Origin: Rathayibacter rathayi
GTDB taxonomy: Bacteria > Actinomycetota > Actinomycetes > Actinomycetales > Microbacteriaceae
Reading direction: 5' to 3'
Assembly (NCBI RefSeq): GCF_004011095.1
Contig: NZ_CP028129.1
Span: forward strand, 2,108,001-2,172,000
DNA: 64,000 nt
The translations under genes and the position numbers were made by a program. Below are positions 1-64,000 of the stretch, piece by piece (within the stretch, counting starts at the first letter, position 1; each line of letters begins with the position of its first letter). The notes beneath the pieces are model-generated. The model saw nothing but the letters and a program-made list of their open reading frames with translations. It did not search any database and was not told where the DNA came from.

Positions 1-1
1 G

Positions 2-1057
2 ACGTCGAATGCGCTCTCGGCCTCGGCCCCGGTCTCGGCCGATCCCTCCGCCAAAACCGGTCTCTACATCTACGACGCGAGCACGGGCAAGACATCCGGG
101 CCGGTGAAGAACTCGGCGAACGCCATCAAGGTGGTCGCGGTCAGCACCTCCGCCGACCTGGTGTTCCAGAATTCGGACGGCACGATCCACGGCGACGACG
201 GCGACGTGAAGAAAGGCACCGAGTCCGGTGTGGACACGAAGGCCCACCTCATCTCGATCCGGCAGAACGGGAATCCCGAGGTCTGGTACAAGAAGTCCGA
301 CGGGCTGTACACCTACGACGCGGGCACGGGCACGGTCGCCGGGCCGATCAAAAACTCGGCGAAGGCCATCACGGTGGTCTCGACCTCCGGGCGGGGAGCG
401 CTCGTGTTTCAGAACTCCGACGGGAGTATCCACGGCGACGACGGTGTCACAAAGAAGGGGACGGAGAAGGGAGTCGACACGGGCGCCGGCCTTGTCTCGA
501 TCCGAACCGTCAATGACCAGGACGAGGTCTGGTACAAGAAGTCCGACGGCCTCTACGTCTACAACGCCAGCACCGGAAAGACCTCAGAGAAACCGGTGGC
601 GAATTCGGCCGATGCGATCACGATCATCTCCCGCTCCGGGCGGGGAGCGCTCGTGTTTCAGAACTCCGACGGGAGTATCCACGGCGACGACGGTGTCACA
701 AAGAAGGGGACGGAGAAGGGAGTCGACACGGGCGCCGGCTTAGTCTCGATCCGCACCGTCGACGGAAAGGACGAGGTCTGGTACAAGAAGTCCGACGGCC
801 TCTACGTCTACAACGCCAGCACCGGAAAGACCTCCGAGAAACCCGTCGAGAACTCGGCGGACGCGATCCGGATCGTCTCGAGTCCTGGCTCAGCGGGACT
901 CGTGTTCCAGAACTCCGACGGGAGCATCCACGGCGAGAACGGCGCTGTGCAGCCCGAGACGGCCTCCGGCGTCGAGACCGGAGCCGGTTTGGTCGCGATC
1001 CGGTTGGTGAACGGGGTCTACCAGGTCTGGTACAAGAAGTCGCCGCCCTGCAAGTGA
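2..1057 (+). CDS. Tandem-repeat, probably secreted protein (5' end outside window)
   Basis: The frame is open from base 2, so the N-terminus lies upstream of the window. The first visible residues (TSNALSASAPVSADPSAKTG) are Ala/Ser-rich and could be the end of a signal peptide, which is an inference. Four repeats of about 81-83 residues follow, each with the core LVFQNSDG(S/T)IHG and ending in VWYKKSDGLYxYxAxTG. The last repeat is truncated and the protein stops at WYKKSPPCK. The second and third repeats are nearly identical in DNA. Aromatic-rich repeats of this kind suggest a beta-propeller or carbohydrate-binding surface protein, but I do not recognise the family and no catalytic motif is visible. 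Confidence 0.8.
   Translation, partial: TSNALSASAPVSADPSAKTGLYIYDASTGKTSGPVKNSANAIKVVAVSTSADLVFQNSDGTIHGDDGDVKKGTESGVDTKAHLISIRQNGNPEVWYKKSDGLYTYDAGTGTVAGPIKNSAKAITVVSTSGRGALVFQNSDGSIHGDDGVTKKGTEKGVDTGAGLVSIRTVNDQDEVWYKKSDGLYVYNASTGKTSEKPVANSADAITIISRSGRGALVFQNSDGSIHGDDGVTKKGTEKGVDTGAGLVSIRTVDGKDEVWYKKSDGLYVYNASTGKTSEKPVENSADAIRIVSSPGSAGLVFQNSDGSIHGENGAVQPETASGVETGAGLVAIRLVNGVYQVWYKKSPPCK
391..739 (+). repeat. 249-bp in-frame coding tandem repeat
   Basis: The 100 bases at 391-490 recur exactly at 640-739, a shift of 249 bp (83 codons). A further near-identical stretch covering the WYKKSDGLYVYNASTGK segment lies at about 520-585 and 769-834. A looser copy starts one unit later. This exactness in third codon positions indicates recent duplication or gene conversion. 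Confidence 0.9.
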
Positions 1058-1228
1058 CGCCAGTGACCGTGGTCCGCGCTGCGATGCCTCTCGGCGCCGG
1101 AGTGAATGCGGCTGCCGTGTGAGTGCTGCCGTGTGAGTGCTGCCCGTCACCACAGTGGTGGGTGGCACTCCCACGGCGCCGCGGGCCGCCACTTGCCCGT
1201 GACGACGAGCGCGTTCTAGCGTGGAGGG

Positions 1229-1771
1229 ATGTCCGATGCGAGAAAACGGGCCGCCCGCTACCGTGCCGACGCCGCAGGCGAGGAGGAGCCGGAGCGGCCG
1301 GACCTGCCGGAGGACCCGCTCGAGCGGGCGGCGTTCGTCGAGACGGCGATCCAGCTTGCGATCCGACGCGGTGACTTCGACGACCTGCCCGGCGCGGGTA
1401 AGCCGCTGGTGGATCTGGGCGCGGCCCACGACCCGGACTGGTGGATCCGCCGCAAGATCGAGCGCGAGAACCTGACCGGAATCGGCCCGGCCGCCTTCCT
1501 CCTCCGCACCGAGGACCGCACGCTCAACGAGCGGCTCGACCGTCTGCACCGTGAGGACGAGGTGCGCGCCGAACTCGCCGACTTCACTAAGCGGGTGATC
1601 GAGGCGCGGCGGCAGCTCCTCGGCGGACCGCCCGTCGTCACTCCGCTTCGGGACGTCGATGCGGAGGTCACCGCCTGGTCGCAGCGTCGCGCTGCACGCA
1701 CCGCGGCAGCCCTCGCCCGTGCTGAGGCCGAGCCCGCACGCCGCCGCCGTTGGTGGTCGCGCCGACGCTAG
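1229..1771 (+). CDS. DUF1992 (DnaJ-homologue C28-conserved domain) protein
   Basis: A 180-residue cytoplasmic protein. The stretch from about residue 40, IQLAIRRGDFDDLPGAGKPL, is the hallmark of the DUF1992 family, followed by the usual DPDWWIRRKIEREN segment. The family is widespread in bacteria and its function is unknown. The C-terminal 30 residues are Arg/Ala-rich and end in WWSRRR. The ATG at 1229 is the natural start because homology begins shortly after it. The stop codon overlaps the stop of the convergent VOC gene by a few bases, so there is no room for a terminator between them. Confidence 0.85.
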   Translation: MSDARKRAARYRADAAGEEEPERPDLPEDPLERAAFVETAIQLAIRRGDFDDLPGAGKPLVDLGAAHDPDWWIRRKIERENLTGIGPAAFLLRTEDRTLNERLDRLHREDEVRAELADFTKRVIEARRQLLGGPPVVTPLRDVDAEVTAWSQRRAARTAAALARAEAEPARRRRWWSRRR

Positions 1772-2169
1772 CCGGTCTCCGACTCCGTGGCGACGATCTC
1801 GCACTTGTGCCCGGCGGAGTCCTCGAGCCAGCCCGCGTAGTGCTGCGGCCCGCCGGCGTGCGGGTAGCGGTCGGAAAAGAGCGGACGCCAGCCCGCGTCC
1901 TGCGCCGCCGTCATGATCGTGTCGACCTGCTCCGGCGAACCGCCGCGGAAGGCGAGATGGTTCACGCCAGGTCTGCGCCGGTCGTGTCTGTCGCCGGAGA
2001 GAGCGGGCGGTGTCGTGAGGACGAGGTAGGCGCCTCCCGCGCTCCAGGAGCGTCCTTCGAGCCACGCGCCGTCGGCGGAGAATCCGAGAAGGCGCAGGAG
2101 CGGATCCCACTCCGCGAGAGCCTGGTCGAGATCGGCGACCCAGAGTTCGACGTGGTGGAAGCCGGGCAT
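1768..2169 (-). CDS. VOC (glyoxalase/bleomycin-resistance fold) family protein
   Basis: 133 residues from the ATG giving MPGFHHVELWVADLDQALAEW, the typical beta-alpha opening of a vicinal-oxygen-chelate domain. The middle has GVNHLAFRGGS and the end HYAGWLEDSAGHKCEIVA, which matches the second half of the fold with its metal-ligand Glu. The substrate cannot be predicted. The frame continues upstream, but that extension is Arg/Ser-rich, overlaps the region in front of the sigma-factor gene and has no domain, so I used the internal ATG. Confidence 0.85.
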   Translation of the reverse strand: MPGFHHVELWVADLDQALAEWDPLLRLLGFSADGAWLEGRSWSAGGAYLVLTTPPALSGDRHDRRRPGVNHLAFRGGSPEQVDTIMTAAQDAGWRPLFSDRYPHAGGPQHYAGWLEDSAGHKCEIVATESETG

Positions 2170-2338
2170 TGGACGAGTGTCGCAGGAGGCGAGTGTCATC
2201 GGCGAGCACTGACGCGAACGGCACCGACGTCCCCGACCCGCCAACAGCGTTACCCCTCGGTCTGGGGCCTCGGCGCAGGAAACCGGCCACGAGCGCGCCT
2301 CCGAACCCTGCATACACGTTTCGTCGACCGGAGTCCGC

Positions 2339-2947
2339 ATGCTCACCACGACCGCCTCCGCCCGCCCCACCAGGCTTCGCTCCCTCGCACCGCCGCTGGC
2401 GCTACTCGAGCCCGACTCCGATCGGATGCTCGTCATCCGTGCCGCGGACGGCGATGACCGAGCGTTCGCCACCATCATCCGGCGCTACTCCCAACTGCTG
2501 CGCGCGACCGCCGCGCGCACTCTCGGCAGCAGCGCCGACGTGGATGACGTGGTGCAGGAGACCTTCCTCGCGGCCTGGACCCATGTCGACAGTGTGATCG
2601 ACGGCGAGACGATCGCCGGCTGGCTGGTCACGACCGTCCGGCGCCGCAGCGTCGACCGGCTCCGCTCCAGCGTCTCGCGGCTGCGCGCAGAGCTGGACGA
2701 CGAATTTCCCGCGCCGGCTGACGAGGACCCGGAGCACGCCGCGCACTGCGGGTCGCTCACCGCCGACGCCAACCGGGTCCTCGCCGCGCTGCCCGCGGCT
2801 CAGCGCCGCTGCTGGGAGCTGCGGCAGCTGGAGCAGCGCAGCTACGAGGCGATTGCGCGCGAACTCGGCCTCTCGGCATCGACGGTCCGCGGCCTGCTCG
2901 CCCGCGCCCGCGCGACCCTCCGCTCCGAACTCGCCCACTGGCGCTGA
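2339..2947 (+). CDS. ECF-type RNA polymerase sigma factor
   Basis: 202 residues. Region 2 spans about residues 36-82 (RAFATIIRRYSQLLRATAARTLG...VDDVVQETFLAAWTHV), with the DD-VQETF-xxW signature that binds core polymerase and the -10 element. Region 4 spans about 143-198 (LPAAQRRCWELRQLEQRSYEAIARELGLSASTVRGLLARARATLR), a helix-turn-helix reading the -35 element. The first 25 residues are a variable leader. No anti-sigma factor is adjacent: the VOC gene is upstream on the other strand and the deaminase gene follows after about 290 bp. The regulon and activating signal are unknown. Confidence 0.9.
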   Translation: MLTTTASARPTRLRSLAPPLALLEPDSDRMLVIRAADGDDRAFATIIRRYSQLLRATAARTLGSSADVDDVVQETFLAAWTHVDSVIDGETIAGWLVTTVRRRSVDRLRSSVSRLRAELDDEFPAPADEDPEHAAHCGSLTADANRVLAALPAAQRRCWELRQLEQRSYEAIARELGLSASTVRGLLARARATLRSELAHWR

Positions 2948-3238
2948 GCCCGCAATTACCCTGCGTGGACGGGAAGGACTCGGCGTGCCTCCGCGCACAC
3001 CCGTGGGGCCGGCCCGACGCGGGTGACGTGTCCCCGGCGATGGGGTCACCGCAGGGCAGCTGGCGACCAGGCTGCGGCTGCGACGCCGACCCCGGAGGGC
3101 GGTCGGCTCCACTCCGGCGACGTGATCACCGCTCCCTCGCGGCGCTGGCCACGGCGCGGCCCGGCTCCCAGGAAACCCGCGCGAAACAGCGGAGGCCTAC
3201 GGTCGGGAGCGACCCGCCCGTCGCACCCCGGAGGACCG

Positions 3239-4243
3239 ATGCCCCGACCCGCCTTCCCCGCCCCGCCCAGCGCCGAGCTGCACATCCACCTCGAAGGCAC
3301 GATCGAGCCCGAGCACATCGTCCAGATGGCGCGGCGCAACGGCGTCACCCTGCCGACCGAGGACCTCGACGCCCTCCGAGCGCGGTACTCCTTCACCGAC
3401 CTCGCCTCGTTCCTCGAGCTGCACTACTCCAACCTCACCGTGGTGAAAACGGAACGGGATTTCTTCGAGATCGCGACCGGCTACCTCGACCGGGCGCAGA
3501 AGTCGAACGTCCGCCGCGCCGAGATCTTCTTCGACCCGCAGACGCACCTCGGCAACGGGGTCGCGCTCGAGACCGTGATGACCGGCATCACCCGCGCGCT
3601 CGGCCGCAGCGAGGAGACCCACGGCGTCTCGACCGCCCTGATCATGTGCTTTCTCCGCGATCGGGGTGCCGAGGCGGCCGACGAAATGCTGACGGCGATC
3701 CTCCCCTGGTGCGAACACATCATTGGCGTCGGGCTCGACTCGAATGAGGTGGGCTTTGGCCCGGAGCTGTTCGTCGACGTCTATGCCCGCGCGGCGGCGG
3801 AGGGACTGCGCCTGGTCGCGCACGCGGGCGAGGAGGGCGGGCCAGAGACGGTCGCGGCCACCGTCGAGCTGCTCAAGGTTGAGCGGATCGACCACGGGAT
3901 CCGCGCGATGGAGGACCCGGCGGTCGTCGCAATGCTGCGCGATCGGCGGATCCCGGTGACAGTGTGCCCACTGTCGAATGTCGCCCTGCGCGCGGTGGTC
4001 ACGATGGCGGATCACCCGCTGCCCGCGATGCTCCGCGAGGGCCTGGTCGCGACGGTCTCGAGCGATGACCCGCCCTACTTCGGCGGCTACGTCGACGAGA
4101 ACTATCGCGCGCTGGTCGAGGAGCTGGGCATGGACGATGCGCAGCTGGAGCGCCTGGCGCTGAACTCGTTCGACGCGGCGTTCATCTCGGAGGAGGACCG
4201 TGAGCGCTGGCAGGCGGAGGTGCGCGCCCACTTCGCGCGGTGA
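3239..4243 (+). CDS. Adenosine/adenine deaminase family protein (Aah1-like subgroup)
   Basis: 334 residues of the metal-dependent adenosine deaminase superfamily. Visible motifs are HIHLEG (zinc ligands), FFDPQTHLGNG, LDSNEVG, HAGEEGGPE (catalytic Glu region), ERIDHGIR, CPLSNVAL and SSDDPPYFGGY. The FFDPQTH, HAGEEGGPE and DDPPYFGGY forms are those I associate with adenine deaminases of the Aah1 type rather than classical adenosine deaminase, so the likely reaction is adenine to hypoxanthine in purine salvage. That is a family inference. The ATG at 3239 has a GGAGG Shine-Dalgarno sequence just before it. The frame is open further upstream but carries no domain there. Confidence 0.9.
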   Translation: MPRPAFPAPPSAELHIHLEGTIEPEHIVQMARRNGVTLPTEDLDALRARYSFTDLASFLELHYSNLTVVKTERDFFEIATGYLDRAQKSNVRRAEIFFDPQTHLGNGVALETVMTGITRALGRSEETHGVSTALIMCFLRDRGAEAADEMLTAILPWCEHIIGVGLDSNEVGFGPELFVDVYARAAAEGLRLVAHAGEEGGPETVAATVELLKVERIDHGIRAMEDPAVVAMLRDRRIPVTVCPLSNVALRAVVTMADHPLPAMLREGLVATVSSDDPPYFGGYVDENYRALVEELGMDDAQLERLALNSFDAAFISEEDRERWQAEVRAHFAR

Positions 4244-4330
4244 GGGCGTCCGTCACCGAGGTGGGAAGCGGTCTTTAGACCTGACGAGCGCGGAACCGGC
4301 GTTCTGCTGGTGGAACTCGACACTGACTCC

Positions 4331-4534
4331 TCAGCGATTGTCGCGGCGGTAGCGGGCCTCTCGGCCGGCGATGTGGAGACCGAGTCCGGTGACCCCCACC
4401 GCGAACGCGACGAGCACACCGACGAACGCGATCTCGTCGCCCGCTCCGACGGCGACGGCGGCGACGGCGAGTCCGATCAGCGCGAGGGCGACCACTAGGG
4501 CCCCGACGATCTCCAACACGCTCCATCCGCTCAT
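4331..4534 (-). CDS. Small membrane protein, function unknown
   Basis: 67 residues from the ATG MSGWSVLEIVGALVVALALIGLAV. It has two hydrophobic helices (about residues 7-28 and 35-55) and ends in a basic tail, AGREARYRRDNR. I do not recognise a named family. The frame extends upstream into Arg/Pro-rich sequence, which is unlikely to be translated. Confidence 0.6.
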   Translation of the reverse strand: MSGWSVLEIVGALVVALALIGLAVAAVAVGAGDEIAFVGVLVAFAVGVTGLGLHIAGREARYRRDNR

Positions 4535-4642
4535 GGCCCCAGCGTGCGGGCGTCGCGGTCCGACCGCAAGGGGACAGCGAGCGCCCGTCCCCACAGGAAC
4601 CCCGCTCGCCCAGCGGCCGCGCGCGCACCGAGGCTCGACCGC

Positions 4643-4902
4643 GTGACTGCGTCCCCCCGCAGCCCCGACCCCACGATGTCGTCGGCATCATCGGTCTGGT
4701 GCTCGCGGTCGTGCTCGTCCTCGCGCAGATCGGGCGGACGGCGCTTACCACCGTCGTCCCGGTCCTGGCGTACCAGGGCGGCCTCGACACCACCCGGATC
4801 GGCGCGCTCTTCGCCGCTTTCGGAGTCGTGATGCTGGTGCTCGCGACCGCGCTCGGCGCACTGGTCGTCCCGCCCCTGGCCGGCCTCTCGCTCCAGTACT
4901 GA
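4643..4902 (+). pseudogene. Small membrane protein gene with a 5' frameshift
   Basis: A GTG at 4643 opens MTASPRSPDPT in one frame. The hydrophobic body (DVVGIIGLVLAVVLVLAQIG..., two to three helices, ending ...LAGLSLQY) continues in the neighbouring frame, with the shift near 4672. Actinobacterial relatives commonly start with a short Pro/Ser-rich segment running straight into such a helix, so I read this as one gene with a small indel. A shorter intact ORF from the GTG at 4699 is the alternative. The C-terminus also looks short. Confidence 0.45.
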
Positions 4903-4963
4903 CCCGCGCCACAGGCCGCGCGATCGAGCCCGGCCGCCCGACGGGATGCACCAGGATGGACCC

Positions 4964-5743
4964 ATGACCACCCGCGTGGACGGCCTCTTCGTCTACCCCG
5001 TGAAGGGCCTGACTCCGCAGCCCCTCCCCCGTGTTGTGCTGACCGCCGGCCGCGGCGTCCCCTTCGACCGCACGATCGCCCTCGCTCGCCCCGGCGGCGC
5101 CTATCGTCCCGGGATGCAGCACGGCATCTCCAAGCGCGAGTACTTCGTGCTCGTCGCCGAGGCCCGCCTCGCCGGGCTGACCACGCACCTCGACCTCGAG
5201 AGCGGCGTGCTCTCGGTCGACGTCCGCGGCCACCGTGTCCTCACCGCGGATCTCGGTGCGGAGGAGGGGCGCGCCGCGCTGCGCTCGTTCGCCGCGCGAG
5301 TGCTCGATCTGCCACCCGGTCAGGAACCGGTGATCGCGAAAGACGAGGGTCGCCGCTTCACCGACTCCGCCCGCAGCTCCGACATCGAGATGGAGTACGT
5401 CTCGCTGATCAATCTGGCGAGTGTCCGCGATCTCGCCGAGCGCACCGGCCGCGACGTCGATCCGCTGCGGTTCCGCGGCAACATTCACCTCGAGGGGCTG
5501 CCCGCCTGGAGCGAACTCGATCTGCTGGGACGCGAGCTGACCGCCGGCGGCCTTCGGCTGCGGATCACGAAGGCCACCGAGCGGTGCGCTGCGACTGAGG
5601 TCGAGCCGGGCACCGGACGGCGCGACCTACCGGTCCCGCAGCTGCTGCACGCGACGTACGGGCACGAGCTCTTCGGCGTCTACGCGGAGGTGCTCGACGC
5701 GGGCGCGCTCGACGTCGGCGACGAGCTGGTGCTCCGTGACTGA
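4964..5743 (+). CDS. MOSC domain protein
   Basis: 259 residues. The N-terminal MOSC beta-barrel domain starts VDGLFVYPVKGLTPQPLPRV. The C-terminal MOSC domain contains the characteristic LRFRGNIHLEG and the conserved Cys in KATERCAATEVEPGTGRRD. MOSC proteins handle sulfur or molybdenum-cofactor-linked reactions. The gene overlaps the following reductase by 8 bp, implying coupled translation and a shared redox pathway, since MOSC plus 2Fe-2S reductase pairs are common. I took the ATG at 4964 (MTTRVDG) rather than the one 18 bases upstream because homology begins right after it. Confidence 0.85.
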   Translation: MTTRVDGLFVYPVKGLTPQPLPRVVLTAGRGVPFDRTIALARPGGAYRPGMQHGISKREYFVLVAEARLAGLTTHLDLESGVLSVDVRGHRVLTADLGAEEGRAALRSFAARVLDLPPGQEPVIAKDEGRRFTDSARSSDIEMEYVSLINLASVRDLAERTGRDVDPLRFRGNIHLEGLPAWSELDLLGRELTAGGLRLRITKATERCAATEVEPGTGRRDLPVPQLLHATYGHELFGVYAEVLDAGALDVGDELVLRD

Positions 5744-6668
5744 GGTGCGGCTCGTGGTGACTGAGCGGGAGGCGCTCACCCCGGCCGTCACCCGCTTCGT
5801 CCTGCGCAGCGCGGACGCCGCACCGCTACCCGGCTACTGGGCGGGCGCGCATCTCACGCTGACCGCTCCGTCCGGCGACCGTCGCAGCTACAGCCTCATC
5901 GAGCCCGGCTCCTTCGAGCCTTCGCACTACGCGATCGCGGTGCGCCGCGAACCGGACGGACGGGGCGGGTCCCGGAGCCTGCACGACGAGGTGCGCATCG
6001 GTGACGTCCTCTCCTCCACGCCTCCCGCCAACACCTTCGCTCTCCAGCCGGCCGCCCGGTACCTCTTGGTCGCCGGTGGGATCGGCGTCACTCCAATCCG
6101 AGCAATGGCCGCTGAGCTCCGGGCCCGCGGGTCGGCCGTGCAGGTGGTCTATCTCAGTCGCACCCCCGAAGACACCGCCTGGCTCGACGAGTTCTCGGCC
6201 GACGGCTCTCTCGTGCACCACAGCTCGGTTCACGGCCGGTTCGACCTGTGGCCGCTCCTCGCCGAGCCGGACGACGACGCCCGCGTCTACTGCTGCGGCC
6301 CGACCGCGCTGATCGACGACGTCCTCGCCCTCACCGTGCACTGGCGTCCGAGCCGGATCCATGTGGAGGACTTCGCCGGTGTCGACGCCCTCGGCGACCG
6401 GGTCGCTCCCTTCACCGCCGTCTGGGAGCCGACCGGCACGGCCGTCGCCGTCCCGGCTGACCGCTCGCTCCTCACGGCGCTGCGCTCCCGAGGGATCGAC
6501 GTCGACTCCTCCTGCGAGTCGGGCACCTGCGGCACCTGCCGGCTGCGCTTGGTCCGCGGCTCGGCGGAGCACCGCGATCGTGTGCTGACGCCCGAGGAGC
6601 AGGACTCCTGGATCATGCCGTGCGTCTCGCGCGCGGCCGACGGCGAGCTGGTCGTCGCTCCGGAGTGA
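5736..6668 (+). CDS. PDR/VanB-type 2Fe-2S flavoprotein oxidoreductase
   Basis: 310 residues with the architecture of phthalate-dioxygenase-reductase-like enzymes. The flavin-binding motif RSYSL is at 50-54, the NAD(P)-binding GGIGVTP at 114-120 and YCCGP at 185-189. A C-terminal plant-type ferredoxin domain has ligands C260, C265, C268 and C296. It passes electrons from NAD(P)H via flavin and 2Fe-2S to a partner oxygenase or, given the overlap, to the MOSC protein. The GTG start lies inside the MOSC gene. No Rieske oxygenase is nearby, so the substrate system is unknown. Confidence 0.9.
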   Translation: MTEVRLVVTEREALTPAVTRFVLRSADAAPLPGYWAGAHLTLTAPSGDRRSYSLIEPGSFEPSHYAIAVRREPDGRGGSRSLHDEVRIGDVLSSTPPANTFALQPAARYLLVAGGIGVTPIRAMAAELRARGSAVQVVYLSRTPEDTAWLDEFSADGSLVHHSSVHGRFDLWPLLAEPDDDARVYCCGPTALIDDVLALTVHWRPSRIHVEDFAGVDALGDRVAPFTAVWEPTGTAVAVPADRSLLTALRSRGIDVDSSCESGTCGTCRLRLVRGSAEHRDRVLTPEEQDSWIMPCVSRAADGELVVAPE

Positions 6669-6781
6669 CGCGGCCGTGCAGTGCGGCGTGCCCGTCGGCG
6701 CGCTGTGAGCCCAGCCTGGGCAGGTGTGGCGGCCGAGCGCACCCCCTCGCCCGCCGCGGCGCCACTCCCTAGGCTCGCCCC

Positions 6782-7972
6782 GTGGCAGCGGAAACGGACG
6801 TGCTCGTGATCGGCGGCGGGCCGGTCGGACTCCTGCTCGGAGGGCTCCTCGCGCGCTCGGGCGTCGCCGTGCAGGTGTGGGAGCGGCGCCCGGCCGTGCC
6901 GCGCGGCTCGCGAGCGATCGGCATCCACCCGCCCTCGCTCGACGCGTTCGCCGTCATCGACGCCGACCTGCCCGTGCTGGCCGAGGCCATCCGCGTCCGC
7001 GAGGGCGTAGCGCGCAGCCGCGGGCGTACCCTCGGCACGCTATCGTTCGCGCGCGCCTCCGCCACCCACCCCTACGTCGTGACGCTCGACCAGCATCGCA
7101 CCGAGGCGATCCTCCGCGAGCGGCTGCGGGCGGCGGCTCCGGAGGCGCTGCGCCCCGGACTCGGGCTGACCGGCCTCGTTCCGCTCGGCTCCCGGGTCGA
7201 GGCGACCGGCATCGGTCCGGGCGGCGAACCGGTCGTGGTCCGCGCCGCCTTCGTCGTCGGCGCGGACGGCGCCCGCAGCACCGTCCGCGAGCTGCTCCGC
7301 ATCCGCACCACCGGCCGCGACTACCCCGACCGCTACGTGATGGGCGACTTCGCCGACCCTGAACCCGCCCGCCTCATCGGCACCGCGCTGGTCGACGTCG
7401 GCCCGGCGGGAGTGGTCGAGTCGTTCCCTCTCCCGGGCGGGAGGCGCCGTTACGTCGCGCTGAGCGGCCCCGACCGCTCGCTCGGAGCTCCCGCGTGGCG
7501 GCCGGAGGAGGCCCCGGACCAGGAGGCGGCGTTCGCCCTGGCCCTCGCAGTCCGCGACCGGACGGGCGCCGAGGCCGATCCAGCGACCTGCACGATGCTC
7601 AGCGGCTTCGGGGTGCGGCGTCGCGAGGCCGAGCGGATGGGCGTGGGCCGCGTCGTCCTGATCGGTGACGCCGCTCACGAGATCAGTCCGATCGGCGGGC
7701 AAGGCATGAACCTCGGCTGGCTCGACGCCGCGGAGCTCGCTCCGCTGCTCGCCGGTGCCGTCCACCGCGGCGAGGCCGGACCCTGGCCCGCCTTCGCGCG
7801 GCGCCGCACCGTCGCGGCCCGTCGCGCTGCGCGTCAGGCGGAGGCGAACATGGCGCTCGGACGCCCGCTCGGCGCGCTCGCTCACCGCGGCCGCGAGGCG
7901 TTCCTCCGCGTCGCGCTCGCGCTACCGACCTCGGATCTGCTCGCCCGCGTTTACGCGATGCGCTGGTCTTGA
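6782..7972 (+). CDS. FAD-dependent monooxygenase (PHBH/UbiH fold)
   Basis: 396 residues. The Rossmann GGGPVG motif is at 11-16, the second FAD motif GADGARST at 160-167, and the GDAAH...GQGMNLG motif at 295-312, which is the class A flavin monooxygenase pattern for aromatic or polyketide hydroxylation. The GTG at 6782 places the beta-alpha-beta FAD fold at the N-terminus as expected. It converges on the UbiA prenyltransferase gene, so a joint role in an aromatic or isoprenoid pathway is possible but unproven. Confidence 0.9.
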   Translation: MAAETDVLVIGGGPVGLLLGGLLARSGVAVQVWERRPAVPRGSRAIGIHPPSLDAFAVIDADLPVLAEAIRVREGVARSRGRTLGTLSFARASATHPYVVTLDQHRTEAILRERLRAAAPEALRPGLGLTGLVPLGSRVEATGIGPGGEPVVVRAAFVVGADGARSTVRELLRIRTTGRDYPDRYVMGDFADPEPARLIGTALVDVGPAGVVESFPLPGGRRRYVALSGPDRSLGAPAWRPEEAPDQEAAFALALAVRDRTGAEADPATCTMLSGFGVRRREAERMGVGRVVLIGDAAHEISPIGGQGMNLGWLDAAELAPLLAGAVHRGEAGPWPAFARRRTVAARRAARQAEANMALGRPLGALAHRGREAFLRVALALPTSDLLARVYAMRWS

Positions 7973-7988
7973 GCGGCGGACCCGCCGT

Positions 7989-8840
7989 TCAGCCGACGAG
8001 CCGCGCGCCCGCCAGGCCGATCCCGACCACCAGCACCAGCGACGCCGCGATCACCAGACGGAACAGCGTCCGCGTGGGCGGCCCAGTCCTCACCAGGCGG
8101 ATCCCTGCCGCAGCGAGCACGACCACCGCGAAGGTCCCGACGGCCGCCAGCGTTACTCCCCCGCCGCGCACCGGGTCGTCGCCGAGAAGCTGACCGCCGA
8201 GCACGAGCAGCGCCGCGACCACCAGCGATCCGAAAGCGACCACTCCCGAGAGCCGGAGCCCGAGGCGGTGCGGGAATCCGTGGACGCCCGTGGCCTCGTC
8301 GTCGACCAGGTCGGGGAGCACGTTCGTGCAGTGGATCGCAACGCCGAACACCGCCCCGGTCGCGATCACCCACCAGGCGGGGAGGCGTCCCTCGCCCGCC
8401 GCGACCGCGACCACCGGTAGCAGCCCGAAGGCCACCACGAACGGAGCGACCGACCAGAGCGTGCGCTTGAGTCCCGCGTCGTAGGCCCACCCCGCGGCGA
8501 CCAGGACCAGGTGCGCACTCGCGGCGACCGGTCCGAGCGGCAGCGAGAGCAGCACGGCCGCCACCGCCGTAGCCAGCGCGGCCCCGCGCACCGCCTGCGC
8601 GCTGATCAGCCCCAGCGCGACCGGCTTATCGGTGCGCCCCACCGCCCGATCGCGGTCGGCGTCGATCCAGTCGTTCGCCAGCCCGATCGAGAGCTGCCCG
8701 AGCAGCACGGCGAGCGCCACCAGCACGACGAGTGCGAGCGGATGCCCGGATGCCGCGGCGATCACGGTCGCCAGCACGGTGACGGTGACGGTCGGCCCGG
8801 GGTGCGAAGAAGCCAGCAGGAGTCGCACCCGGGACGTCAT
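7989..8840 (-). CDS. UbiA-family prenyltransferase
   Basis: 283 residues and about eight hydrophobic helices. The first Asp-rich motif is NDWIDADRD (residues 56-64), which binds the Mg-prenyl-diphosphate, and a second, DLVDDEATG, lies near residue 185. UbiA enzymes transfer prenyl chains to aromatic or other lipid acceptors in the membrane. The acceptor cannot be read from sequence. ATG 8840 was chosen; a GTG three bases earlier is equally possible. Only 16 bp separate it from the convergent monooxygenase stop. Confidence 0.88.
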   Translation of the reverse strand: MTSRVRLLLASSHPGPTVTVTVLATVIAAASGHPLALVVLVALAVLLGQLSIGLANDWIDADRDRAVGRTDKPVALGLISAQAVRGAALATAVAAVLLSLPLGPVAASAHLVLVAAGWAYDAGLKRTLWSVAPFVVAFGLLPVVAVAAGEGRLPAWWVIATGAVFGVAIHCTNVLPDLVDDEATGVHGFPHRLGLRLSGVVAFGSLVVAALLVLGGQLLGDDPVRGGGVTLAAVGTFAVVVLAAAGIRLVRTGPPTRTLFRLVIAASLVLVVGIGLAGARLVG

Positions 8841-9027
8841 CACGCCAGCCTACGGTCGCCCCGGCGCCGCGGGGCGTCGGCCGGCCTCGACGAGCGCGTC
8901 GAGCGCGCGCTAGGTCCCCGTTGCCGTCATCAGCGGCCCGGGCCCGTGCCCAACGCCCGCGCGGGGAATGGCCCGGCACGGCGCAGGGTTGCACCACCCG
9001 GCATCCCGACTCAGAAATGAAGGCCTC

Positions 9028-9693
9028 GTGGACCTCGTGCACTGGCTGTTCGATGCGCAGATCGTCATCGGCGATCAGACCGTGCTCTGGCGAGAGGTCA
9101 TCGGCAACGTCTTCGGGCTGCTCAGCGCCCTCGGCGGAATGCGGAGGAAGGTCTGGGCCTGGCCCGTCGGCCTGATCGGCAACGTGCTGCTGTTCACAGT
9201 CTTCATGGGCGCCCTGTTCGGCACGCCGAATCCGGTCACCCTGCTCGGCCAGGCCGGGCGGCAGGTGATGTTCATCCTCGTCAGCGTGTACGGCTGGTAC
9301 CGCTGGACCCACCGCCCCGACGACTCCGCGACCCTGATCGAGCCGCGCTGGGCGTCGTGGCGCACCCGAGGCCTCCTGGTGCTCGGCCTGGTCGGTGGTA
9401 CCGCGGTGCTGACGCCGGTGTTCCGCGCGCTCGGCTCCTACGAGCCGGTCTGGAGCGACGCCTGGATCTTCGTCGGCTCCGTGCTCGCCACCTACGGCAT
9501 GGCCAAGGGCTGGGTCGAGTTCTGGCTCATCTGGGTCGCGGTCGACCTGGTCGGCGTGCCGCTGCTGTTCTCGGCCGGCTACTACGCCTCCGGCCTGATG
9601 TACGTGTTCTACGGCGCGTTCACCCTGGTCGGCTTCTTCGTCTGGATGCGACAGGGCACCCGTCCGTCCGCGGCTGCGGTCACGGTCGGCTAG
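9028..9693 (+). CDS. pnuC: PnuC-type nicotinamide riboside transporter
   Basis: 221 residues with about seven membrane segments. It shows the PnuC pattern of WREVIGNVFGLLSALGGMRRKVWAWPVGLIGNVLL at the N-terminus and WVEFWLIWVAVDLVGVPLLF near the C-terminus (the conserved W...D region). PnuC proteins import nicotinamide riboside for NAD salvage by facilitated diffusion. The GTG at 9028 (MDLVHWLFDAQ) starts right at the family's N-terminus. No clear riboswitch is visible in the 190 bp upstream. Confidence 0.9.
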   Translation: MDLVHWLFDAQIVIGDQTVLWREVIGNVFGLLSALGGMRRKVWAWPVGLIGNVLLFTVFMGALFGTPNPVTLLGQAGRQVMFILVSVYGWYRWTHRPDDSATLIEPRWASWRTRGLLVLGLVGGTAVLTPVFRALGSYEPVWSDAWIFVGSVLATYGMAKGWVEFWLIWVAVDLVGVPLLFSAGYYASGLMYVFYGAFTLVGFFVWMRQGTRPSAAAVTVG

Positions 9694-9863
9694 CTCTCGC
9701 AGATGCCCGCGCGGGCGGCCCCCGTCAGTGGTCCACTGGGACAGCTGGCTCAAGCCGACGCAGAAGTTCGCCCGACCGACATCCACTCCAGAGGTGCACA
9801 TGCGGCAGGGCAGAGGCCCCGGGCCAACCGGCCGCTCGCCCGCACGTCTGATTGGATGTGCAG

Positions 9864-10145
9864 ATGACCGAGGACCTCGAACCAGCTGCCGAGCTGTTCA
9901 AGGTGCTCTCCTCGTCCTCACGACTACGCCTGCTGCGGGCGCTCGCGGCCGAACCATCGACGGTCGGGCACCTCGCCGAGAACACCGGGCTCTCGCAGCC
10001 CCTCGTCTCGCAGCATCTGCGCACCCTCCGGGCCGCCGGTCTGGTCGCGGTCGAGCGGGTCGGCCGCGAGGCGCACTACTCCGTCGCCGACACCCACGTC
10101 AGCCACATCGTGGACGATGCGGTGCGGCACGCTCTCGAGGGCTGA
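9864..10145 (+). CDS. ArsR-family winged-helix regulator
   Basis: 93 residues. It has the ArsR opening LEPAAELFKVLSSSSRLRLLRAL, the recognition helix region LSQPLVSQHLRTLRAAGLVAVERVGREAHYSV and a C-terminal dimer helix containing the His-rich segment DTHVSHIVDDAVRHAL. The D-x-H-x-x-H arrangement could be a metal site of the alpha-5 type, as in zinc- or nickel-sensing members, but that is an inference. No obvious target gene is adjacent: pnuC lies upstream and a LacI gene downstream. A TTG 12 bases upstream is an alternative start. Confidence 0.88.
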   Translation: MTEDLEPAAELFKVLSSSSRLRLLRALAAEPSTVGHLAENTGLSQPLVSQHLRTLRAAGLVAVERVGREAHYSVADTHVSHIVDDAVRHALEG

Positions 10146-10405
10146 CCGACTCCGCGATCCTGTGTCGGAGTGGGGCAGGGCGCCGACTCCGTTCAGCGCA
10201 CGGCGACCACGACGACGAGCACGGAGCCGCCCGCTCGAGAACGCCGAGCAGTCGGCGCATCGAAATCCGAGAATCCTTCTGTATGTGGGCCTCGCTCGGA
10301 GGCACGTAAAGTGTGCTCACACGCGCCCGCGGACGGGCGAGTCGCCCGCGAGGGCGCCCCGGTCCAGCGTCGGAGGCGCCGATCACAGAGAGTCGCGGTG
10401 CCCCG

Positions 10406-11449
10406 ATGCCGGAAGACAAGCCCGCGTCGCGGGCGCCGAGCGTCTATGACGTCGCCCGCGCCGCCGGGGTCTCACACCAGACGGTCTCCCGCGTCCTGAA
10501 CGACCACCCCAGCCTGCGCGCCGAGACCAAGAAGCGCGTGCTCGACGTGATGGCCGAGCTCGACTACCGCCCCAACCTCGCCGCACGGGCGCTGGTCACC
10601 AGCCGTACCCGGACGATCGGCGTGCTCTCCTCGCAGAGCCTGCAGTACGGCCCGGCGTCCAGCATCCAGGCCATCGAGGTCGCGGCGCGCGACGCGGGCT
10701 ACCTTGTGGTCACGGCCAATGTCGAGGGGACTGACGGGGCATCCATCCAGGCCGGGATCCGGCACCTGCTCAACCAGGCGGTGGAGGGCCTCGTGGTCGT
10801 GGCTCCGCAGATCCGCGTCTTCGACATCCTCTCGGGCGTCGCGCTGCGCATCCCGCATGTGACCCTGCAGACGAGCGAAGACGATCGCGACGACGCGCTC
10901 TATGTCGATCAGATGGCCGGCGCCCGCCTGGCCACCGGCCACCTGATCGACCTCGGACACACCGAGATCGTGCACATCGCCGGGCCACAGGACTGGATCG
11001 AGGCGGAGGCGCGGATGCGCGGCTACCTCGCCGAACTCGATCACCGCTCCATCCCGCTGCGCCCGCCGATCCTGGGCGACTGGAGCGCGGAGCGCGGGCA
11101 CCGCGTCGGCCTGGAACTCTCGCGCTTCATCGACTTCACCGCGGTCTTCGCCGGCAACGACCAGATGGCGCTCGGGCTGATGAGCGCGTTCCACGAGCGC
11201 GGTGTCCGCGTCCCCGAGGACGTCAGCGTGATCGGTTTCGACGACATCCCGGAGGCGGCGTTCTACTGGCCGCCGCTGACCAGTGTCCGCCAGGACTTCG
11301 TCGAGCTGGGACGCCGGTGCGTGGCCGCACTGCTCAGCCTGATCGAGGGCGGGCGACCGGAGTCGACCGCCCCCATCGCGCCGCAACTGGTCGTCCGCGG
11401 GTCCACGGCCGTTCCCCGCTCGGTCGGCGCCCGGGCCGCTCGCGCCTGA
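10406..11449 (+). CDS. LacI-family sugar-operon regulator
   Basis: 347 residues. The N-terminal helix-turn-helix is VYDVARAAGVSHQTVSRVLNDHPSLRAETKKRV (about 13-45), followed by the hinge YRPNLAARALVTSRTRTIGVLSS and a periplasmic-binding-protein-like effector domain (VFAGNDQMALGL, VSVIGFDDIPEA). The recognition helix SHQTVSRV keeps the Gln and Arg of E. coli LacI (YQTVSRV). A lac-type operator lies at 11528-11543 in front of the sugar ABC operon that starts 164 bp downstream, so this is very probably its repressor. Confidence 0.92.
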   Translation: MPEDKPASRAPSVYDVARAAGVSHQTVSRVLNDHPSLRAETKKRVLDVMAELDYRPNLAARALVTSRTRTIGVLSSQSLQYGPASSIQAIEVAARDAGYLVVTANVEGTDGASIQAGIRHLLNQAVEGLVVVAPQIRVFDILSGVALRIPHVTLQTSEDDRDDALYVDQMAGARLATGHLIDLGHTEIVHIAGPQDWIEAEARMRGYLAELDHRSIPLRPPILGDWSAERGHRVGLELSRFIDFTAVFAGNDQMALGLMSAFHERGVRVPEDVSVIGFDDIPEAAFYWPPLTSVRQDFVELGRRCVAALLSLIEGGRPESTAPIAPQLVVRGSTAVPRSVGARAARA

Positions 11450-11490
11450 TCGGCGAGCCCGAGGCCCGTTACCGAGTCGAGACGTCAGCG

Positions 11491-11521
11491 TTGACACGAA
11501 GGGCGCCGTCGGGTCTAGCAT
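11491..11521 (+). promoter_or_regulatory. Promoter of the chvE-gguA-gguB operon
   Basis: A perfect -35 TTGACA lies at 11491-11496. The -10 is either TCTAGC at 11514 (17-bp spacing) or TAGCAT at 11516 (19 bp). The LacI-type operator follows within a few bases, placing it over the transcription start, the usual position for repression. Confidence 0.6.
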
Positions 11522-11527
11522 GACGCA

Positions 11528-11543
11528 ATGTGATCGCTCACAT
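11528..11543 (+). promoter_or_regulatory. LacI-family operator
   Basis: ATGTGATCGCTCACAT consists of 6-bp perfect arms ATGTGA/TCACAT around TCGC. Its core, TGTGATCGCTCACA, differs from the symmetric lac operator (TGTGAGCGCTCACA) at one position. The neighbouring repressor carries a LacI-like recognition helix. Confidence 0.75.
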
Positions 11544-11613
11544 AGCATCACAGCTCCGCCCCGATTCCGAGGGCGACCCTGCATCCACTGCATTCAATGA
11601 CGAAGGAATCACA

Positions 11614-12744
11614 GTGACCACAATGAAGCGCGCTCTCATCGCCGGCATCGCCGGTGGAGCGATGATCCTCTCCCTCGCCGCCTGCTCCTCCGGAACCGGT
11701 GGCGGCTCGGGCTCAGGATCCGGCGACGGCGGCCTCGTCGGCGTCGCAATGCCGACCAAGTCGTCCGAGCGCTGGATCGCTGACGGCAACAACGTCAAGT
11801 CGCAGCTCGAGGGGGCCGGCTACCAGGTCGACCTGCAGTACGCCGAGGACGACATCCCCACCCAGGTCTCGCAGCTCGAGAACATGATCACCAAGGGCGC
11901 CAAGGCCTTGATCGTCGCCTCGATCGACGGCACCACCCTCACGAGCGTGCTCGAGGAGGCCAAGGCCAACGACATCCCCGTCATCGCCTACGACCGCCTC
12001 ATCCGCAACTCCGAGAACGTGGACTACTACGCCACCTTCGACAACTACAAGGTGGGTGTCCAGCAGGCCACTTCGCTCCTCGCGGGCCTCGGTCTGACCG
12101 ACCTTACCGGCGCGAAGGCCGCCAGCGCCCCTGCTGGCCCCTTCAACGTCGAGCTGTTCGCCGGTAGCCCCGACGACAACAACGCGACGTTCTTCTTCAA
12201 CGGCGCGATGGACACTCTGAAGCCGTATATCGACGACAAGACCCTCGTGGTCAAGTCTGGCGAGACCGACTTCAACACCGTCGCCACGCTCCGCTGGGAC
12301 GGCGAGGTCGCCCAGAGCCGTATGGAGGACATCCTCACCAAGACGTACTCCGACGGCTCGAAGGTCCAGGGTATTCTCTCGCCCTACGACGGCCTCAGCC
12401 GCGGCATCATCTCGGCTCTGACCGACGCCGGCTACACCGTCGGCTCCGATTTCCCGATCATCACCGGTCAGGATGCCGAGCTCGACTCCGTCAAGGCGAT
12501 CATCGCCGGTGAGCAGTACGCCACCATTTATAAGGACACCCGCGAGCTCGCCAAGGAGGCCGTGAAGATGGCCCAGGCCGTCCTCGAGGGCACCGAGCCT
12601 GAGGTCAACGACACCGAGACCTACGACAACGGCAAGAAGGTCGTCCCGTCCTTCCTGCTCGACCCGGTCATCGTCACCAAGGACCAGATCCAGTCGGTCC
12701 TCGTCGACGGCGGCTACTACACGGATGCGGAAGTCAACGGCTGA
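11614..12744 (+). CDS. chvE: ChvE-type sugar ABC transporter substrate-binding lipoprotein
   Basis: 376 residues. A lipoprotein signal runs to LSLAAC, Cys24 being the lipidated residue. The mature part opens [40 protein letters not shown] and contains [34 protein letters not shown] and [14 protein letters not shown], which are typical of the ChvE/multiple-monosaccharide-binding group. It captures sugars outside the membrane for GguA/GguB. The GTG at 11614 has GAAGGA six bases upstream. The ATG at 11623 is the alternative. A structured repeat follows 6 bp after the stop and separates this gene from the ATPase gene. Confidence 0.92.
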
Positions 12745-12750
12745 TCCGAA

Positions 12751-12850
12751 CGCGGCCCTCAGCGGGGCGATCTGCGGCGTTGTCGTCGGTCGCGATACCT
12801 CCGGTATCGCTCCCTTCTCCGCCTTGCAGCTCACCCCGCTGAGAACCGCG
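12751..12850 (+). repeat. Dispersed nested-hairpin element, copy 1
   Basis: Outer arms pair as CGCGG (12751) with CCGCG (12846), then 12758-12775 with 12826-12843. Within them lie the invariant GCGGCGTTGTCGTC (from 12774) and CTCCGCCTTGC (from 12818). The inner stem GCGATACC-TCC-GGTATCGC is at 12792-12810. It lies between the binding-protein gene and the ATPase gene, as REP elements do between malE and malF in enterobacteria. See copies 2 and 3. Confidence 0.85.
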
Positions 12851-12962
12851 GAGACGTTTCCGGGGACGGGGGCGGTCTGCACTCGCGTCTACCTGTGGTG
12901 ACGCGCACACTTGCGCCGGGCCTTCGAGAGGGGGCCCGGCTCTACGAAGGAAGGGAGGCGGC

Positions 12963-14492
12963 GTGACGACGAACATCCTCGAGATGCGCGGCATCACCAA
13001 GACGTTCCCGGGCGTGAAGGCGCTCCAGGACGTCACGCTCAACGCACAGCGCGGCGAAGTCCACGCAATCTGTGGGGAGAACGGCGCCGGCAAGTCGACG
13101 CTGATGAAGGTCCTGTCGGGCGTTTACCCGCACGGCACCTATGAGGGCGACATCGTCTTCGAGGACGAGGTGATGCAGTTCGCCAGCATCCGCGACTCGG
13201 AGGCGAAGGGCATCGTGATCATCCACCAGGAGCTGGCCCTCAGCCCCTATCTCTCCATTGCGGAGAACATCTTCCTCGGCAACGAGGTGCGTGGTTTCGG
13301 CGGTTTGATCGACTGGAACAAGACCAACCAGGAGGCGGCATCGCTGCTGGCCCGGGTCGGTCTACGCGAGAACCCGACCACCAAGATCCTCGACATCGGA
13401 GTCGGTAAGCAGCAGCTCGTCGAGATCGCCAAGGCACTCTCCAAGCGGGTGAAGCTACTCATCCTCGACGAGCCCACCGCGGCCCTGAACGACGAAGACT
13501 CCGACCACCTGCTCGACCTGATCCTGCACCTCAAACAGCAGGGAATCACGTCGATCATCATCAGCCACAAGCTAAACGAGATCAAGAAGATCGCGGACAC
13601 CGTCACGGTCATCCGCGACGGCAAGACCATCGAGACGATCGCCCACGACGACGTCACCGAGGACCGCATCATTAAGGACATGGTCGGCCGCGACCTCGAC
13701 CACCGCTACCCGGACCACACGCCGCACATCGGCGAGGAGATCCTGCGCGTGGTCGACTGGACGGCCCACCACCCCCAGGATCCGACCCGCGTCATGGTCG
13801 ACAAGGTCAACCTGACGGTGCACCGCGGCGAGATCGTCGGCATCGCGGGCCTGATGGGCGCCGGGCGCACTGAATTCGCGATGAGCCTCTTCGGCCGCTC
13901 CTACGGCAGCCGCATCTCGGGCCAGGTCTTCAAGGCCGGCAAAGAAATCAAGATCCGTAACGTCTCGGAGGCGATCGCCCACGGCCTCGCCTACGCCACT
14001 GAGGATCGCAAGCACTACGGCCTCAACCTGATCGACGACATCAAGCGAAATATCTCGCTCGCGTCGCTCGACAAGGTGGCCCGCGGCGGACTGGTCGACG
14101 ATAACCGCGAGTTCGAGGTCGCCAACGAGTATCGCGGCAGCATGAACATCAAGTCGCCGACCGTGCTCGCCAAGACCGGGAAACTCTCCGGCGGCAACCA
14201 GCAGAAGGTCGTCCTGTCGAAGTGGATCTACTCCGACCCGGACGTCCTCATCCTCGACGAACCCACCCGCGGCATCGACGTGGGAGCGAAGTACGAGATC
14301 TACACCATCATCAACCGGCTCGCGGCGCAGGGTAAGGGGATCATCGTCATCTCCTCCGAGCTGCCGGAGCTGCTCGGCATCTGCGACCGTGTCTACGCGC
14401 TGTCGGAGGGCCGCATCACGGGCGAGCTGCCCATCGCCGAGGCGACGCCCGAGGCGGTCCTCACCCTCATGACTCAGGAGAAGCAACGATGA
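12963..14492 (+). CDS. gguA: Sugar ABC transporter duplicated ATPase (GguA/XylG type)
   Basis: 509 residues with two fused nucleotide-binding domains. The first has Walker [10 protein letters not shown] and Walker [13 protein letters not shown]. The second has the degenerate Walker [10 protein letters not shown] typical of this family, then LSGGNQQKV and [16 protein letters not shown]. It energises import through GguB. The GTG start follows a purine-rich GGGAGG. It ends in a 4-bp overlap with the permease gene. Two hundred bases, including the structured repeat, separate it from chvE, so stoichiometry could be set post-transcriptionally. Confidence 0.93.
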
Positions 14493-15724
14493 CCGATCTG
14501 CAGAATGACCCGTCCACCGCGGCGGGAGCGCAGGTGAAGCCCACCGAAAATGCCTTCACCAAGCGCCTCAGCCATGTGCTGGGCGACCTCGGCAAGAACG
14601 GCATCTTCATCGCCCTGATCGTGGTGGTGCTGCTGTTCGAGGTGATGACCGGCGGGATCCTGCTCCGCCCGCAGAACATCTCCAACCTGATCGTGCAGAA
14701 CGGCTACATCCTGATCCTCGCCATCGGCATGGTGATGGTCATCGTGGCCGGGCACATCGACCTCTCGGTCGGCTCGGTCGCAGCGTTCGTGGGAGCGATC
14801 TCGGGAGTCTTCGCCGTCACAATGGGGCTCCCGTGGTGGCTGTCGATCGCCCTCTCCCTCCTGATCGGCGCACTCGTTGGAGCATGGCAGGGCTTCTGGA
14901 TCGCGTACGTCGGGATCCCGGCATTCATCGTGACACTGGCGGGCATGCTGATCTTCCGCGGCCTGGCGCTCGTCGTCCTGGGCAACGCGAACATCGGCTC
15001 CTTCCCCACCGAGTACCGCGCCCTGGGCAACGGCTTCCTCACCGACCTGTTCGGCGAGACCAAGCTCGACCCGCTGTCGCTGGTCATCGGCGCGCTCGCG
15101 ATCGTCGCCTTCACCGTGCAGTCCGTGCGCACCCGCCGCGGCCGCCAGAAGTACGCGCAGAGCGTCGAGCCGGGCGCCTGGTTCGTCATCAAGCTCGTCC
15201 TCGTCGCCGTCGCCGTCGCCGCTTTCGCCTACGCACTCGCGACCTTCAAGGGCATCCCGGTCACCCTGATCATTCTCGCCGTGCTCGTCCTGATCTACGG
15301 CGTGGTCATGAACCGCTCCGTCTTCGGCCGCCATGTCTACGCGATCGGTGGCAACCTGCACGCCGCTGAACTCTCGGGCATCAAGACGCGCAACGTCACG
15401 TTCTGGCTGTTCGTCAACATGGGTGTGCTCGCGGCGCTGGCCGGACTCGTCTTCACCGCGCGCCTCAACCTCGCGGGACCCAAGGCGGGTGACGGCTTCG
15501 AGCTCGAGGCCATTTCGGCCGCGTTCATCGGCGGCGCGGCGGTGCAGGGCGGCGTCGGCACCATCGGCGGCGCGATCATCGGTGGTCTCATCATCGGCGT
15601 CCTGAACAACGGCATGTCGATTATGGGCATCGGCAGCGAGTGGCAGCAGGCGGTCAAGGGCCTCGTGCTCCTGCTCGCGGTCGCCTTCGACGTCTACAAC
15701 AAGCGCCGCTCGGGCGGACGCTAG
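14489..15724 (+). CDS. gguB: Sugar ABC transporter permease (GguB/XylH type)
   Basis: 411 residues and about ten membrane helices. Motifs of the ribose/xylose permease group are [32 protein letters not shown], the EAA-like loop [17 protein letters not shown], and [40 protein letters not shown]. The ATG overlaps the ATPase stop (ATGA), so translation is coupled. The 50-residue insertion around 185-240, with a short basic loop, is normal for the GguB/XylH subgroup. Confidence 0.93.
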
Positions 15725-15735
15725 GCCCTGCGGTC

Positions 15736-16356
15736 GTGCCCGACTGGTCGCGGTTCCTACCGCTGGGCACCGGGCCCTCGGTCGACGAGTCGGGCGTCAG
15801 CAACGACTGGCGCCCCCTCGTCGCCGAGAGGCTCGACTGCCTCGCCGTCCTGGCCGCTTCTCCTTCCACCGCGGAGGGGGAGGCGGCCAGTCCCGTCTCC
15901 CGGGACGCCCTGCTCGGAGACCTCGTCGTGCGGCTCTCGAGCAGCACCGGTCAGCGCCTCGCGACGCGGATGGGCGCGCGCGAGGCCTCCTCCCCTCCCC
16001 CGCCTGCCGAACTCGCGTCGGCCCTGGCCGCTCTCGCCACCGCTCGCCGCTCGGGCGAGGGGCCCCGATCGGTCGCCGAGCTGGTCGAGGTCGTCCGCGT
16101 CGAGCTCGCCCTCTCTCTCGGACCGCTGGCGCTCTCCTCCCGCATCTCCGGCGGCGTGGCGCTGGACCGACTGCAGCGCGCACCGCTTGCGATCCGTGCC
16201 GCCGTCCGCGGGCGAACCCTCGCTCCGACCGACGCGGAGTGGGAGCTGGGGTCAGGCCCCGCCCTGCGCGCGCCGGTCAATGCGATCCTCCGCTTCTTGC
16301 TTGGGATCGGGCCCTTCCCTGCCGACCCGGAGACGGAATCTCGAGAAGCTCAGTAA
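15736..16356 (+). CDS. Hypothetical protein downstream of gguB
   Basis: 206 residues from a GTG 11 bp after gguB, so probably the last gene of the operon. It opens MPDWSRFLPLGTGPSVDESGVSNDWRPLVAERL and is rich in Ala, Leu, Ser and Arg with helical character. There is no signal peptide and no motif I recognise. Codon third positions are strongly G/C, as in neighbouring real genes, which is the main reason to accept it. It ends just before the AT-richer 16.36-17.2 kb segment. Confidence 0.55.
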   Translation: MPDWSRFLPLGTGPSVDESGVSNDWRPLVAERLDCLAVLAASPSTAEGEAASPVSRDALLGDLVVRLSSSTGQRLATRMGAREASSPPPPAELASALAALATARRSGEGPRSVAELVEVVRVELALSLGPLALSSRISGGVALDRLQRAPLAIRAAVRGRTLAPTDAEWELGSGPALRAPVNAILRFLLGIGPFPADPETESREAQ

Positions 16357-16365
16357 GGTACGACC

Positions 16366-16619
16366 ATGACGATCGAAACACCTCCGATCATTCGGGCACG
16401 GTTCACAGCTCTCGAGGTGACGAACTTCTTGTCGTACAAGCAGGTGCAGATATCGTCGATTCTGTTCCGATCGAGTCACTCCGCGTCGTATCGAGCGAGG
16501 ACGGAGAGTCGCACATCGGGCTGGTCGCGAAACACACCATTCAGACAGTACAAAAGAATTTGATCACCCCTGGTGAACTCTTGCGAGCAGACTCGCTGGA
16601 CGTGGAGACCGAATCATGA
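16366..16619 (+). pseudogene. Remnant of an AAA/OLD-type ATPase gene
   Basis: The ATG at 16366 opens MTIETPPIIRARFTALEVTNFLSYKQV, which resembles the start of RecF/OLD-like ATPases (..LEVxNFxSF..). The ORF then loses homology. From about 16440 another frame gives AGADIVDSVPIESLRVVSSEDGE...NLITPGELLRADSLDVETES, which resembles the C-terminal tail of such ATPases, and its TGA overlaps the ATG of the next gene. Everything between, including the Walker motifs, is missing. The best reading is a large internal deletion plus frameshift. Alternative: two unrelated short ORFs. Confidence 0.55.
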
Positions 16620-17185
16620 CAGCGGGGGCGGATGCTCCGTACAGTGGACTCGTTGTCGAAGGCGCTGGCGATAAGGGCGCTCTTCCCATCCTTCTTCGGT
16701 CCTCTCTACACACCCGGGGCGAGTACCGTGATCTCTTCGGGAAACCAGTTCCTGCTCATGGCCGCGACAAAGCCCTCAAAGCAACTGGGCTGGAAGGGTA
16801 CGTCGCAACCGCCGCGGCTAGGCCCGGGTGTCGAGCGGTTCTCGTTGTGCTTGATGGAGAAGGTGACTGCGTCGCTCACCTGGGCCCGAGCCTCCTCGCG
16901 CGAACAGTCGACGTAGGAAAGCCGGTCGTTGTCGCATTAGCAGATCGCGACTTCGAATCGTGGCTCTACGCGAGCGCAGAAACACTAGAGTTAGACCTGG
17001 TTTTTGATTCGGGAAAAAGTGGGCAGGGCGCGATCAAAGACGCGCTCAAACCAAGAAAATACGTGAAGCCGACATGGCAACCGCGCCTGACAGCGCGCAT
17101 GGATTTCGAACTAGCACGCATGAGAAACCACAGCCTCGAGCGCTTCCTAGGTAAATTGGATCAACTAGTATCTTTAGTGAATTGA
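16616..17185 (+). CDS. DUF4276-like (TOPRIM-type) protein, orphaned partner
   Basis: 189 residues. VVEGAGDKGALPILLRSSL at the N-terminus, VLVVLDGEGDC near residue 80 and ALADRDFESWLYAS near 107 match the Glu, Asp and (R/D)xFExW positions of DUF4276, a TOPRIM-like nuclease-fold family usually encoded right after an AAA ATPase. The ATG overlaps the stop of the ATPase remnant. Codon usage is visibly less G/C-rich than in the surroundings (for example around 16980-17000 and 17150-17185), which suggests horizontal acquisition. Without its ATPase it may be inert. Confidence 0.65.
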   Translation: MTAGADAPYSGLVVEGAGDKGALPILLRSSLHTRGEYRDLFGKPVPAHGRDKALKATGLEGYVATAAARPGCRAVLVVLDGEGDCVAHLGPSLLARTVDVGKPVVVALADRDFESWLYASAETLELDLVFDSGKSGQGAIKDALKPRKYVKPTWQPRLTARMDFELARMRNHSLERFLGKLDQLVSLVN

Positions 17186-17226
17186 CCCACCAACTTCACG
17201 CGGCGATGAAGTCCTAGCATCGGGGG

Positions 17227-18582
17227 ATGACGCGCTCACTGCCGAGAAGCACCCCGTCCGCCCGCTCCTTCGACGCCACAGGGGCGCTCGCCTTCCTCGA
17301 CGCGGTCGAGGCCGCGTCCGGCGTGGAGCTGCACGGCCTGATGCTCGTGCACGGCGGCGCCGTCGTGGCCGAAGGCTGGTGGGCGCCCTACACGGCGGAG
17401 CGACTGCAGCTCGTCTACTCGCTGAGCAAGAGCTTCACCTCGACCGCCGTCGGCCTCGCGGTCGCCGAGGGGCTGGTCGACCTGGACGCCACCGTCCTCG
17501 CCTCCTTCCCCGAGCTCGACGCCGAGGTGACGGATCCGCGCTCCCGCGCGATCCGCGTCCGGGACGTCCTCGCGATGGCCAGCGGTCACTCCGCCGAGAC
17601 CATCGACCGCGCCGAGGCTCTGGACCCGGTCGACCTCGTCCGCGGCTTCCTCCTCCTCCCGCCGGAGCGGGAGCCGGGCAGCGTCTTCGCCTATAACCAG
17701 CCCTGCACCTTCGCGGCCGCCGCCGTCGTTCAGCGCGCGAGCGGACAGTCGCTGACCGACTTCCTGCGCCCGCGCCTGCTCGATCCGCTCGGCATCGGCG
17801 AGGTCGCCTGGCACCGCGACGACTCCGGGCGCGAATTCGGCTACAGCGGTCTGCACGCTACTACCGAGGCGGCCGCGGCCCTCGGCCTGCTCTACCTGCA
17901 GGAGGGGCGCTGGGGCGGCGAACAGATCCTCTCGCCGGAGTGGGTTGCCGAAGCCTCGCGCGCGCACGTCCCGACGCACGAGGACGGCGGGCCCGACTGG
18001 CAGCAGGGCTATGGCTTCCAGTTCTGGCGGTCGCTGCACGGCTACCGCGCCGACGGCGCCTACGGGCAGTTCAGCCTGATCGTGCCCGAGCACGACCTCG
18101 TGATCGCCCTGACCGGCCAGACCGCGGACACACGGACGCTGCTCGCGCTGGTCTGGGAGCACCTGCTGCCCGCTGTCGGGCGCGGATCCACCGCCGAGGC
18201 GGACGCGCGGCTGGCCGACCGGTTGGCGACGCTGGCCCTGCCTGCGCTGGAGGGCGCCTCCCCCGCGACCGGGAGCTACACCCCGGTCGGGGCGTGGCCC
18301 GACGCCGTCGAGGTGACGGCCGACGAGGGCGGCTGGACTCTGGCGCTCACCGAGGGCGACGAGCGGTTCGCGGTGACGCCGGGCTCGGGGGTATGGACGA
18401 CGGTCGGCCCCTTCGCGGCGAGCGCCGGCCCCTCGGCCGGCGGCGTCATGGTGGACGTGGTGTTCCTGGAGACCCCGCACCGGCTGCACGTCGAGCTCGC
18501 GCCCGACCATACTGTCGCCCTGCGCTGGGAGACGGAGCCGCTGCACGACGGCTCGCTCGGCGAGCTGCGCGCCCCGCGCTGA
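17227..18582 (+). CDS. Beta-lactamase-family serine hydrolase
   Basis: 451 residues. The class C/esterase-type motifs are visible: S-x-x-K as SLSK in LQLVYSLSKSFTSTAVGLAV (about residue 68) and Y-x-N in FAYNQP (about 159). The third box is less clear, near the GYRADGAYGQ segment. The C-terminal 130 residues form an extra beta-rich domain (YTPVGAWPDAVEV...). There is no signal peptide, so it is probably a cytoplasmic esterase or peptidase rather than an antibiotic-degrading enzyme. Confidence 0.88.
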   Translation: MTRSLPRSTPSARSFDATGALAFLDAVEAASGVELHGLMLVHGGAVVAEGWWAPYTAERLQLVYSLSKSFTSTAVGLAVAEGLVDLDATVLASFPELDAEVTDPRSRAIRVRDVLAMASGHSAETIDRAEALDPVDLVRGFLLLPPEREPGSVFAYNQPCTFAAAAVVQRASGQSLTDFLRPRLLDPLGIGEVAWHRDDSGREFGYSGLHATTEAAAALGLLYLQEGRWGGEQILSPEWVAEASRAHVPTHEDGGPDWQQGYGFQFWRSLHGYRADGAYGQFSLIVPEHDLVIALTGQTADTRTLLALVWEHLLPAVGRGSTAEADARLADRLATLALPALEGASPATGSYTPVGAWPDAVEVTADEGGWTLALTEGDERFAVTPGSGVWTTVGPFAASAGPSAGGVMVDVVFLETPHRLHVELAPDHTVALRWETEPLHDGSLGELRAPR

Positions 18583-18615
18583 TGAGAGCGCCGGTATCCG
18601 GTGCCCGCGCGATCA

Positions 18616-18668
18616 ATTCGTTGCGAACGGCCCGTGCGCCCCACGATTACGGGCCGTTCGTGACGAAT
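18616..18668. terminator. Bidirectional hairpin terminator
   Basis: 20-bp arms (18616-18635 and 18649-18668) match at all but two positions; the inner part GAACGGCCCGT/ACGGGCCGTTC is perfect. It lies between the convergent serine hydrolase and phosphopantetheinyl transferase-like genes. Confidence 0.7.
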
Positions 18669-18764
18669 GGACCGGGTGCTCCCGCGTCAGATCGGTTTCC
18701 GGAGTCGATGGCAACTGGAGCGGCAGCGTCATCGCGATCCCGACGCAGGTCGAGCGCCTCCCGC

Positions 18765-19400
18765 TCACTCCTGAGCGACCGCCACCGCCACCACGAGCGC
18801 CGAGTGCACCGCCGGCTCCGAGACCGCGAAGTAGCGGCTCGATCCCTCGATCCACGCCTCCGTCGTGCCCTCACGGGTGCGGAAGCGCACGGGCTCGTCG
18901 CTCGAGGTGCCGCGCCCGTCGGCCTTCGCAACCGCCTGCGAGCGCAGATCGGCGAGCACCTGCTCCGCCGTCGTCACGCCCGCCGTCACCCGGTCGCGGA
19001 CGCTGCGGGCGCGCACTGCATCGAGCCCGACATCGCGTCCCTTCGCCAGGGCCGCCACGACCGCGCCCTCGCAGTGCGCGATACTGATCCGCATCCGCTC
19101 AAGCCCCCGGTGGTCCCCGCGGAGCATCGGGCGCCCGTGCGGGCCGGAGCAGCGCTCGCAGCGCGCGTCCACCGCAACCTCCAGCGGATCTATCCCGAGC
19201 GTCTCCGCAGCGAGCTCGCGCACGAGGACCCGGCCCAGGAGGAAGCTGTCGCGGACCTCGCGCCGCCCCGTCGCCTCGTAGCGCAGGCGCTCGGCCAGGG
19301 TGAGCAGGCGCAGCATCCGGTGCCGAGCGAAGTCGAGGACCTCGGGCCGCGCCCAGCGCAGCTGCACGTCGTCGGTGGCAAGAAGGGGGAGTCCGGTCAT
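18765..19400 (-). CDS. 4'-phosphopantetheinyl transferase-superfamily protein, degenerate
   Basis: 211 residues from the ATG MTGLPLLATDDVQLRWARPEVLDFARHRML. The layout follows Sfp-type enzymes: a R-x-x-FLLGRVLVRELAAETLGIDP segment, a RISIAHCEGAVVAALAKG segment (normally SISHS..) and VGLDAVRARSVRDR (normally VGIDxE). The second acidic Mg ligand is Val here, and the expected W-x-x-KE is replaced by DLRSQAVAKADGRG. It may be a divergent or inactive member. No carrier-protein gene is nearby. Confidence 0.6.
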   Translation of the reverse strand: MTGLPLLATDDVQLRWARPEVLDFARHRMLRLLTLAERLRYEATGRREVRDSFLLGRVLVRELAAETLGIDPLEVAVDARCERCSGPHGRPMLRGDHRGLERMRISIAHCEGAVVAALAKGRDVGLDAVRARSVRDRVTAGVTTAEQVLADLRSQAVAKADGRGTSSDEPVRFRTREGTTEAWIEGSSRYFAVSEPAVHSALVVAVAVAQE

Positions 19401-19483
19401 GCCCCGGACGCTACGCGCGGCAGGCGACATCGGCGTGACGAGAGGGTGGCCGGAGGGGAACGGTCGGCTGTTGACTGGGAGGC

Positions 19484-19930
19484 GTGCAGACCTTCCTCCC
19501 CTACCCCGACTTCCACCGCAGCGTCCGGGCCCTGGACAGCAAGCGGCTGGGCAAGCAGCGGGTCGAGACGCTCCAGGTCATGCGGGCGCTGACCGTCTCG
19601 GGGTACGGCTGGCAGAACCACCCCGTCACGCGGATGTGGCGGGGCTACCGGCCGGCGCTGATGACCTACCAGCGCGAGACCTGTGCGGAGTGGGCGGAGC
19701 GCGGCTTCGCCGACACCTGCCTCGTGAAGACGGAGGAGGCGCTCGCCGCCGCGCCGGAGGATCTCGCCGCGTACCTGACCGGCGAGTACCCGCTCCCGCC
19801 GTGGTTCGGCGACGACCGCCTGCACCTCTCGCACCGCTCCAAGCTCGTCACGAAGGACGAGGAGCACTACGCCCCGCTGTTCCCCGATACACCGTCGGGG
19901 CTCGACTACGTCTGGCCCGTCGGGGCCTGA
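19484..19930 (+). CDS. MSMEG_6728 / pyrimidine-dimer glycosylase-like family protein
   Basis: 148 residues from a GTG giving MQTFLPYPDFHRSVRALDSKRLGKQRVETLQVMRAL, the family signature, followed by GWQNHPVTRMWRGY and ending LSHRSKLVTKDEEHYAPLF...DYVWP. Members share the fold of T4 endonuclease V-type pyrimidine-dimer DNA glycosylases, and many are conserved hypothetical proteins. A role in base-excision repair is inferred from the family only. Confidence 0.8.
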   Translation: MQTFLPYPDFHRSVRALDSKRLGKQRVETLQVMRALTVSGYGWQNHPVTRMWRGYRPALMTYQRETCAEWAERGFADTCLVKTEEALAAAPEDLAAYLTGEYPLPPWFGDDRLHLSHRSKLVTKDEEHYAPLFPDTPSGLDYVWPVGA

Positions 19931-19932
19931 GC

Positions 19933-20199
19933 TCAGGCGGCGGGTGGGTGCAGGAACGGGATTGCGATGCGGGGACGGAACACCTCGCGCTGATTCGCCT
20001 TCACCACTCCGCAGACGATCAGCATGACATGCACCAGCCAGAGCACGCCGAACGGGTGATCGGGATGCCGACCGGGTAGAAGCCCTTCGCGAGCGGAGTG
20101 TCGGAGGCGACGACCAGCAGCACGACGTGCGCGCCGAGCGTGACGGACTCGCCATGCAGACGGCCTAGGAGAACGCACTCCCTGGATCCCGATCGGCAT
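19933..20199 (-). pseudogene. Degenerate DUF4870-like small membrane protein
   Basis: The C-terminal 45 residues (HPFGVLWLVHVMLIVCGVVKANQREVFRPRIAIPF) resemble the end of DUF4870 proteins. The upstream part in this frame is Arg-rich junk, whereas another frame gives a plausible hydrophobic stretch, GESVTLGAHVVLLVVASDTPLAKGFYPVG. I read this as a frameshifted and internally deleted gene. The 3' end is only 2 bp from the convergent gene's stop. Confidence 0.4.
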
Positions 20200-20283
20200 G
20201 TTTCCGGCCCTCCAGCGTGCTTTTCCGGGCCTCCGGCGTGCTTTTCCGGCCCTCCGGCAGCTCTTCCCGGCCTTCCAGCGTCC
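20200..20283 (+). repeat. 21-bp minisatellite upstream of the PBP gene
   Basis: About four imperfect copies of a 21-bp unit resembling GCTTTTCCGGSCCTCCGGCGT, tandemly arranged. It lies 135 bp before the penicillin-binding-protein start, in non-coding sequence. It is pyrimidine-rich on this strand. Confidence 0.75.
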
Positions 20284-20417
20284 TTGCAGGCGTCCGGTCG
20301 GGCCTTCGTCTTCGGGGGCTCTCGGGTTAGTCTGTCGAGGTTGACCTGCCGCAGAGAGCGGTCAGGGCGTCGGCCGCGGTCGTCGCAGTATCCGGGGGGA
20401 TTCGCGAAGGAGAAGGT

Positions 20418-22964
20418 GTGGCGTCCGAAAGAAGGACCACCGGAGGCGTGATCAAGGCGATTGCAGGCTTCCTGGGCATGAGCGTCGTGGCCGGAGTCCT
20501 CATAGCCGCCACCGTCACCCCCGCGGTGGCACTCGCCGGAGTCGCAGCGAACCAGTCGATCGGGGTCTTCGCCGGCCTACCCGACTACCTCGAGGTCGAC
20601 AAGCTGTCCGAGAAGAGCAACATCTTCGCAACCCGATCCGACGGGTCATCGCAGCTGCTCGCCTCCTTCTATGTCGAGAACCGGGTCGAGGTGCCACTCG
20701 ACCAGATCGCGCAGGCCGCGCAGGATGCCGCCGTCTCGGGCGAAGACCCCCGTTTCTTCGATCACGGCGGCGTCGACCTCCCCGGCACCCTCCGCGCCGT
20801 TGCGCAGACCTACGTGCTCGGCAACGACGTTCAGGGCGGATCCTCGATCACTCAGCAGTACGTCAAGAACGTGCTCGTCGAGAAGGCCGTCCGCAACATC
20901 TCGGACGACGCCGATCGAGTCGCCGCGGTCGACGAGGCCACCCGCACCTCCCCCGAGCGCAAGCTCCGCGAGATGAAGCTCGCGATCGGCCTCGAGAAGC
21001 AGTACACGAAGGAACAGATCCTCCAGGGCTACCTCAACATCGCCTTCTTCGGCGGGACCACGTACGGTATCGAGTCCGCCGCGAACTACTACTACGCCAC
21101 CACGGCCGCGAACCTCTCGATCGCGCAGGCCGCGAGCCTGATCGCAATCGTCAACAATCCCTCCGTCCAGAGAATCGACCAACCCGACAACGCCGACAAT
21201 GGCGCCGCGAACGGTTACGTCCGCAATAAGAACCGCCGCGACTACATCATCGGCAAGATGCTCGACGAGGGAAAGATTTCGCAGGCCGACCGCGACACCG
21301 CCGTCGCGACGGCGATCGAGCCTCGCATCACCCAGCCCAGCACCGGCTGCTCGACCGCCGGCAATGCGGGCTTCTTCTGCGACTACGTGACCAACGTGCT
21401 GAAGAACAACGAGATCTTCGGCGCCGACGAGGACACCCGCTGGAGCACCTTCCGCCGCGGCGGTCTCGACGTCTACACGAGCCTCGACGTGGACCTGCAG
21501 GACGCGGCCCAGAAGAACCTCGACGCGCAGGTCCCGCGCACGATGTCCAACTTCGACGTCGGAGCCGTCGTCGTGAGCGTGCAGCCCGGCTCCGGCCGCG
21601 TGCTCTCGATGGCACAGAACAAGACCTACTCGCAGGACCCGGACGTGTTGACGGCGGATCGGAGTGCGACCAGCGTCAACTACAACACCGACTTCGCCTA
21701 CGGTGGCTCCGCCGGATTCCAGCCCGGATCGACCTACAAGATCTTCACGCTGATGGAGTGGCTCAAGGAGGGGCATAGCCTCAACGAGACCGTGGACGCC
21801 CGCGTCCGCTCCGACTGGGGCACCTTCGAGGACAGCTGCAACGCCGACGGCACCTGGTCCGATCGGGGCTGGTCGCCGAAGAACGACGAGGGCGGGAACG
21901 GCGGATTCTGGACCGCGGCATTCAATACGAAGCAGTCCGAGAACACCGGCTTCGTCGCGATGGCAAAGAAACTCGACCTCTGCTCGATCAAGGGCACGGC
22001 AGAGTCCTTCGGCGTGCACCGCGCGAATGGAAAGACGCTCGGCGAGAACGGATCGGCTGTCCTGGGAACCGAGGAGATCGCTCCGCTCACGATGGCGTCG
22101 GCCTTCGCAGGCATCGCCGCGGGCGGGACCGTCTGCGACCCGGTCGCGATCGACAAGATCGTCGATTCGAGCGAGACCTCGCTGCCAGTCCCGGGCAACA
22201 ACTGCCGCCAGGCGATCGAGCCGAACGTCGCCGCCACCGCAGCGGTCGCTCTCCAGTCCACCTTCGACGGCGGAACGACCACGGAGAGCAATCCTCGCGA
22301 CGGCACTCCCCTGATCGGCAAGACCGGAACGACCGATGGCGCGATCGCCACCTGGATGAGCGGCGCGAGCACCAAGGTCGCGACCGTCGTCGGCGTCGTG
22401 AACGTCAATGGTTTCGTCAACCAGCGGACAGTCACGTTTCCGTCCGGACCCGTGGCGTACGCCCGCCACCGCATCTGGAAGCCCTATATGCAGGTCGCCG
22501 ACGCCAAGTACGGCGGCAATGAGTTCCCGAAGGCGGACGGATCGCTCCAGGTGGTGCCCAAGCCGTCCGTCCCCGATGTGACGGGGCTCACCGTCGCTGA
22601 CGCGAGGGCGAAGCTCGACTCCGCGGGATTCGGGATGATCGAGGGCGGCTCCGAGGCCAGCGATGCGGCGACCGGCACGGTCACCCGCGCGACCCCGTCC
22701 GGCAGCGTGGCACCGGGATCCGCGATCACCGTGTTCACGAGCTCAGGTAACCAGAAGACAGTGCCGACCGTGACGGGACAGGGGCTGGAGGCGGCGAAGA
22801 ACGCCTTCGGGGCCGCAGGCTTTATGAAGATCACGCTTGCCTGTGCGGAGGACCCGAAGGCGCCCGACGCAGGCCAGGTGACCGGGCAGGAGCCGGCGGG
22901 CGGCTCTCCCGTTGCTGCGGACGCCACCCTCAGGGTGACGATCATGGCGAAGAAGTGCCCCTGA
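20418..22964 (+). CDS. Class A penicillin-binding protein with PASTA domains
   Basis: 848 residues. A membrane anchor lies at about 12-34. The glycosyltransferase (GT51) domain has catalytic Glu109 in SGEDPRFFDHGG and GGSSITQQ at 140-147. The transpeptidase has S438-T-Y-K441, S507-E-N509 and K635-T-G-T. Two C-terminal PASTA repeats (PSVPDVTGLTVADARAKLDSAGF and KTVPTVTGQGLEAAKNAFGAAGF) bind muropeptides or lipid II. It polymerises and cross-links peptidoglycan. The GTG start has GGAGA upstream. The linker between catalytic boxes is Asn-rich but complete, so an active enzyme is expected. Confidence 0.95.
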   Translation: MASERRTTGGVIKAIAGFLGMSVVAGVLIAATVTPAVALAGVAANQSIGVFAGLPDYLEVDKLSEKSNIFATRSDGSSQLLASFYVENRVEVPLDQIAQAAQDAAVSGEDPRFFDHGGVDLPGTLRAVAQTYVLGNDVQGGSSITQQYVKNVLVEKAVRNISDDADRVAAVDEATRTSPERKLREMKLAIGLEKQYTKEQILQGYLNIAFFGGTTYGIESAANYYYATTAANLSIAQAASLIAIVNNPSVQRIDQPDNADNGAANGYVRNKNRRDYIIGKMLDEGKISQADRDTAVATAIEPRITQPSTGCSTAGNAGFFCDYVTNVLKNNEIFGADEDTRWSTFRRGGLDVYTSLDVDLQDAAQKNLDAQVPRTMSNFDVGAVVVSVQPGSGRVLSMAQNKTYSQDPDVLTADRSATSVNYNTDFAYGGSAGFQPGSTYKIFTLMEWLKEGHSLNETVDARVRSDWGTFEDSCNADGTWSDRGWSPKNDEGGNGGFWTAAFNTKQSENTGFVAMAKKLDLCSIKGTAESFGVHRANGKTLGENGSAVLGTEEIAPLTMASAFAGIAAGGTVCDPVAIDKIVDSSETSLPVPGNNCRQAIEPNVAATAAVALQSTFDGGTTTESNPRDGTPLIGKTGTTDGAIATWMSGASTKVATVVGVVNVNGFVNQRTVTFPSGPVAYARHRIWKPYMQVADAKYGGNEFPKADGSLQVVPKPSVPDVTGLTVADARAKLDSAGFGMIEGGSEASDAATGTVTRATPSGSVAPGSAITVFTSSGNQKTVPTVTGQGLEAAKNAFGAAGFMKITLACAEDPKAPDAGQVTGQEPAGGSPVAADATLRVTIMAKKCP

Positions 22965-22975
22965 CCCGCGCCTTC

Positions 22976-23044
22976 GGCTCGTGAGAACGCGTCCGGCGCG
23001 CGCGGATCCTCGGATCCCGCGAGCCGGACACGTTTCTGCGAGCC
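22976..23044. terminator. Bidirectional terminator hairpin
   Basis: GGCTCG at 22976 pairs with CGAGCC at 23039. AGAA and GTCCGGC inside pair with GCCGGAC and TTCT. It sits between the convergent PBP and small membrane protein genes. Confidence 0.65.
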
Positions 23045-23054
23045 CGGGAGGGCG

Positions 23055-23303
23055 CTACTGGCCGCGGCTCCGGATGGCTCCGACAATCGCGACCGTCGCG
23101 AAGTAGACGATCAGCGCGAACACCCCGAAGGACGCGAGCGCACCACTGGCCTCGGCGTAGGGCCGCCGCGCATCCGTCATCGTCCCGGGCATGACGATGT
23201 CGAGGGCGAACATGCCCACGGCCAGGCCGAAGCAGACCAGGCTGAGCACGAGCAGCGCCCGGACTGCCTTGCCTACCGGGTCGTAGTAGCGCGGGTTCGA
23301 CAT
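23055..23303 (-). CDS. Small two-helix membrane protein
   Basis: 82 residues from ATG, MSNPRYYDPVGKAVRALLVLSLVCFGLAVGMFAL, with two hydrophobic helices (about 14-35 and 53-77) and a short charged tail. I recognise no named family. It is the only gene between the PBP gene and the Clp ATPase gene. Confidence 0.7.
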   Translation of the reverse strand: MSNPRYYDPVGKAVRALLVLSLVCFGLAVGMFALDIVMPGTMTDARRPYAEASGALASFGVFALIVYFATVAIVGAIRSRGQ

Positions 23304-23420
23304 CGTGCCTCCGGTTCTCGTGCCCCCGTGTCTATCCCGCCCGGCTCCCCCTGGCAACCCGGCCCGCCGTCGCGCCCCTCCCGCCCCGCCCCCTCCCCCT
23401 CCGCCCCCTCGGCCTCCCCT

Positions 23421-23483
23421 CCGCGAGATGCCACTTATGCATGCGACACGCCGGGTAAAGCGGTCACAAGTGGCATCTCGCGG
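23421..23483 (+). repeat. 63-bp palindromic element, copy A
   Basis: Perfect 16-bp inverted arms CCGCGAGATGCCACTT (23421-23436) and AAGTGGCATCTCGCGG (23468-23483) flank a 31-bp interior containing CGACACGCCGGG. It lies 35 bp past the Clp ATPase stop. An inverted second copy lies at 26128-26190. It could act as a terminator or be a small mobile palindrome. Confidence 0.9.
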
Positions 23484-23517
23484 CGGGGGGCGGCGGGGGC
23501 GGGGCGGGGGACGCCGG

Positions 23518-26046
23518 CTAAGCGGCTAGCGGGAGGGCGGCGGCCGAGGTCACCAGCAGCTCGCCGCCGACGGCGTCGACGCGGAGTGCGCCTCCGTCGG
23601 CCACTTCGCCGCTGACGAAGAGGTCGGCGATCCGGTCGTCGATCGAGCGCTGCACGAGCCGACGGAGGGGCCGGGCGCCGTACTGGGGCTCGTAGCCGTT
23701 CTCGGCGAGCCAGTCGACGGCCGCCTCCGTCACCTCAAGCGTGACCTCACGGGGAGCGAGACGTGTGCGCGTGGTGTCGAGCACGGTGCCCACGATCTCC
23801 CGCAACTGCTCACGGCCGAGGCGGCGGAACAGCACGATCTCGTCGATCCGGTTCAGGAACTCGGGGCGCATCGCCTCGCGGAGCCGGCCCATCACGCGGT
23901 CGCGCAGGTCCTTCTCCGAGGCGAAGCCCTCGGCCGACGCGTCGCTCTGGGGGACGAAGCCGAGCGCACCCGACCGCGAGGCCAGGAACTCCGAACCGAG
24001 GTTCGACGTCATGATGATCACCGTGTTGCGGAAGTCGACCGTGTGGCCCTGCCCGTCGGTCAGGCGGCCGTCGTCGAGGACCTGCAGCAGCAGGTTGAAC
24101 ACGTCCGGGTGCGCCTTCTCGATCTCATCGAAGAGGACCACGGAGTACGGGTTCCGGCGCACGCGCTCGGTCAGCTGCCCGGCCTCGTCGTAGCCGACGT
24201 ATCCGGGAGGGGCACCGACCAGCCGCGAGACCGTGTGCCGCTCGCCGAACTCGCTCATGTCGAAGCGGATCACCGACTGCTCGTCGGAGAAGAGCGAGCC
24301 CGCGAGGGTGCGCGCCAGCTCTGTCTTGCCAACGCCGGTGGGTCCGAGGAACAGGAAGGAGCCGACGGGACGGGAGGAGTCGCCGAGTCCGGTACGACTG
24401 CGGCGGACGGCGCGGGCGACCGCGGTGACCGCGTCGTCCTGGCCGATGACGCGCTGGTGCAGCTCCGACTCAAGGTGCGCGAGGCGCTCGCGCTCCCCCT
24501 CCGTGAGCCGCGACACCGGGATGCCGGTCGCACGAGCGATGACCGCCGCGATCTCGGTTTCGCCGACGACCGCCTCCGCGGGAGCGCTGCCGGTGGCCGC
24601 GTCGAGCTCCGCCTGCACAGCGGTAATCTCGTCGCGGACACGGGACGCCTCCTCGTAGTGCTCGGCCGAGACGGCGGCGTTCTTCTCGGTCTCCAGCGTC
24701 GCCAGACGCTCGAGCAGCGCCCCGGTGTCGACCCCCGCGCCCAGCTTCAGGCGGAGGCGCGCGCCGGCCTGGTCGATCAGGTCGATCGCCTTGTCGGGCA
24801 GCACGCGGTCCGTGAGGTACCGGGCCGAGAGCTCGACGGAAGCGCGCAGGGCCTCGTCCGTGAAGCGCACGCGATGGTGCTCCTCGTAGACAGGGCGGAG
24901 GCCGTGCAGGATCGCGACGGCGTCCTCGATCCCGGGCTCGCCGACGCGGACCGGCTGGAAGCGCCGCTCCAGGGCCGGGTCTTTCTCGATAGTGCGGTAC
25001 TCCTTGAGCGTGGTCGCGCCGACCAGGTGCAGCTCGCCGCGTGCCAGCCGGGGCTTGAGAATGTTGCCCGCGTCCATGCCGCCCTCGCCGCCGCCGCCCG
25101 CACCGACAACGGTATGGATCTCGTCGACGAAGACGATCAGCTCGCTGGCGTGCGCCGCAATCTCGTTCATCGTGCCGGTGAGGCGCTCCTCGAAGTCGCC
25201 GCGGTAGCGGGTGCCGGCCAGCATGCCGGGCAGGTCGAGCGCGATCACGCGCTTGCCGCGCAACTGCTCGGGGACCTCCTCCGCCACGATCGCGCGGGCG
25301 AGGCCCTCGACGATCGCGGTCTTGCCGACGCCTGCCTCGCCGACCAGCACCGGGTTGTTCTTGGTGCGTCGGCTGAGGATCTCGACGGTCTGCTCGATCT
25401 CGTCGGCTCGCCCGATCACCGGGTCGAGCCGGCCCTCGCGGGCGAGCGCAGTGAGGTCGGTGCCGAACGTGTCGAGCATCGGAGTGCCGGAGGCGGGCTG
25501 TGCCGCCTCGTGGTGCTGCGCGTCGGCCTCGCGCATGCCCTGGGTGAGGGCTTCGGCGGTCACGCCGGCGCGGGCGAGGACCTGCCCGGCGGGGGCGTCC
25601 TGGCCGAGCACGAGCGCGAAGAAGAGGTGCTCGGGCTCGATGTACGTCGATCCGCTGGAGCGAGCGACCTGGTAAGCGTGGAACAGCGCGCGCTGTGCGC
25701 TGGGGGTGATCGTCGCCGCGGTCTGCGTGGCGTGGGTCTCGTCGGCCTGCGGGAGGCGTGCCTCCGAGGCTGTGGCGATGACTGCGGGGTCGACGCCGAT
25801 GCGGCGCACGGCCTGAGACACGGTCTCGTCCTCGATGAGCACGCGGAGCACATGCAGGGCGTCGAGCTCGGTCTGACCGCGCTTGAGGGCGAAACGTCCC
25901 GCGGACTGCAGGATGCTGTGGGTACGGGCGGTGAGGAATCGGCTGAGGTCGATCGACCGCGCCGCGCGGGCGCGCTCACCATCGAGGTAACGGGCGAGGA
26001 AGTCGTCGAACGAGCTCGCTCCGGCCTCACTGTAGTTGTCGGGCAC
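23518..26046 (-). CDS. ClpC/ClpA-type AAA+ unfoldase, HspR-controlled
   Basis: 842 residues. An N-terminal Clp domain of two repeats precedes AAA-1 (Walker [21 protein letters not shown]), a short coiled middle segment ([20 protein letters not shown]) and AAA-2 (Walker [35 protein letters not shown]). The tripeptide LGF in GALGFVPQ is the loop that docks ClpP, and the middle domain is short, so this is ClpC-like rather than a ClpB disaggregase. The GTG start has AGGAGG four bases upstream. A HAIR operator sits 17 bp before the start, implying heat-shock control by HspR. Confidence 0.92.
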
Positions 26047-26062
26047 CAGTCCTCCTGGGGAA

Positions 26063-26083
26063 GTTGAGTCGGTTACGCTCAAG
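26063..26083 (-). promoter_or_regulatory. HAIR element (HspR operator)
   Basis: GTTGAGT-N7-GCTCAAG on this strand is CTTGAGC-N7-ACTCAAC on the gene strand. It matches the HAIR consensus CTTGAGT-N7-ACTCAAG at 12 of 14 positions. It is centred about 27 bp before the Clp ATPase start. Confidence 0.8.
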
Positions 26084-26127
26084 TTCAACGCAGGGGGGCC
26101 GGTCCTATTCCCGGGCCCGACTCTCCT

Positions 26128-26190
26128 CCGCGAGATGCCACTTGTGACGCTCTCCCCCGGCGTGTCGACGTCATAAGTGGCATCTCGCGG
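26128..26190 (-). repeat. 63-bp palindromic element, copy B (inverted)
   Basis: It has the same 16-bp arms as copy A (26128-26143, 26175-26190). The 31-bp interior is in the opposite orientation: its reverse complement shares CGACACGCCGGG and the TCAC end with copy A. It lies 64 bp past the aldo/keto reductase stop. Together the two copies bracket the Clp gene. Confidence 0.9.
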
Positions 26191-26254
26191 AACGGGAAGA
26201 GGCGCGGACCTTGGGGGTCCGTGCCTCGACGCGCATTTCCTCCGGGTGGGAGCT

Positions 26255-27187
26255 TTAGGGGACGAGGTAGCCTGCGGCGCGGAACAGCTCATACCACTCC
26301 GGCCGCGTGAGCGGTAGATCGGAGCCGAGGGCCGCGTCGCGCACGCGCTGCTCGTTCGTCGTGCCGAGCACGACCTGCATGCCCGCGGGATGGCGGGTGA
26401 TCCAGGCGGTGGCTATGGCGATCGCGGGAACGTCGTACGTCCCGGCGAGCCGGTCGATCGCGGCGTTCAGCTCGGGGTAGGCCGGGTTGTCGAGGAAGAC
26501 ACCGGTGAAGAAGCCGGCCTGGAACGGAGACCACGCCTGGACGGTGATGTCGTTCAGGCGGCAGTAGTCGAGGATGCCGGCGTCACGCATCACCGACTGG
26601 TCCTCGCCGACCATGTTAGAGGCGACGCCCTGGGCGATCAGCGGTGCGTGGGTGATCGAGAGCTGCAGCTGGTTCGCCACGATCGGCCGGTTCAGCGATT
26701 TCTTCAGCAGCTCGATCTGGTAAGGCGTCTGGTTCGAGACGCCGAAATGCTTGACCTTGCCGGACGCGTGCAGCTCGTCGAACGCGCGGGCCACCTCGTC
26801 GGGCTCGACGAGGGCGTCGGGCCGGTGCAGGAGGAGGACGTCGACGTAGTCGGTGCGCAACGCCTTGAGCGATCCCTCGACCGAGGCGAGCAGGTGCTCG
26901 TACGAGAAGTCGAAGTAGGGGCCGTCCGGGACGATGCCCGCCTTGGTCTGCAGGACGACCCGCTCCCGCTCGGACGGAGTGAGCGCCATCGCCTCGGCGA
27001 AACGTTCCTCGCAGCGGTGCAGCTCGCCGCCGTACACGTCGGCGTGATCGAAGAAGTCGATGCCGGCGTCGCGCGCGGCACCGACGAGCCCGCGGATCGC
27101 CTCGTCGCTCATCTCGGGGATGCGCATGAGGCCGAGGACGACGTTCGGGGAGTCGACACCGGAGGTGCCGAGGGGGACGTGCTTCAC
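26255..27187 (-). CDS. Aldo/keto reductase family oxidoreductase
   Basis: 310 residues, TIM-barrel AKR. It begins MKHVPLGTSGVDSPNVVLGLMRIPEMSDE. The tetrad is visible in part: GIDFFDHADVYGG gives Asp and Tyr, and the downstream Lys and His fall in VVLQTKAG and VLLLHRPD. GVSNQTPYQIELL and WSPFQAGFF line the NADPH site. The pattern resembles the YdhF group of E. coli. The GTG start has AAGGAG eight bases upstream. The substrate is unknown. Confidence 0.9.
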   Translation of the reverse strand: MKHVPLGTSGVDSPNVVLGLMRIPEMSDEAIRGLVGAARDAGIDFFDHADVYGGELHRCEERFAEAMALTPSERERVVLQTKAGIVPDGPYFDFSYEHLLASVEGSLKALRTDYVDVLLLHRPDALVEPDEVARAFDELHASGKVKHFGVSNQTPYQIELLKKSLNRPIVANQLQLSITHAPLIAQGVASNMVGEDQSVMRDAGILDYCRLNDITVQAWSPFQAGFFTGVFLDNPAYPELNAAIDRLAGTYDVPAIAIATAWITRHPAGMQVVLGTTNEQRVRDAALGSDLPLTRPEWYELFRAAGYLVP

Positions 27188-27280
27188 AGGGACTGCTCCT
27201 TCGTTGGATACCTGGTCCACGGTAGGCGCCCCGACCGGGTGGCGTCCAACAGGGGGTGCTGATGCGATTCATCGGGCGGA

Positions 27281-27949
27281 GTGGTGAATCGGCGGGGCCA
27301 TCCGGTTCACAACGCAGGATGGATGTCAGCAGAGACGCGGATCACGCCGGTCGGCACGGGCTCGGGAGCGATCCTTCCTGCATTGTGCACGCCTTGCCGC
27401 CCGTGCTGGCCGGTGGCAGGCTGCCATCTGCCGATCGAGGTCCGCCCCGCCTCCGTTTTCGCCGCCGTCGTCGGCCCCAAGCACCCGAACGCGGGCGTTT
27501 GCTGGTGTCTGAGCTACCGCCTCCGTTCCTTCGCCGAGAACCGCGCACTACTCGGTCCGGCCCGCGGCGAGCGAGTGCGCGCGGTCGTCGCGGAGGATCC
27601 GCCGCCAGGCGTGCTCGCCTACGACGGCGACGACGTGGTCGGCTGGGCGGCCGTGCATCGGCGGGCTGACACGAGTTACTCGACGAACCGGAAGATCCCG
27701 CACGACGATGACCTCGACGTCTGGACTTTCTGGTGCACCCGCGTTCGCCCGGGCGTACGGCGCTCCGGCAGTGGAGGGGTACCCCGTCGACAATGCGGGC
27801 GCGAAGGTCGATCTCACGATGGCGGACGTCGGCACTCGCGCGCTGTTCGAGTACGCAGGCTCACGAAGGCGGCCGACACGGCGTCGGTGCTGAACGGCTT
27901 CCCGCGGGTGGTGATGCGCCTGCCTCTCCGACATACCACGACGATATGA
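27281..27949 (+). pseudogene. GNAT acetyltransferase gene with internal deletion and frameshifts
   Basis: One frame encodes VVGPKHPNAGVCWCLSYRLRSFAENRALLG...VVGWAAVHRRADTSYSTNRKIPHDDDLDVWTFWCTRVRPG, a recognisable GNAT-type N-terminal two-thirds. The acetyl-CoA-binding helix expected next is missing. The continuation AFARAYGAPAVEGYPVDNAGAKVDLTMADVGTRALFEYAG is in another frame from about 27744, and the last piece TKAADTASVLNGFPRVVMRL is back in the first. A short internal deletion plus a second indel near 27857 explains this. The true start is uncertain. Confidence 0.75.
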
Positions 27950-27956
27950 TGCGGTC

Positions 27957-28424
27957 GTGATCCTCGACCAACTCCCCGTCGGTGCCGTCCTGAGGCGCGC
28001 CCGAGAGGACGTCTCGATGTCCCAGACGGCACTCGCCGCCGCCGCCGGCCTGCGTCAGCCGAACGTCGCCGCGATCGAAGCCGGCGCACGCCGTCCGAGC
28101 CCGGAGCTGCTCGAGCGGCTCCTCCGAGCTGCCCGACTCCGCCCGTCGATCGCTCTGGAGTACCTCGCCAACGACGTCCGCCAACTCGCCGCGGACCACG
28201 GTCTCAGCGACGTCCGCGTGTTCGGCTCGGCGGCCCGGGGCTCGGACGACGAGCGGAGCGACATCGATCTGCTCGTCGCGGCGGATCCCTCCGTCGACTT
28301 CCTCCGACTGGCCGCCTTCCGCGGTCGAGCCGAGGTGCTCCTCGGGTTCCCGGTGGACGTCCTGATCGACAGCGCGGACGACGAAATCGTGGCGGCGGTC
28401 CGCCGCGAGGCCGTGCCGCTGTGA
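27957..28424 (+). CDS. MntA-like antitoxin: HTH fused to nucleotidyltransferase
   Basis: 155 residues. An N-terminal XRE-type helix-turn-helix (MSQTALAAAAGLRQPNVAAIEAGARRPS, residues 21-48) leads to a minimal nucleotidyltransferase domain with VFGSAARGSDDERSDIDLLV, the GS...DxD catalytic signature. In HEPN-MNT systems the MNT protein neutralises the HEPN RNase, by adenylylation in studied cases. The TGA overlaps a GTG that begins the HEPN gene, so the two were translationally coupled. The HTH fusion suggests it also autoregulates the operon. Confidence 0.85.
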   Translation: MILDQLPVGAVLRRAREDVSMSQTALAAAAGLRQPNVAAIEAGARRPSPELLERLLRAARLRPSIALEYLANDVRQLAADHGLSDVRVFGSAARGSDDERSDIDLLVAADPSVDFLRLAAFRGRAEVLLGFPVDVLIDSADDEIVAAVRREAVPL

Positions 28425-28842
28425 CCCGTCCGGACGAGGGAGAGACGAGGGAGAGACGACGCAGGACCGCTTCACCGCCCGCCCCCGACGTCCCGCCGAC
28501 GACACCGGCAAGCGCTCCCGGCTGATCCTCGAGGCGGATCGACTTCTCTCCCGCCTCGATCGTGCCGCGCGGGACGGCGAGGACGAGTTTGTCCGCCCCG
28601 TGTCGGACAGCAGGGACATCGGCGCGCTCGCCCTGATCACTCTCGCCGAGTTCGTGCACCGCGATCTGCCCGCCGCCGTCGTCGCTCAGTTGCCCGGCGA
28701 CGCGGTCGAAGGACTGCGAGCCACGCGGAACATCGCCGCGCACAATTACGCCGCCCTCGACAATGAGCGGTTATGGGCGACCGTGACCGTGCACGCCCCG
28801 GCACTACTCCGCGCAATCCGAGCAGCGCTCCTCAACGGCTGA
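28421..28842 (+). pseudogene. HEPN toxin gene frameshifted by an 11-bp duplication
   Basis: A GTG at 28421 overlaps the antitoxin stop (GTGA) but its frame ends after 34 codons. The HEPN body lies in another frame and contains RNIAAHNY, matching the RNxxAHxY active site of HEPN RNases. An exact 11-bp tandem duplication, ACGAGGGAGAG at 28434-28444 and 28445-28455, lies between. Removing one unit joins MTRPDEGE to TTQDRFTARPRR and restores a 136-residue protein. An internal start at 28600 would give only 80 residues but would keep the HEPN motif. Confidence 0.8.
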
Positions 28843-28865
28843 CCACCCCGTTACCCGGGAACGAG

Positions 28866-28901
28866 GAACGGCCCCTCACCCGTGTCGGGGAGGGACCGTT
28901 C
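28866..28901. terminator. Bidirectional terminator between HEPN and nrdF
   Basis: GAACGG...CCCTC pairs with GGGAGGGACCGTTC across a short loop. It lies between the convergent HEPN and nrdF genes. Confidence 0.7.
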
Positions 28902-28931
28902 GCCGTGTAGGCCGGGACGTGGTGTCGACGC

Positions 28932-32091
<3,160 letters not shown>

Positions 32092-32095
<4 letters not shown>

Positions 32096-32508
32096 TGCTG
32101 CGTCCAAAACGTGTCCAATCCTTCATCGACGGCACGGACGTCGTCGGGTGTTCCGAATACTTCGAAGCGGTAGAGGTGCGGTACCGCGCACTTGCGGGCG
32201 ATGATGTCGCCGGCGAGGCAGTACGCCTCGCCGAAGTTGGTGTTGCCGGCGCCGATGACGCCTCGGATCAGGGAACGATTGCACGGATCGTTGAGGAACC
32301 GGATGACCTGCTTGGGGACCGCGTCTGCGCCGTTGCCGCCACCGTAGGTGGGGAGGACGAGCACGTACGGCTCGTGGACGTGGAGGGTATCGAGGGTGGC
32401 CCCGTCGCGCCGGGCGTGGAGCGGGATCCGCTGCGCCAGCCGCCCGAGCTTTTCGACGAACCGGTGCGTGTTCCCCGAACTGCTGGAGAAGTACACCAAC
32501 CCGCTCAT
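32092..32508 (-). CDS. nrdI: Flavodoxin-like NrdI
   Basis: 138 residues. The FMN phosphate-binding loop is [11 protein letters not shown], with [15 protein letters not shown] and [19 protein letters not shown] lining the flavin. NrdI delivers the oxidant that activates the Mn2-tyrosyl centre of NrdF. It is separated from nrdH by about 140 bp, nearly all of it the structured repeat (copy 2), and overlaps nrdE by 4 bp. Confidence 0.96.
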
Positions 32509-32549
32509 CCCACCACCCCTCTCCTCTGCCCTCTGCCTACTCCCCGTCC

Positions 32550-32655
32550 CCTCTGGGGCGTCTGCGTGGTGAGCTGCAAGGCGGAGGAAGAAGCCGTAGC
32601 GGCGCTACGGCGCCTGACGACAACGCCGCAGATCGCCGCGCAGACGCTTCAGAGG
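32550..32655 (-). repeat. Dispersed nested-hairpin element, copy 2
   Basis: Outer arms are CCTCTG-gg-GCGTCTGCG (32550-32566) and CGCAGACGC-tt-CAGAGG (32639-32655), followed by the same internal pairing as copy 1. On the nrd mRNA strand it reads GCGGCGTTGTCGTC, then the inner stem (arms 32593-32600 and 32604-32611), then CTCCGCCTTGC. The nrdH stop codon lies inside the outer arm. It fills the nrdH-nrdI gap. Confidence 0.88.
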
Positions 32656-32867
32656 GTCGCAATCTTGTCGGGGCGGAAGCCGGACCAGTGATCATCGTCC
32701 GTGATGACGACCGGCGCCTGAAGGTAGCCGAGGGCCTTCACGGCCTCGAGGGCCTTCTCGTTGACCGAGAGGTCGAAGACCTCGTAGTCGATGCCCTTGC
32801 TGTCGAGGGCGCGGTACGTCGCCGTGCACTGGACGCAGGAGGGCTTGGTGTAGACCGTCACAGCCAT
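32649..32867 (-). CDS. nrdH: Glutaredoxin-like NrdH
   Basis: 72 residues, MAVTVYTKPSCVQCTATYRALDSKGIDYEVFDLS. It has the redox centre C-V-Q-C, the cis-Pro region APVVITDDDHWSGFRPDKI and the typical NrdH length. It supplies electrons to NrdE and is itself reduced by thioredoxin reductase. It is the first gene of the operon, downstream of the NrdR-like boxes. Confidence 0.96.
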   Translation of the reverse strand: MAVTVYTKPSCVQCTATYRALDSKGIDYEVFDLSVNEKALEAVKALGYLQAPVVITDDDHWSGFRPDKIATL

Positions 32868-33003
32868 GTGTGTCGCCTTTCGGAGGGGAGTGTTTCAGGT
32901 GCCGCCCTCCGACCGGCGGCCCGGGGTTCGGGGCGGGTCGGAGGAGGAGGTCGTGGGGGTTCGGGGTACTGGTGGGGCTCTCGCTCCGACCTGCTCCTCA
33001 ATA

Positions 33004-33045
33004 CTACATATAGGGGGCGCAGAGGCGTTAGCCCACTAGCGGTAG
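33004..33045 (-). promoter_or_regulatory. Pair of NrdR-box-like sites
   Basis: CTACATATAG at 33004-33013 and CTAGCGGTAG at 33036-33045 share CTA-N4-TAG and are 32 bp apart, about three helical turns, as is usual for NrdR pairs. The first fits the CWAyATATWG core of the NrdR box well, the second less so. They lie 140-180 bp before nrdH. The 32868-33003 segment otherwise shows only G-rich sequence. Confidence 0.5.
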
Positions 33046-33061
33046 AGTTACAGGGGTGTAG

Positions 33062-33157
33062 TTATCCACCGGTTCCTCCCCCGTTCATCCACAGGCCGGA
33101 GCCCGTGGAACCGCGGAAGGACGCGGATCGGGACGAACCATCCACAGCTGTGGACGA
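33062..33157. promoter_or_regulatory. Cluster of DnaA-box-like 9-mers upstream of nrdHIEF
   Basis: TTATCCACC (33062), TCATCCACA (33085), CCATCCACA (33138) and, on the other strand, TCGTCCACA (33149-33157) are each within one or two bases of TTATCCACA or TTGTCCACA. The remainder of this gap up to the glycerate kinase stop has no gene. Confidence 0.45.
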
Positions 33158-33241
33158 GACGGATCCGTTTCCTGGGTACAACGCCGTGCGGCGTGTCGGC
33201 ATGCCCGGACAGTACGCCCGACCACCGACACTGACGGGAGG

Positions 33242-34333
33242 TTAGAGCAGGCGCGCGGCCCATTCCTGGGCGACAGCGCGGAGGTGCGGAAGCGGGTCCG
33301 CGAGCGCGGCGGACGCCGAGCCGGCCACCTCGGTCAGCGACGCCGCTTTGGAGAAGCCGCTGGTCGGAGCCGTGATCGCGCCGGCGACGAGCAGCGCCCG
33401 CGCGCCGGCCGCCTCCGCCAGGCCACGAGCGTACGAGGGGACCTTGCCGGCCGCGGTCTGCGTGTCGAAGTGCCCCTCCCCCGTGATCACGACGTCAGCG
33501 CCGGCGACGAGGCCCGGGAGCCCGATCGCCCGGCCGACGGCGTCCGCGCCGGAGGACAGGCGCGCTCCCCAGGCGAGCAATCCGAATCCGGTACCACCCG
33601 CCGCTCCTGCTCCCGGCGCGTCCGGGTCGGCGTCGAGGTGTGCCGCGAGATGCCGGAGGCCGCCGTCGAGCCGGAGCACATCCTCGGGCCCGGCTCCCTT
33701 CTGCGGCGCAAAAATGTGGGCCGCTCCGGAGTCGCCGAGCAGCGGCGCGGTGACGTCGCTGAGTACGACGGCGCCACCGGCCGGCAACGCGCGGAGTCCG
33801 CGCCGGTCGACGGAGGCGAGACCGTGCAGTGCCCCACCCCCGTCGCCGATGTCATGACCGGAGAGCGTAGTGAAGCGGGCACCGAGCTCGCGCAGGGCTC
33901 CGACACCGCCGTCGGTCGAGGCGCTGCCGCCGATCGCGAGAAGCAGCGACTGCGCTCCAGCGTCGAGAGCGGCGGCGATTGCGCGGCCGAATCCGCGAGT
34001 GTGCGCGGTGAGCGGGCGGAGCGGATCGAGCAGGGAGATCCCGCTCGCGGAGGCGAGCTCGACCACGGCGGCACCGTCAGGCAGCAGCAGCCAGTCGGCG
34101 CTCACGGTACGGTCGTCGGGGCCGGTCACGAGGGCCGAGTGCCGCCGCGCTTCCGGCACTGCGAGCGCGATGGCGTCCACCGTGCCCTCTCCCCCGTCGG
34201 CCATCGGAGCGAGGACGATCTCATCGCCCGGACGCTCGGCGCTCCACCCCTGGGCCAACGCTCGCGCGACCTCGACCGCACTGACGGACCCCTTGAACGA
34301 GTCCGGCGCGACGACGACCCGGAGCCTGGACAC
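33242..34333 (-). CDS. Glycerate kinase (GarK/GlxK family)
   Basis: 363 residues. It begins RLRVVVAPDSFKGSVSAVEVARALAQGW, followed by ADGGEGTVDA, LAIGGSASTDGGVGALRELG and VITGEGHFDTQTAAGKVPSYARGLAEAAG, all signatures of type II glycerate kinases that phosphorylate glycerate with ATP at the end of glyoxylate or glucarate catabolism. I used the GTG at 34333, since the upstream extension of the frame is Arg/Ser-rich. No partner pathway gene is adjacent. Confidence 0.93.
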   Translation of the reverse strand: MSRLRVVVAPDSFKGSVSAVEVARALAQGWSAERPGDEIVLAPMADGGEGTVDAIALAVPEARRHSALVTGPDDRTVSADWLLLPDGAAVVELASASGISLLDPLRPLTAHTRGFGRAIAAALDAGAQSLLLAIGGSASTDGGVGALRELGARFTTLSGHDIGDGGGALHGLASVDRRGLRALPAGGAVVLSDVTAPLLGDSGAAHIFAPQKGAGPEDVLRLDGGLRHLAAHLDADPDAPGAGAAGGTGFGLLAWGARLSSGADAVGRAIGLPGLVAGADVVITGEGHFDTQTAAGKVPSYARGLAEAAGARALLVAGAITAPTSGFSKAASLTEVAGSASAALADPLPHLRAVAQEWAARLL

Positions 34334-34361
34334 GCGCCCAGTGTGCCAGGAGGGCGGACGA

Positions 34362-36269
34362 TCAGCTGCGCAGTTCGCGCGCCGGGTCGACGGCCGCGGA
34401 TCGCGCCGCAGGCACGCTCGCCGCGACTCCCCCGACCAGCGCCCCCAGCAGTGGCCCCTGCCAGAGGACCGCCACCGAAACGACGGGAGACCAGCCCTGC
34501 CCGGTCGAGATCGCGAGGACGACCCCGATCCCGAGAGCGGTGCCGAGGGCGCCACCGAGGAGTCCCGTCACGGCACTCTCGACGACGAACAGGGCCCCGA
34601 TCCCCCTCCGCGACGATCCGAGCGCCCGGCGAAGACCGATCTCGGCCCTGCGCGAGCTCACTCCGCTCCAGGCGGTGGCGAATGCCCCGAGCCCCGCGAG
34701 CACCAGCAGCACCGTGCCGGTCGTGCGGACCAGCTGCTCGAGCTGGTCGTTGATCCGACTGCGCAGTTGCGCGAGATCCGCGGTTGTCTCCGCGTGGAAC
34801 ATGGTCGGGGCAGCCGGATCGAGCGCCGTCGGAGCGATGTCCGCGACCGCCCTCGCCAGCCCTGGCTCGGTCGAGGCCAGGAGTATTCCCGACTGGGTTC
34901 CCGTCGAGATCGTGGTGACCGCCTCCCGGCCGATGACGATCGCCCGGCTCAGGTCGGCACCGGCCGGGCCGACAGCGGTGATGGCGCCCACGACGCTGAA
35001 GGATCTGCCTCCCATCGAGAGGGTGGCTCCCTCGGCGCCCGGAACGATGCCGAGCCGCTCCGCCGCCTCCGCTCCGACGAGAGCGATCCGACCGGAGATC
35101 GGCTCCGGAGCCGAGAGCAGCCCAGCAGCCGACGCCGGCTCCGTCGTGACGCCGAGGGCTCCCACTGCGTCGCCCCCGAGGGCGATGACGGAGACGCTTT
35201 CGGCGCTGGCGTCGAGCACCGCCTCCGGGGCCCGCCGGACCGGCGCGCGAAGACCCGCGACGTCCCAGCGCAGCCCGGCGTGCAGGACACCCTCGACACC
35301 TGCGAGGCGCTTAGCGTCTTCCTCCGTCACGTCCCCGCTCGCTCCGCTCGACGTCAGCCGCACGAGGTCGCCGGCAGCGCTCCGGACGGTGTCGTCGACC
35401 TGGCGTGCGGCCGTCACGGCGAGCGCGTCGGCGGCGACGAAGCCGCCCGCCCCGATCGCGACGATCGCGACCGCGACCAGCGCTCGTGCGGGTGCGGCGA
35501 GCAAGCCCAGCACGGTGTCCGCGATCAGAGCGCGCACGCGATGCCGACGCGCATCGCGCGATGGAGCAGGAGTCGGGGAGGCGGCGGCGCTCGTATCCGC
35601 TGGTGCGTCCGGACCCTCGAGGCGTCCACGCCGCATGGCCAGGTTCCGATCAGCCCGAGCGGCCAGCCTCGTATCGTGCGTGACGACCACGAGCGCGAGG
35701 CCGCGCTCCCGCAGTGTCTCGAGGAGGCCCACGATGCGGTCGCCGGTCTCCTCGTCGAGGCTCCCCGTCGGCTCGTCGAGCAGGAGGACACTCGGCCGGT
35801 GCACCAGAGCGCGAGCGATTGCCACGCGCTGACGCTCTCCTCCCGAGAGCAGGTCGACGCGCGCGTTTGCCTTGTGCGCGAGTCCGACCGCGGCGAGAGC
35901 CTCGGTGATCCGCTCCGTCATCGCGTCGTCGTCGATCCGCCCCGCGTGGGCACCGACCGCGACATTCTGCGCTGCGGTGCGGCCCGGCAGCAGGTGGGCG
36001 TCCTGAAACACGAAGCCGAAGCGCCGAGCACGGAGCTCGTCACGCTGCCGGTCCGCCATCACCGCCGTGTCGATCCCATCGACGAGGAAGCGGCCCTCGC
36101 TCGGGCGGTCGAGTAGGCCGAGGATGTTCAGGAGCGTCGACTTCCCGGATCCCGAGGGTCCGGTGATGGCAACGAACTCGCCGCGGTGCACGACGAGGTC
36201 GACCCCGCGCAGGGGGTGGTTGTCGACGTCGAAGCGACGCTCGACTCCGGAACACTGAAGGACAGGCAC
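34362..36269 (-). CDS. MacB-like ABC exporter: ATPase fused to FtsX permease
   Basis: 635 residues. Residues 1-225 form an ATPase of the LolD/MacB type: Walker A GPSGSGKST, signature LLSGGERQRVAIARAL, Walker B LLLDEPTGSLD. Then come one helix (about 255-280), a large extracellular domain and three C-terminal helices with the FtsX motif SSRRAEIGLRRALGSSRRGIGALFVVESAV. Such pumps act mechanically with an adaptor protein, encoded 3 bp upstream. The cargo is unknown; the I36-like secreted protein at the head of the operon is a candidate. Confidence 0.9.
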   Translation of the reverse strand: MPVLQCSGVERRFDVDNHPLRGVDLVVHRGEFVAITGPSGSGKSTLLNILGLLDRPSEGRFLVDGIDTAVMADRQRDELRARRFGFVFQDAHLLPGRTAAQNVAVGAHAGRIDDDAMTERITEALAAVGLAHKANARVDLLSGGERQRVAIARALVHRPSVLLLDEPTGSLDEETGDRIVGLLETLRERGLALVVVTHDTRLAARADRNLAMRRGRLEGPDAPADTSAAASPTPAPSRDARRHRVRALIADTVLGLLAAPARALVAVAIVAIGAGGFVAADALAVTAARQVDDTVRSAAGDLVRLTSSGASGDVTEEDAKRLAGVEGVLHAGLRWDVAGLRAPVRRAPEAVLDASAESVSVIALGGDAVGALGVTTEPASAAGLLSAPEPISGRIALVGAEAAERLGIVPGAEGATLSMGGRSFSVVGAITAVGPAGADLSRAIVIGREAVTTISTGTQSGILLASTEPGLARAVADIAPTALDPAAPTMFHAETTADLAQLRSRINDQLEQLVRTTGTVLLVLAGLGAFATAWSGVSSRRAEIGLRRALGSSRRGIGALFVVESAVTGLLGGALGTALGIGVVLAISTGQGWSPVVSVAVLWQGPLLGALVGGVAASVPAARSAAVDPARELRS

Positions 36270-36272
36270 CGG

Positions 36273-37511
36273 TCAGCCGATCACGACGGTATCGCCAATC
36301 GAGAGCGCGGGCTCGCCGTCGAGCAGCGCCCAGCCGTCCGCGACCACACGGACCTCGATGTCGACCCGCTGGCGGCCGTCCGGCCGGTCGACGTCCACGA
36401 AGCTGGTGGCGCCATCCTGCCGCAGTGCCGTGGCCGGAACGGCGATCCGCTCGGCGCCGCGGTCGCCGAAGGTCACGGTGACGGATGACCCGGCAGCAAG
36501 GGAGGTCCGCGTCTCGGCCGAGACGAGGACGGTGACGTCGTGCCCGGGAGCCGACTTGTCGACCGCGGGCTTGAAGGGCCCGATGCTCTCGATCGTCCCG
36601 GACGAGTGCGTGGCGGAGGCGGGATCGACGATGGACGCGGCAGCGCCGACCGCAAGGGAGTCGGCGGAGGCGACGTCGACCCGGGCGACGACGCGATCGG
36701 GCGGCACCGTCCAGGTCATGACCGTGCCGTCGCCCGGGATCAGGGAGTAGAGGGACGGCGCGGTGGCGACCGCGAAGTCCGACCGGTCCAGGTCGACGAT
36801 CTCACTGAAGGGCAGGCGTCCGCCGCGTGGGCCGGGCGCTGTGGTGGTGGGTGCTGTGGTGCTGGGTGCCTGTGTCGCAGCGGGCTGTGTACCGCTCGGC
36901 GCTGCCGAGGGGAGCGCTGAGGCGGGAGCCGCAGAGACCACGTCGGGCCCGCGCTGTGCCCGGTAGCCGCGATCCTCGTAGAAGGCCGCGAGGGAGGCGA
37001 CGGTCGCGGAGTCGTAGGTGTCCTCCTCCGAATCCGCCGCATAGCCGAGGCTGGCGAGAGCGCCGTTCAGGGCGAGGACGTCCTCGCCCTCGTCGCCCTG
37101 GGCGAGATCGCGGTAGTGCGGTCCGTCGATCGCCAGGGCGAAGACCGGCCGCTCGGCTACGGCGAACAGGAGTGCGCCGTCGACCACCGGGGAGCTCACG
37201 CCGAGTGGCGCCGCCGTGATCTGCGCGGCCGCCGCCCCGGAGGGGGCAACGGCCTGGACGCTGACGGCCGTGCTGCCGCCGACCGTGCCGAGCGCCGACG
37301 GGAGCGGCAGCGTGCGCTTCTCGACCGTGCCCGTCGTGGTCAGCGTCCGCTGCGCGTTGTCGAAGGCGGTCGCGTCGGGGGCACGCAGCGCCTGCCCCAG
37401 GAGGAAGGCGACCGCCATCGCGCCGATCACGGGGACCAGCACGACGACGATCACCCAGCCGCGGGGACGGAGCCGGAGCGTCGGGCCTTCGTCAGTGTCC
37501 GCCGTGTTCAC
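36273..37511 (-). CDS. Membrane-fusion (HlyD/MacA-like) adaptor with peptidoglycan-binding domain
   Basis: 412 residues. An N-terminal anchor lies at about 19-40 (VIVVVLVPVIGAMAVAFLLGQ). A PG_binding_1-like segment, DEGEDVLALNGALASLGYAADSEEDTYDSATVASLAAFYEDRGY, is at about 140-185, followed by an Ala/Pro/Thr-rich linker and beta-barrel and lipoyl-like segments to the end (VPATALRQDGATSFVDV). It fits Gram-positive MacA-type adaptors that bridge a MacB pump and the cell wall. The GTG start overlaps the lipoprotein gene's stop by 20 bp, and the next stop-to-start gap is 3 bp. Confidence 0.88.
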   Translation of the reverse strand: MNTADTDEGPTLRLRPRGWVIVVVLVPVIGAMAVAFLLGQALRAPDATAFDNAQRTLTTTGTVEKRTLPLPSALGTVGGSTAVSVQAVAPSGAAAAQITAAPLGVSSPVVDGALLFAVAERPVFALAIDGPHYRDLAQGDEGEDVLALNGALASLGYAADSEEDTYDSATVASLAAFYEDRGYRAQRGPDVVSAAPASALPSAAPSGTQPAATQAPSTTAPTTTAPGPRGGRLPFSEIVDLDRSDFAVATAPSLYSLIPGDGTVMTWTVPPDRVVARVDVASADSLAVGAAASIVDPASATHSSGTIESIGPFKPAVDKSAPGHDVTVLVSAETRTSLAAGSSVTVTFGDRGAERIAVPATALRQDGATSFVDVDRPDGRQRVDIEVRVVADGWALLDGEPALSIGDTVVIG

Positions 37512-38355
37512 TGATCACCTTCTCCGCGAACGCGACCCGCTTATCCGTCTCCTTCTTGTCCTCCACAAGAGCCGCCTCATTCTCGGCGATGAACGCCACC
37601 TGATACGCGGCGACCACATCCACGAACGTCTGCGCAGCACCCGTCGACGACAAGCACTCCACCTGATCCAGCGCAGCACGGATGCCCGCCTCACTGTCCG
37701 CAGCATCGGCGATCTTCGGAGAAGTCACCGCCCGCTGCTCGTCCAAGGCATAGCCCTTCCCGGACAGGCAGGCGCCGAACTCAGACTGGGCTTGCGCCCA
37801 GATGGGGTCGTCGCTCGCCCAGCTCCAGGTCGCCTTCCGGCCCCGCTCGTGGATTGACTCTTCGGGCGTCCGGTAGCTCAGCGACGCGATCTCCTCGCTT
37901 CTGCTGTTGACACCGACACACTGCAAGATTGCATGTTCCGTCTCATCCGAAGTTGCGGCCTCGTTGTGCTGACGTGCCTCGGCGAGCGCACTTGGCGCCA
38001 TCCCAAGACCTCCTTGCAGCGCCCTCGCCTTCGTCCACACCCCGAAATACTTCAGCGACCACAGAGTGGAGGGCGGGTAGTCGAGCACGTTCGGGAAGCT
38101 CACTTCGTGACCAGCCGCGCGAACGCAGTCCTCGGCGAGCAGGTCCGACGCCCGCTCGAGACGCTGCCGCTCACGCGCACTCGGTCCGTACTCGTCCAGC
38201 GGCTCTTGCACCGTCTCCGTCGCCTCCTCGAGCACCGCGGCATTCGGCACGAACTCGATTGACGATGGCTTATGCACACCGTCATCTGCGCCGGACGCGC
38301 ATCCACTGAGCAGGAGCAGCGCGCACCCGAGAGAGGGGAAAAGAGCGAGCTTCAC
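37492..38355 (-). CDS. Lipoprotein in the exporter operon
   Basis: 287 residues. The signal peptide ends in LLLLSGC, Cys19 being the lipidated residue. The mature protein has several Cys residues (AEDCVRAAG, ILQCVGV, FGACLSGKGY, QVECLSS), consistent with a disulfide-stabilised extracellular fold of two related helical halves. It also has a charged C-terminus. I do not recognise the family. Similar lipoproteins occur with MacA/MacB-like pairs in actinobacteria, where sensing, immunity or substrate capture have been suggested. The GTG start is 3 bp after the I36-like gene stop. Confidence 0.82.
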   Translation of the reverse strand: MKLALFPSLGCALLLLSGCASGADDGVHKPSSIEFVPNAAVLEEATETVQEPLDEYGPSARERQRLERASDLLAEDCVRAAGHEVSFPNVLDYPPSTLWSLKYFGVWTKARALQGGLGMAPSALAEARQHNEAATSDETEHAILQCVGVNSRSEEIASLSYRTPEESIHERGRKATWSWASDDPIWAQAQSEFGACLSGKGYALDEQRAVTSPKIADAADSEAGIRAALDQVECLSSTGAAQTFVDVVAAYQVAFIAENEAALVEDKKETDKRVAFAEKVISEHGGH

Positions 38356-38358
38356 AGG

Positions 38359-38766
38359 TCAGCCAACCGCGACACTCGAGATCCGGTCGTTCCAGCTCGC
38401 CCCGCCGTCAGTGAACTCCCACTGCAGCTGCCGAGCTTCCTCGCCCGGCTGGACGACTCGTTCGTCCCCACCGTAGTAGTGCTCTTCGAAGAAGACGGCG
38501 GCCCTGCTCTGTCGGTTTTCCAGCGAGGAAAACCGATCATTCCATGAGTCACCGACGTAATTCATCGATACTTTGTTGTTGAAAATCTGTCCTTGCTTCA
38601 AATCGTCCTCCCAGGCGCAGTACTGCCCCTGAGGGCAGAACTTGGTCTGCTCAGCAGCATTCGCCGGCGCGACGCCGACCGCCACGACCGAGGACGCGGC
38701 GAGCAGCAGCGATGCGACAACGGCGATCCGACGACGGGAGGATAGAGAGGGGGTGAGGTCGTTCAT
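38359..38766 (-). CDS. Secreted peptidase-inhibitor-I36-like (crystallin-like) protein
   Basis: 135 residues. A classical signal peptide (RRRIAVVASLLLAASSVVAVGVAPANA, cleavage near ANA-AEQ) precedes a mature domain with FCPQGQYCAWEDDLKQGQIFNNKVSMNYVGDSWNDRFSSLENRQ and a second half, RAAVFFEEHYYGGDERVVQPGEEARQL...GASWNDRISSVAV. The paired WNDR(F/I)SS motifs and FCPxGxYCxW start are typical of the I36/beta-gamma-crystallin group such as the Streptomyces metalloproteinase inhibitor. It heads an operon with an exporter and is probably its product or cargo. Confidence 0.85.
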   Translation of the reverse strand: MNDLTPSLSSRRRIAVVASLLLAASSVVAVGVAPANAAEQTKFCPQGQYCAWEDDLKQGQIFNNKVSMNYVGDSWNDRFSSLENRQSRAAVFFEEHYYGGDERVVQPGEEARQLQWEFTDGGASWNDRISSVAVG

Positions 38767-38978
38767 GGTGGTTCCTTCCGGATGGTCTGTTGACAACTCC
38801 GAGGAAAGCAGAAGTCGAGAGGTCGTCGCGTACCCTGACGCAAAACGTCGCACACGCGAGAGACGCCACTAAGGCGAGGGAAACCTGACTAGACCAGGAA
38901 CTTTCCTCTTCTGCCGGCGTGAGAAACTGCTCGTCAACCGTCAAAACACGTCAACGAACCAGGTACGAACCGTCGCGG

Positions 38979-39090
38979 CTACACCCGGTCGAGCGCCTCC
39001 GCCAACCGCCGGGTCACGGCCCGCAGCTCCGTCTCACACCCGGTCGAGCGCCTCCGCCAACCGTCGCGCCACGGCCCGCAACTCCAGCTC
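38979..39090 (-). repeat. 55-bp tandem duplication at the end of the coiled-coil gene
   Basis: The segment starting ACACCCGGTCGAGCGCCTCC at 39036 recurs at 38981 with a 55-bp shift and few mismatches. It encodes the C-terminus RAVARRLAEALDRV, and the second copy lies beyond the stop codon as a non-translated RRLAEALDRV tail with its own TAG. Confidence 0.88.
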
Positions 39091-39495
39091 CGACCCGCGC
39101 ACGCGCTCCTCGAGGCCCGCGGCCCGCTCCGCGATCACGTCCTCGGACTCCGCCGCCCGGGCCTGCCCCTCCGCGATCGAGGCGCGCAGCTCGGCCGCGA
39201 CCGCACTGAACTCGTCGAGGCCCGCGCGCAGTCCTGCGGCTTCCTCGCGCAACGCTTCTGTCTCGGCCCGGACGGCGTCCAGCTCGCCGCGCAGCCCGGC
39301 CGCCTCGCCGCGCAGCCCGGCCACCTCGTCGCGCAGGGCCGCGGTCTCGCCGCGCAACTCCTCCGTGCGTAGCCGTGCCTGCTCGAACCAGGGCGAGACC
39401 AACCGGTACACGGCATCGCGGAGGGCGAGGCCACCGCGTCCGAGCCGGGTCGGCGCGGCGGCTGGGTCCTGGAGGAAGTCGTGCTCACTGGTCAT
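39034..39495 (-). CDS. Coiled-coil protein next to glycosyltransferases
   Basis: 153 residues, nearly all heptad-like: LRTEELRGETAALRDEVAGLRGEAAGLRGELDAVRAETEALREEAAGLR and onward. The N-terminal 35 residues (MTSEHDFLQDPAAAPTRLGRGGLALRDAVYRLVSPWFEQ) are the only non-repetitive part. It has no transmembrane segment and no enzymatic motif. Its ATG overlaps the stop of the upstream GT4 gene (ATGA), so it belongs to the glycosyltransferase operon, perhaps as a scaffold; that role is a guess. Confidence 0.8.
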   Translation of the reverse strand: MTSEHDFLQDPAAAPTRLGRGGLALRDAVYRLVSPWFEQARLRTEELRGETAALRDEVAGLRGEAAGLRGELDAVRAETEALREEAAGLRAGLDEFSAVAAELRASIAEGQARAAESEDVIAERAAGLEERVRGSELELRAVARRLAEALDRV

Positions 39496-40769
39496 TCGGT
39501 GTCCCGTCCGGAGAAGCGGCGGTGAAGCACGTCCATCGCCCGCTGATCCTTATCCATGATGTCGGCCTCGAGAGTGGTGACGGCGACGCGCTCCGCGAGG
39601 CCCGGCCGGGAGCGACGCTCGAGCGAGGCCTCGATCAGCTCGACCGAACGCTCAAACGAGAGCGGTCCGCGGGCCGCCTCCCGGCCGCGGCGACCGAGCG
39701 CCTCGAGGTCAATCGCCCCGCTCGTGACGTCGCGCATCGCCGCGAGGAGGGCGGGTGCGGAGCGGGTGATCTTGATGCAGTCGACGCCGTCGATGAGAAA
39801 CTCCGCGACTCCGCTGGCCGCCGTCACGATCGGAACGGCGCCCGCGGCCGCCGCCTCGACCGGCGCGACGCCGAACGCCTCGCCCGCCCAGGTGGGGAAG
39901 AGGAAGGCGTCGGCGCGCCCGTGCGCGGCAAGTACCTCGGCGTGCGGTGTCGCTCCGTGGAACTCGACCAGACCGGCCAGGCCCGCCTCCGCCGCCCGCG
40001 CGCTCCAGCAGGCCACGTCGCCGTCGCCGTAGAGGTCGACGCGGAAGTCGCGCGTTTGTTCCGCGAGCGCCGCGGCCGCCTCCAGTACCAGCCCGACGCC
40101 CTTGTGCGCGCCGAGCGACGCGGCGAAGGTGAACCTCGTGATCCCGCCCTCGCGGTAGTGCCGCGGCTCGGCGGAGTCGCTCGGGACGCTCACTCCGCGA
40201 CCGATCACCTCGACCTCGCCCAGGCTCAGGCCGCGGGCCTCGATCGCGTCGACGAGCGATCGGCTGACGGCCACGATCTCGCCGCGGTCGAAGTGATCGG
40301 GGGCCTGAGCGCCATAGACCGCGAGCACGCGCTCGGACAACCCGTCGACCAGGGCGTTCGGGATGCGGTCGCCGAGGTTCCACATCCACGGCGCCTCGAC
40401 CGCGCGCAGTAGGTCGATCAGCGCGAGACCACCGAGGCCGAGCAGGTTGAAGGCGACCACATGCGTCGGCGCGAACTCGCGCAGCTCCTCCAGCAGGATC
40501 CGGGTGTTCTCAAAGCGCGAGACGGCGCTCTCGTGGTGCATCAGCTGCGCGATCTCGCCGCCGGTCTGCGGCAGCGGGAAGTAGGTGCGCAGGCTCAGCG
40601 TGCGGTGCAGCTCCACGCCCGAGGGCTCAGGAGGGAGATAGGTCGGCGTGGTCAGCACCCGCACGGTGTGGCCGCGGGTCGCCATCGCCTCGGCCACGCG
40701 CGCGCACGTCATCTCGTAGCCGCCGAGCACCTGCGGGGGGTAGAGGTTGCTCACGAACAGCAGGCGCAT
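39492..40769 (-). CDS. GT4-type glycosyltransferase (GT-B fold)
   Basis: 425 residues. It begins MRLLFVSNLYPPQVLGGYEMTCARVAEAMATRGHTVRVLT, the N-terminal donor/acceptor domain. The C-terminal nucleotide-sugar domain has FTFAASLGAHKGVGLVLEAAAAL and FLFPTWAGEAFGVAPVEAAAAGAVPIVTAASGVAEFL, with the E-x7-E motif of family 4 retaining transferases. It probably builds a cell-wall glycan or glycolipid. Its start overlaps the preceding glycosyltransferase gene by one base. Confidence 0.9.
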   Translation of the reverse strand: MRLLFVSNLYPPQVLGGYEMTCARVAEAMATRGHTVRVLTTPTYLPPEPSGVELHRTLSLRTYFPLPQTGGEIAQLMHHESAVSRFENTRILLEELREFAPTHVVAFNLLGLGGLALIDLLRAVEAPWMWNLGDRIPNALVDGLSERVLAVYGAQAPDHFDRGEIVAVSRSLVDAIEARGLSLGEVEVIGRGVSVPSDSAEPRHYREGGITRFTFAASLGAHKGVGLVLEAAAALAEQTRDFRVDLYGDGDVACWSARAAEAGLAGLVEFHGATPHAEVLAAHGRADAFLFPTWAGEAFGVAPVEAAAAGAVPIVTAASGVAEFLIDGVDCIKITRSAPALLAAMRDVTSGAIDLEALGRRGREAARGPLSFERSVELIEASLERRSRPGLAERVAVTTLEADIMDKDQRAMDVLHRRFSGRDTE

Positions 40770-41797
40770 CAGGCCCCGGCTCCCCGTGCTGCGGCGTCGG
40801 CCGCGATCAGCGCGGTCACCTCCGGGGTGTACGCGGCGCGGACCTGGCGGTCGTTGCCCCCGTCCCAGTAGTTGACGAGGTAGAGCCCCGACTGCTGGGT
40901 GCGCGGCACGAACGGGAACAGCTGGGCGCGAGGCTCGATCTGCGCGATTCGGTAGCCGGCATCGACGGTGCGCACATGCAGCCAGATGTCGTCGGCGTCC
41001 GGAGCGATTTCGCGGAACGCGTCGCCGTGCGCCGCGATCTCGCCGAGCAGGGCACGGGGAAGCAGCTGACCCGAGACGGAGGTGCCGAAGACGTCGGTCG
41101 CGGCGTGTGTGTCGGCGACCGGCGTCCAGCTCGTGTAGGGCGCGACGGCGCCGTCGGCCACACCCACACGGTGGGCGCGGTAGCAGAGCACGGTCTCGCG
41201 GGGGTAGCGAGAGCGGGCGTCGAGCAGGCCCCGGAGCCAGGTGCGCGGGTAGACGATGTCGTCGTCGGAGGTGACGAGGTCGCGCTCGCCCGCCCGGCCG
41301 GAGAGCAGGTGCGGGTAGTACTTCGTGTGCACGCGGTAGCCGTCGACCAGGCGGATCTCGACCCCGCGGCGGCGCAGTCGGCGCAGCGGCGCGGGCAGGT
41401 CGGTGTGCAGAGCCGGGTCGTCCAGCCAGAGCACCAGGCGCGCGGGGCGGGCCTGGCCGCGGGCGATCGACTCGAGCGCCACATGCACGCGCTGCAGCCT
41501 GTCGCCGTGAGTGGTCATCGTCACGACGACCTCGCCGTCAGGATCGACTGCGGAGCGGCGCGAGAAGCGGTTGGTGAGCGCGAGCGCCAGCAGCTCGACG
41601 CGGACGGCGGGCGAGGGGTGGTCGATCGGCCGGGCGGCGACCGCGGCGGCGCGTCGCGTCGCGAGACGCCCCGAGACGGAGTGGAGGACCTGGGCCACCC
41701 CGCGCAGGCGCGTGCGGGGGCGGACCCGACGGCCCAGCGCTGCCACACGAGGGCAGGGGCGGACGCGCCGGCCGACGGCGGCGAGAGCGGGATGCAT
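40769..41797 (-). CDS. Putative glycosyltransferase (GT-A-like)
   Basis: 342 residues from ATG MHPALAAVGRRVRPCPR. The first 90 residues are basic. The core is VVVTMTTHGDRLQRVHVALESIARGQARPARLVLWLDD, then VTSDDDIVYPRTWLRGLLDA with a DDD metal-binding motif, and a C-terminal VNYWDGGNDRQVRAAY. The pattern fits glycosyltransferases that act on surface polysaccharide. It leads the three-gene operon. The donor sugar is not predictable. Confidence 0.82.
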   Translation of the reverse strand: MHPALAAVGRRVRPCPRVAALGRRVRPRTRLRGVAQVLHSVSGRLATRRAAAVAARPIDHPSPAVRVELLALALTNRFSRRSAVDPDGEVVVTMTTHGDRLQRVHVALESIARGQARPARLVLWLDDPALHTDLPAPLRRLRRRGVEIRLVDGYRVHTKYYPHLLSGRAGERDLVTSDDDIVYPRTWLRGLLDARSRYPRETVLCYRAHRVGVADGAVAPYTSWTPVADTHAATDVFGTSVSGQLLPRALLGEIAAHGDAFREIAPDADDIWLHVRTVDAGYRIAQIEPRAQLFPFVPRTQQSGLYLVNYWDGGNDRQVRAAYTPEVTALIAADAAARGAGA

Positions 41798-41906
41798 CAG
41801 TCCAGGGTAGTCGGAGCACCCTGAGCGGCCGATCTCCGTCAGTGCTCGTCGACGACCAGGAAGGCCGGCCCCGATGCCGCTGATAGCGGTGGAAGCGGTG
41901 CGGACA

Positions 41907-41951
41907 GGTGGTGCGCTCGATCCCGTCAGTGGCGGGATCGAGCGCACCACC
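41907..41951. terminator. Strong terminator hairpin downstream of metB
   Basis: Perfect 19-bp arms start GGTGGTGCGCTCGATCCCG at 41907-41925 and its complement at 41933-41951, with a 7-base loop. It follows the metB stop on the minus strand by 13 bp. Confidence 0.8.
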
Positions 41952-41964
41952 GTGACGTCGTGCC

Positions 41965-43116
41965 CTACTTCTTCGGCAGCGCCGCCGCCAGGTCGGCGAT
42001 CAGATCGGACGAGTCCTCGAGGCCCACCGAGAGCCGCACCAGCGACTCCGAGACCTCCAGCGGCGTGCCCTTGACCGACGCGTGGGTCATCTCACTCGGG
42101 TAGCCGATCAGCGACTCGACGCCGCCCAGCGACTCGGCCAGCTGGAACAGCTCGGTCGACTCCGCGAACTTCCGAGCCGCGCGCGGAGTTCCGAGCTCGA
42201 GCGAGAGCATCCCGCCGAATCGCGACATCTGGCGCTTCGCCAGCTCGTGGCCCGGGTGACCCGGCAGACCCGGGTAGTGCACGGCCGTCACCGCCGGATG
42301 CTCCACCAGGAACTCGGCGACCGCCTGCGCGTTCGTCGAGTGGCGCTCCATCCTCACCCCGAGGGTCTTGATACCGCGGACGGTGAGCCACGCATCCATC
42401 GGGCCGGAGATCGCTCCGACCGCGAACTGCAGAAACGCGATCTTCTCGGCCAGGGCGCCCGAGCGCAGCGCGAGTGCGCCGCCCACCACGTCCGAGTGGC
42501 CGCCGAGGTACTTCGTGGTCGAGTGCACGACCACGTCGGCACCGAGCGCCAGCGGCTGCTGCAGAGCGGAGGAGGCGAAGGTGTTGTCGACGACGACGAT
42601 CAGATCGTGCGCGTGAGCCAGATCGGCGAGCTCCGCGATGTCGCTAATGGTCATCAGAGGGTTCGACGGAGTCTCGACCCAGAGCATCTTCGTCTCACCG
42701 GGGACGATCGCCCGCTGCACCTCGCGCAGGTTCGACATGTCGACGGCCGTGTTCCGCACACCCCAGGCGCTATGCACCCGGTCGATCAGGCGGTGGCTGC
42801 CGCCGTAGGCGTCGTTGCCCAGGACGACGTGGTCGCCGGGCGCGAGCGCGGCGCGCAGCAGGGTGTCCTCGGCGGCGAGTCCGGAGGAGAAGGAGTAGGC
42901 GACGTCGGCGCCCTCAAGCGAGGCGATCAGCTCCTGCAGCGAGTCGCGGGTCGGGTTCGCCGAGCGGGCGTACTCGTAGCCGCCGCGGAGCCCCCCGATG
43001 CCGTCCTGAACGAACGTGGAGGTCAGGTAAACGGGCGGCACGACCGCGCCGGTGGTCGGATCGAACTCCTGACCGGCGTGGATCGCGCGGGTGTCGAAGT
43101 GCTGCTTCTTGGACAT
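41965..43116 (-). CDS. metB: Cystathionine gamma-synthase/lyase (PLP)
   Basis: 383 residues of the Cys/Met-metabolism PLP family: TRAIHAGQEFDPTTGAVVPPVYLTSTFVQDG, YEYARSANPTRDSLQELIASLEG, VVVDNTFASSALQQPLALGADVVVHSTTKYLGGHSD with the PLP Lys in STTKY, and ESLIGYPSEMTHA. It is either a gamma-synthase (methionine synthesis) or a gamma-lyase (reverse transsulfuration). Location right after cystathionine beta-synthase favours cystathionine cleavage or dual use. The gap to the upstream gene is 41 bp. Confidence 0.93.
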   Translation of the reverse strand: MSKKQHFDTRAIHAGQEFDPTTGAVVPPVYLTSTFVQDGIGGLRGGYEYARSANPTRDSLQELIASLEGADVAYSFSSGLAAEDTLLRAALAPGDHVVLGNDAYGGSHRLIDRVHSAWGVRNTAVDMSNLREVQRAIVPGETKMLWVETPSNPLMTISDIAELADLAHAHDLIVVVDNTFASSALQQPLALGADVVVHSTTKYLGGHSDVVGGALALRSGALAEKIAFLQFAVGAISGPMDAWLTVRGIKTLGVRMERHSTNAQAVAEFLVEHPAVTAVHYPGLPGHPGHELAKRQMSRFGGMLSLELGTPRAARKFAESTELFQLAESLGGVESLIGYPSEMTHASVKGTPLEVSESLVRLSVGLEDSSDLIADLAAALPKK

Positions 43117-43157
43117 GGTGCTGACTCCCTGGGTCGGAGGTGCAAGGTCGACGGCCG

Positions 43158-44534
43158 TCAGGCCGTGGCGTAGGTGAGGAGGTCCTGGCGGGTGATCACT
43201 GCGACGGGTTTGCCCTCATCGGTGACGAGGAGGGCGCTGCGCTCGCTCAGCGCCGCCCGGGCGGCGGCGATACCCTCACCCAGTCCGATCAGCGCGAGTG
43301 CGTCGCCGACGCACTCGCCGAGCGGATCGTTCATCGAGGCCGAGCCCGTGAAGACGCGGTCGAGAAGCTCGCGCTCGTCCACGGCTCCGACGACCTCGCC
43401 CATCACGACAGGCGGCTCAGCGGTCAACACCGGCAGCTGCGACACTCCGTACTCGGTCATGATGCCGATCGCGTCGCGGACGGTGTCAGTGGGGTGCGCG
43501 TGCACGAGCGCAGGCAGCTCGGCCTGACCGCTCGCCGCCCGGGCACGAAGCACATCGCGGACGGTGCCCTCGTCGCGCATCTCGAGGAATCCGTAGGAGC
43601 GCATCCACCGGTCGTTGAAGATCTTGCCGAGGTAGCCGCGTCCGCCGTCGGGCAGCAGCACGACGACCACGTCGTCGGGGCCGAGTTCGGCGGCGGCCTT
43701 GAGCGCCACCGAGACGGCGAGTCCGCTCGATCCGCCCACGAGCAGGCCCTCCTCGCGAGCGAGGCGGCGGGTCATGGCGAAAGACTCGGCATCGCTGGAC
43801 GCGATAATCCGGTCCACGACGCTCGGGTCGTAGGCGCTGGGCCAGAAGTCCTCCCCGACACCCTCGGTGAGGTACGGGCGCCCGCCGCCGCCCGAGTAGA
43901 CCGAGCCCTCCGGGTCGGCGCCGACGATCTGCACGCGGCCTGCCGACACCTCCTTGAGGTAGCGGCCGACGCCACTGATGGTGCCGCCCGTGCCGACTCC
44001 GGCGACGAAGTGGCTCAGCCGACCCGCAGTGTCCCGCCAGATCTCGGGCCCGGTGGTCTCGTAGTGGCTGAGCGGCCCGTTGAGGTTCGCGTACTGGTTG
44101 GGCTTGAAGGCGCCGGGGATCTCCCGGGCGAGGCGGTCCGAGACGGAGTAGTAGGAGGCGGGGTCCTCCGGAGCGACGGCGGTCGGCGTCACGACGATCT
44201 CCGCGCCGTAGGCGGTGAGGACGTTGCGCTTGTCCTCTCCCACTTTGTCGGGCAGCACGAAGACGCAGCGGTAGCCGCGCTGCTGCGCGACCAGGGCGAG
44301 CCCGATCCCGGTGTTGCCGCTGGTCGGCTCCACGATCGTGCCGCCCGGCTTTAGCAGTCCGTTACGCTCGGCGTCGTCGATGATGCGGGTCGCGATGCGG
44401 TCCTTCGACGAGCCGCCGGGGTTGAGGTACTCGACCTTCACCAGCACAGTGGCCTGCACGCCGGCAGCGACCGGGCCGAGCTTGACCAGCGGGGTGTCGC
44501 CGATGAGATCGAGCACCGAATCGGCGTAGGCCAT
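43158..44534 (-). CDS. cbs: Cystathionine beta-synthase
   Basis: 458 residues. The PLP domain has YLNPGGSSKDRIATRII (PLP Lys), EPTSGNTGIGLALVA and GVGTGGTISGVGRYLKE. The C-terminus (about 330-458) carries two CBS-domain repeats (VRDVLRARAASG..., ERSALLVTDEGKPVAVITRQDLLTYATA), which distinguishes it from plain CysK. It condenses serine and homocysteine to cystathionine, the substrate of the next gene. I chose ATG 44534 (MAYADSVLDLIGDTPLVKL) by family homology; an in-frame ATG at 44576 would add 14 residues. Confidence 0.93.
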   Translation of the reverse strand: MAYADSVLDLIGDTPLVKLGPVAAGVQATVLVKVEYLNPGGSSKDRIATRIIDDAERNGLLKPGGTIVEPTSGNTGIGLALVAQQRGYRCVFVLPDKVGEDKRNVLTAYGAEIVVTPTAVAPEDPASYYSVSDRLAREIPGAFKPNQYANLNGPLSHYETTGPEIWRDTAGRLSHFVAGVGTGGTISGVGRYLKEVSAGRVQIVGADPEGSVYSGGGGRPYLTEGVGEDFWPSAYDPSVVDRIIASSDAESFAMTRRLAREEGLLVGGSSGLAVSVALKAAAELGPDDVVVVLLPDGGRGYLGKIFNDRWMRSYGFLEMRDEGTVRDVLRARAASGQAELPALVHAHPTDTVRDAIGIMTEYGVSQLPVLTAEPPVVMGEVVGAVDERELLDRVFTGSASMNDPLGECVGDALALIGLGEGIAAARAALSERSALLVTDEGKPVAVITRQDLLTYATA

Positions 44535-44723
44535 CCCGGTGTCCCGACGTGCGGGCAGGGCGCGGTCCAGGGTCATCTCGCCAGCGTACCAACCGGGTCG
44601 GGGCGTATGACGGGGGTCGTCGCACCCTCGGGGTGAGGTCGCGGGAGGGAGTGCCGAGCGCCGGGTCCGTGCCCTATCGTGGGGGTCCGCGAGCGCCGCC
44701 GTCGACACCGGAACGGACCCCGA

Positions 44724-45968
44724 ATGACCTCACCGATCGCCGCACCGCCGCGGCGTCCGGCCGACATCCACCTCCTCCGTCTCCTCGGCCCGGCGCTGGT
44801 CGCCGGAGTCGCCTACCTCGACCCGGGGAATGTCGCCAGCAATATGACGGCAGGCGCACGGTTCGGCTACCTCCTGGTCTGGGTGGTGGTGCTCGGCAAC
44901 CTGATGGCATGGCTCATCCAGTACCTCTCGGCGAAGCTCGGCCTGATGACCGGCCGCAGCCTGCCGGAGCTGCTCGGCGACCGGCTCCGCGGTCACTGGG
45001 GGCGCCGAGCCTATTGGCTACAGGCTGAGACCGTCGCGATGGCGACCGACCTCGCCGAGGTGATCGGCGGAGCGATCGCGCTAAACCTGCTCTTCGGCCT
45101 GCCGCTGCTCGCCGGCGGACTGGTCACCGGCGCGGTCTCGCTGGCGCTGCTGCTCGTGCAGACGCGGGGCGGTGCACAGCCGTTCGAACGGGTGATCACG
45201 GGGCTGATGGTGCTGATCGCGGTCGGCTTCACGGTCGGCGTGGTCGTCGATCCGCCGGATGCGGGCGCCACCGTCGCGGGGCTGGTGCCGCGATTCGAGG
45301 GCTCGGAGTCGGTACTGCTGGCGGCCTCGATCCTCGGGGCGACCGTGATGCCGCACGCGATCTATGCGCACTCCGCACTCGCCCGCGACCGCTTCGGGCA
45401 CGTCGAGGGCGTCGGCGCCCGCCGGAGGATCCTCGTCGCCACGCGGATCGACGTCACCATCGCGCTCGCCATCGCCGGCACCGTGAACCTCGCGATCCTC
45501 CTCCTCGCCGCCCACTCCCTCGCCGGCATCGCCGGGACGGACAGCCTCGAGGGCGCGCACGCGGCGATCGGCGCGGCGCTCGGACCGGTCGTCGCGACGC
45601 TGTTCGCCGTCGGCCTGCTCGCCTCCGGCCTCGCCTCGACCTCGGTCGGCGCCTACGCCGGCGCCGAGATCATGCACGGATTGCTGCGGGTGCGGGTGCC
45701 GCTGGTCGCACGCCGGCTGGTGACCCTGATCCCCGCACTACTCGTGCTCGCGATCGGCTTCGACCCGACGCGCGCACTGGTGCTGAGTCAGGTGGTGCTC
45801 TCGTTCGGTATCCCCTTCGCGCTGGTGCCGCTCGTGATCCTGACCCGGGACCGACGGCTGATGGGGGATCAGACGAACCGCTGGTTCACCACCCTCGCCG
45901 CCGCCCTGGCCGCCGTCTTCCTCATCGTTCTGAACGGCCTGCTGCTCTGGCTGACGTTCGCGACCTGA
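44724..45968 (+). CDS. mntH: NRAMP divalent-metal transporter
   Basis: 414 residues, about 11 helices. The metal-binding DPGN is in VAYLDPGNVASNMTAG (TM1), and the partner motif MPHAIYAHSAL is in TM6, as in MntH proteins that import Mn2+ (and Fe2+) with protons. No MntR-type operator could be recognised in the short upstream region. The stop codon is embedded in a 14-bp tandem repeat. The gene is divergent from cbs. Confidence 0.93.
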   Translation: MTSPIAAPPRRPADIHLLRLLGPALVAGVAYLDPGNVASNMTAGARFGYLLVWVVVLGNLMAWLIQYLSAKLGLMTGRSLPELLGDRLRGHWGRRAYWLQAETVAMATDLAEVIGGAIALNLLFGLPLLAGGLVTGAVSLALLLVQTRGGAQPFERVITGLMVLIAVGFTVGVVVDPPDAGATVAGLVPRFEGSESVLLAASILGATVMPHAIYAHSALARDRFGHVEGVGARRRILVATRIDVTIALAIAGTVNLAILLLAAHSLAGIAGTDSLEGAHAAIGAALGPVVATLFAVGLLASGLASTSVGAYAGAEIMHGLLRVRVPLVARRLVTLIPALLVLAIGFDPTRALVLSQVVLSFGIPFALVPLVILTRDRRLMGDQTNRWFTTLAAALAAVFLIVLNGLLLWLTFAT

Positions 45969-46028
45969 GCGGAGCGACCTGAACGGAGCGACCTGAACGG
46001 AGCGACCTGAGCGGAGCGACCTGAACAG
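45961..46028 (+). repeat. 14-bp minisatellite spanning the mntH stop
   Basis: Nearly five copies of CGACCTGARCGGAG in tandem (45961-46028). The first copy supplies the last Thr codon and the TGA of mntH. Confidence 0.9.
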
Positions 46029-46120
46029 CCCTCCCGACCGCTGGAGTAGCCCGCGCAGCGGACGTCTCAGATTTCCCCTCTCCCCGCGGTGATCCGATCC
46101 GAAGCCTGTCTCGTTATCCT

Positions 46121-46137
46121 CTGAGAGCGCCTCTCAG
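46121..46137 (+). promoter_or_regulatory. Palindrome upstream of the DUF3105-DUF305 pair
   Basis: CTGAGAG-CGC-CTCTCAG, a perfect 7-bp inverted repeat just after a possible -10 (TATCCT, 46115-46120) and 50 bp before the start. It could be an operator or a 5'-UTR hairpin. Confidence 0.4.
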
Positions 46138-46189
46138 GCGCCTGCGCCCTCCACCAGGCGCTTCCACCCTCAGAACGAAAGACGCCGCC

Positions 46190-46819
46190 GTGCCCAAAGA
46201 CCCGATGTCCGCCAAGAACCGCGCGCGACAGGAGAAGCTCGAGGCCCACCAGCGCGAGCAGGATCGACGCAAGCGCGGCTCCCGCATCTGGATCTGGTCG
46301 CTCTCGGCCCTGGCCGTCCTCGCTGTCGGCGGAATCATCGCGGTCACTGTCTTCGGTAACCAGCAGATCGTCGAAGCCCGCCAGATCGACGGCCTACAGA
46401 CCTTCGAGAACGACGCCACCCACGTCGCCGGCGCCGTCGACTACCCGCAGACCCCGCCTGCCGGCGGACCCCACAATGCCGTGTGGATGAACTGCGGCGT
46501 CTACGACCAGCCCGTCCCGAACGAGAACGCCGTGCACGACCTTGAGCACGGCGCAGTCTGGGCCACCTACGACCCCGAGCTGCCGCAGAGCGAGGTCGAC
46601 GCGCTCATCGCCGCCATGCCAGACACCTACTCCGTCGTCTCCCCCTACCAGGGCCTCGACTCGCCGATCGTCCTGAGCGCCTGGGACGCCCAGGTCGCCC
46701 TCGACTCCCCCGACGACCCGCGCCTCGGCGCCTTCGTCGAGCGCTTCTGGCAGTCCTCGAGCGCACCCGAGCCCGGCGCCCCCTGCACCGGAGGGATCGA
46801 TGCGCCCGGCAAGCAGTAG
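46190..46819 (+). CDS. DUF3105 membrane-anchored protein
   Basis: 209 residues. A basic N-terminus is followed by one helix (about 36-57, WIWSLSALAVLAVGGIIAVTVFG) and an extracellular DUF3105 domain with YPQTPPAGGPHNAVWMNCGVYDQPVPNENAVHDLEHGAVWATYDP; conserved Cys and His residues here look like a possible metal site. It ends APCTGGIDAPGKQ. DUF3105 genes are commonly followed by DUF305 genes in actinobacteria, as here with a 20-bp overlap. Confidence 0.88.
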   Translation: MPKDPMSAKNRARQEKLEAHQREQDRRKRGSRIWIWSLSALAVLAVGGIIAVTVFGNQQIVEARQIDGLQTFENDATHVAGAVDYPQTPPAGGPHNAVWMNCGVYDQPVPNENAVHDLEHGAVWATYDPELPQSEVDALIAAMPDTYSVVSPYQGLDSPIVLSAWDAQVALDSPDDPRLGAFVERFWQSSSAPEPGAPCTGGIDAPGKQ

Positions 46820-47474
46820 GGGCCGGATCCTCGTCGCCGCGGTCGCCGTCGTCGCTCTGCTGCTCGGCGCGGCGGGCGGCTACCTCTTCGGCGCGCTCGC
46901 CCCGTCCGCCTCCGCCGCGACTCCCTCCTCGACCAGCGCCGAGGCGGGCTTCGCGCGCGACATGCAGGTGCACCACCTGCAGGGCGCCGAACTGGCGATG
47001 ATCGCCCGGGAGCGCAGCACCGATGACGACGTCCTGACCGTCTCGAAGGACATCCTGCTCACCCAGCAGCAGCAGGCCGGGCAGCTCTTCGGCTGGCTGA
47101 ACGCCTGGGGCCTGCCGCAGGCCGCTCCCGAGCCGTCGATGACCTGGATGGGCCGGCCGACCCTGGCCGGGGCCGCCGACGCGCACTCGTCGATGGGGAT
47201 GGGGACCGAGGACGGCGTCGTGCCCGCCAGCATGCCTGGCCTCGCCACCTCCGAACAGATCTCGGCGCTGAGCAGCGCGTCGGGCCGCGGCTTCGACCAG
47301 ATGTTCCTCGAACTGATGATCGCCCACCACCGCGGCGCCATTGATATGGCGGACGCTCTGCTCGCGCGCAGTCGCGTCACCGTTGCGACCGACTTCGCCT
47401 CCTCCGTCATCACGGCTCAGGAGGCCGAAATCTCCTTGATGGAGCAGATGCTGGCCGACCGTCCGGCGGAGTGA
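46800..47474 (+). CDS. DUF305 family exported protein
   Basis: 224 residues. A signal anchor (RILVAAVAVVALLLGAAGGYLFGALAP) is followed by two DUF305/four-helix halves: GFARDMQVHHLQGAELAMIARERSTDDDV and FDQMFLELMIAHHRGAIDMADALL...ITAQEAEISLMEQML. The paired HH and Met residues suggest metal (copper) binding, which is an inference. A Met-rich loop (SSMGMGTEDGVV) lies between the halves. It overlaps the DUF3105 gene and is probably translated by reinitiation. Confidence 0.9.
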   Translation: MRPASSRGRILVAAVAVVALLLGAAGGYLFGALAPSASAATPSSTSAEAGFARDMQVHHLQGAELAMIARERSTDDDVLTVSKDILLTQQQQAGQLFGWLNAWGLPQAAPEPSMTWMGRPTLAGAADAHSSMGMGTEDGVVPASMPGLATSEQISALSSASGRGFDQMFLELMIAHHRGAIDMADALLARSRVTVATDFASSVITAQEAEISLMEQMLADRPAE

Positions 47475-47487
47475 ACTCCTCCGTCCC

Positions 47488-47557
47488 GCACAACGTCAGC
47501 TGAGAGCCGTCCTCATCCACCATCGTGGATGAAGAGTGCTCTCAGCTGACGTTGTGC
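47488..47557. terminator. Two-level hairpin after the DUF305 gene
   Basis: Perfect 20-bp arms GCACAACGTCAGCTGAGAGC (47488-47507) and its complement (47538-47557) enclose a second hairpin, CATCCAC-CATC-GTGGATG (47514-47531). It starts 13 bp after the DUF305 stop. It lacks a T-tract. It resembles the 63-bp elements in design but not in sequence. Confidence 0.75.
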
Positions 47558-47690
47558 GCGTCGACCGTCCCGAGCGCTGACGGGATCGGTCCGGGCTGAG
47601 TGGAACCACCTTGCTGTGAACGACAGCTGGCGGTTGGATGCTTTAATCGCCCCTCTTTCAGGGGCGCTCGACCGCCGCGAGGAGTACCCC

Positions 47691-48305
<615 letters not shown>

Positions 48306-48330
48306 GCCGACCGACGACGGTGCAGGCCGC

Positions 48331-50217
48331 TCAACCCTGCAGGGCCGACTCCGTCTGCTGGGCGTATAGCGAGGCGTAGAGCCCGCCGAGGCCCAGCAGC
48401 TCGCGGTGCGTGCCCGACTCGACAATCCGGCCGCCCTCGACCACATGGATGACGTCGGCCGAGACGATCGTCGAGAGCCGGTGGGCGATCGCGATGGTGG
48501 TTCGGCCGCGGGCGGCGTCGTCGAGGGCGGTTTGCACAATCCGCTCGGAGACGGTGTCTAGGGCGCTGGTCGCCTCGTCGAGGATGAGGACCGCCGGGTC
48601 CTTCAAAAGCACGCGCGCAATGGCGAGTCGCTGCTTCTCGCCTCCGGAGAGCCGGTAGCCGCGCTCGCCGACCAGGGTGTCGTAGCCGTCGGGGAAGGAC
48701 GTGATCGTCGCGTGGATGTTCGCGGCACGGGCGGCCGCCTCCACCTCCTCCTGCGTCGCGTCGGGGCGCGCGTAGCGGAGGTTGTCGGCGATCGTCGCGT
48801 GGAAGAGGTACGTCTCTTGGCTGACGATGCCGATGTGGGAGACGAGCGACTCATGACGAAGCTCGCGCACGTCAGTCCCGGCGAAGCGGACCGCTCCCCC
48901 CACCACGTCGTACAGGCGCGGGACGAGGTACGAAATCGTGGTCTTGCCCGCGCCGGAGGGGCCGACGAAGGCGACGAACTCGCCCGGCTCGATCGAGACG
49001 CAGACGTGATCGAGCGTCGGCCGCGCGTCCTCGGCCTGGTCGGGGTAGCGGAACACCACGTCGTCCAGCTCGACCCGGCCGAGCTCTCCCGACACATCGC
49101 GCGCGTCCGCCCGGTCGCTGATCGCGGGGCGCAGGTCGAAGTACTCGAAGATACGGGCGAAGAGGGCACCGGCGGTCTGTAAGTCGAGCGCGACGCGCAT
49201 CAGACCCAGGAGCGGCCACATCAGGCGCGCCTGCACGGTCGTGAACGCGACGACAGTGCCCGCCGTGACGGTCGTGCCGCCGAGGATCAGCCAGGCGGCG
49301 GCGAGGTACACGATCACGGGGATGACCGAGAGGAAAATCTGCACCATCGCGAAGAACCACTGGCCGGACATCTGCTGGCGCACCTGCAGCTGGATCTGGC
49401 GACCGTTCTCGTCCGCGTAGCGCTTCACCTCCGACTCCTGACGGCCGAAGCTCTTGGCCAGGAGGATGCCGGAGACGCTCAGCGTCTCTTGCGTGATCGC
49501 GGTCATCTCCGACAGCGACTCCTGCGTCTTCGTCGCAATCCGGGCGCGCACCTGGCCGACGCGGCGCTGGACGATCACAAGCACCGGAGTGAGGACCAGG
49601 GCGACGATCGTCATCTGCCAGGAGAGCAGCAGCATCGCGACCACCGCCGCGATGACCGTCACCGTGTTGCCGAGCACGCTCGAGACCGTGTTGGTGAGCA
49701 CAGTGGCCACGCCACCCACGTCATTGGCGAGGCGGGACTGGATGATGCCGGTGCGGGTGCGGGTGAAGAAGCCGAGCTCCATCGCCTGGAGGTGGCGGAA
49801 GAGGCGGATGCGCAGGTCGCCCATGACCGTGTTGCCGACGGTTGCGGTGAGGTAGGTCTGCCAGACGCCGAGAATCGCCGAGAGCGCCCAGACCAGCACC
49901 ATCACGCCGACCAGTTCGAGCAGCACGGGGAGGTCGGGGCGTCCGTCGGCCGGGAAGAGTCCGCGGTCGAAGGCCAGCTGAGTCAACAGCGGAGGCACGA
50001 CCGTGAGGGCGGCGCCGACCAGGACGAGGATCACCGTGAGCGTCAGCTTCGGCCGGTGATCGCGGAAGAGCTCCGCAATGCGTCGGAGCAGATCGTCGAC
50101 TCGGGGTGCCGCCGCGTTGATCTGGCGCTGACTGTCCGGGTCGCTCCTCGAGATCGTCCCGCCGCGCGCCCCGCCGCGCATCCCGCCGCCTGCCGCGACG
50201 TCACCCATCCTGCTCAC
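48331..50217 (-). CDS. ABC exporter half-transporter (MdlB/MsbA type)
   Basis: 628 residues from GTG 50217 (ATG 50208 is an alternative). Six membrane helices span about 55-340. The intracellular-loop segment LEMELGFFTRTRTGIIQSRLANDVGGV-like (QAMELGFFTRTRTG) is typical. The ATPase has Walker A GPSGAGKTT, Q-loop SQETYLFHATIADNL, signature RLSGGEKQRLAIARVLL and Walker B LILDEATSALD, then AHRLSTI. It probably works as a homodimer exporting lipids or drugs. It converges on the Excalibur gene with a 25-bp gap. Confidence 0.92.
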   Translation of the reverse strand: MSRMGDVAAGGGMRGGARGGTISRSDPDSQRQINAAAPRVDDLLRRIAELFRDHRPKLTLTVILVLVGAALTVVPPLLTQLAFDRGLFPADGRPDLPVLLELVGVMVLVWALSAILGVWQTYLTATVGNTVMGDLRIRLFRHLQAMELGFFTRTRTGIIQSRLANDVGGVATVLTNTVSSVLGNTVTVIAAVVAMLLLSWQMTIVALVLTPVLVIVQRRVGQVRARIATKTQESLSEMTAITQETLSVSGILLAKSFGRQESEVKRYADENGRQIQLQVRQQMSGQWFFAMVQIFLSVIPVIVYLAAAWLILGGTTVTAGTVVAFTTVQARLMWPLLGLMRVALDLQTAGALFARIFEYFDLRPAISDRADARDVSGELGRVELDDVVFRYPDQAEDARPTLDHVCVSIEPGEFVAFVGPSGAGKTTISYLVPRLYDVVGGAVRFAGTDVRELRHESLVSHIGIVSQETYLFHATIADNLRYARPDATQEEVEAAARAANIHATITSFPDGYDTLVGERGYRLSGGEKQRLAIARVLLKDPAVLILDEATSALDTVSERIVQTALDDAARGRTTIAIAHRLSTIVSADVIHVVEGGRIVESGTHRELLGLGGLYASLYAQQTESALQG

Positions 50218-50433
50218 GCTTGACCCTAACGCCGCTGATCGCTGCGGTCCGAGGCTTCCGCCCACGGCGAAGATGTGCTGCGGAGCGAGGGCCGCCCCAC
50301 CGGGACGAAGCCCCTTTGGCTGGCCCTCGAGGGGGGGTCATCACGGATCTCGGCCGACACAGCTGGATCGAGGGGGCCCGATCTCACTGGTATTGAGCTC
50401 GAACCCCCTTGATATCGCATGCGACGCGCGAGA

Positions 50434-50631
50434 TCAGCCCGCTTTACGCACGCTCGTTTGACCGGATCGGTCCGTAACGGATGATGTGGGATTTCTTGCC
50501 GCGGCTGCATTCGAGACAAATCTGCCGGTGGACGCCGAGCGGTTGACCGTTCTGCGCCCGTTCAGGCGCTTCGTCATCTTTTCCTGGATTGAACGAGCGT
50601 GCTCGATTGCCCGTTCAGTGTCTTTGCTCAT
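50434..50631 (-). CDS. Small basic protein (third of three overlapping ORFs)
   Basis: 65 residues, MSKDTERAIEHARSIQEKMTKRLNGRRTVNRSASTGRFVSNAAAARNPTSSVTDRSGQ. A perfect GGAGG lies four bases before the ATG, which is strong support for translation. The RTVNRSASTGRFVSxAxAARNP stretch recurs, as far as I know, in short actinobacterial proteins often near mobile or stress loci. Its start overlaps the upstream small ORF by 17 bp. Confidence 0.7.
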   Translation of the reverse strand: MSKDTERAIEHARSIQEKMTKRLNGRRTVNRSASTGRFVSNAAAARNPTSSVTDRSGQTSVRKAG

Positions 50632-50818
50632 CTGTCCTCCGATCGGGAGCAACTCTGTCACTGCCGTTCTCACGGTTCCTCGCGTTGGTTCCTGTCTCTA
50701 AACCGACGAGTCCGTTGGGAATGATCTTTGCGAGCATCTCCATGATTTCCAGCACGAAGTCGAAAACCTTTTCCTCGAGGCCCCCGTCGGGCTGACCGCC
50801 AGCGTCAACGCTCGGCAT
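50615..50818 (-). CDS. Small ORF (second of three)
   Basis: 67 residues, MPSVDAGGQPDGGLEEKVFDFVLEIMEMLAKIIPNGLVGLETGTNARNRENGSDR, with a possible amphipathic helix around FDFVLEIMEMLAKIIPNGLVG and a polar tail. It overlaps both neighbours (14 bp and 17 bp). I recognise no family. A helix of this type with a polar tail is compatible with a small toxin or phage-type protein, but this is speculative. Confidence 0.5.
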   Translation of the reverse strand: MPSVDAGGQPDGGLEEKVFDFVLEIMEMLAKIIPNGLVGLETGTNARNRENGSDRVAPDRRTDEQRH

Positions 50819-51014
50819 GCTCTCGCAGAGAGGTCAGGTCCTCGAGCTTGCGCAAGATTGCCTGTCCCTCCTGGGACAGCTCGTACCAGTCGGCGCGCTG
50901 GCGCAGCTCATCGGCCGAAGCGCCTGCGCGTGCCTCAAGTGCAGCGAGGCGAGTGCTGATCTCGGGAATCGTGAGTACCTCGAGGGTGGGGACCATGTGG
51001 TCATGGTCACACAT
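50805..51014 (-). CDS. Small helical protein (first of three)
   Basis: 69 residues, MCDHDHMVPTLEVLTIPEISTRLAALEARAGASADELRQRADWYELSQEGQAILRKLEDLTSLREHAER. The IPEISTRLAALEARAGxSxDELRQRxxWYELSxEG pattern looks like a short conserved actinobacterial helical protein, possibly an antitoxin-like or phage-derived regulator. An internal ATG (50996) is also possible. The 50.4-51.05 kb stretch is less G/C-biased than its surroundings. Confidence 0.6.
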   Translation of the reverse strand: MCDHDHMVPTLEVLTIPEISTRLAALEARAGASADELRQRADWYELSQEGQAILRKLEDLTSLREHAER

Positions 51015-51117
51015 AGCCCCGTCATTCGCAGGTGAACCTCAGCAATGTCCTGCTCGAATCCGCGCTCCGACGTGCTGTCATCGAGGTCGAAGCCGCACGC
51101 GAGGTCGCCACCACGAC

Positions 51118-51158
51118 GAAGGCCCGGGTCCTGCGCAGCAGAACCCGAGCCTTCTTTC
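51118..51158 (+). terminator. Rho-independent-type terminator
   Basis: GAAGGC-CGGGT...CTGC pairs with GCAG...ACCCG-GCCTTC (51118-51123 with 51149-51154 at the base), followed on this strand by CTTTCG. It probably ends minus-strand readthrough from the sugar permease as well, as a bidirectional terminator. Confidence 0.6.
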
Positions 51159-51181
51159 GTGCCCCCGCCCCTCCGTGCGCT

Positions 51182-51288
51182 GCTGACGGCCCGCGGGGGT
51201 GTCGTGGGCAAGGCGGAGGAGGAGAGCTGTAGCGGAGCTACCGCCGACGACGACAACGCCGCCCACGGCACCCCCGCGGGCCGTCAGC
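51182..51288 (-). repeat. Dispersed nested-hairpin element, copy 3
   Basis: The outer arms at 51182-51209 and 51261-51288 pair over 28 bp with a single G-U wobble. On the mRNA strand the invariant GCGGCGTTGTCGTC and CTCCGCCTTGC flank the inner stem GCGGTAGC-TCC-GCTACAGC. The permease stop codon (51284-51286) is in the outer arm. Confidence 0.88.
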
Positions 51289-52267
51289 CTTTGGTGGCGC
51301 CGGCGAGGAGGCCGCGGACGAAGAACCTCTGGAGAGAGAAGAACACGATGAGCGGCACAATGATCGAGATGAACGCCCCGGCAGTCAGCAGTTCCCACGA
51401 CTGGCCGTAGGAGCCGGTGAGGTCTTGCAGCGCCTTCGTAATCGGCAATCCCTGTCCGGAGGTGAAGACTGTCGCGACCAGCAGGTCGTTCCAGACCCAG
51501 AGGAACTGGAAGATCCCGAAGGAGGCGATCGCGGGAACAGCGAGCGGGAGGACGATGCGGAAGAAGATCTGGCCGTGGCCTGCGCCGTCCACGCGGGCCG
51601 CTTCGATCACTTCGCCCGGGATCTCGGAAATAAAGTTGTGGAGCATAAAGATCGCGAGCGGGAGGGCGAAGATCGTGTGCGCGATCCACACCTTGGCATA
51701 GGAGCCGTCCAACCCGTTCACTCCGAGGCCAGGAAGGATGTAGAGCCCGCCGATGCGCAGGCCGTCCGAGAACAGCTGGAGCAGCGGCACGAGTGCCATC
51801 TGAATCGGCACGATCTGGAGCGAGAACACGAGCACGAAGAGCGTGTTGCGGCCCTTGAAGTCGATCCACGCGAAGGCGTAAGCAGCGAGGCTGGCGATCG
51901 TGATGGGGATCAGTGCCGCCGGCAGTGTGATGACGAGCGAGTTCACGAATGCTTTGCCCAGCGTCAGGCTGTCGCCGGAGTTGAGCGCGTTCGCGTAGTT
52001 GTCGAGCGTGAAGCCGGGGTTGGCGAAGATCGTCCACCAGCCGGTCGTCTTGATGTCGTTCGCGGGGCGGAACGACGAGATGAACAGACCGAGGGTCGGG
52101 ACAGTCCAGATGACGGCGATGATCAGTGCGGCGAGCGTGGCTCCGCGGGAGGTCGTCGCCTTCTTGACCTTGCCGCTGGCCGCCTCGATTCGCGATTCGC
52201 CGCGCGCGAGCGCGCGTTCCGTGGTGCGGTCGACCGGGACCTGAATCGGAGTGGGCGTGACGCTCAT
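51284..52267 (-). CDS. Alpha-glucoside-type ABC permease (MalG/AglG-like)
   Basis: 327 residues with six helices after a polar N-terminus. The EAA loop is EIPGEVIEAARVDGAGHGQIFFRIVLPLAVPAI, the contact with the ATPase, and LPITKALQDLTGSYGQSWELLTAGAFISIIVP is typical of the MalG/AglG group. It starts in a 4-bp overlap (ATGA) with the upstream permease. No dedicated ATPase is present in the operon, so a shared MsiK-like ATPase encoded elsewhere is expected. Confidence 0.92.
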   Translation of the reverse strand: MSVTPTPIQVPVDRTTERALARGESRIEAASGKVKKATTSRGATLAALIIAVIWTVPTLGLFISSFRPANDIKTTGWWTIFANPGFTLDNYANALNSGDSLTLGKAFVNSLVITLPAALIPITIASLAAYAFAWIDFKGRNTLFVLVFSLQIVPIQMALVPLLQLFSDGLRIGGLYILPGLGVNGLDGSYAKVWIAHTIFALPLAIFMLHNFISEIPGEVIEAARVDGAGHGQIFFRIVLPLAVPAIASFGIFQFLWVWNDLLVATVFTSGQGLPITKALQDLTGSYGQSWELLTAGAFISIIVPLIVFFSLQRFFVRGLLAGATKG

Positions 52268-53418
52268 CGGATCTCCCTTTGCTTGGCGAGCTGGCGGGCG
52301 TTGTAGACGACGATCGGGAGCACCAGCAGGAACAGGATGACGGCGAGGGCCGCGCTGTAGCCGCTGCGGGCGCCGAGCTGGAACTGTCGGACCATCTCGA
52401 ACGCCAGGACCGTGGTGTCGGAGCGGCCGCCGGTCATCGCGGAGACGATGTCGAAGACCTTCAGCGACGCGATCGAGATCGTCGTGAGGACGACCACGAT
52501 CGAGGAGCGGATGCCCGGAACGGTGACGTTCCAGAAGGACTGCCAGGCGCTGGTGCCGTCGAGTGAGGCTGCTTCGAGCTGCTCGGACGGGACGCCCTTG
52601 ATCGCGGCCGAGAGGACCGTCATAGCGAAGCCGGCCTGGGTCCAGATCAGGACAACCACGAGGAACAGCGTATTCCAGCCGTCCACTCCCAGCCAGTCGA
52701 TCGGCGGAGCGCCGAAGGCGGTGAGGACGCCGTTGAGGAGGCCGATCTGCTCGCCCTGGCGCACGTCGTAGAAGAACTTGAAGATGATCGACGCGCCGAC
52801 GAATGAGATCGCCATCGGCATGAAGACCAGCAGCTTGAAGAACTTCTCGCCGCGGCTCTTGTCGATGAAGACGGCGTAGGCGAGGCCGATAGCGGTCGCC
52901 GTGATCGGGGCCAAGAGTACCCAGACCACCGTGTTGAGGAAGGCGGTGATGCCGTCGGGGCTGGTGAAGACCCAGATGAAGTTGTCGATACCGGCGAATC
53001 CGGATCCGTCGTTCTTCATGAACGCGTTCATCGCGGTGGTGATCGTCGGGTAGATCAGGCCGATCAGGATGAAGAAGGCCGCCGGCGCCATGAAGGCGAC
53101 GAGCTGCAATCCATAGCCCGCGCCTTTGCGGGACCGGAAGTCGAGGAGGAACAGCGCGCCGCCAATGACGGCCGCGAGGACCGCGACCCAGAGGACGGAG
53201 GTATAAAGGCCAAAGACCAGCAGGAGCACCACCGGCAGAAGCACGGTGACCGCGAGCCGGAGGATCGTGTAGCCGGTACCGCGACGGGGCGCGATCTCAA
53301 CGAAGAAGAGGATCAGCGCCACCACGGCCGCGAAGGCCAGGAGGATGAGCGGGATCTGCGCGAGCGGCGGGAGACCCGCCAGCCATTGGAAGAACCCCGA
53401 GACAGTGATGGGGGACAT
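52264..53418 (-). CDS. Alpha-glucoside-type ABC permease (MalF/AglF-like)
   Basis: 384 residues. Three extra N-terminal hydrophobic segments (about 20-95) precede the canonical six-helix permease, as in AglF-type proteins. The EAA loop is GVPSEQLEAASLDGTSAWQSFWNVTVPGIRSSI. MKNDGSGFAGIDNFIWVFTSPDG is the usual periplasmic loop. The ATG at 53418 follows a hairpin-bearing 121-bp gap after the binding-protein gene. Confidence 0.92.
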   Translation of the reverse strand: MSPITVSGFFQWLAGLPPLAQIPLILLAFAAVVALILFFVEIAPRRGTGYTILRLAVTVLLPVVLLLVFGLYTSVLWVAVLAAVIGGALFLLDFRSRKGAGYGLQLVAFMAPAAFFILIGLIYPTITTAMNAFMKNDGSGFAGIDNFIWVFTSPDGITAFLNTVVWVLLAPITATAIGLAYAVFIDKSRGEKFFKLLVFMPMAISFVGASIIFKFFYDVRQGEQIGLLNGVLTAFGAPPIDWLGVDGWNTLFLVVVLIWTQAGFAMTVLSAAIKGVPSEQLEAASLDGTSAWQSFWNVTVPGIRSSIVVVLTTISIASLKVFDIVSAMTGGRSDTTVLAFEMVRQFQLGARSGYSAALAVILFLLVLPIVVYNARQLAKQREIR

Positions 53419-53454
53419 GGACGCCCTTTCGAGTGCGACTCTGGACTCAGGAGG

Positions 53455-53494
53455 GGCCCGGTCCCCGGGATCCGTGGATCTCGGGGACCGGGCC
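53455..53494 (-). promoter_or_regulatory. Intercistronic hairpin between binding-protein and permease genes
   Basis: GGCCCGGTCCCC (53455-53466) and GGGGACCGGGCC (53483-53494) are perfect complements. Placed after the binding-protein stop, it may stabilise that cistron's mRNA or partially terminate transcription, giving excess binding protein. Confidence 0.65.
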
Positions 53495-53539
53495 GTCACA
53501 GCAGAGCCGCCACCCGGGAGCAGCGGCTCTGCTCCGCTG

Positions 53540-54883
53540 CTAGGAGGTGTAGCCGGCCTGGATCTCCTCGAGCGCCTGGTCGGTGCTCGTGCCGTCGATC
53601 CAGTCGACGATTCCCTTGAAGAAGCTGTCCGAACCGACGGACTTCGGCATGAGGTCGGACGCATCGAAGCGGAACGTGGTGTCCGGATTCTGCAGGATCG
53701 CGATGGAGTCCTTCAGGACGTCGCTACCCGCGTTGGCCGGGTCGAGACCCTTGTTCGCGGAGATGACGCCGCCGAGCTTGACGCGGCTGTTTGCCCAGTC
53801 GGCGCTCGAGAGGTACTCCTGTACCTTGGCGGTGTCGGCGTCGTTCGAGAATGCGGCCACCATCTCGCCGCCTCCGGTGACAGCCTGGGCGTCGTCGGCA
53901 TTGACCGACGGGGTGAGGAAGGCCCACACGTCGCCGTCCTCGGCCACCTTGGCGCCGGCCGAGGTGAGGAAGCCCTCGAAGAACGAGGCCTGGTGGGTCA
54001 GCGCACAGCTGCCATTGGCCATGTTCTGAGCGATGTCGCCGAAGGCGGTGGAGTTGATCGACTTCACGTCGCCGTAGCCCGCGTTGACGAGGGTCGGGTC
54101 GAGGAGGATCGATCCGACGGAGTCGAACGCCGACTTGATCTTCGGGTCGGTGAAGGGGGTGTCGCCCGCGACCCAGGAGTCGTAGGTGTCGGGGCCGGAC
54201 TCGCGGAGGACGGCGTCTTCGATCCAGTCGGTTCCGGGCCAGCCGGAGGCCTCACCGGAGTTGAAGCCCGCGCACCAGGAGGGGCCGCCAGTCTTCTCGG
54301 CGATCGTCTTGCCGAGCGCCTGCATCTCGGCCCAGGTCTTGGGGACGGAGACGCCCCACTCCTTGAACTTGGTCGGCGAGTACCAAATGAAACCCTTGAT
54401 GGACGCCATCAGCGGCGCGGCGAACTGGGTGCCGCCGACCTGGCCGTACTTTTGCCAGTCCAGTGACCAGTTCTGCTTGACATTGGCGAGGGCACCCTCG
54501 GGGAGCTTCTGCACCTTGCCCGAGGCGATGGTGTCGGCGAGAAGACCGGGCTGCGGGAAAATCGCGAGGTCTGGCGTGTCGCCACCCTGGACCTTAATGC
54601 CGATCTGCTTCTCGAACTCCTTGTCACCGGTGTACTTGATCTCGATATTGTTCTCCTTCTCCCAGTCCTCCCAGGACTTCTCGAGAAGGGTGGCTTCGTC
54701 GCCGTTGATGGTGCCGTAGACGTTGACGACGCCGTCGGCCGTGCCGACCGAGCCGGCCGAGCTGCCGCCGCCGGCGTTCGGGTCGTTGGGGTCACTGCTG
54801 CTGGAGCAGCCCGCGAGTACGATGCCGGCCGCTGCCAGAACGGCGACCGGGACGGTGATACGGCGGTGCAGGGATGACCGCAT
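53540..54883 (-). CDS. Alpha-glucoside-type ABC substrate-binding lipoprotein (AglE-like)
   Basis: 447 residues. The lipoprotein signal ends AAGIVLAGC, Cys26 being lipidated. The mature part has VNVYGTINGDEATLLEKSWEDWEKENNIEIKYTGDKEFEKQIGIKVQGGDTPDLAIFPQPGLLAD and SFFEGFLTSAGAKVAEDGDVWAFLTPSVNADD, strongly like AglE binding proteins for sucrose, maltose or trehalose. It is divergent from the LacI gene with operators between. It heads the E-F-G operon. Confidence 0.93.
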   Translation of the reverse strand: MRSSLHRRITVPVAVLAAAGIVLAGCSSSSDPNDPNAGGGSSAGSVGTADGVVNVYGTINGDEATLLEKSWEDWEKENNIEIKYTGDKEFEKQIGIKVQGGDTPDLAIFPQPGLLADTIASGKVQKLPEGALANVKQNWSLDWQKYGQVGGTQFAAPLMASIKGFIWYSPTKFKEWGVSVPKTWAEMQALGKTIAEKTGGPSWCAGFNSGEASGWPGTDWIEDAVLRESGPDTYDSWVAGDTPFTDPKIKSAFDSVGSILLDPTLVNAGYGDVKSINSTAFGDIAQNMANGSCALTHQASFFEGFLTSAGAKVAEDGDVWAFLTPSVNADDAQAVTGGGEMVAAFSNDADTAKVQEYLSSADWANSRVKLGGVISANKGLDPANAGSDVLKDSIAILQNPDTTFRFDASDLMPKSVGSDSFFKGIVDWIDGTSTDQALEEIQAGYTS

Positions 54884-55054
54884 TCTTCCTCCTCATTGAG
54901 TGGTGGACCAGCCGAGGTGCCGCTCCCCGCCGACCAGGATCGGGGGGCTATGGCGGCTCGCAGCGTGTGACGCGACGATTCGGGTGCTGGTGACGGCGAT
55001 GCCAGGAGGAACTCCGAGCGGATCACCGGATTCGTGTGGGTGTGCTTCCACCGA

Positions 55055-55068
55055 GGGAAACCTTTCCA
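55055..55068 (+). promoter_or_regulatory. LacI-type operator in the aglE/lacI divergent region
   Basis: GGGAAACCTTTCCA matches the TGGAAACGTTTCCA form at 12 of 14 positions. It lies about 180 bp before the binding-protein start and 187 bp before the regulator start. Confidence 0.55.
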
Positions 55069-55099
55069 CAAGAACGATAAAAGCACAACGCCGCTGATA

Positions 55100-55109
55100 G
55101 AGCGCTCTC
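55100..55109 (+). promoter_or_regulatory. Second palindrome in the divergent region
   Basis: AGAGCGCTCT is a perfect 10-bp palindrome with the CG centre typical of LacI-family sites. Its half-site differs from that of the other two sites. Confidence 0.4.
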
Positions 55110-55208
55110 TCAGATAACGATTCGGCGTCAGAACGCCGATCCGCGCTTCTCCGCTGGGTGGATGTCGATCTCGGCCCGACGTTCCGGCGCTCGTCAGGGT
55201 ATAACTTC

Positions 55209-55224
55209 CTGGAACCGTTTCCAG
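55209..55224 (+). promoter_or_regulatory. LacI-type operator in front of the regulator gene
   Basis: CTGGAACCGTTTCCAG has a 14-bp core, TGGAACCGTTTCCA, with a CG centre. It lies 30 bp before the regulator's GTG, a position suited to autorepression. The 371-bp gap 54884-55254 contains these three palindromes and no gene. Confidence 0.7.
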
Positions 55225-55254
55225 AATCGACGCCGGACGGTCAGGAGGAACGCC

Positions 55255-56295
55255 GTGCCAGGCATCGAAGAGGTGGCCAAGCTCGCAGGAGTGTCGAAAG
55301 CGACGGTCTCGCGCGCACTCAGCGGCCGCGGATACGTCTCGGCCGGGACGAAGCTGCGCGTCGAGCGAGCGGCGACAAGCCTGGGCTACGTCGTCTCCGC
55401 CAATGCCTCGAGCCTGGTCACCGGCCGCAGCAACAACATCGCCGTCATCATTCCGATCATCAACCAGTGGTTCTTCGCCGGGATCATCGAGGGCATCGAG
55501 CGCGCCCTGCTCGCCGCGGGCTACGACCTGCTGCTCTACACCATAGACAAGCACCTCGACGCCCGCCGGAGCGTGTTCGAGTACTACCTCGTCCGCAAGC
55601 GCGTCGACGCGATCGTCGCCGTCACCCTCGAGATCTCGCCGCACGAGACGGAGGCGCTACTCGCCCTAGGCAAGCCCATCGTCGGGATCGGCGGCGAACT
55701 GCCCGGCATGCCCACCTTCAGCATCGACGACATCGCCGCGTCCCAGCTCGCGACCGAGCATCTGCTCTCCCTCGGCCACGAGCGGATCGTCCACATCGGC
55801 GGGCTGGCGGAGGAGGAGATGGACTTCCATGTGCACACCCAGCGCCGGGACGGCTTCCGCCAAGCGCTGGCCGCCGCCGGGGTGGAGGCCGGCGCGCAGG
55901 ACGTGGTGCCCACCAGCTTCGATATCCCCGGCGGTCACCGCGCGGGTCGCCAGGTCCTGGGCGATCCAAGGACCCGGCCGACCGCGATCTTCGCCGCCTC
56001 GGACGAGATAGCGATCGGGATCATCCTCGCGGCGCGCGAGCTGGGGCTCTCGGTGCCCGAGGACGTCTCGATCATCGGGATCGACGACCACCCCCTCGCC
56101 GAACTCTTCGGGCTCAGCTCGATCCGCCAGGACCCGCGCCAGCAGGGCGAGCTCGCGGTCGCCCTCGTGCTCGACGCGCTGGCCACTCTCGGCCGCGGCG
56201 AGGCCCCTCCCCCGGCCTGCCACACGCTCATCCCCGCCTCGCTGGTGATCCGGACGAGCACGTCGGCGCCGCGGGGAGCGAGAATCGGGGCATGA
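55255..56295 (+). CDS. LacI-family regulator of the alpha-glucoside ABC operon
   Basis: 346 residues. The GTG has AGGAGG six bases upstream and opens MPGIEEVAKLAGVSKATVSRALSGRGYVSAGTKLRVERAATSLGY, a LacI helix-turn-helix with the SKATVSRAL recognition helix and hinge. The effector domain has NNIAVIIPIINQWFFAGIIEGIERAL, IFAASDEIAIGIILAARELG and VSIIGIDDHPLAELFGLSSIRQD. It is divergent from the binding-protein gene with operators between, so it probably represses both until the sugar is present. Confidence 0.93.
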   Translation: MPGIEEVAKLAGVSKATVSRALSGRGYVSAGTKLRVERAATSLGYVVSANASSLVTGRSNNIAVIIPIINQWFFAGIIEGIERALLAAGYDLLLYTIDKHLDARRSVFEYYLVRKRVDAIVAVTLEISPHETEALLALGKPIVGIGGELPGMPTFSIDDIAASQLATEHLLSLGHERIVHIGGLAEEEMDFHVHTQRRDGFRQALAAAGVEAGAQDVVPTSFDIPGGHRAGRQVLGDPRTRPTAIFAASDEIAIGIILAARELGLSVPEDVSIIGIDDHPLAELFGLSSIRQDPRQQGELAVALVLDALATLGRGEAPPPACHTLIPASLVIRTSTSAPRGARIGA

Positions 56296-56600
56296 GCAAC
56301 TCCGGCTCCGACTCCCCCGTCGTCCGCGACGCCCGCGAGCAGTCGCGCTTCGTGATCGACGTCGGCGGCGCGCAGGCCGGCTTCGCCGCCTACACCCGGC
56401 GGGGCGACGAGGTGGTGCTGACCCACACCGTCGTCGACGACGCCTGGGCGGGCCTCGGTCTGGGCAGCGTCCTCGCGCGCGCCGCGGTCACCGCGATCAC
56501 GGAGGCGGGCGGCACGGTCGTCCCGCGCTGCCCCTTCATCGCCGCGTGGCTGCGCAAGCACCCCGACGTCGACGCGCGAGTCCGCTGGCCCGAGGACTGA
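56292..56600 (+). CDS. Small GNAT-type N-acetyltransferase (YjdJ-like)
   Basis: 102 residues. FVIDVGGAQAGFAAYTRRGDEVVLTHTVVDDAWAGLGLGSVLARAAVTAITEAGGTVVPRCPFIAAWLRKHPDVDARV shows the short YjdJ/NATD1-type fold, with the acetyl-CoA loop GLGLGSVL and a conserved CPFIxxWLxxHP end. The substrate is unknown. The ATG overlaps the LacI stop, so it is co-transcribed with the regulator. Confidence 0.88.
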   Translation: MSNSGSDSPVVRDAREQSRFVIDVGGAQAGFAAYTRRGDEVVLTHTVVDDAWAGLGLGSVLARAAVTAITEAGGTVVPRCPFIAAWLRKHPDVDARVRWPED

Positions 56601-56602
56601 CC

Positions 56603-56980
56603 TCACACCGGCGGCGTCCTGCTCCCGATCTCCTGTAGCGCCCAGGTGTTGCCATCCGGGTCCGCGAAGTACGCGTACCGCACACCATCGAGATCCTGGA
56701 TGTCGCTGACGTCGAGCGAGCGTCCGGCCAGCTCCGCGCGCACGGCAGCGAGGTCATCGACGACCAGGTGCAGTGAGCGGACGACGCCCTCCTCGGGCCC
56801 GGGCCCCATCCCACTGCCGACCACGATCGAGCAGGCCGAGCCGGGAGGGGTGAGCTGCACGACGCGCATCGCCTCGGCGGGCCGGACGTCGTGGTCGAGG
56901 TGGAAGCCGAGTACCTGCGTATAGAAGGCGACCGCGCGGTCGACGTCGCTGACGGGGAGGGGGACGAGTTCGAGTCGCAT
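56603..56980 (-). CDS. VOC-family protein
   Basis: 125 residues, MRLELVPLPVSDVDRAVAFYTQVLGFHLDHDVRPAEAMRVVQLTPPGSACSIVVGSGMG, then LHLVVDDLAAVRAELAGR and YAYFADPDGNTWALQEI, the classic two-module glyoxalase/extradiol-dioxygenase fold. A GTG two codons upstream is possible. It converges on the GNAT gene with a 2-bp gap, and a divergently unrelated MarR gene lies upstream. Confidence 0.88.
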   Translation of the reverse strand: MRLELVPLPVSDVDRAVAFYTQVLGFHLDHDVRPAEAMRVVQLTPPGSACSIVVGSGMGPGPEEGVVRSLHLVVDDLAAVRAELAGRSLDVSDIQDLDGVRYAYFADPDGNTWALQEIGSRTPPV

Positions 56981-57026
56981 CTGCACGCGGTCAGTATGCC
57001 GTGGGTGTGCGTCGATCGGGAAGGCG

Positions 57027-57512
57027 TCAGCCGCGGGGGCCGACGACCATTCGCTCGTGCATGATCTCGACGGCCCGCTCGAGGACGCGGCGGTCTTCCG
57101 GGGTGAGATCGGCGAAGATCGGCGTGAGTGCATCGCCGAGCTCGGTGCGCCACGCGCTCAGCGCGTCGGCACCGGCGGGGGCGAGGAGGATCTGCCAGGC
57201 GCGCGCATCGAGAGGATCCGCGATCCGGTCGAGCCAGCCGGCCTCGACGAGGTTCTTCACGATCTTGGTCATCGTGGGCTGCGAAACCCGGCTCTGCGAG
57301 GCCAACTCGCCCAGACGCATCGGGCCCATCGAGAGCAGCACCGAGAGTGTGCGCCAGACAGCCTGCGACTCCTGGTTGTCGGTCGCCTGAGCGGCCAGGC
57401 GGGCGATCCGGTGCGTCACCGAGACGAAATCGCTCAGCAGTTCGCTGAGCGAGACCTCGCTGGGCGGGACGTCGCGGGCGGGGAGCCCGGCGAGCAGATC
57501 GGGAGCAGACAC
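57027..57512 (-). CDS. MarR-family transcriptional regulator
   Basis: 161 residues. The winged helix is MRLGELASQSRVSQPTMTKIVKNLVEAGWLDRIADPLDARAWQILLAPAGADAL, with dimerisation helices at both ends. It lies 46 bp upstream of the VOC gene on the same strand, so it may control that gene. GTG start. Confidence 0.88.
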   Translation of the reverse strand: MSAPDLLAGLPARDVPPSEVSLSELLSDFVSVTHRIARLAAQATDNQESQAVWRTLSVLLSMGPMRLGELASQSRVSQPTMTKIVKNLVEAGWLDRIADPLDARAWQILLAPAGADALSAWRTELGDALTPIFADLTPEDRRVLERAVEIMHERMVVGPRG

Positions 57513-57553
57513 GCTCTGATTCTAAAGGCGCGGGGCATCCGTCGACCGGGAAT

Positions 57554-57593
57554 GGCGCAGGGCGCCGCCTCCGAGGAGACGACGCCCTGCGCC
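57554..57593. terminator. Terminator hairpin downstream of rplL
   Basis: GGCGCAGGGCG (57554-57564) and CGCCCTGCGCC (57583-57593) are perfect complements. It lies about 70 bp past the rplL stop. Confidence 0.7.
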
Positions 57594-57660
57594 TGCAGGC
57601 GAACCTGCGTCACCCTGACGAGCGGCCGACGGAGCCGGCACCCGCGACGGGAGAGGGGAC

Positions 57661-58044
57661 TTACTTGACGGTGACGGTCGCGCCGGCGGCCTCGAGCTGA
57701 GCCTTGGCCTTCTCGGCAGCCTCCTTGTTGACGGCCTCGAGGACCGCCTTGGGGGCACCGTCGACGAGTGCCTTCGCCTCACCGAGGCCGAGGCTGGTGA
57801 GGGCGCGCACCTCCTTGATGACCTGGATCTTCTTCTCGCCGGCGGCCTCGAGCACGACGTCGAACTCGGTCTGCTCCTCGACCTCTTCGGCGGCGGCGGC
57901 CGGGCCGGCCGCACCGGCGACGGCGACGGGCGCCGCAGCGGTGACCTCGAAGACCTCTTCGAACTTCTTGACGAACTCCGAGAGTTCGATGAGCGTGAGC
58001 TCCTTGAAGGCCTCGATGAGCTCGTCCTGCGTGAGCTTTGCCAT
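57661..58044 (-). CDS. rplL: 50S ribosomal protein L7/L12
   Basis: 127 residues. The N-terminal dimerisation domain [34 protein letters not shown] leads to an Ala/Val hinge and a C-terminal factor-binding domain ([46 protein letters not shown]). It forms the ribosomal stalk with L10, encoded immediately upstream, and recruits translational GTPases. Confidence 0.98.
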
Positions 58045-58109
58045 GATTTTTCTCCTTGTTTTCTTTGTCTACGAACCGCGCGCGCACTGCTTCCCCGGAA
58101 GGGAAGACG

Positions 58110-58625
58110 TCAGCTCGCGGACTCCTGCTTCTCGCGCAGCGCCTCGACCGTGCGAACGGCCTTCGAGAGCGGAGCGTTGAACAGATATGCGGCGCCGAAC
58201 AGCGAGGCCTTGAAGGCGCCGGCGAGCTTGCCGAGCAGAACTTCGCGGGACTCGAGGTCGGCGAGCTTGCCCACCTCTTCTGCGGTCAGCGGGTTACCGT
58301 CGAAGTAACCGCCCTTGACCACGAGGAGAGGGTTTGCCTTGGCGAAGGCACGCAGCGACTTCGCGACGGCGACAGGGTCGCCGTGCACGAACGCGATGGC
58401 CGAGGGGCCAGCGAGCTCGTCGTCGAAGGACGAGATACCGGCGTTGTTCGCCGCGATCTTGGTCAGCGTGTTCTTCACCACGGCGTACGTTGCGTGCTCA
58501 CTGATGTCTGTGCGCAGCGTCTTGAGCTGAGCAACAGTGAGACCGCGGTACTCGGTTAGCAGAACGGCCGTCGAACTCTGGAACTTCTCCGTGAGTTCGG
58601 CAACCGAGGCTTCCTTGTTCGCCAT
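58110..58625 (-). CDS. rplJ: 50S ribosomal protein L10
   Basis: 171 residues, [41 protein letters not shown], with the RNA-binding N-terminal domain and the C-terminal helix that carries the L7/L12 dimers ([25 protein letters not shown]). The gap to rplL is 65 bp. AGGAG lies just before the ATG. The 5' leader carries an attenuator hairpin. Confidence 0.98.
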
Positions 58626-58672
58626 GGCTACTCCTGTGAATTCTCGTGCCGGTAGCCCAAAGGCAGGCAAAG

Positions 58673-58702
58673 AAAAAAGCTCCGGCACAGGGCACGGAGC
58701 TT
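58673..58702 (-). terminator. Attenuator in the rplJ leader
   Basis: On the gene strand AAGCTCCG and CGGAGCTT form an 8-bp stem with a 10-base loop, followed by TTTTTTC, an intrinsic terminator about 50 bp before the rplJ start. This is the expected layout for L10/L12 autoregulation by transcription attenuation in a leader RNA. Confidence 0.75.
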
Positions 58703-58908
58703 CGGGATCGCGGTGAGGCGGAACTGAACTCTTGCACCTGCGCGGGCCATTCGCTTCGCGAATCCTTCGTCCGGCGGCGATCTGCGGGGCCGTGGCCCTG
58801 CTCGTGCGCACACCGGAAACCGGCGGTCTTTGGCTTCGAGAAGCGTACGACAGTGCGGCACGCGGGCGCAAGTCGATGCGGAGGCCGCTCGTCCGGGATG
58901 CTGGTGGC

Positions 58909-59370
58909 ATGACCGGTCCCTCTCCCGACTCCGCCCGCACCGTCGACTCCGCGATCGCCTCGGTTGAGGGCGAGCTCAGCACCCTGTTCAATCGCGTTCG
59001 CGCGTCGATGCGCTCGTGCGCCGAACGACTCCACCCCGAGCTGACGTCGATGGGATACAAGACGCTCTCGGCGCTCGAGCGCCGCGGCCCCGTGCACTCG
59101 GGGGTGCTGGCCGAGCTACTCGAAATGGACAAATCGGCGCTCAGCCGCCAGATCACGGCCCTGGACCGCCTGGGCCTGCTGGAGCGCACACCGGACCCGC
59201 GGGACGGCCGCGCCACCATCCTGTCGGTGACGCCCGCGACCGCCGAGCGCCTGCGCGAGACGCGCAGCTCCAAGCAGGCGCTGATGCACGAGGAGCTGCG
59301 CACCTGGGAGCTCTCCGACATCGAACTCTTCGCCTCGCTCCTGCACCGGATCAACGACCTCGATACCTGA
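58909..59370 (+). CDS. MarR-family transcriptional regulator
   Basis: 153 residues from [59 protein letters not shown]. The winged helix is [45 protein letters not shown], with a C-terminal dimer helix. It is divergent from rplJ and lies 70 bp before the acyl-CoA dehydrogenase-like gene, so a role in that cluster is possible. Confidence 0.88.
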
Positions 59371-59440
59371 CGCCTAGCATCCCCTCGGGTCGGGGACAAT
59401 CGGCGGACGCCGCCGGATCTACTGCGTAGTTTCGAAGGCG

Positions 59441-60439
59441 ATGGATCCGCACTCCTCTCCTTTCCTCCCGCACGACATCGACAGCGCGCTCGCATACGCG
59501 CGCAGGTTCGGTGGCGACGCTCCCCGCCCCGGCACCGGACGCACCGCCGAGCTGCACGATCTGCTGCGACGCCTGGCCCGGTGCGATCTCGGCGTCGCCC
59601 GCGCCGTCGAGCCGCATCTGGACGCGCTCGCGATCCTCGGCGAGGCAGAACTCGCTCCCACGGACCTCGGCGTCGCGGCGGATGCGACCTGGGGTGTCTT
59701 TGCGGCCGAGGGCGGCATCGACCCGCTCGTCGCGCACGAGAGGGGCGGGGACTGGCTGCTCGACGGAGTGAAGCCGTGGTGCTCGCTCGCGGAACGCCTC
59801 GACGCGGCGCTCGTCACCGCGCACGTCGGCGACGCCTCCGGGGAACGCCGCCTCTTCGCTGTGGCGTTGCGCGAGGGAAGCACCGCTCCCGAAGCGGATG
59901 CCTGGCACGCGCGCGGTCTGACGGAGGTGCCCAGCGGCCCCGTCCGCTTCTCCGACGCGCGCGCGGTGCCCGTGGGAGCCGCCGACTGGTACCTCTCGCG
60001 GCCCGGCTTCGCCTGGGGAGGGATCGGCGTCGCCGCTTGTTGGCACGGTGGATCGCTCGGTGTCGCCGCCGCCGTCGCTGAGGCGGCAGCCCGGCGCGAG
60101 GACCCGCACCTCCTGGCGCACCTCGGCGCGATCGACACGGCTCTCGCGGGGTCCCGCCGAGCGCTGGACGAAGCGGCGGCGCTGATCGACGCAGGAGAAG
60201 CCGACGGCGCCCGGGGCTCACTGCTCGCCAAGCGCGTGCGCGCGAGCGTCGCCGGGGCTGTGGAGGAAATCCTGTTGCGCGCGGGGCGCGCCCTCGGGCC
60301 GGCTCCGCTCGCCCTCGATGCCGAGCACGCTAAGCGCGTCGCCGACCTCGCGCTCTACGTCCGCCAGCACCACGCCGAGCGCGACGACGCCGCGCTCGGC
60401 CGCGCCGTACTCGCCTCGGGCGAGGTGGCCGGCTGGTGA
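59441..60439 (+). CDS. Acyl-CoA dehydrogenase-like protein
   Basis: 332 residues, shorter than a normal acyl-CoA dehydrogenase (about 380). The N-terminal helical domain and beta-domain are recognisable ([48 protein letters not shown]), as are C-terminal helices ([43 protein letters not shown]). No catalytic Glu can be identified. It starts the four-gene cluster and overlaps the PIG-L gene by 4 bp (GTGA). Confidence 0.78.
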
Positions 60440-61176
60440 GCCGGCCCTTCGACGGACGACTCGAGGGCACGCCTCTCGAGCGCTGGAGCGCGGACGGACG
60501 CCGGGATCGCCTCCCCGAGCTGACCCTGTCCGAGCGGATCGAACGAGTGCTGGTGGTCGTTGCTCATGCTGACGACGAGACCCTCGGCTGCGGCGGGACG
60601 ATCGCGCTGGCCCGTCGGCTCGGCCTCGCGGTCGACGTTCTCATCGTGACCGACGGGGCGGCGGCGCACGGCAACCAGGACGCGCGCCTCGCAGCCGAGC
60701 GCCGGCGGGAGGCCCGAGCGGCGCTGGCGGAACTCGGCCCCGGCATCGGGCTCGCGTTCCTCGAGGTGCCAGACTCGGCGACTCTGGAGCATCGCGAGCG
60801 GATTGCCCGGGAGGTGCGCGAGCGCGCGGGCGGCACCCCCGGCTCCGTGCTGCTGCTCTCGACCTGGACCGGCGACGGACACCGCGACCACCGGATCGTC
60901 GGCGAGGTCTGCGCCGAGATCGCGCACGAGTTCGGTCATCGGCTGCTCGCCGCACCGATCTGGCTGTGGCACTGGGCCGTGCCGGAGGACCCGGAGGTGC
61001 CGTGGGACGCCCTGGTGCGCCTCCGCCTCGACGACGAGCTGCTCGAGCGCACTCGCCGAGCCCGCTCCCGCTACCGCAGCCAGACGCGCCCCGGACCCGA
61101 CGGGACCGGAGCAGTGCTGCATCCGCTCTTCCTGCGCACTTTCGCCGGCGACGACCGACTGGTGAGGATCTCGTGA
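60436..61176 (+). CDS. PIG-L/LmbE-family N-deacetylase
   Basis: 246 residues. VLVVVAHADDETLGCGGTIALARRLG carries the HADDE metal motif, and the second metal-binding segment is TWTGDGHRDHRIVGEVC. Family members are zinc-dependent deacetylases acting on N-acetyl sugars, as in GlcNAc-PI or mycothiol synthesis. The partners (a methyltransferase and a glycosyltransferase in overlapping genes) suggest sugar or glycolipid modification. Confidence 0.9.
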   Translation: MSRPFDGRLEGTPLERWSADGRRDRLPELTLSERIERVLVVVAHADDETLGCGGTIALARRLGLAVDVLIVTDGAAAHGNQDARLAAERRREARAALAELGPGIGLAFLEVPDSATLEHRERIAREVRERAGGTPGSVLLLSTWTGDGHRDHRIVGEVCAEIAHEFGHRLLAAPIWLWHWAVPEDPEVPWDALVRLRLDDELLERTRRARSRYRSQTRPGPDGTGAVLHPLFLRTFAGDDRLVRIS

Positions 61177-61754
61177 GCTACTTCGACGAGCTCTACGCGC
61201 GGCACGAGGACCCGTGGGGCTACACCAGCCGCTGGTATGAGCAGCGCAAACGCGCGCTCACGCTCGCGAGTTTGCCGGAGCAGCGCTACGCCTCGGTGCT
61301 CGAGATCGGCGCGTCCATCGGCGTCCTGGCTGAGGCACTGGCCGACCGGGCCGACCGCCTGCTCGCGATCGACGTCTCGGCCGCCGCCGTCGAGCGCGCC
61401 GCCCGCCGCCTCGCTCCACGCGAGCATGTGCGGGTCGAGCACCACGACATCACCCGCGGGGTCCCGGCGGGTCCGTTCGACCTTGTCGTGCTCTCGGAGG
61501 TCGGCTACTACCTCGGTGACGCGCTCCCCGGCGTGCTGCGCAGCATCCGCGACGCCCTCACCCCCGAGGGAGAGTTGGTCACGGTGCACTGGCGGCACCC
61601 GATCGGCGGGCTCGTGCTCGACGGTGACGCCGTGCAAGCCGCGGTGGCCGACCTGGACCTGCACCGCCTCGCCCGACACGAGGAGGAGGACGTCGTCCTC
61701 GAGGTGCATGCCCGGGATTCGCGCTCGGTCGCCCGCAGGACGGGGCTGATGTGA
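61173..61754 (+). CDS. SAM-dependent methyltransferase (NodS-like)
   Basis: 193 residues. It starts MSYFDELYARHEDPWGYTSRWYEQRKRALTLASLPEQRYASVLEIGASIGVLAEALADRADRLLAIDVS, with the SAM-binding VLEIGASIG. The NodS pattern, DPWGYxxxWYExRK, is the hallmark of the N-methyltransferases of nodulation-factor-like sugars. It overlaps the PIG-L gene by 4 bp and the GT2 gene by 4 bp. Confidence 0.9.
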   Translation: MSYFDELYARHEDPWGYTSRWYEQRKRALTLASLPEQRYASVLEIGASIGVLAEALADRADRLLAIDVSAAAVERAARRLAPREHVRVEHHDITRGVPAGPFDLVVLSEVGYYLGDALPGVLRSIRDALTPEGELVTVHWRHPIGGLVLDGDAVQAAVADLDLHRLARHEEEDVVLEVHARDSRSVARRTGLM

Positions 61755-62464
61755 GCCGGCTCGAGCAGGTGCTGGTCGTCGTGCCCGCGCGCGACGAGGA
61801 GGAGCGGATCGGCGAGCTGATCGCCTCGGTGCAAGAGAGCACACTCCACCTCGCGCGCTGGGCACCCGGCATCGGGGTGCGTCTCGTCGTCGCGGCGGAC
61901 GGCTGCTCGGACGCGACCGTCGAGCGCGCTCGCTGCGCCGGGGCGGATGTGCTGGAGCTTCCCCGCTGCGGAGTCGGCGCCGCGCGCTCCGCCGGGATCG
62001 CCCACGCCCTCGCCTCCGTCACCGCTTCCGCCGAGCAGGTCTGGATCGCCAACACCGACGCCGACACGGTCGTGCCCCGCGACTGGCTGGCCGCCCACGT
62101 CGAGCACGCCGGCCGGCACGACGCGCTGCTCGGCACGGTCCGGCCCGATCCGGCCGACCTCTCCCCCGCGGCCTACGCGCGCTGGCACGACGTCCGGGCG
62201 CGGGAGGAGTCGATCGGCAGTATCCACGGGGCGAACCTCGGCGTCCGCGCGAGCGCGTACCTGACCGCGGGCGGCTTCGGGCAGGAGCCCCTGCACGAGG
62301 ACATCCTGCTCGTCGAGCGGCTGCGCGCGAGCGGCGCGCGGCTCGGAGCGACGAACCGCGGCGAGGTGGTCACCTCCGGTCGCCGCGACAACCGAGTCGA
62401 GGGCGGCTACGGCCGCTACCTCCACGCTCGCTTCGCGGCCGAGACGTCCCCGAGCTGCGGCTGA
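61751..62464 (+). CDS. GT2-family glycosyltransferase
   Basis: 237 residues. VLVVVPARDEEERIGELIASV is the nucleotide-binding start. The metal-binding NTDADTVVP (DxD) and GFGQEPLHEDILLVERLRASGARL complete the GT-A core. It closes the cluster. Together with the upstream deacetylase and N-methyltransferase it resembles a lipo-saccharide building set. Confidence 0.9.
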   Translation: MSRLEQVLVVVPARDEEERIGELIASVQESTLHLARWAPGIGVRLVVAADGCSDATVERARCAGADVLELPRCGVGAARSAGIAHALASVTASAEQVWIANTDADTVVPRDWLAAHVEHAGRHDALLGTVRPDPADLSPAAYARWHDVRAREESIGSIHGANLGVRASAYLTAGGFGQEPLHEDILLVERLRASGARLGATNRGEVVTSGRRDNRVEGGYGRYLHARFAAETSPSCG

Positions 62465-62600
62465 ATCGGGTACCCGCGCACGCGGAACAGGATGCAGGGG
62501 GGCCCTGTCAATGGTCGGGCCCTGGTTTGTCACGGATTGCGCAGGAGAGTCAAATGGGTGTCGAGCACGCCCCTGTGCTCTCCGATGGAAGGGTCACCGC

Positions 62601-62834
62601 ATGAATCCCCGCCTCGTCCTGCTGGCACTGGTCGCCTTCGCCGCCTACGTGTTCGGCGCCCGCGCCGGCCGCGGCCGCTACGAAGAGCTTCGCCATCTCG
62701 CACTCGGTGTGTGGAACGACCCGGCTACGAAGAAGACGCGCAAGAAGCTCAAGAAGACCTCGAAGCGCGAGGCCAAGCAGCTCACCGCGATCGCGAGCAA
62801 GGCCCGCGACAAGGTGCAGCGCCGCCTCCGCTGA
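62601..62834 (+). CDS. Small membrane-anchored basic protein
   Basis: 77 residues. One N-terminal helix (LVLLALVAFAAYVFGARAG) is followed by a strongly basic coiled tail (WNDPATKKTRKKLKKTSKREAKQLTAIASKARDKVQRRLR). It resembles YtxH-type small stress-associated proteins in layout. ATG 62601 is chosen at the start of the helix. Confidence 0.65.
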   Translation: MNPRLVLLALVAFAAYVFGARAGRGRYEELRHLALGVWNDPATKKTRKKLKKTSKREAKQLTAIASKARDKVQRRLR

Positions 62835-62919
62835 CTACCCCGCTTTAGGACGCCGGCCCGCCCGGTGTTCTCGCTCGCATCGGAACGGCCGGTCGAGCAC
62901 GATACAAAGGAGAAACATC

Positions 62920-63186
62920 ATGGGCATCATCGGCTTCCTTATCCTCGGCCTCCTCGCCGGCGCCATCGCCAAGGCCATCCTTCCGGGTCGCCAGGGCGGC
63001 GGATGGGTCATCACGCTGGTCCTCGGTGTCGTCGGCGCCTTCCTGGGCGGCTTCATCGGCAATGCGATCTTCGGCCGCGGCCTCGAGAACTTCTTCGACC
63101 TCGGCACCTGGGCCCTGGCCATCGTCGGCGCGATCATCGTGCTCCTGGTCTACGGCGCGATCACCGGCCGCAAATCCCACGCGTAA
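62920..63186 (+). CDS. GlsB/YeaQ/YmgE-family (transglycosylase-associated) membrane protein
   Basis: 88 residues, MGIIGFLILGLLAGAIAKAILPGRQGGGWVITLVLGVVGAFLGGFIGNAIFG, with three Gly-rich hydrophobic helices, the standard pattern of this family of small stress-induced membrane proteins. AAAGGAG precedes the ATG. Confidence 0.9.
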   Translation: MGIIGFLILGLLAGAIAKAILPGRQGGGWVITLVLGVVGAFLGGFIGNAIFGRGLENFFDLGTWALAIVGAIIVLLVYGAITGRKSHA

Positions 63187-63220
63187 CCTGCGCCTGCCTC
63201 CCTCTCCTCTTCCTCTCCTC

Positions 63221-63294
63221 CGGCGAGGGAACCCCTGGCCGTCGAGGGAGCCAGCTCTTACGGGCGCCCTCGACGGTTGGGGGTTCCCTCGCCG
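63221..63294. terminator. Two-level hairpin after the GlsB-family gene
   Basis: CGGCGAGGGAACCCC (63221-63235) pairs with GGGGTTCCCTCGCCG (63280-63294), and inside it CCGTCGAGGG (63239-63248) pairs with CCCTCGACGG (63267-63276). It lies between the membrane-protein gene and the last gene. Confidence 0.75.
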
Positions 63295-63339
63295 AGGGGA
63301 CGCCTCCCGCCCTCGCCCGACGAAAGGACGTATTCGCTG

Positions 63340-64000
63340 ATGAGCGACGACACCACAACGGTTCCCACGATCACACTGAACAATGGCGTGGAGATCCCGC
63401 AGCTGGGCTTCGGCGTGTTCCAAATCGACCCTGCCGAGACCAAGGATGCGACCCTGACGGCCCTCGAGGTCGGCTACCGCCACATCGACACCGCCGAGAT
63501 GTACGGCAACGAGGCAGGAGTCGGCGAGGCCGTGCGCGCCTCCGGCCTCGACCGATCCGAGGTCTTCGTGACCAGCAAGCTCAACAACGGCTTCCACGCC
63601 CGCGAGGACGCGCTCGCCGCGATCGACACCACCCTCGGCGAGCTGCAGTTCGACTACGTCGACCTCTTCCTCATCCACTGGCCGCTACCGAACGTAGGCG
63701 ACTACCTCGAGGCCTGGAAGGCGATGGAGGAGATCTACCGCAGCGGCAAGGCGAAGGCGATCGGCGTCTCCAACTTCCAGACCAACCACCTCAACCGGCT
63801 CCGCGCCGAGGCGACCATCGTCCCGGCCGTGAACCAGATCGAGGTGCACCCGTACCTCGTGCAGCAGGAACTTCGCGCCTACGGCATCGAGCACGGCATT
63901 GCGACCGAGGCCTGGTCGCCGATCGCGCAGGGCCTCGTGCTGGAGGACGACACCATCACCCGCATCGCGCGCAATGTCGACCGCAGCCCGGCGCAGGTCG
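63340..64000 (+). CDS. Aldo/keto reductase (2,5-diketogluconate reductase type), 3' end missing
   Basis: The first 220 residues are in the window, and the frame is still open at the end. It starts MSDDTTTVPTITLNNGVEIPQLGFGVFQIDPAETKDATLTALEVGYRHIDTAEMYGNEAGVG. The catalytic tetrad is visible as D and Y in DTAEMYGN, K in VTSKLNN and H in LIHWP. Later segments are IGVSNFQTNHL, VNQIEVHPYL and WSPIAQG. It reduces 2,5-diketogluconate or general aldehydes with NADPH. AAAGGA precedes the ATG. Confidence 0.9.
   Translation, partial: MSDDTTTVPTITLNNGVEIPQLGFGVFQIDPAETKDATLTALEVGYRHIDTAEMYGNEAGVGEAVRASGLDRSEVFVTSKLNNGFHAREDALAAIDTTLGELQFDYVDLFLIHWPLPNVGDYLEAWKAMEEIYRSGKAKAIGVSNFQTNHLNRLRAEATIVPAVNQIEVHPYLVQQELRAYGIEHGIATEAWSPIAQGLVLEDDTITRIARNVDRSPAQV

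Follow-up and report, generated by a model that had tools for sequence, protein, structure and literature searches.

The stretch of DNA analysed here, the window, covers 64,000 nucleotides (64 kb) of the Rathayibacter rathayi genome. It holds three complete copies of a long hairpin, each at the end of a gene. Sense strand refers below to the mRNA strand of the adjacent gene and complement to the strand opposite; model R2 is an RNA covariance model of the complement. The features are as follows.

11530..12744, plus strand: host gene of copy 1, an ABC-transporter sugar-binding protein look-alike (translation read without database search)
12751..12850: copy 1, complete hairpin starting 7 bases past the TGA (12742-12744) of ORF 11530-12744 (both strands folded, stop codon checked)
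12756..12846, minus strand: copy 1, match to model R2, 97.3 bits
12776..12787, plus strand: copy 1, 5' conserved box GGCGTTGTCGTC; its complement GACGACAACGCC would be the bulged strand of a putative kink-turn
12817..12827, plus strand: copy 1, 3' conserved box CTCCGCCTTGC; complement GCAAGGCGGAG
32549..32656: copy 2, complete hairpin between nrdH and nrdI (fold and translations)
32557..32647, plus strand: copy 2, match to model R2, 95.3 bits
32649..32867, minus strand: host gene of copy 2, an nrdH-like redoxin (translation; matched in 15 of 15 genomes of the genus)
51182..51288: copy 3, complete hairpin (fold)
51189..51280, plus strand: copy 3, match to model R2, 77.0 bits
51284..52267, minus strand: host gene of copy 3, an ABC-transporter permease look-alike (translation read without database search)

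In the folded structures the stop codon of nrdH (32649-32651) falls within the outer stem of copy 2, and the stop codon 51284-51286 of ORF 51284-52267 within that of copy 3. Copies 1 and 2 are flanked by genes of the same direction. The initial annotation had described two conserved boxes at all three loci, and both were recovered as exact matches on the strands it named: GGCGTTGTCGTC at 12776-12787 (plus), 32616-32627 (minus) and 51249-51260 (minus), and CTCCGCCTTGC at 12817-12827 (plus), 32576-32586 (minus) and 51208-51218 (minus). When one mismatch is allowed, GGCGTTGTCGTC has six matches in the window against 0.90 expected, a number equalled in none of 100 shuffles. The second box is not rare by itself (five matches versus 2.98 expected, equalled by 18 of 100 shuffles). 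In copy 1, AGA stands beside the box complement GCAAGGCGGAG, where GGA is usual. The inner stem changes between the three loci in the way that had been described, and the outer stems are indeed self-complementary and unrelated in sequence from one locus to another. On the sense strand copies 1, 2 and 3 each fold into one long hairpin (-61.3, -66.1 and -82.4 kcal/mol), and none of 200 shuffles was as good. The complement folds more strongly in all three cases (-74.6, -80.4 and -89.3 kcal/mol).

The exact two-box pattern occurs eight times in this 3.10-Mb genome, three of them in the window. A covariance model finds 12 matches in the same genome at E <=1e-4, including some decayed tandem copies and one doubtful match. 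All 15 genomes of the genus carry the pattern (121 matches), and it was found in 17 of 398 genomes and 5 of 85 genera of the family; a reversed-pattern control gave none among the matches listed. At least 119 stretches with the exact pattern were obtained from a scan of named genomes. Among the matches listed are Streptomyces, Nocardioides, Pseudonocardia, Micromonospora, Kribbella, Gordonia and other Actinobacteria, Lachnospiraceae and other Clostridia, and one Byssovorax MAG; one Chloroflexi match among those listed resembles coding sequence. Model R2, which was trained on many of them, backs 118 of the 119 loci L049-L167, and the exception (L104) resembles coding sequence. A model search free of the exact boxes found the hairpin in 8 of 249 genomes of the phylum of Anaerobium, the centre genome included, and GGCGGAGGA and GACGACAACGC are both exact in 12 of the 20 copies fetched from it. 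In Actinobacteriota 19 of 246 genomes matched at E <=1e-4, five of which are weak matches judged by eye to be coding chance (L285, L287, L290, L292, L293). The hairpin family is present in at least two phyla. A divergent set in deep-branching Actinobacteria (L282, L284, L297 and related loci) has the form GCAAGGCGCGAGGAG ... GACGAGCAACGCCGC; several of its members lie inside elements with CTAGTGC-type ends, and the set is probably a sister family.

For the analysis of covariation, 179 collected copies were reduced to 95 non-redundant ones, and 16 with damaged, foreign or oddly spaced arms were dropped by eye to give alignments of 79 rows. Nearly all aligned copies had been collected by the exact pattern, so that the pattern bases were unable to vary and the invariance of the boxes is partly circular. 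In the sense-strand alignment (A1) 85.4% of the cells are paired and 22 of 27 pairs show double-sided changes; the covariation score is 0.490 versus 0.146 when shuffled and at most 0.096 when slid. The complement alignment (A2) reaches 89.6% paired cells, double-sided changes in 26 of 32 pairs, and a score of 0.614 versus 0.187 shuffled and at most 0.133 slid. The pair sets of the two structures differ, and because each structure was derived from the alignment on which it is scored, the slid control favours both of them. The central claim of the initial annotation, that the element is dispersed and structured, with loops that stay fixed and stems that covary, stands far above chance both in the covariation of the 79 copies and in the shuffled folds. 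A large body of homologues with stems that do not covary, which had been named as grounds for giving up the claim, did not emerge, as the 79 aligned copies covary.

The same annotation had placed the selection on the mRNA strand of the adjacent gene, and here the evidence does not support it. Lower-stem non-Watson-Crick pairs flanked by Watson-Crick pairs were counted in 83 non-redundant copies of the 179. On the sense strand they comprise 111 C·A, 15 G·T, 100 Y·Y and 51 R·R mismatches. The C·A excess means that the complement holds G·U wobbles, and the Y·Y mismatches become purine-purine there; this, together with the better folding of the complement, speaks against selection on the sense strand. 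The C·A to G·T counts are 63/8 in Rathayibacter, 21/7 in other Microbacteriaceae, 19/3 in the Streptomyces group and 29/3 in other Actinobacteria, with few counts in Firmicutes (2/0) and Gordonia (3/1), and the direction is the same in every group tested. When the conserved-mismatch positions are left out, the bias in the four larger groups is weaker and of the same direction (25/7, 10/3, 9/3 and 19/3, in the same order). The excess of Y·Y over R·R is missing in the Streptomyces group (31 vs 27), which in the mismatch and orientation counts includes a few unassigned loci. Copies found by model give a weaker ratio on the complement (G·U 85 vs C·A 50) in an alignment fitted to that model, and covariance models of the two strands nearly tie on the window copies (94.4, 90.5 and 75.1 bits for the sense strand vs 97.3, 95.3 and 77.0 bits for the complement). 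The hairpin family has a pairing preference for the complement strand. Counts of G·U versus C·A can reveal a structure that has been read on the wrong strand.

The conserved loops also speak against the mRNA-strand reading, for they make RNA motifs (a candidate kink-turn and G·A pairs) on the complement only. The complement loop strands GGA and GACGAC match the kink-turn signature of the Kt-7 type consensus, a signature of sequence and not of structure. The kink-turn-type GA/GA arrangement is found in 77 of 79 copies and A·A in the other two, an invariance that is partly by construction because the search pattern included the GAC-GA strand. Of the 79 copies, 25 have G·A and 23 have A·G as the fifth lower-stem pair on the complement; on the sense strand the mismatches at this pair are Y·Y in 37 of 52. 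The eighth pair is U·G in 35 of 79, the inner stem carries tandem G·A in 34 of 79, and the apical loop opens with GG (76 and 74 of 79). Kink-turn RNAs likewise have a three-base bulge followed by tandem G·A between two stems; they differ from the present case, in which there is a sequence signature alone and it lies inside a mobile palindrome. The complement may be made as RNA and may form a kink-turn.

Under the interpretation of the initial annotation, the hairpin would be a cis-acting 3' UTR RNA of the upstream gene, the sense transcript of which folds and stabilises, processes or terminates the mRNA. The hairpins sit directly past stop codons with strict orientation in Rathayibacter, the sense strand folds well too, and the genes on either side of copies 1 and 2 are co-directional, all of which would be expected of such an RNA. 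However, its stems would hold C·A and not G·U, its loops form motifs only when read as the complement, copy 1 has no T-run, and copies of the Streptomyces group face the neighbouring stop equally often either way (18 vs 18). We therefore regard it as quite unlikely. Intrinsic terminators resemble the element in that a strong hairpin with compensatory arms lies directly past stop codons; unlike them, it has a sequence-invariant core, a fixed strand asymmetry and no T-run at copy 1, the only copy scanned. In this simple scan of the copy 1 region neither a sigma-70-type promoter nor a T-run terminator was found. An integron attC site, considered because the fold strand is antisense to the gene, was set aside since the conserved part of the hairpin is apical.

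In other clades the same core lies inside palindromes of 165-204 bp that are bounded by CTAG (Streptomyces, Gordonia, Anaerobium). DNA-level mobility, which the initial annotation had named as grounds for giving up its claim, is in part observed: in these three clades the core lies within CTAG-ended miniature transposons. In Streptomyces the hairpin is often the middle part of palindromes that open with TAGGGCCTCTC or TAGGGCCTGTC and close with the complement. The Gordonia genome G407 has five near-identical copies, with both CTAG ends found for four of them (167 bp), and one insertion sequence of 1129 bp whose ends are of the same kind and whose DDE_3/helix-turn-helix transposase we take to be of the IS630 type. 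Ends common to the short element and a DDE_3 insertion sequence were demonstrated for this genome only, and the core strings, which were looked for in the 1129-bp insertion sequence, are absent from it. The Anaerobium elements have a third kind of CTAG end. The combination of a CTAG target and several near-identical dispersed copies is seen in Gordonia (five copies), Anaerobium and Streptomyces; such ends and copy numbers suggest that a transposase may move the elements in trans. The TAG of the target often doubles as a gene stop codon, and among the Streptomyces-group copies at such stops 18 are sense-side and 18 antisense-side, which indicates insertion without orientation. Shortened derivatives that have lost the core also exist. 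The idea that the core was inserted into the loop of a pre-existing palindrome was rejected, as the conserved mismatches run on into the arms and the core-less Streptomyces elements resemble deletion derivatives.

A typed query of the Streptomyces-type element matched 43 plasmid records, all of them from Streptomyces. Zero matches were obtained for window copy 3 against plasmids, for window copy 1 and a Streptomyces copy against phages, and for the divergent variant against either. There were two pattern matches on viral contigs, of which L219 fits the model and L218 does not. The former, an IMG/VR contig, carries at 692-780 a copy with TA-ended inverted repeats, which suggests that the element is able to ride a phage or prophage.

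Mobility raises the question of whether the palindrome acts as DNA. It could be a miniature transposon in which the arms are matched by template switching and the core is recognised as single-stranded DNA by a DNA-binding or hairpin-cutting protein. The element is mobile DNA in three clades, and a single-stranded DNA hairpin, too, would tolerate G·T better than C·A. Template switching is reported to create and maintain stems (PMC8794818), and it could be the source of part of the arm covariation. Yet the process should erase conserved mismatches such as the fifth pair (Y·Y in 37/52), and it does not predict the conservation of the core at immobile copies. In addition, the transposase survey of Rathayibacter, which covered DDE_3 and Y1 domains, found Y1/RAYT (PF01797) in none of the 15 genus genomes (5 of 14 control genomes were positive) and DDE_3 (PF13358) in none of the 15; the absence of Y1 goes against a DNA-level role. 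We consider this reading unlikely. No CTAG-type ends were seen by eye on the three window copies.

The Rathayibacter copies differ from the mobile ones in their placement. Among the 121 exact-pattern matches, 65 distinct copies were examined, some from named same-species records. Fifty begin 10-39 nt past the stop codon of a co-oriented gene and five are second tandem copies at 105-116 nt; the other ten lack a gene call, among them at least one (the first copy in L015) that is away from any recognisable gene end. The 55 placed copies belong to 19 host genes, grouped by eye from C-terminal residues, and none is in the opposite orientation. Since the arms are palindromic, the stop codon itself would not explain the orientation. 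Short copies are found 12-32 nt past a stop codon in other Actinobacteria too (10 of 25). One convergent intergenic region carries a copy in two species, at the end of one gene in the first species and of the facing gene in the second; in each case the copy is oriented by the gene it follows, and the two are independent insertions.

Nine of 15 species carry the nrdH-nrdI copy. Filled nrdH genes end in ...ATL, ...ASL or ...SAL, and empty ones are longer by one or two residues. In the gene tree eight filled genomes cluster together and the ninth (G013) is among close empty relatives, which fits recombination, gain or loss. The mean pairwise difference of the nine copies is 0.016 for the 27 core bases, 0.101 for the rest of the inner hairpin and 0.230 for the arms, versus 0.147 for third codon positions of nrdH. 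The core is held and the arms outpace silent sites, changing mostly in pairs.

Oriented insertion at gene ends is expected from coding-strand priming and could point to a SINE-like element, an RNA copied into gene 3' ends by reverse transcriptase; one RVT_1 gene is present in 12 of the 15 genus genomes. This proposal is barely credible, because the genome of the window has 12 model matches yet zero RVT_1 matches, the reverse transcriptases resemble ordinary retrons, and an R2 scan around four of them gave a single real element, beyond the next gene, in G012. A retron origin (msr-msd), which the reverse transcriptase near that element had prompted, was dropped on the same grounds, the want of RVT_1 in the window's own genome and the outcome of the R2 scan. 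The four Rathayibacter loci are L352:2637-4646, L353:3278-4675, L354:3488-4858 and L355:3410-4861, and two of them have upstream inverted repeats about 126 nt apart. The reverse-transcriptase genes carry retron-like motifs. They are probably a vertically kept retron that is absent from the genome of the window.

Membership in the CGTC-tagged REP superfamily (Di Nocera et al.) was also weighed. CGTC directly precedes the inner hairpin on the sense strand, and these repeats are described as palindromes mostly downstream of genes for which no dedicated transposase is known (PMC3733652, in the parts cited here). The same parts give them a length of 20-40 bp, AT pairs at the start of the stem and CCA-type tails, and report them from five phyla, Actinobacteria and Firmicutes not among them (PMC3733652). 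In contrast, the present element is a conserved structure of about 90 nt in Actinobacteria and Clostridia, which lacks the AT stem start and the CCA tail and is followed by TCC, and we find its assignment to this superfamily very improbable.

The nearest known kinds are these CGTC-tagged REPs and the IS630-driven MITEs such as RUP of Streptococcus pneumoniae. As far as the cited passages describe them, the latter are similarly short and non-autonomous, have ends in common with an IS630-type insertion sequence and TA or CTAG targets, and reach many near-identical copies in some genomes (PMC2229807). Unlike them, the present element is conserved across genera and phyla in its inside and not in its ends, shows strong strand-biased covariation, and includes copies oriented at gene ends in a genus that lacks the transposase. 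Rfam gave no match at the gathering score in the window, in agreement with the initial annotation; at E <=1 the only three matches from five loci are to a miRNA-like palindrome in another part of L052, and none is relevant. Nothing related by title was found in the literature for the core sequence strings. The element is undescribed in the open-licence literature searched on MITEs, IS630 and Streptomyces, Rathayibacter palindromes, kink-turn transposable elements, CTAG and Microbacteriaceae repeats, and the main text of a survey of bacterial stem-loop families makes no mention of Streptomyces (PMC2267715).

We lean, with a confidence somewhat above even, to a non-autonomous mobile palindrome that carries a conserved antisense-strand hairpin RNA and is kept at Rathayibacter gene ends; the confidence goes no higher because ten of the 65 copies still lack a gene call on recounting and because the Y·Y result is mixed. 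The window hairpins would be resident copies of a MITE-like, non-autonomous mobile palindrome of Actinobacteria and Clostridia. Its conserved unit would be a hairpin of RNA type, antisense to the preceding gene and composed of a long stem that often has a G·A mismatch, an AA bulge, the GGCG/CGCC stem, the kink-turn signature (GGA/GACGAC), a variable inner stem and a loop starting with GG. In Streptomyces, Gordonia and Anaerobium this unit would be the interior of 165-204-bp elements with IS630-type ends at CTAG, served by a transposase in trans. The Rathayibacter copies would be old, in one orientation at gene 3' ends, with the core kept and the arms co-changing, probably as marks of a transcript boundary. 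Only RNA that enters the gene 3' end from downstream would contain the structured strand; such incoming RNA may be paused, terminated or processed at the hairpin, perhaps with a kink-turn protein bound. This action at transcript boundaries is an inference, and two observations weigh against it: copies 1 and 2 lie between co-directional genes and so have no obvious antisense source, and copy 1 has no promoter-like or terminator-like site.

A broader proposal, which we put forward as tentative and on balance doubtful, is a mobile noncoding RNA class: a kink-turn hairpin RNA inside miniature transposons with interchangeable ends, conserved in Actinobacteria, Clostridia and perhaps further, which at Rathayibacter gene 3' ends (whether targeted or selected) would lie antisense and act against incoming antisense transcription. 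To our knowledge miniature transposons have conserved ends and a degenerate inside. An inside that is conserved across phyla, covarying and strand-favouring suggests that the cargo itself has a function. If that function is indeed one of RNA, the dispersed repeat would become a new family of structured RNAs and would offer a natural test of how a selfish element becomes a host gene-end signal.

Three further observations concern copy number and decay. Genome G858, from the set centred on G406, has 17 model matches, several of which begin at base 1 of a contig; the repeat is probably in high copy number there and causes the assembly to break at the hairpin. In the genome of the window, the model scores positions 2659045-2659121 (L306) weakly, at 34.3 bits; clear palindromic arms are absent, and the match is either the remnant of a copy or accidental. 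Positions 663771-664281 of the same genome (L305) hold a tandem array of five copies spaced by about 105 bp, of which one is nearly intact and the other four are decayed, with many changes of the G-to-A/C-to-T type.
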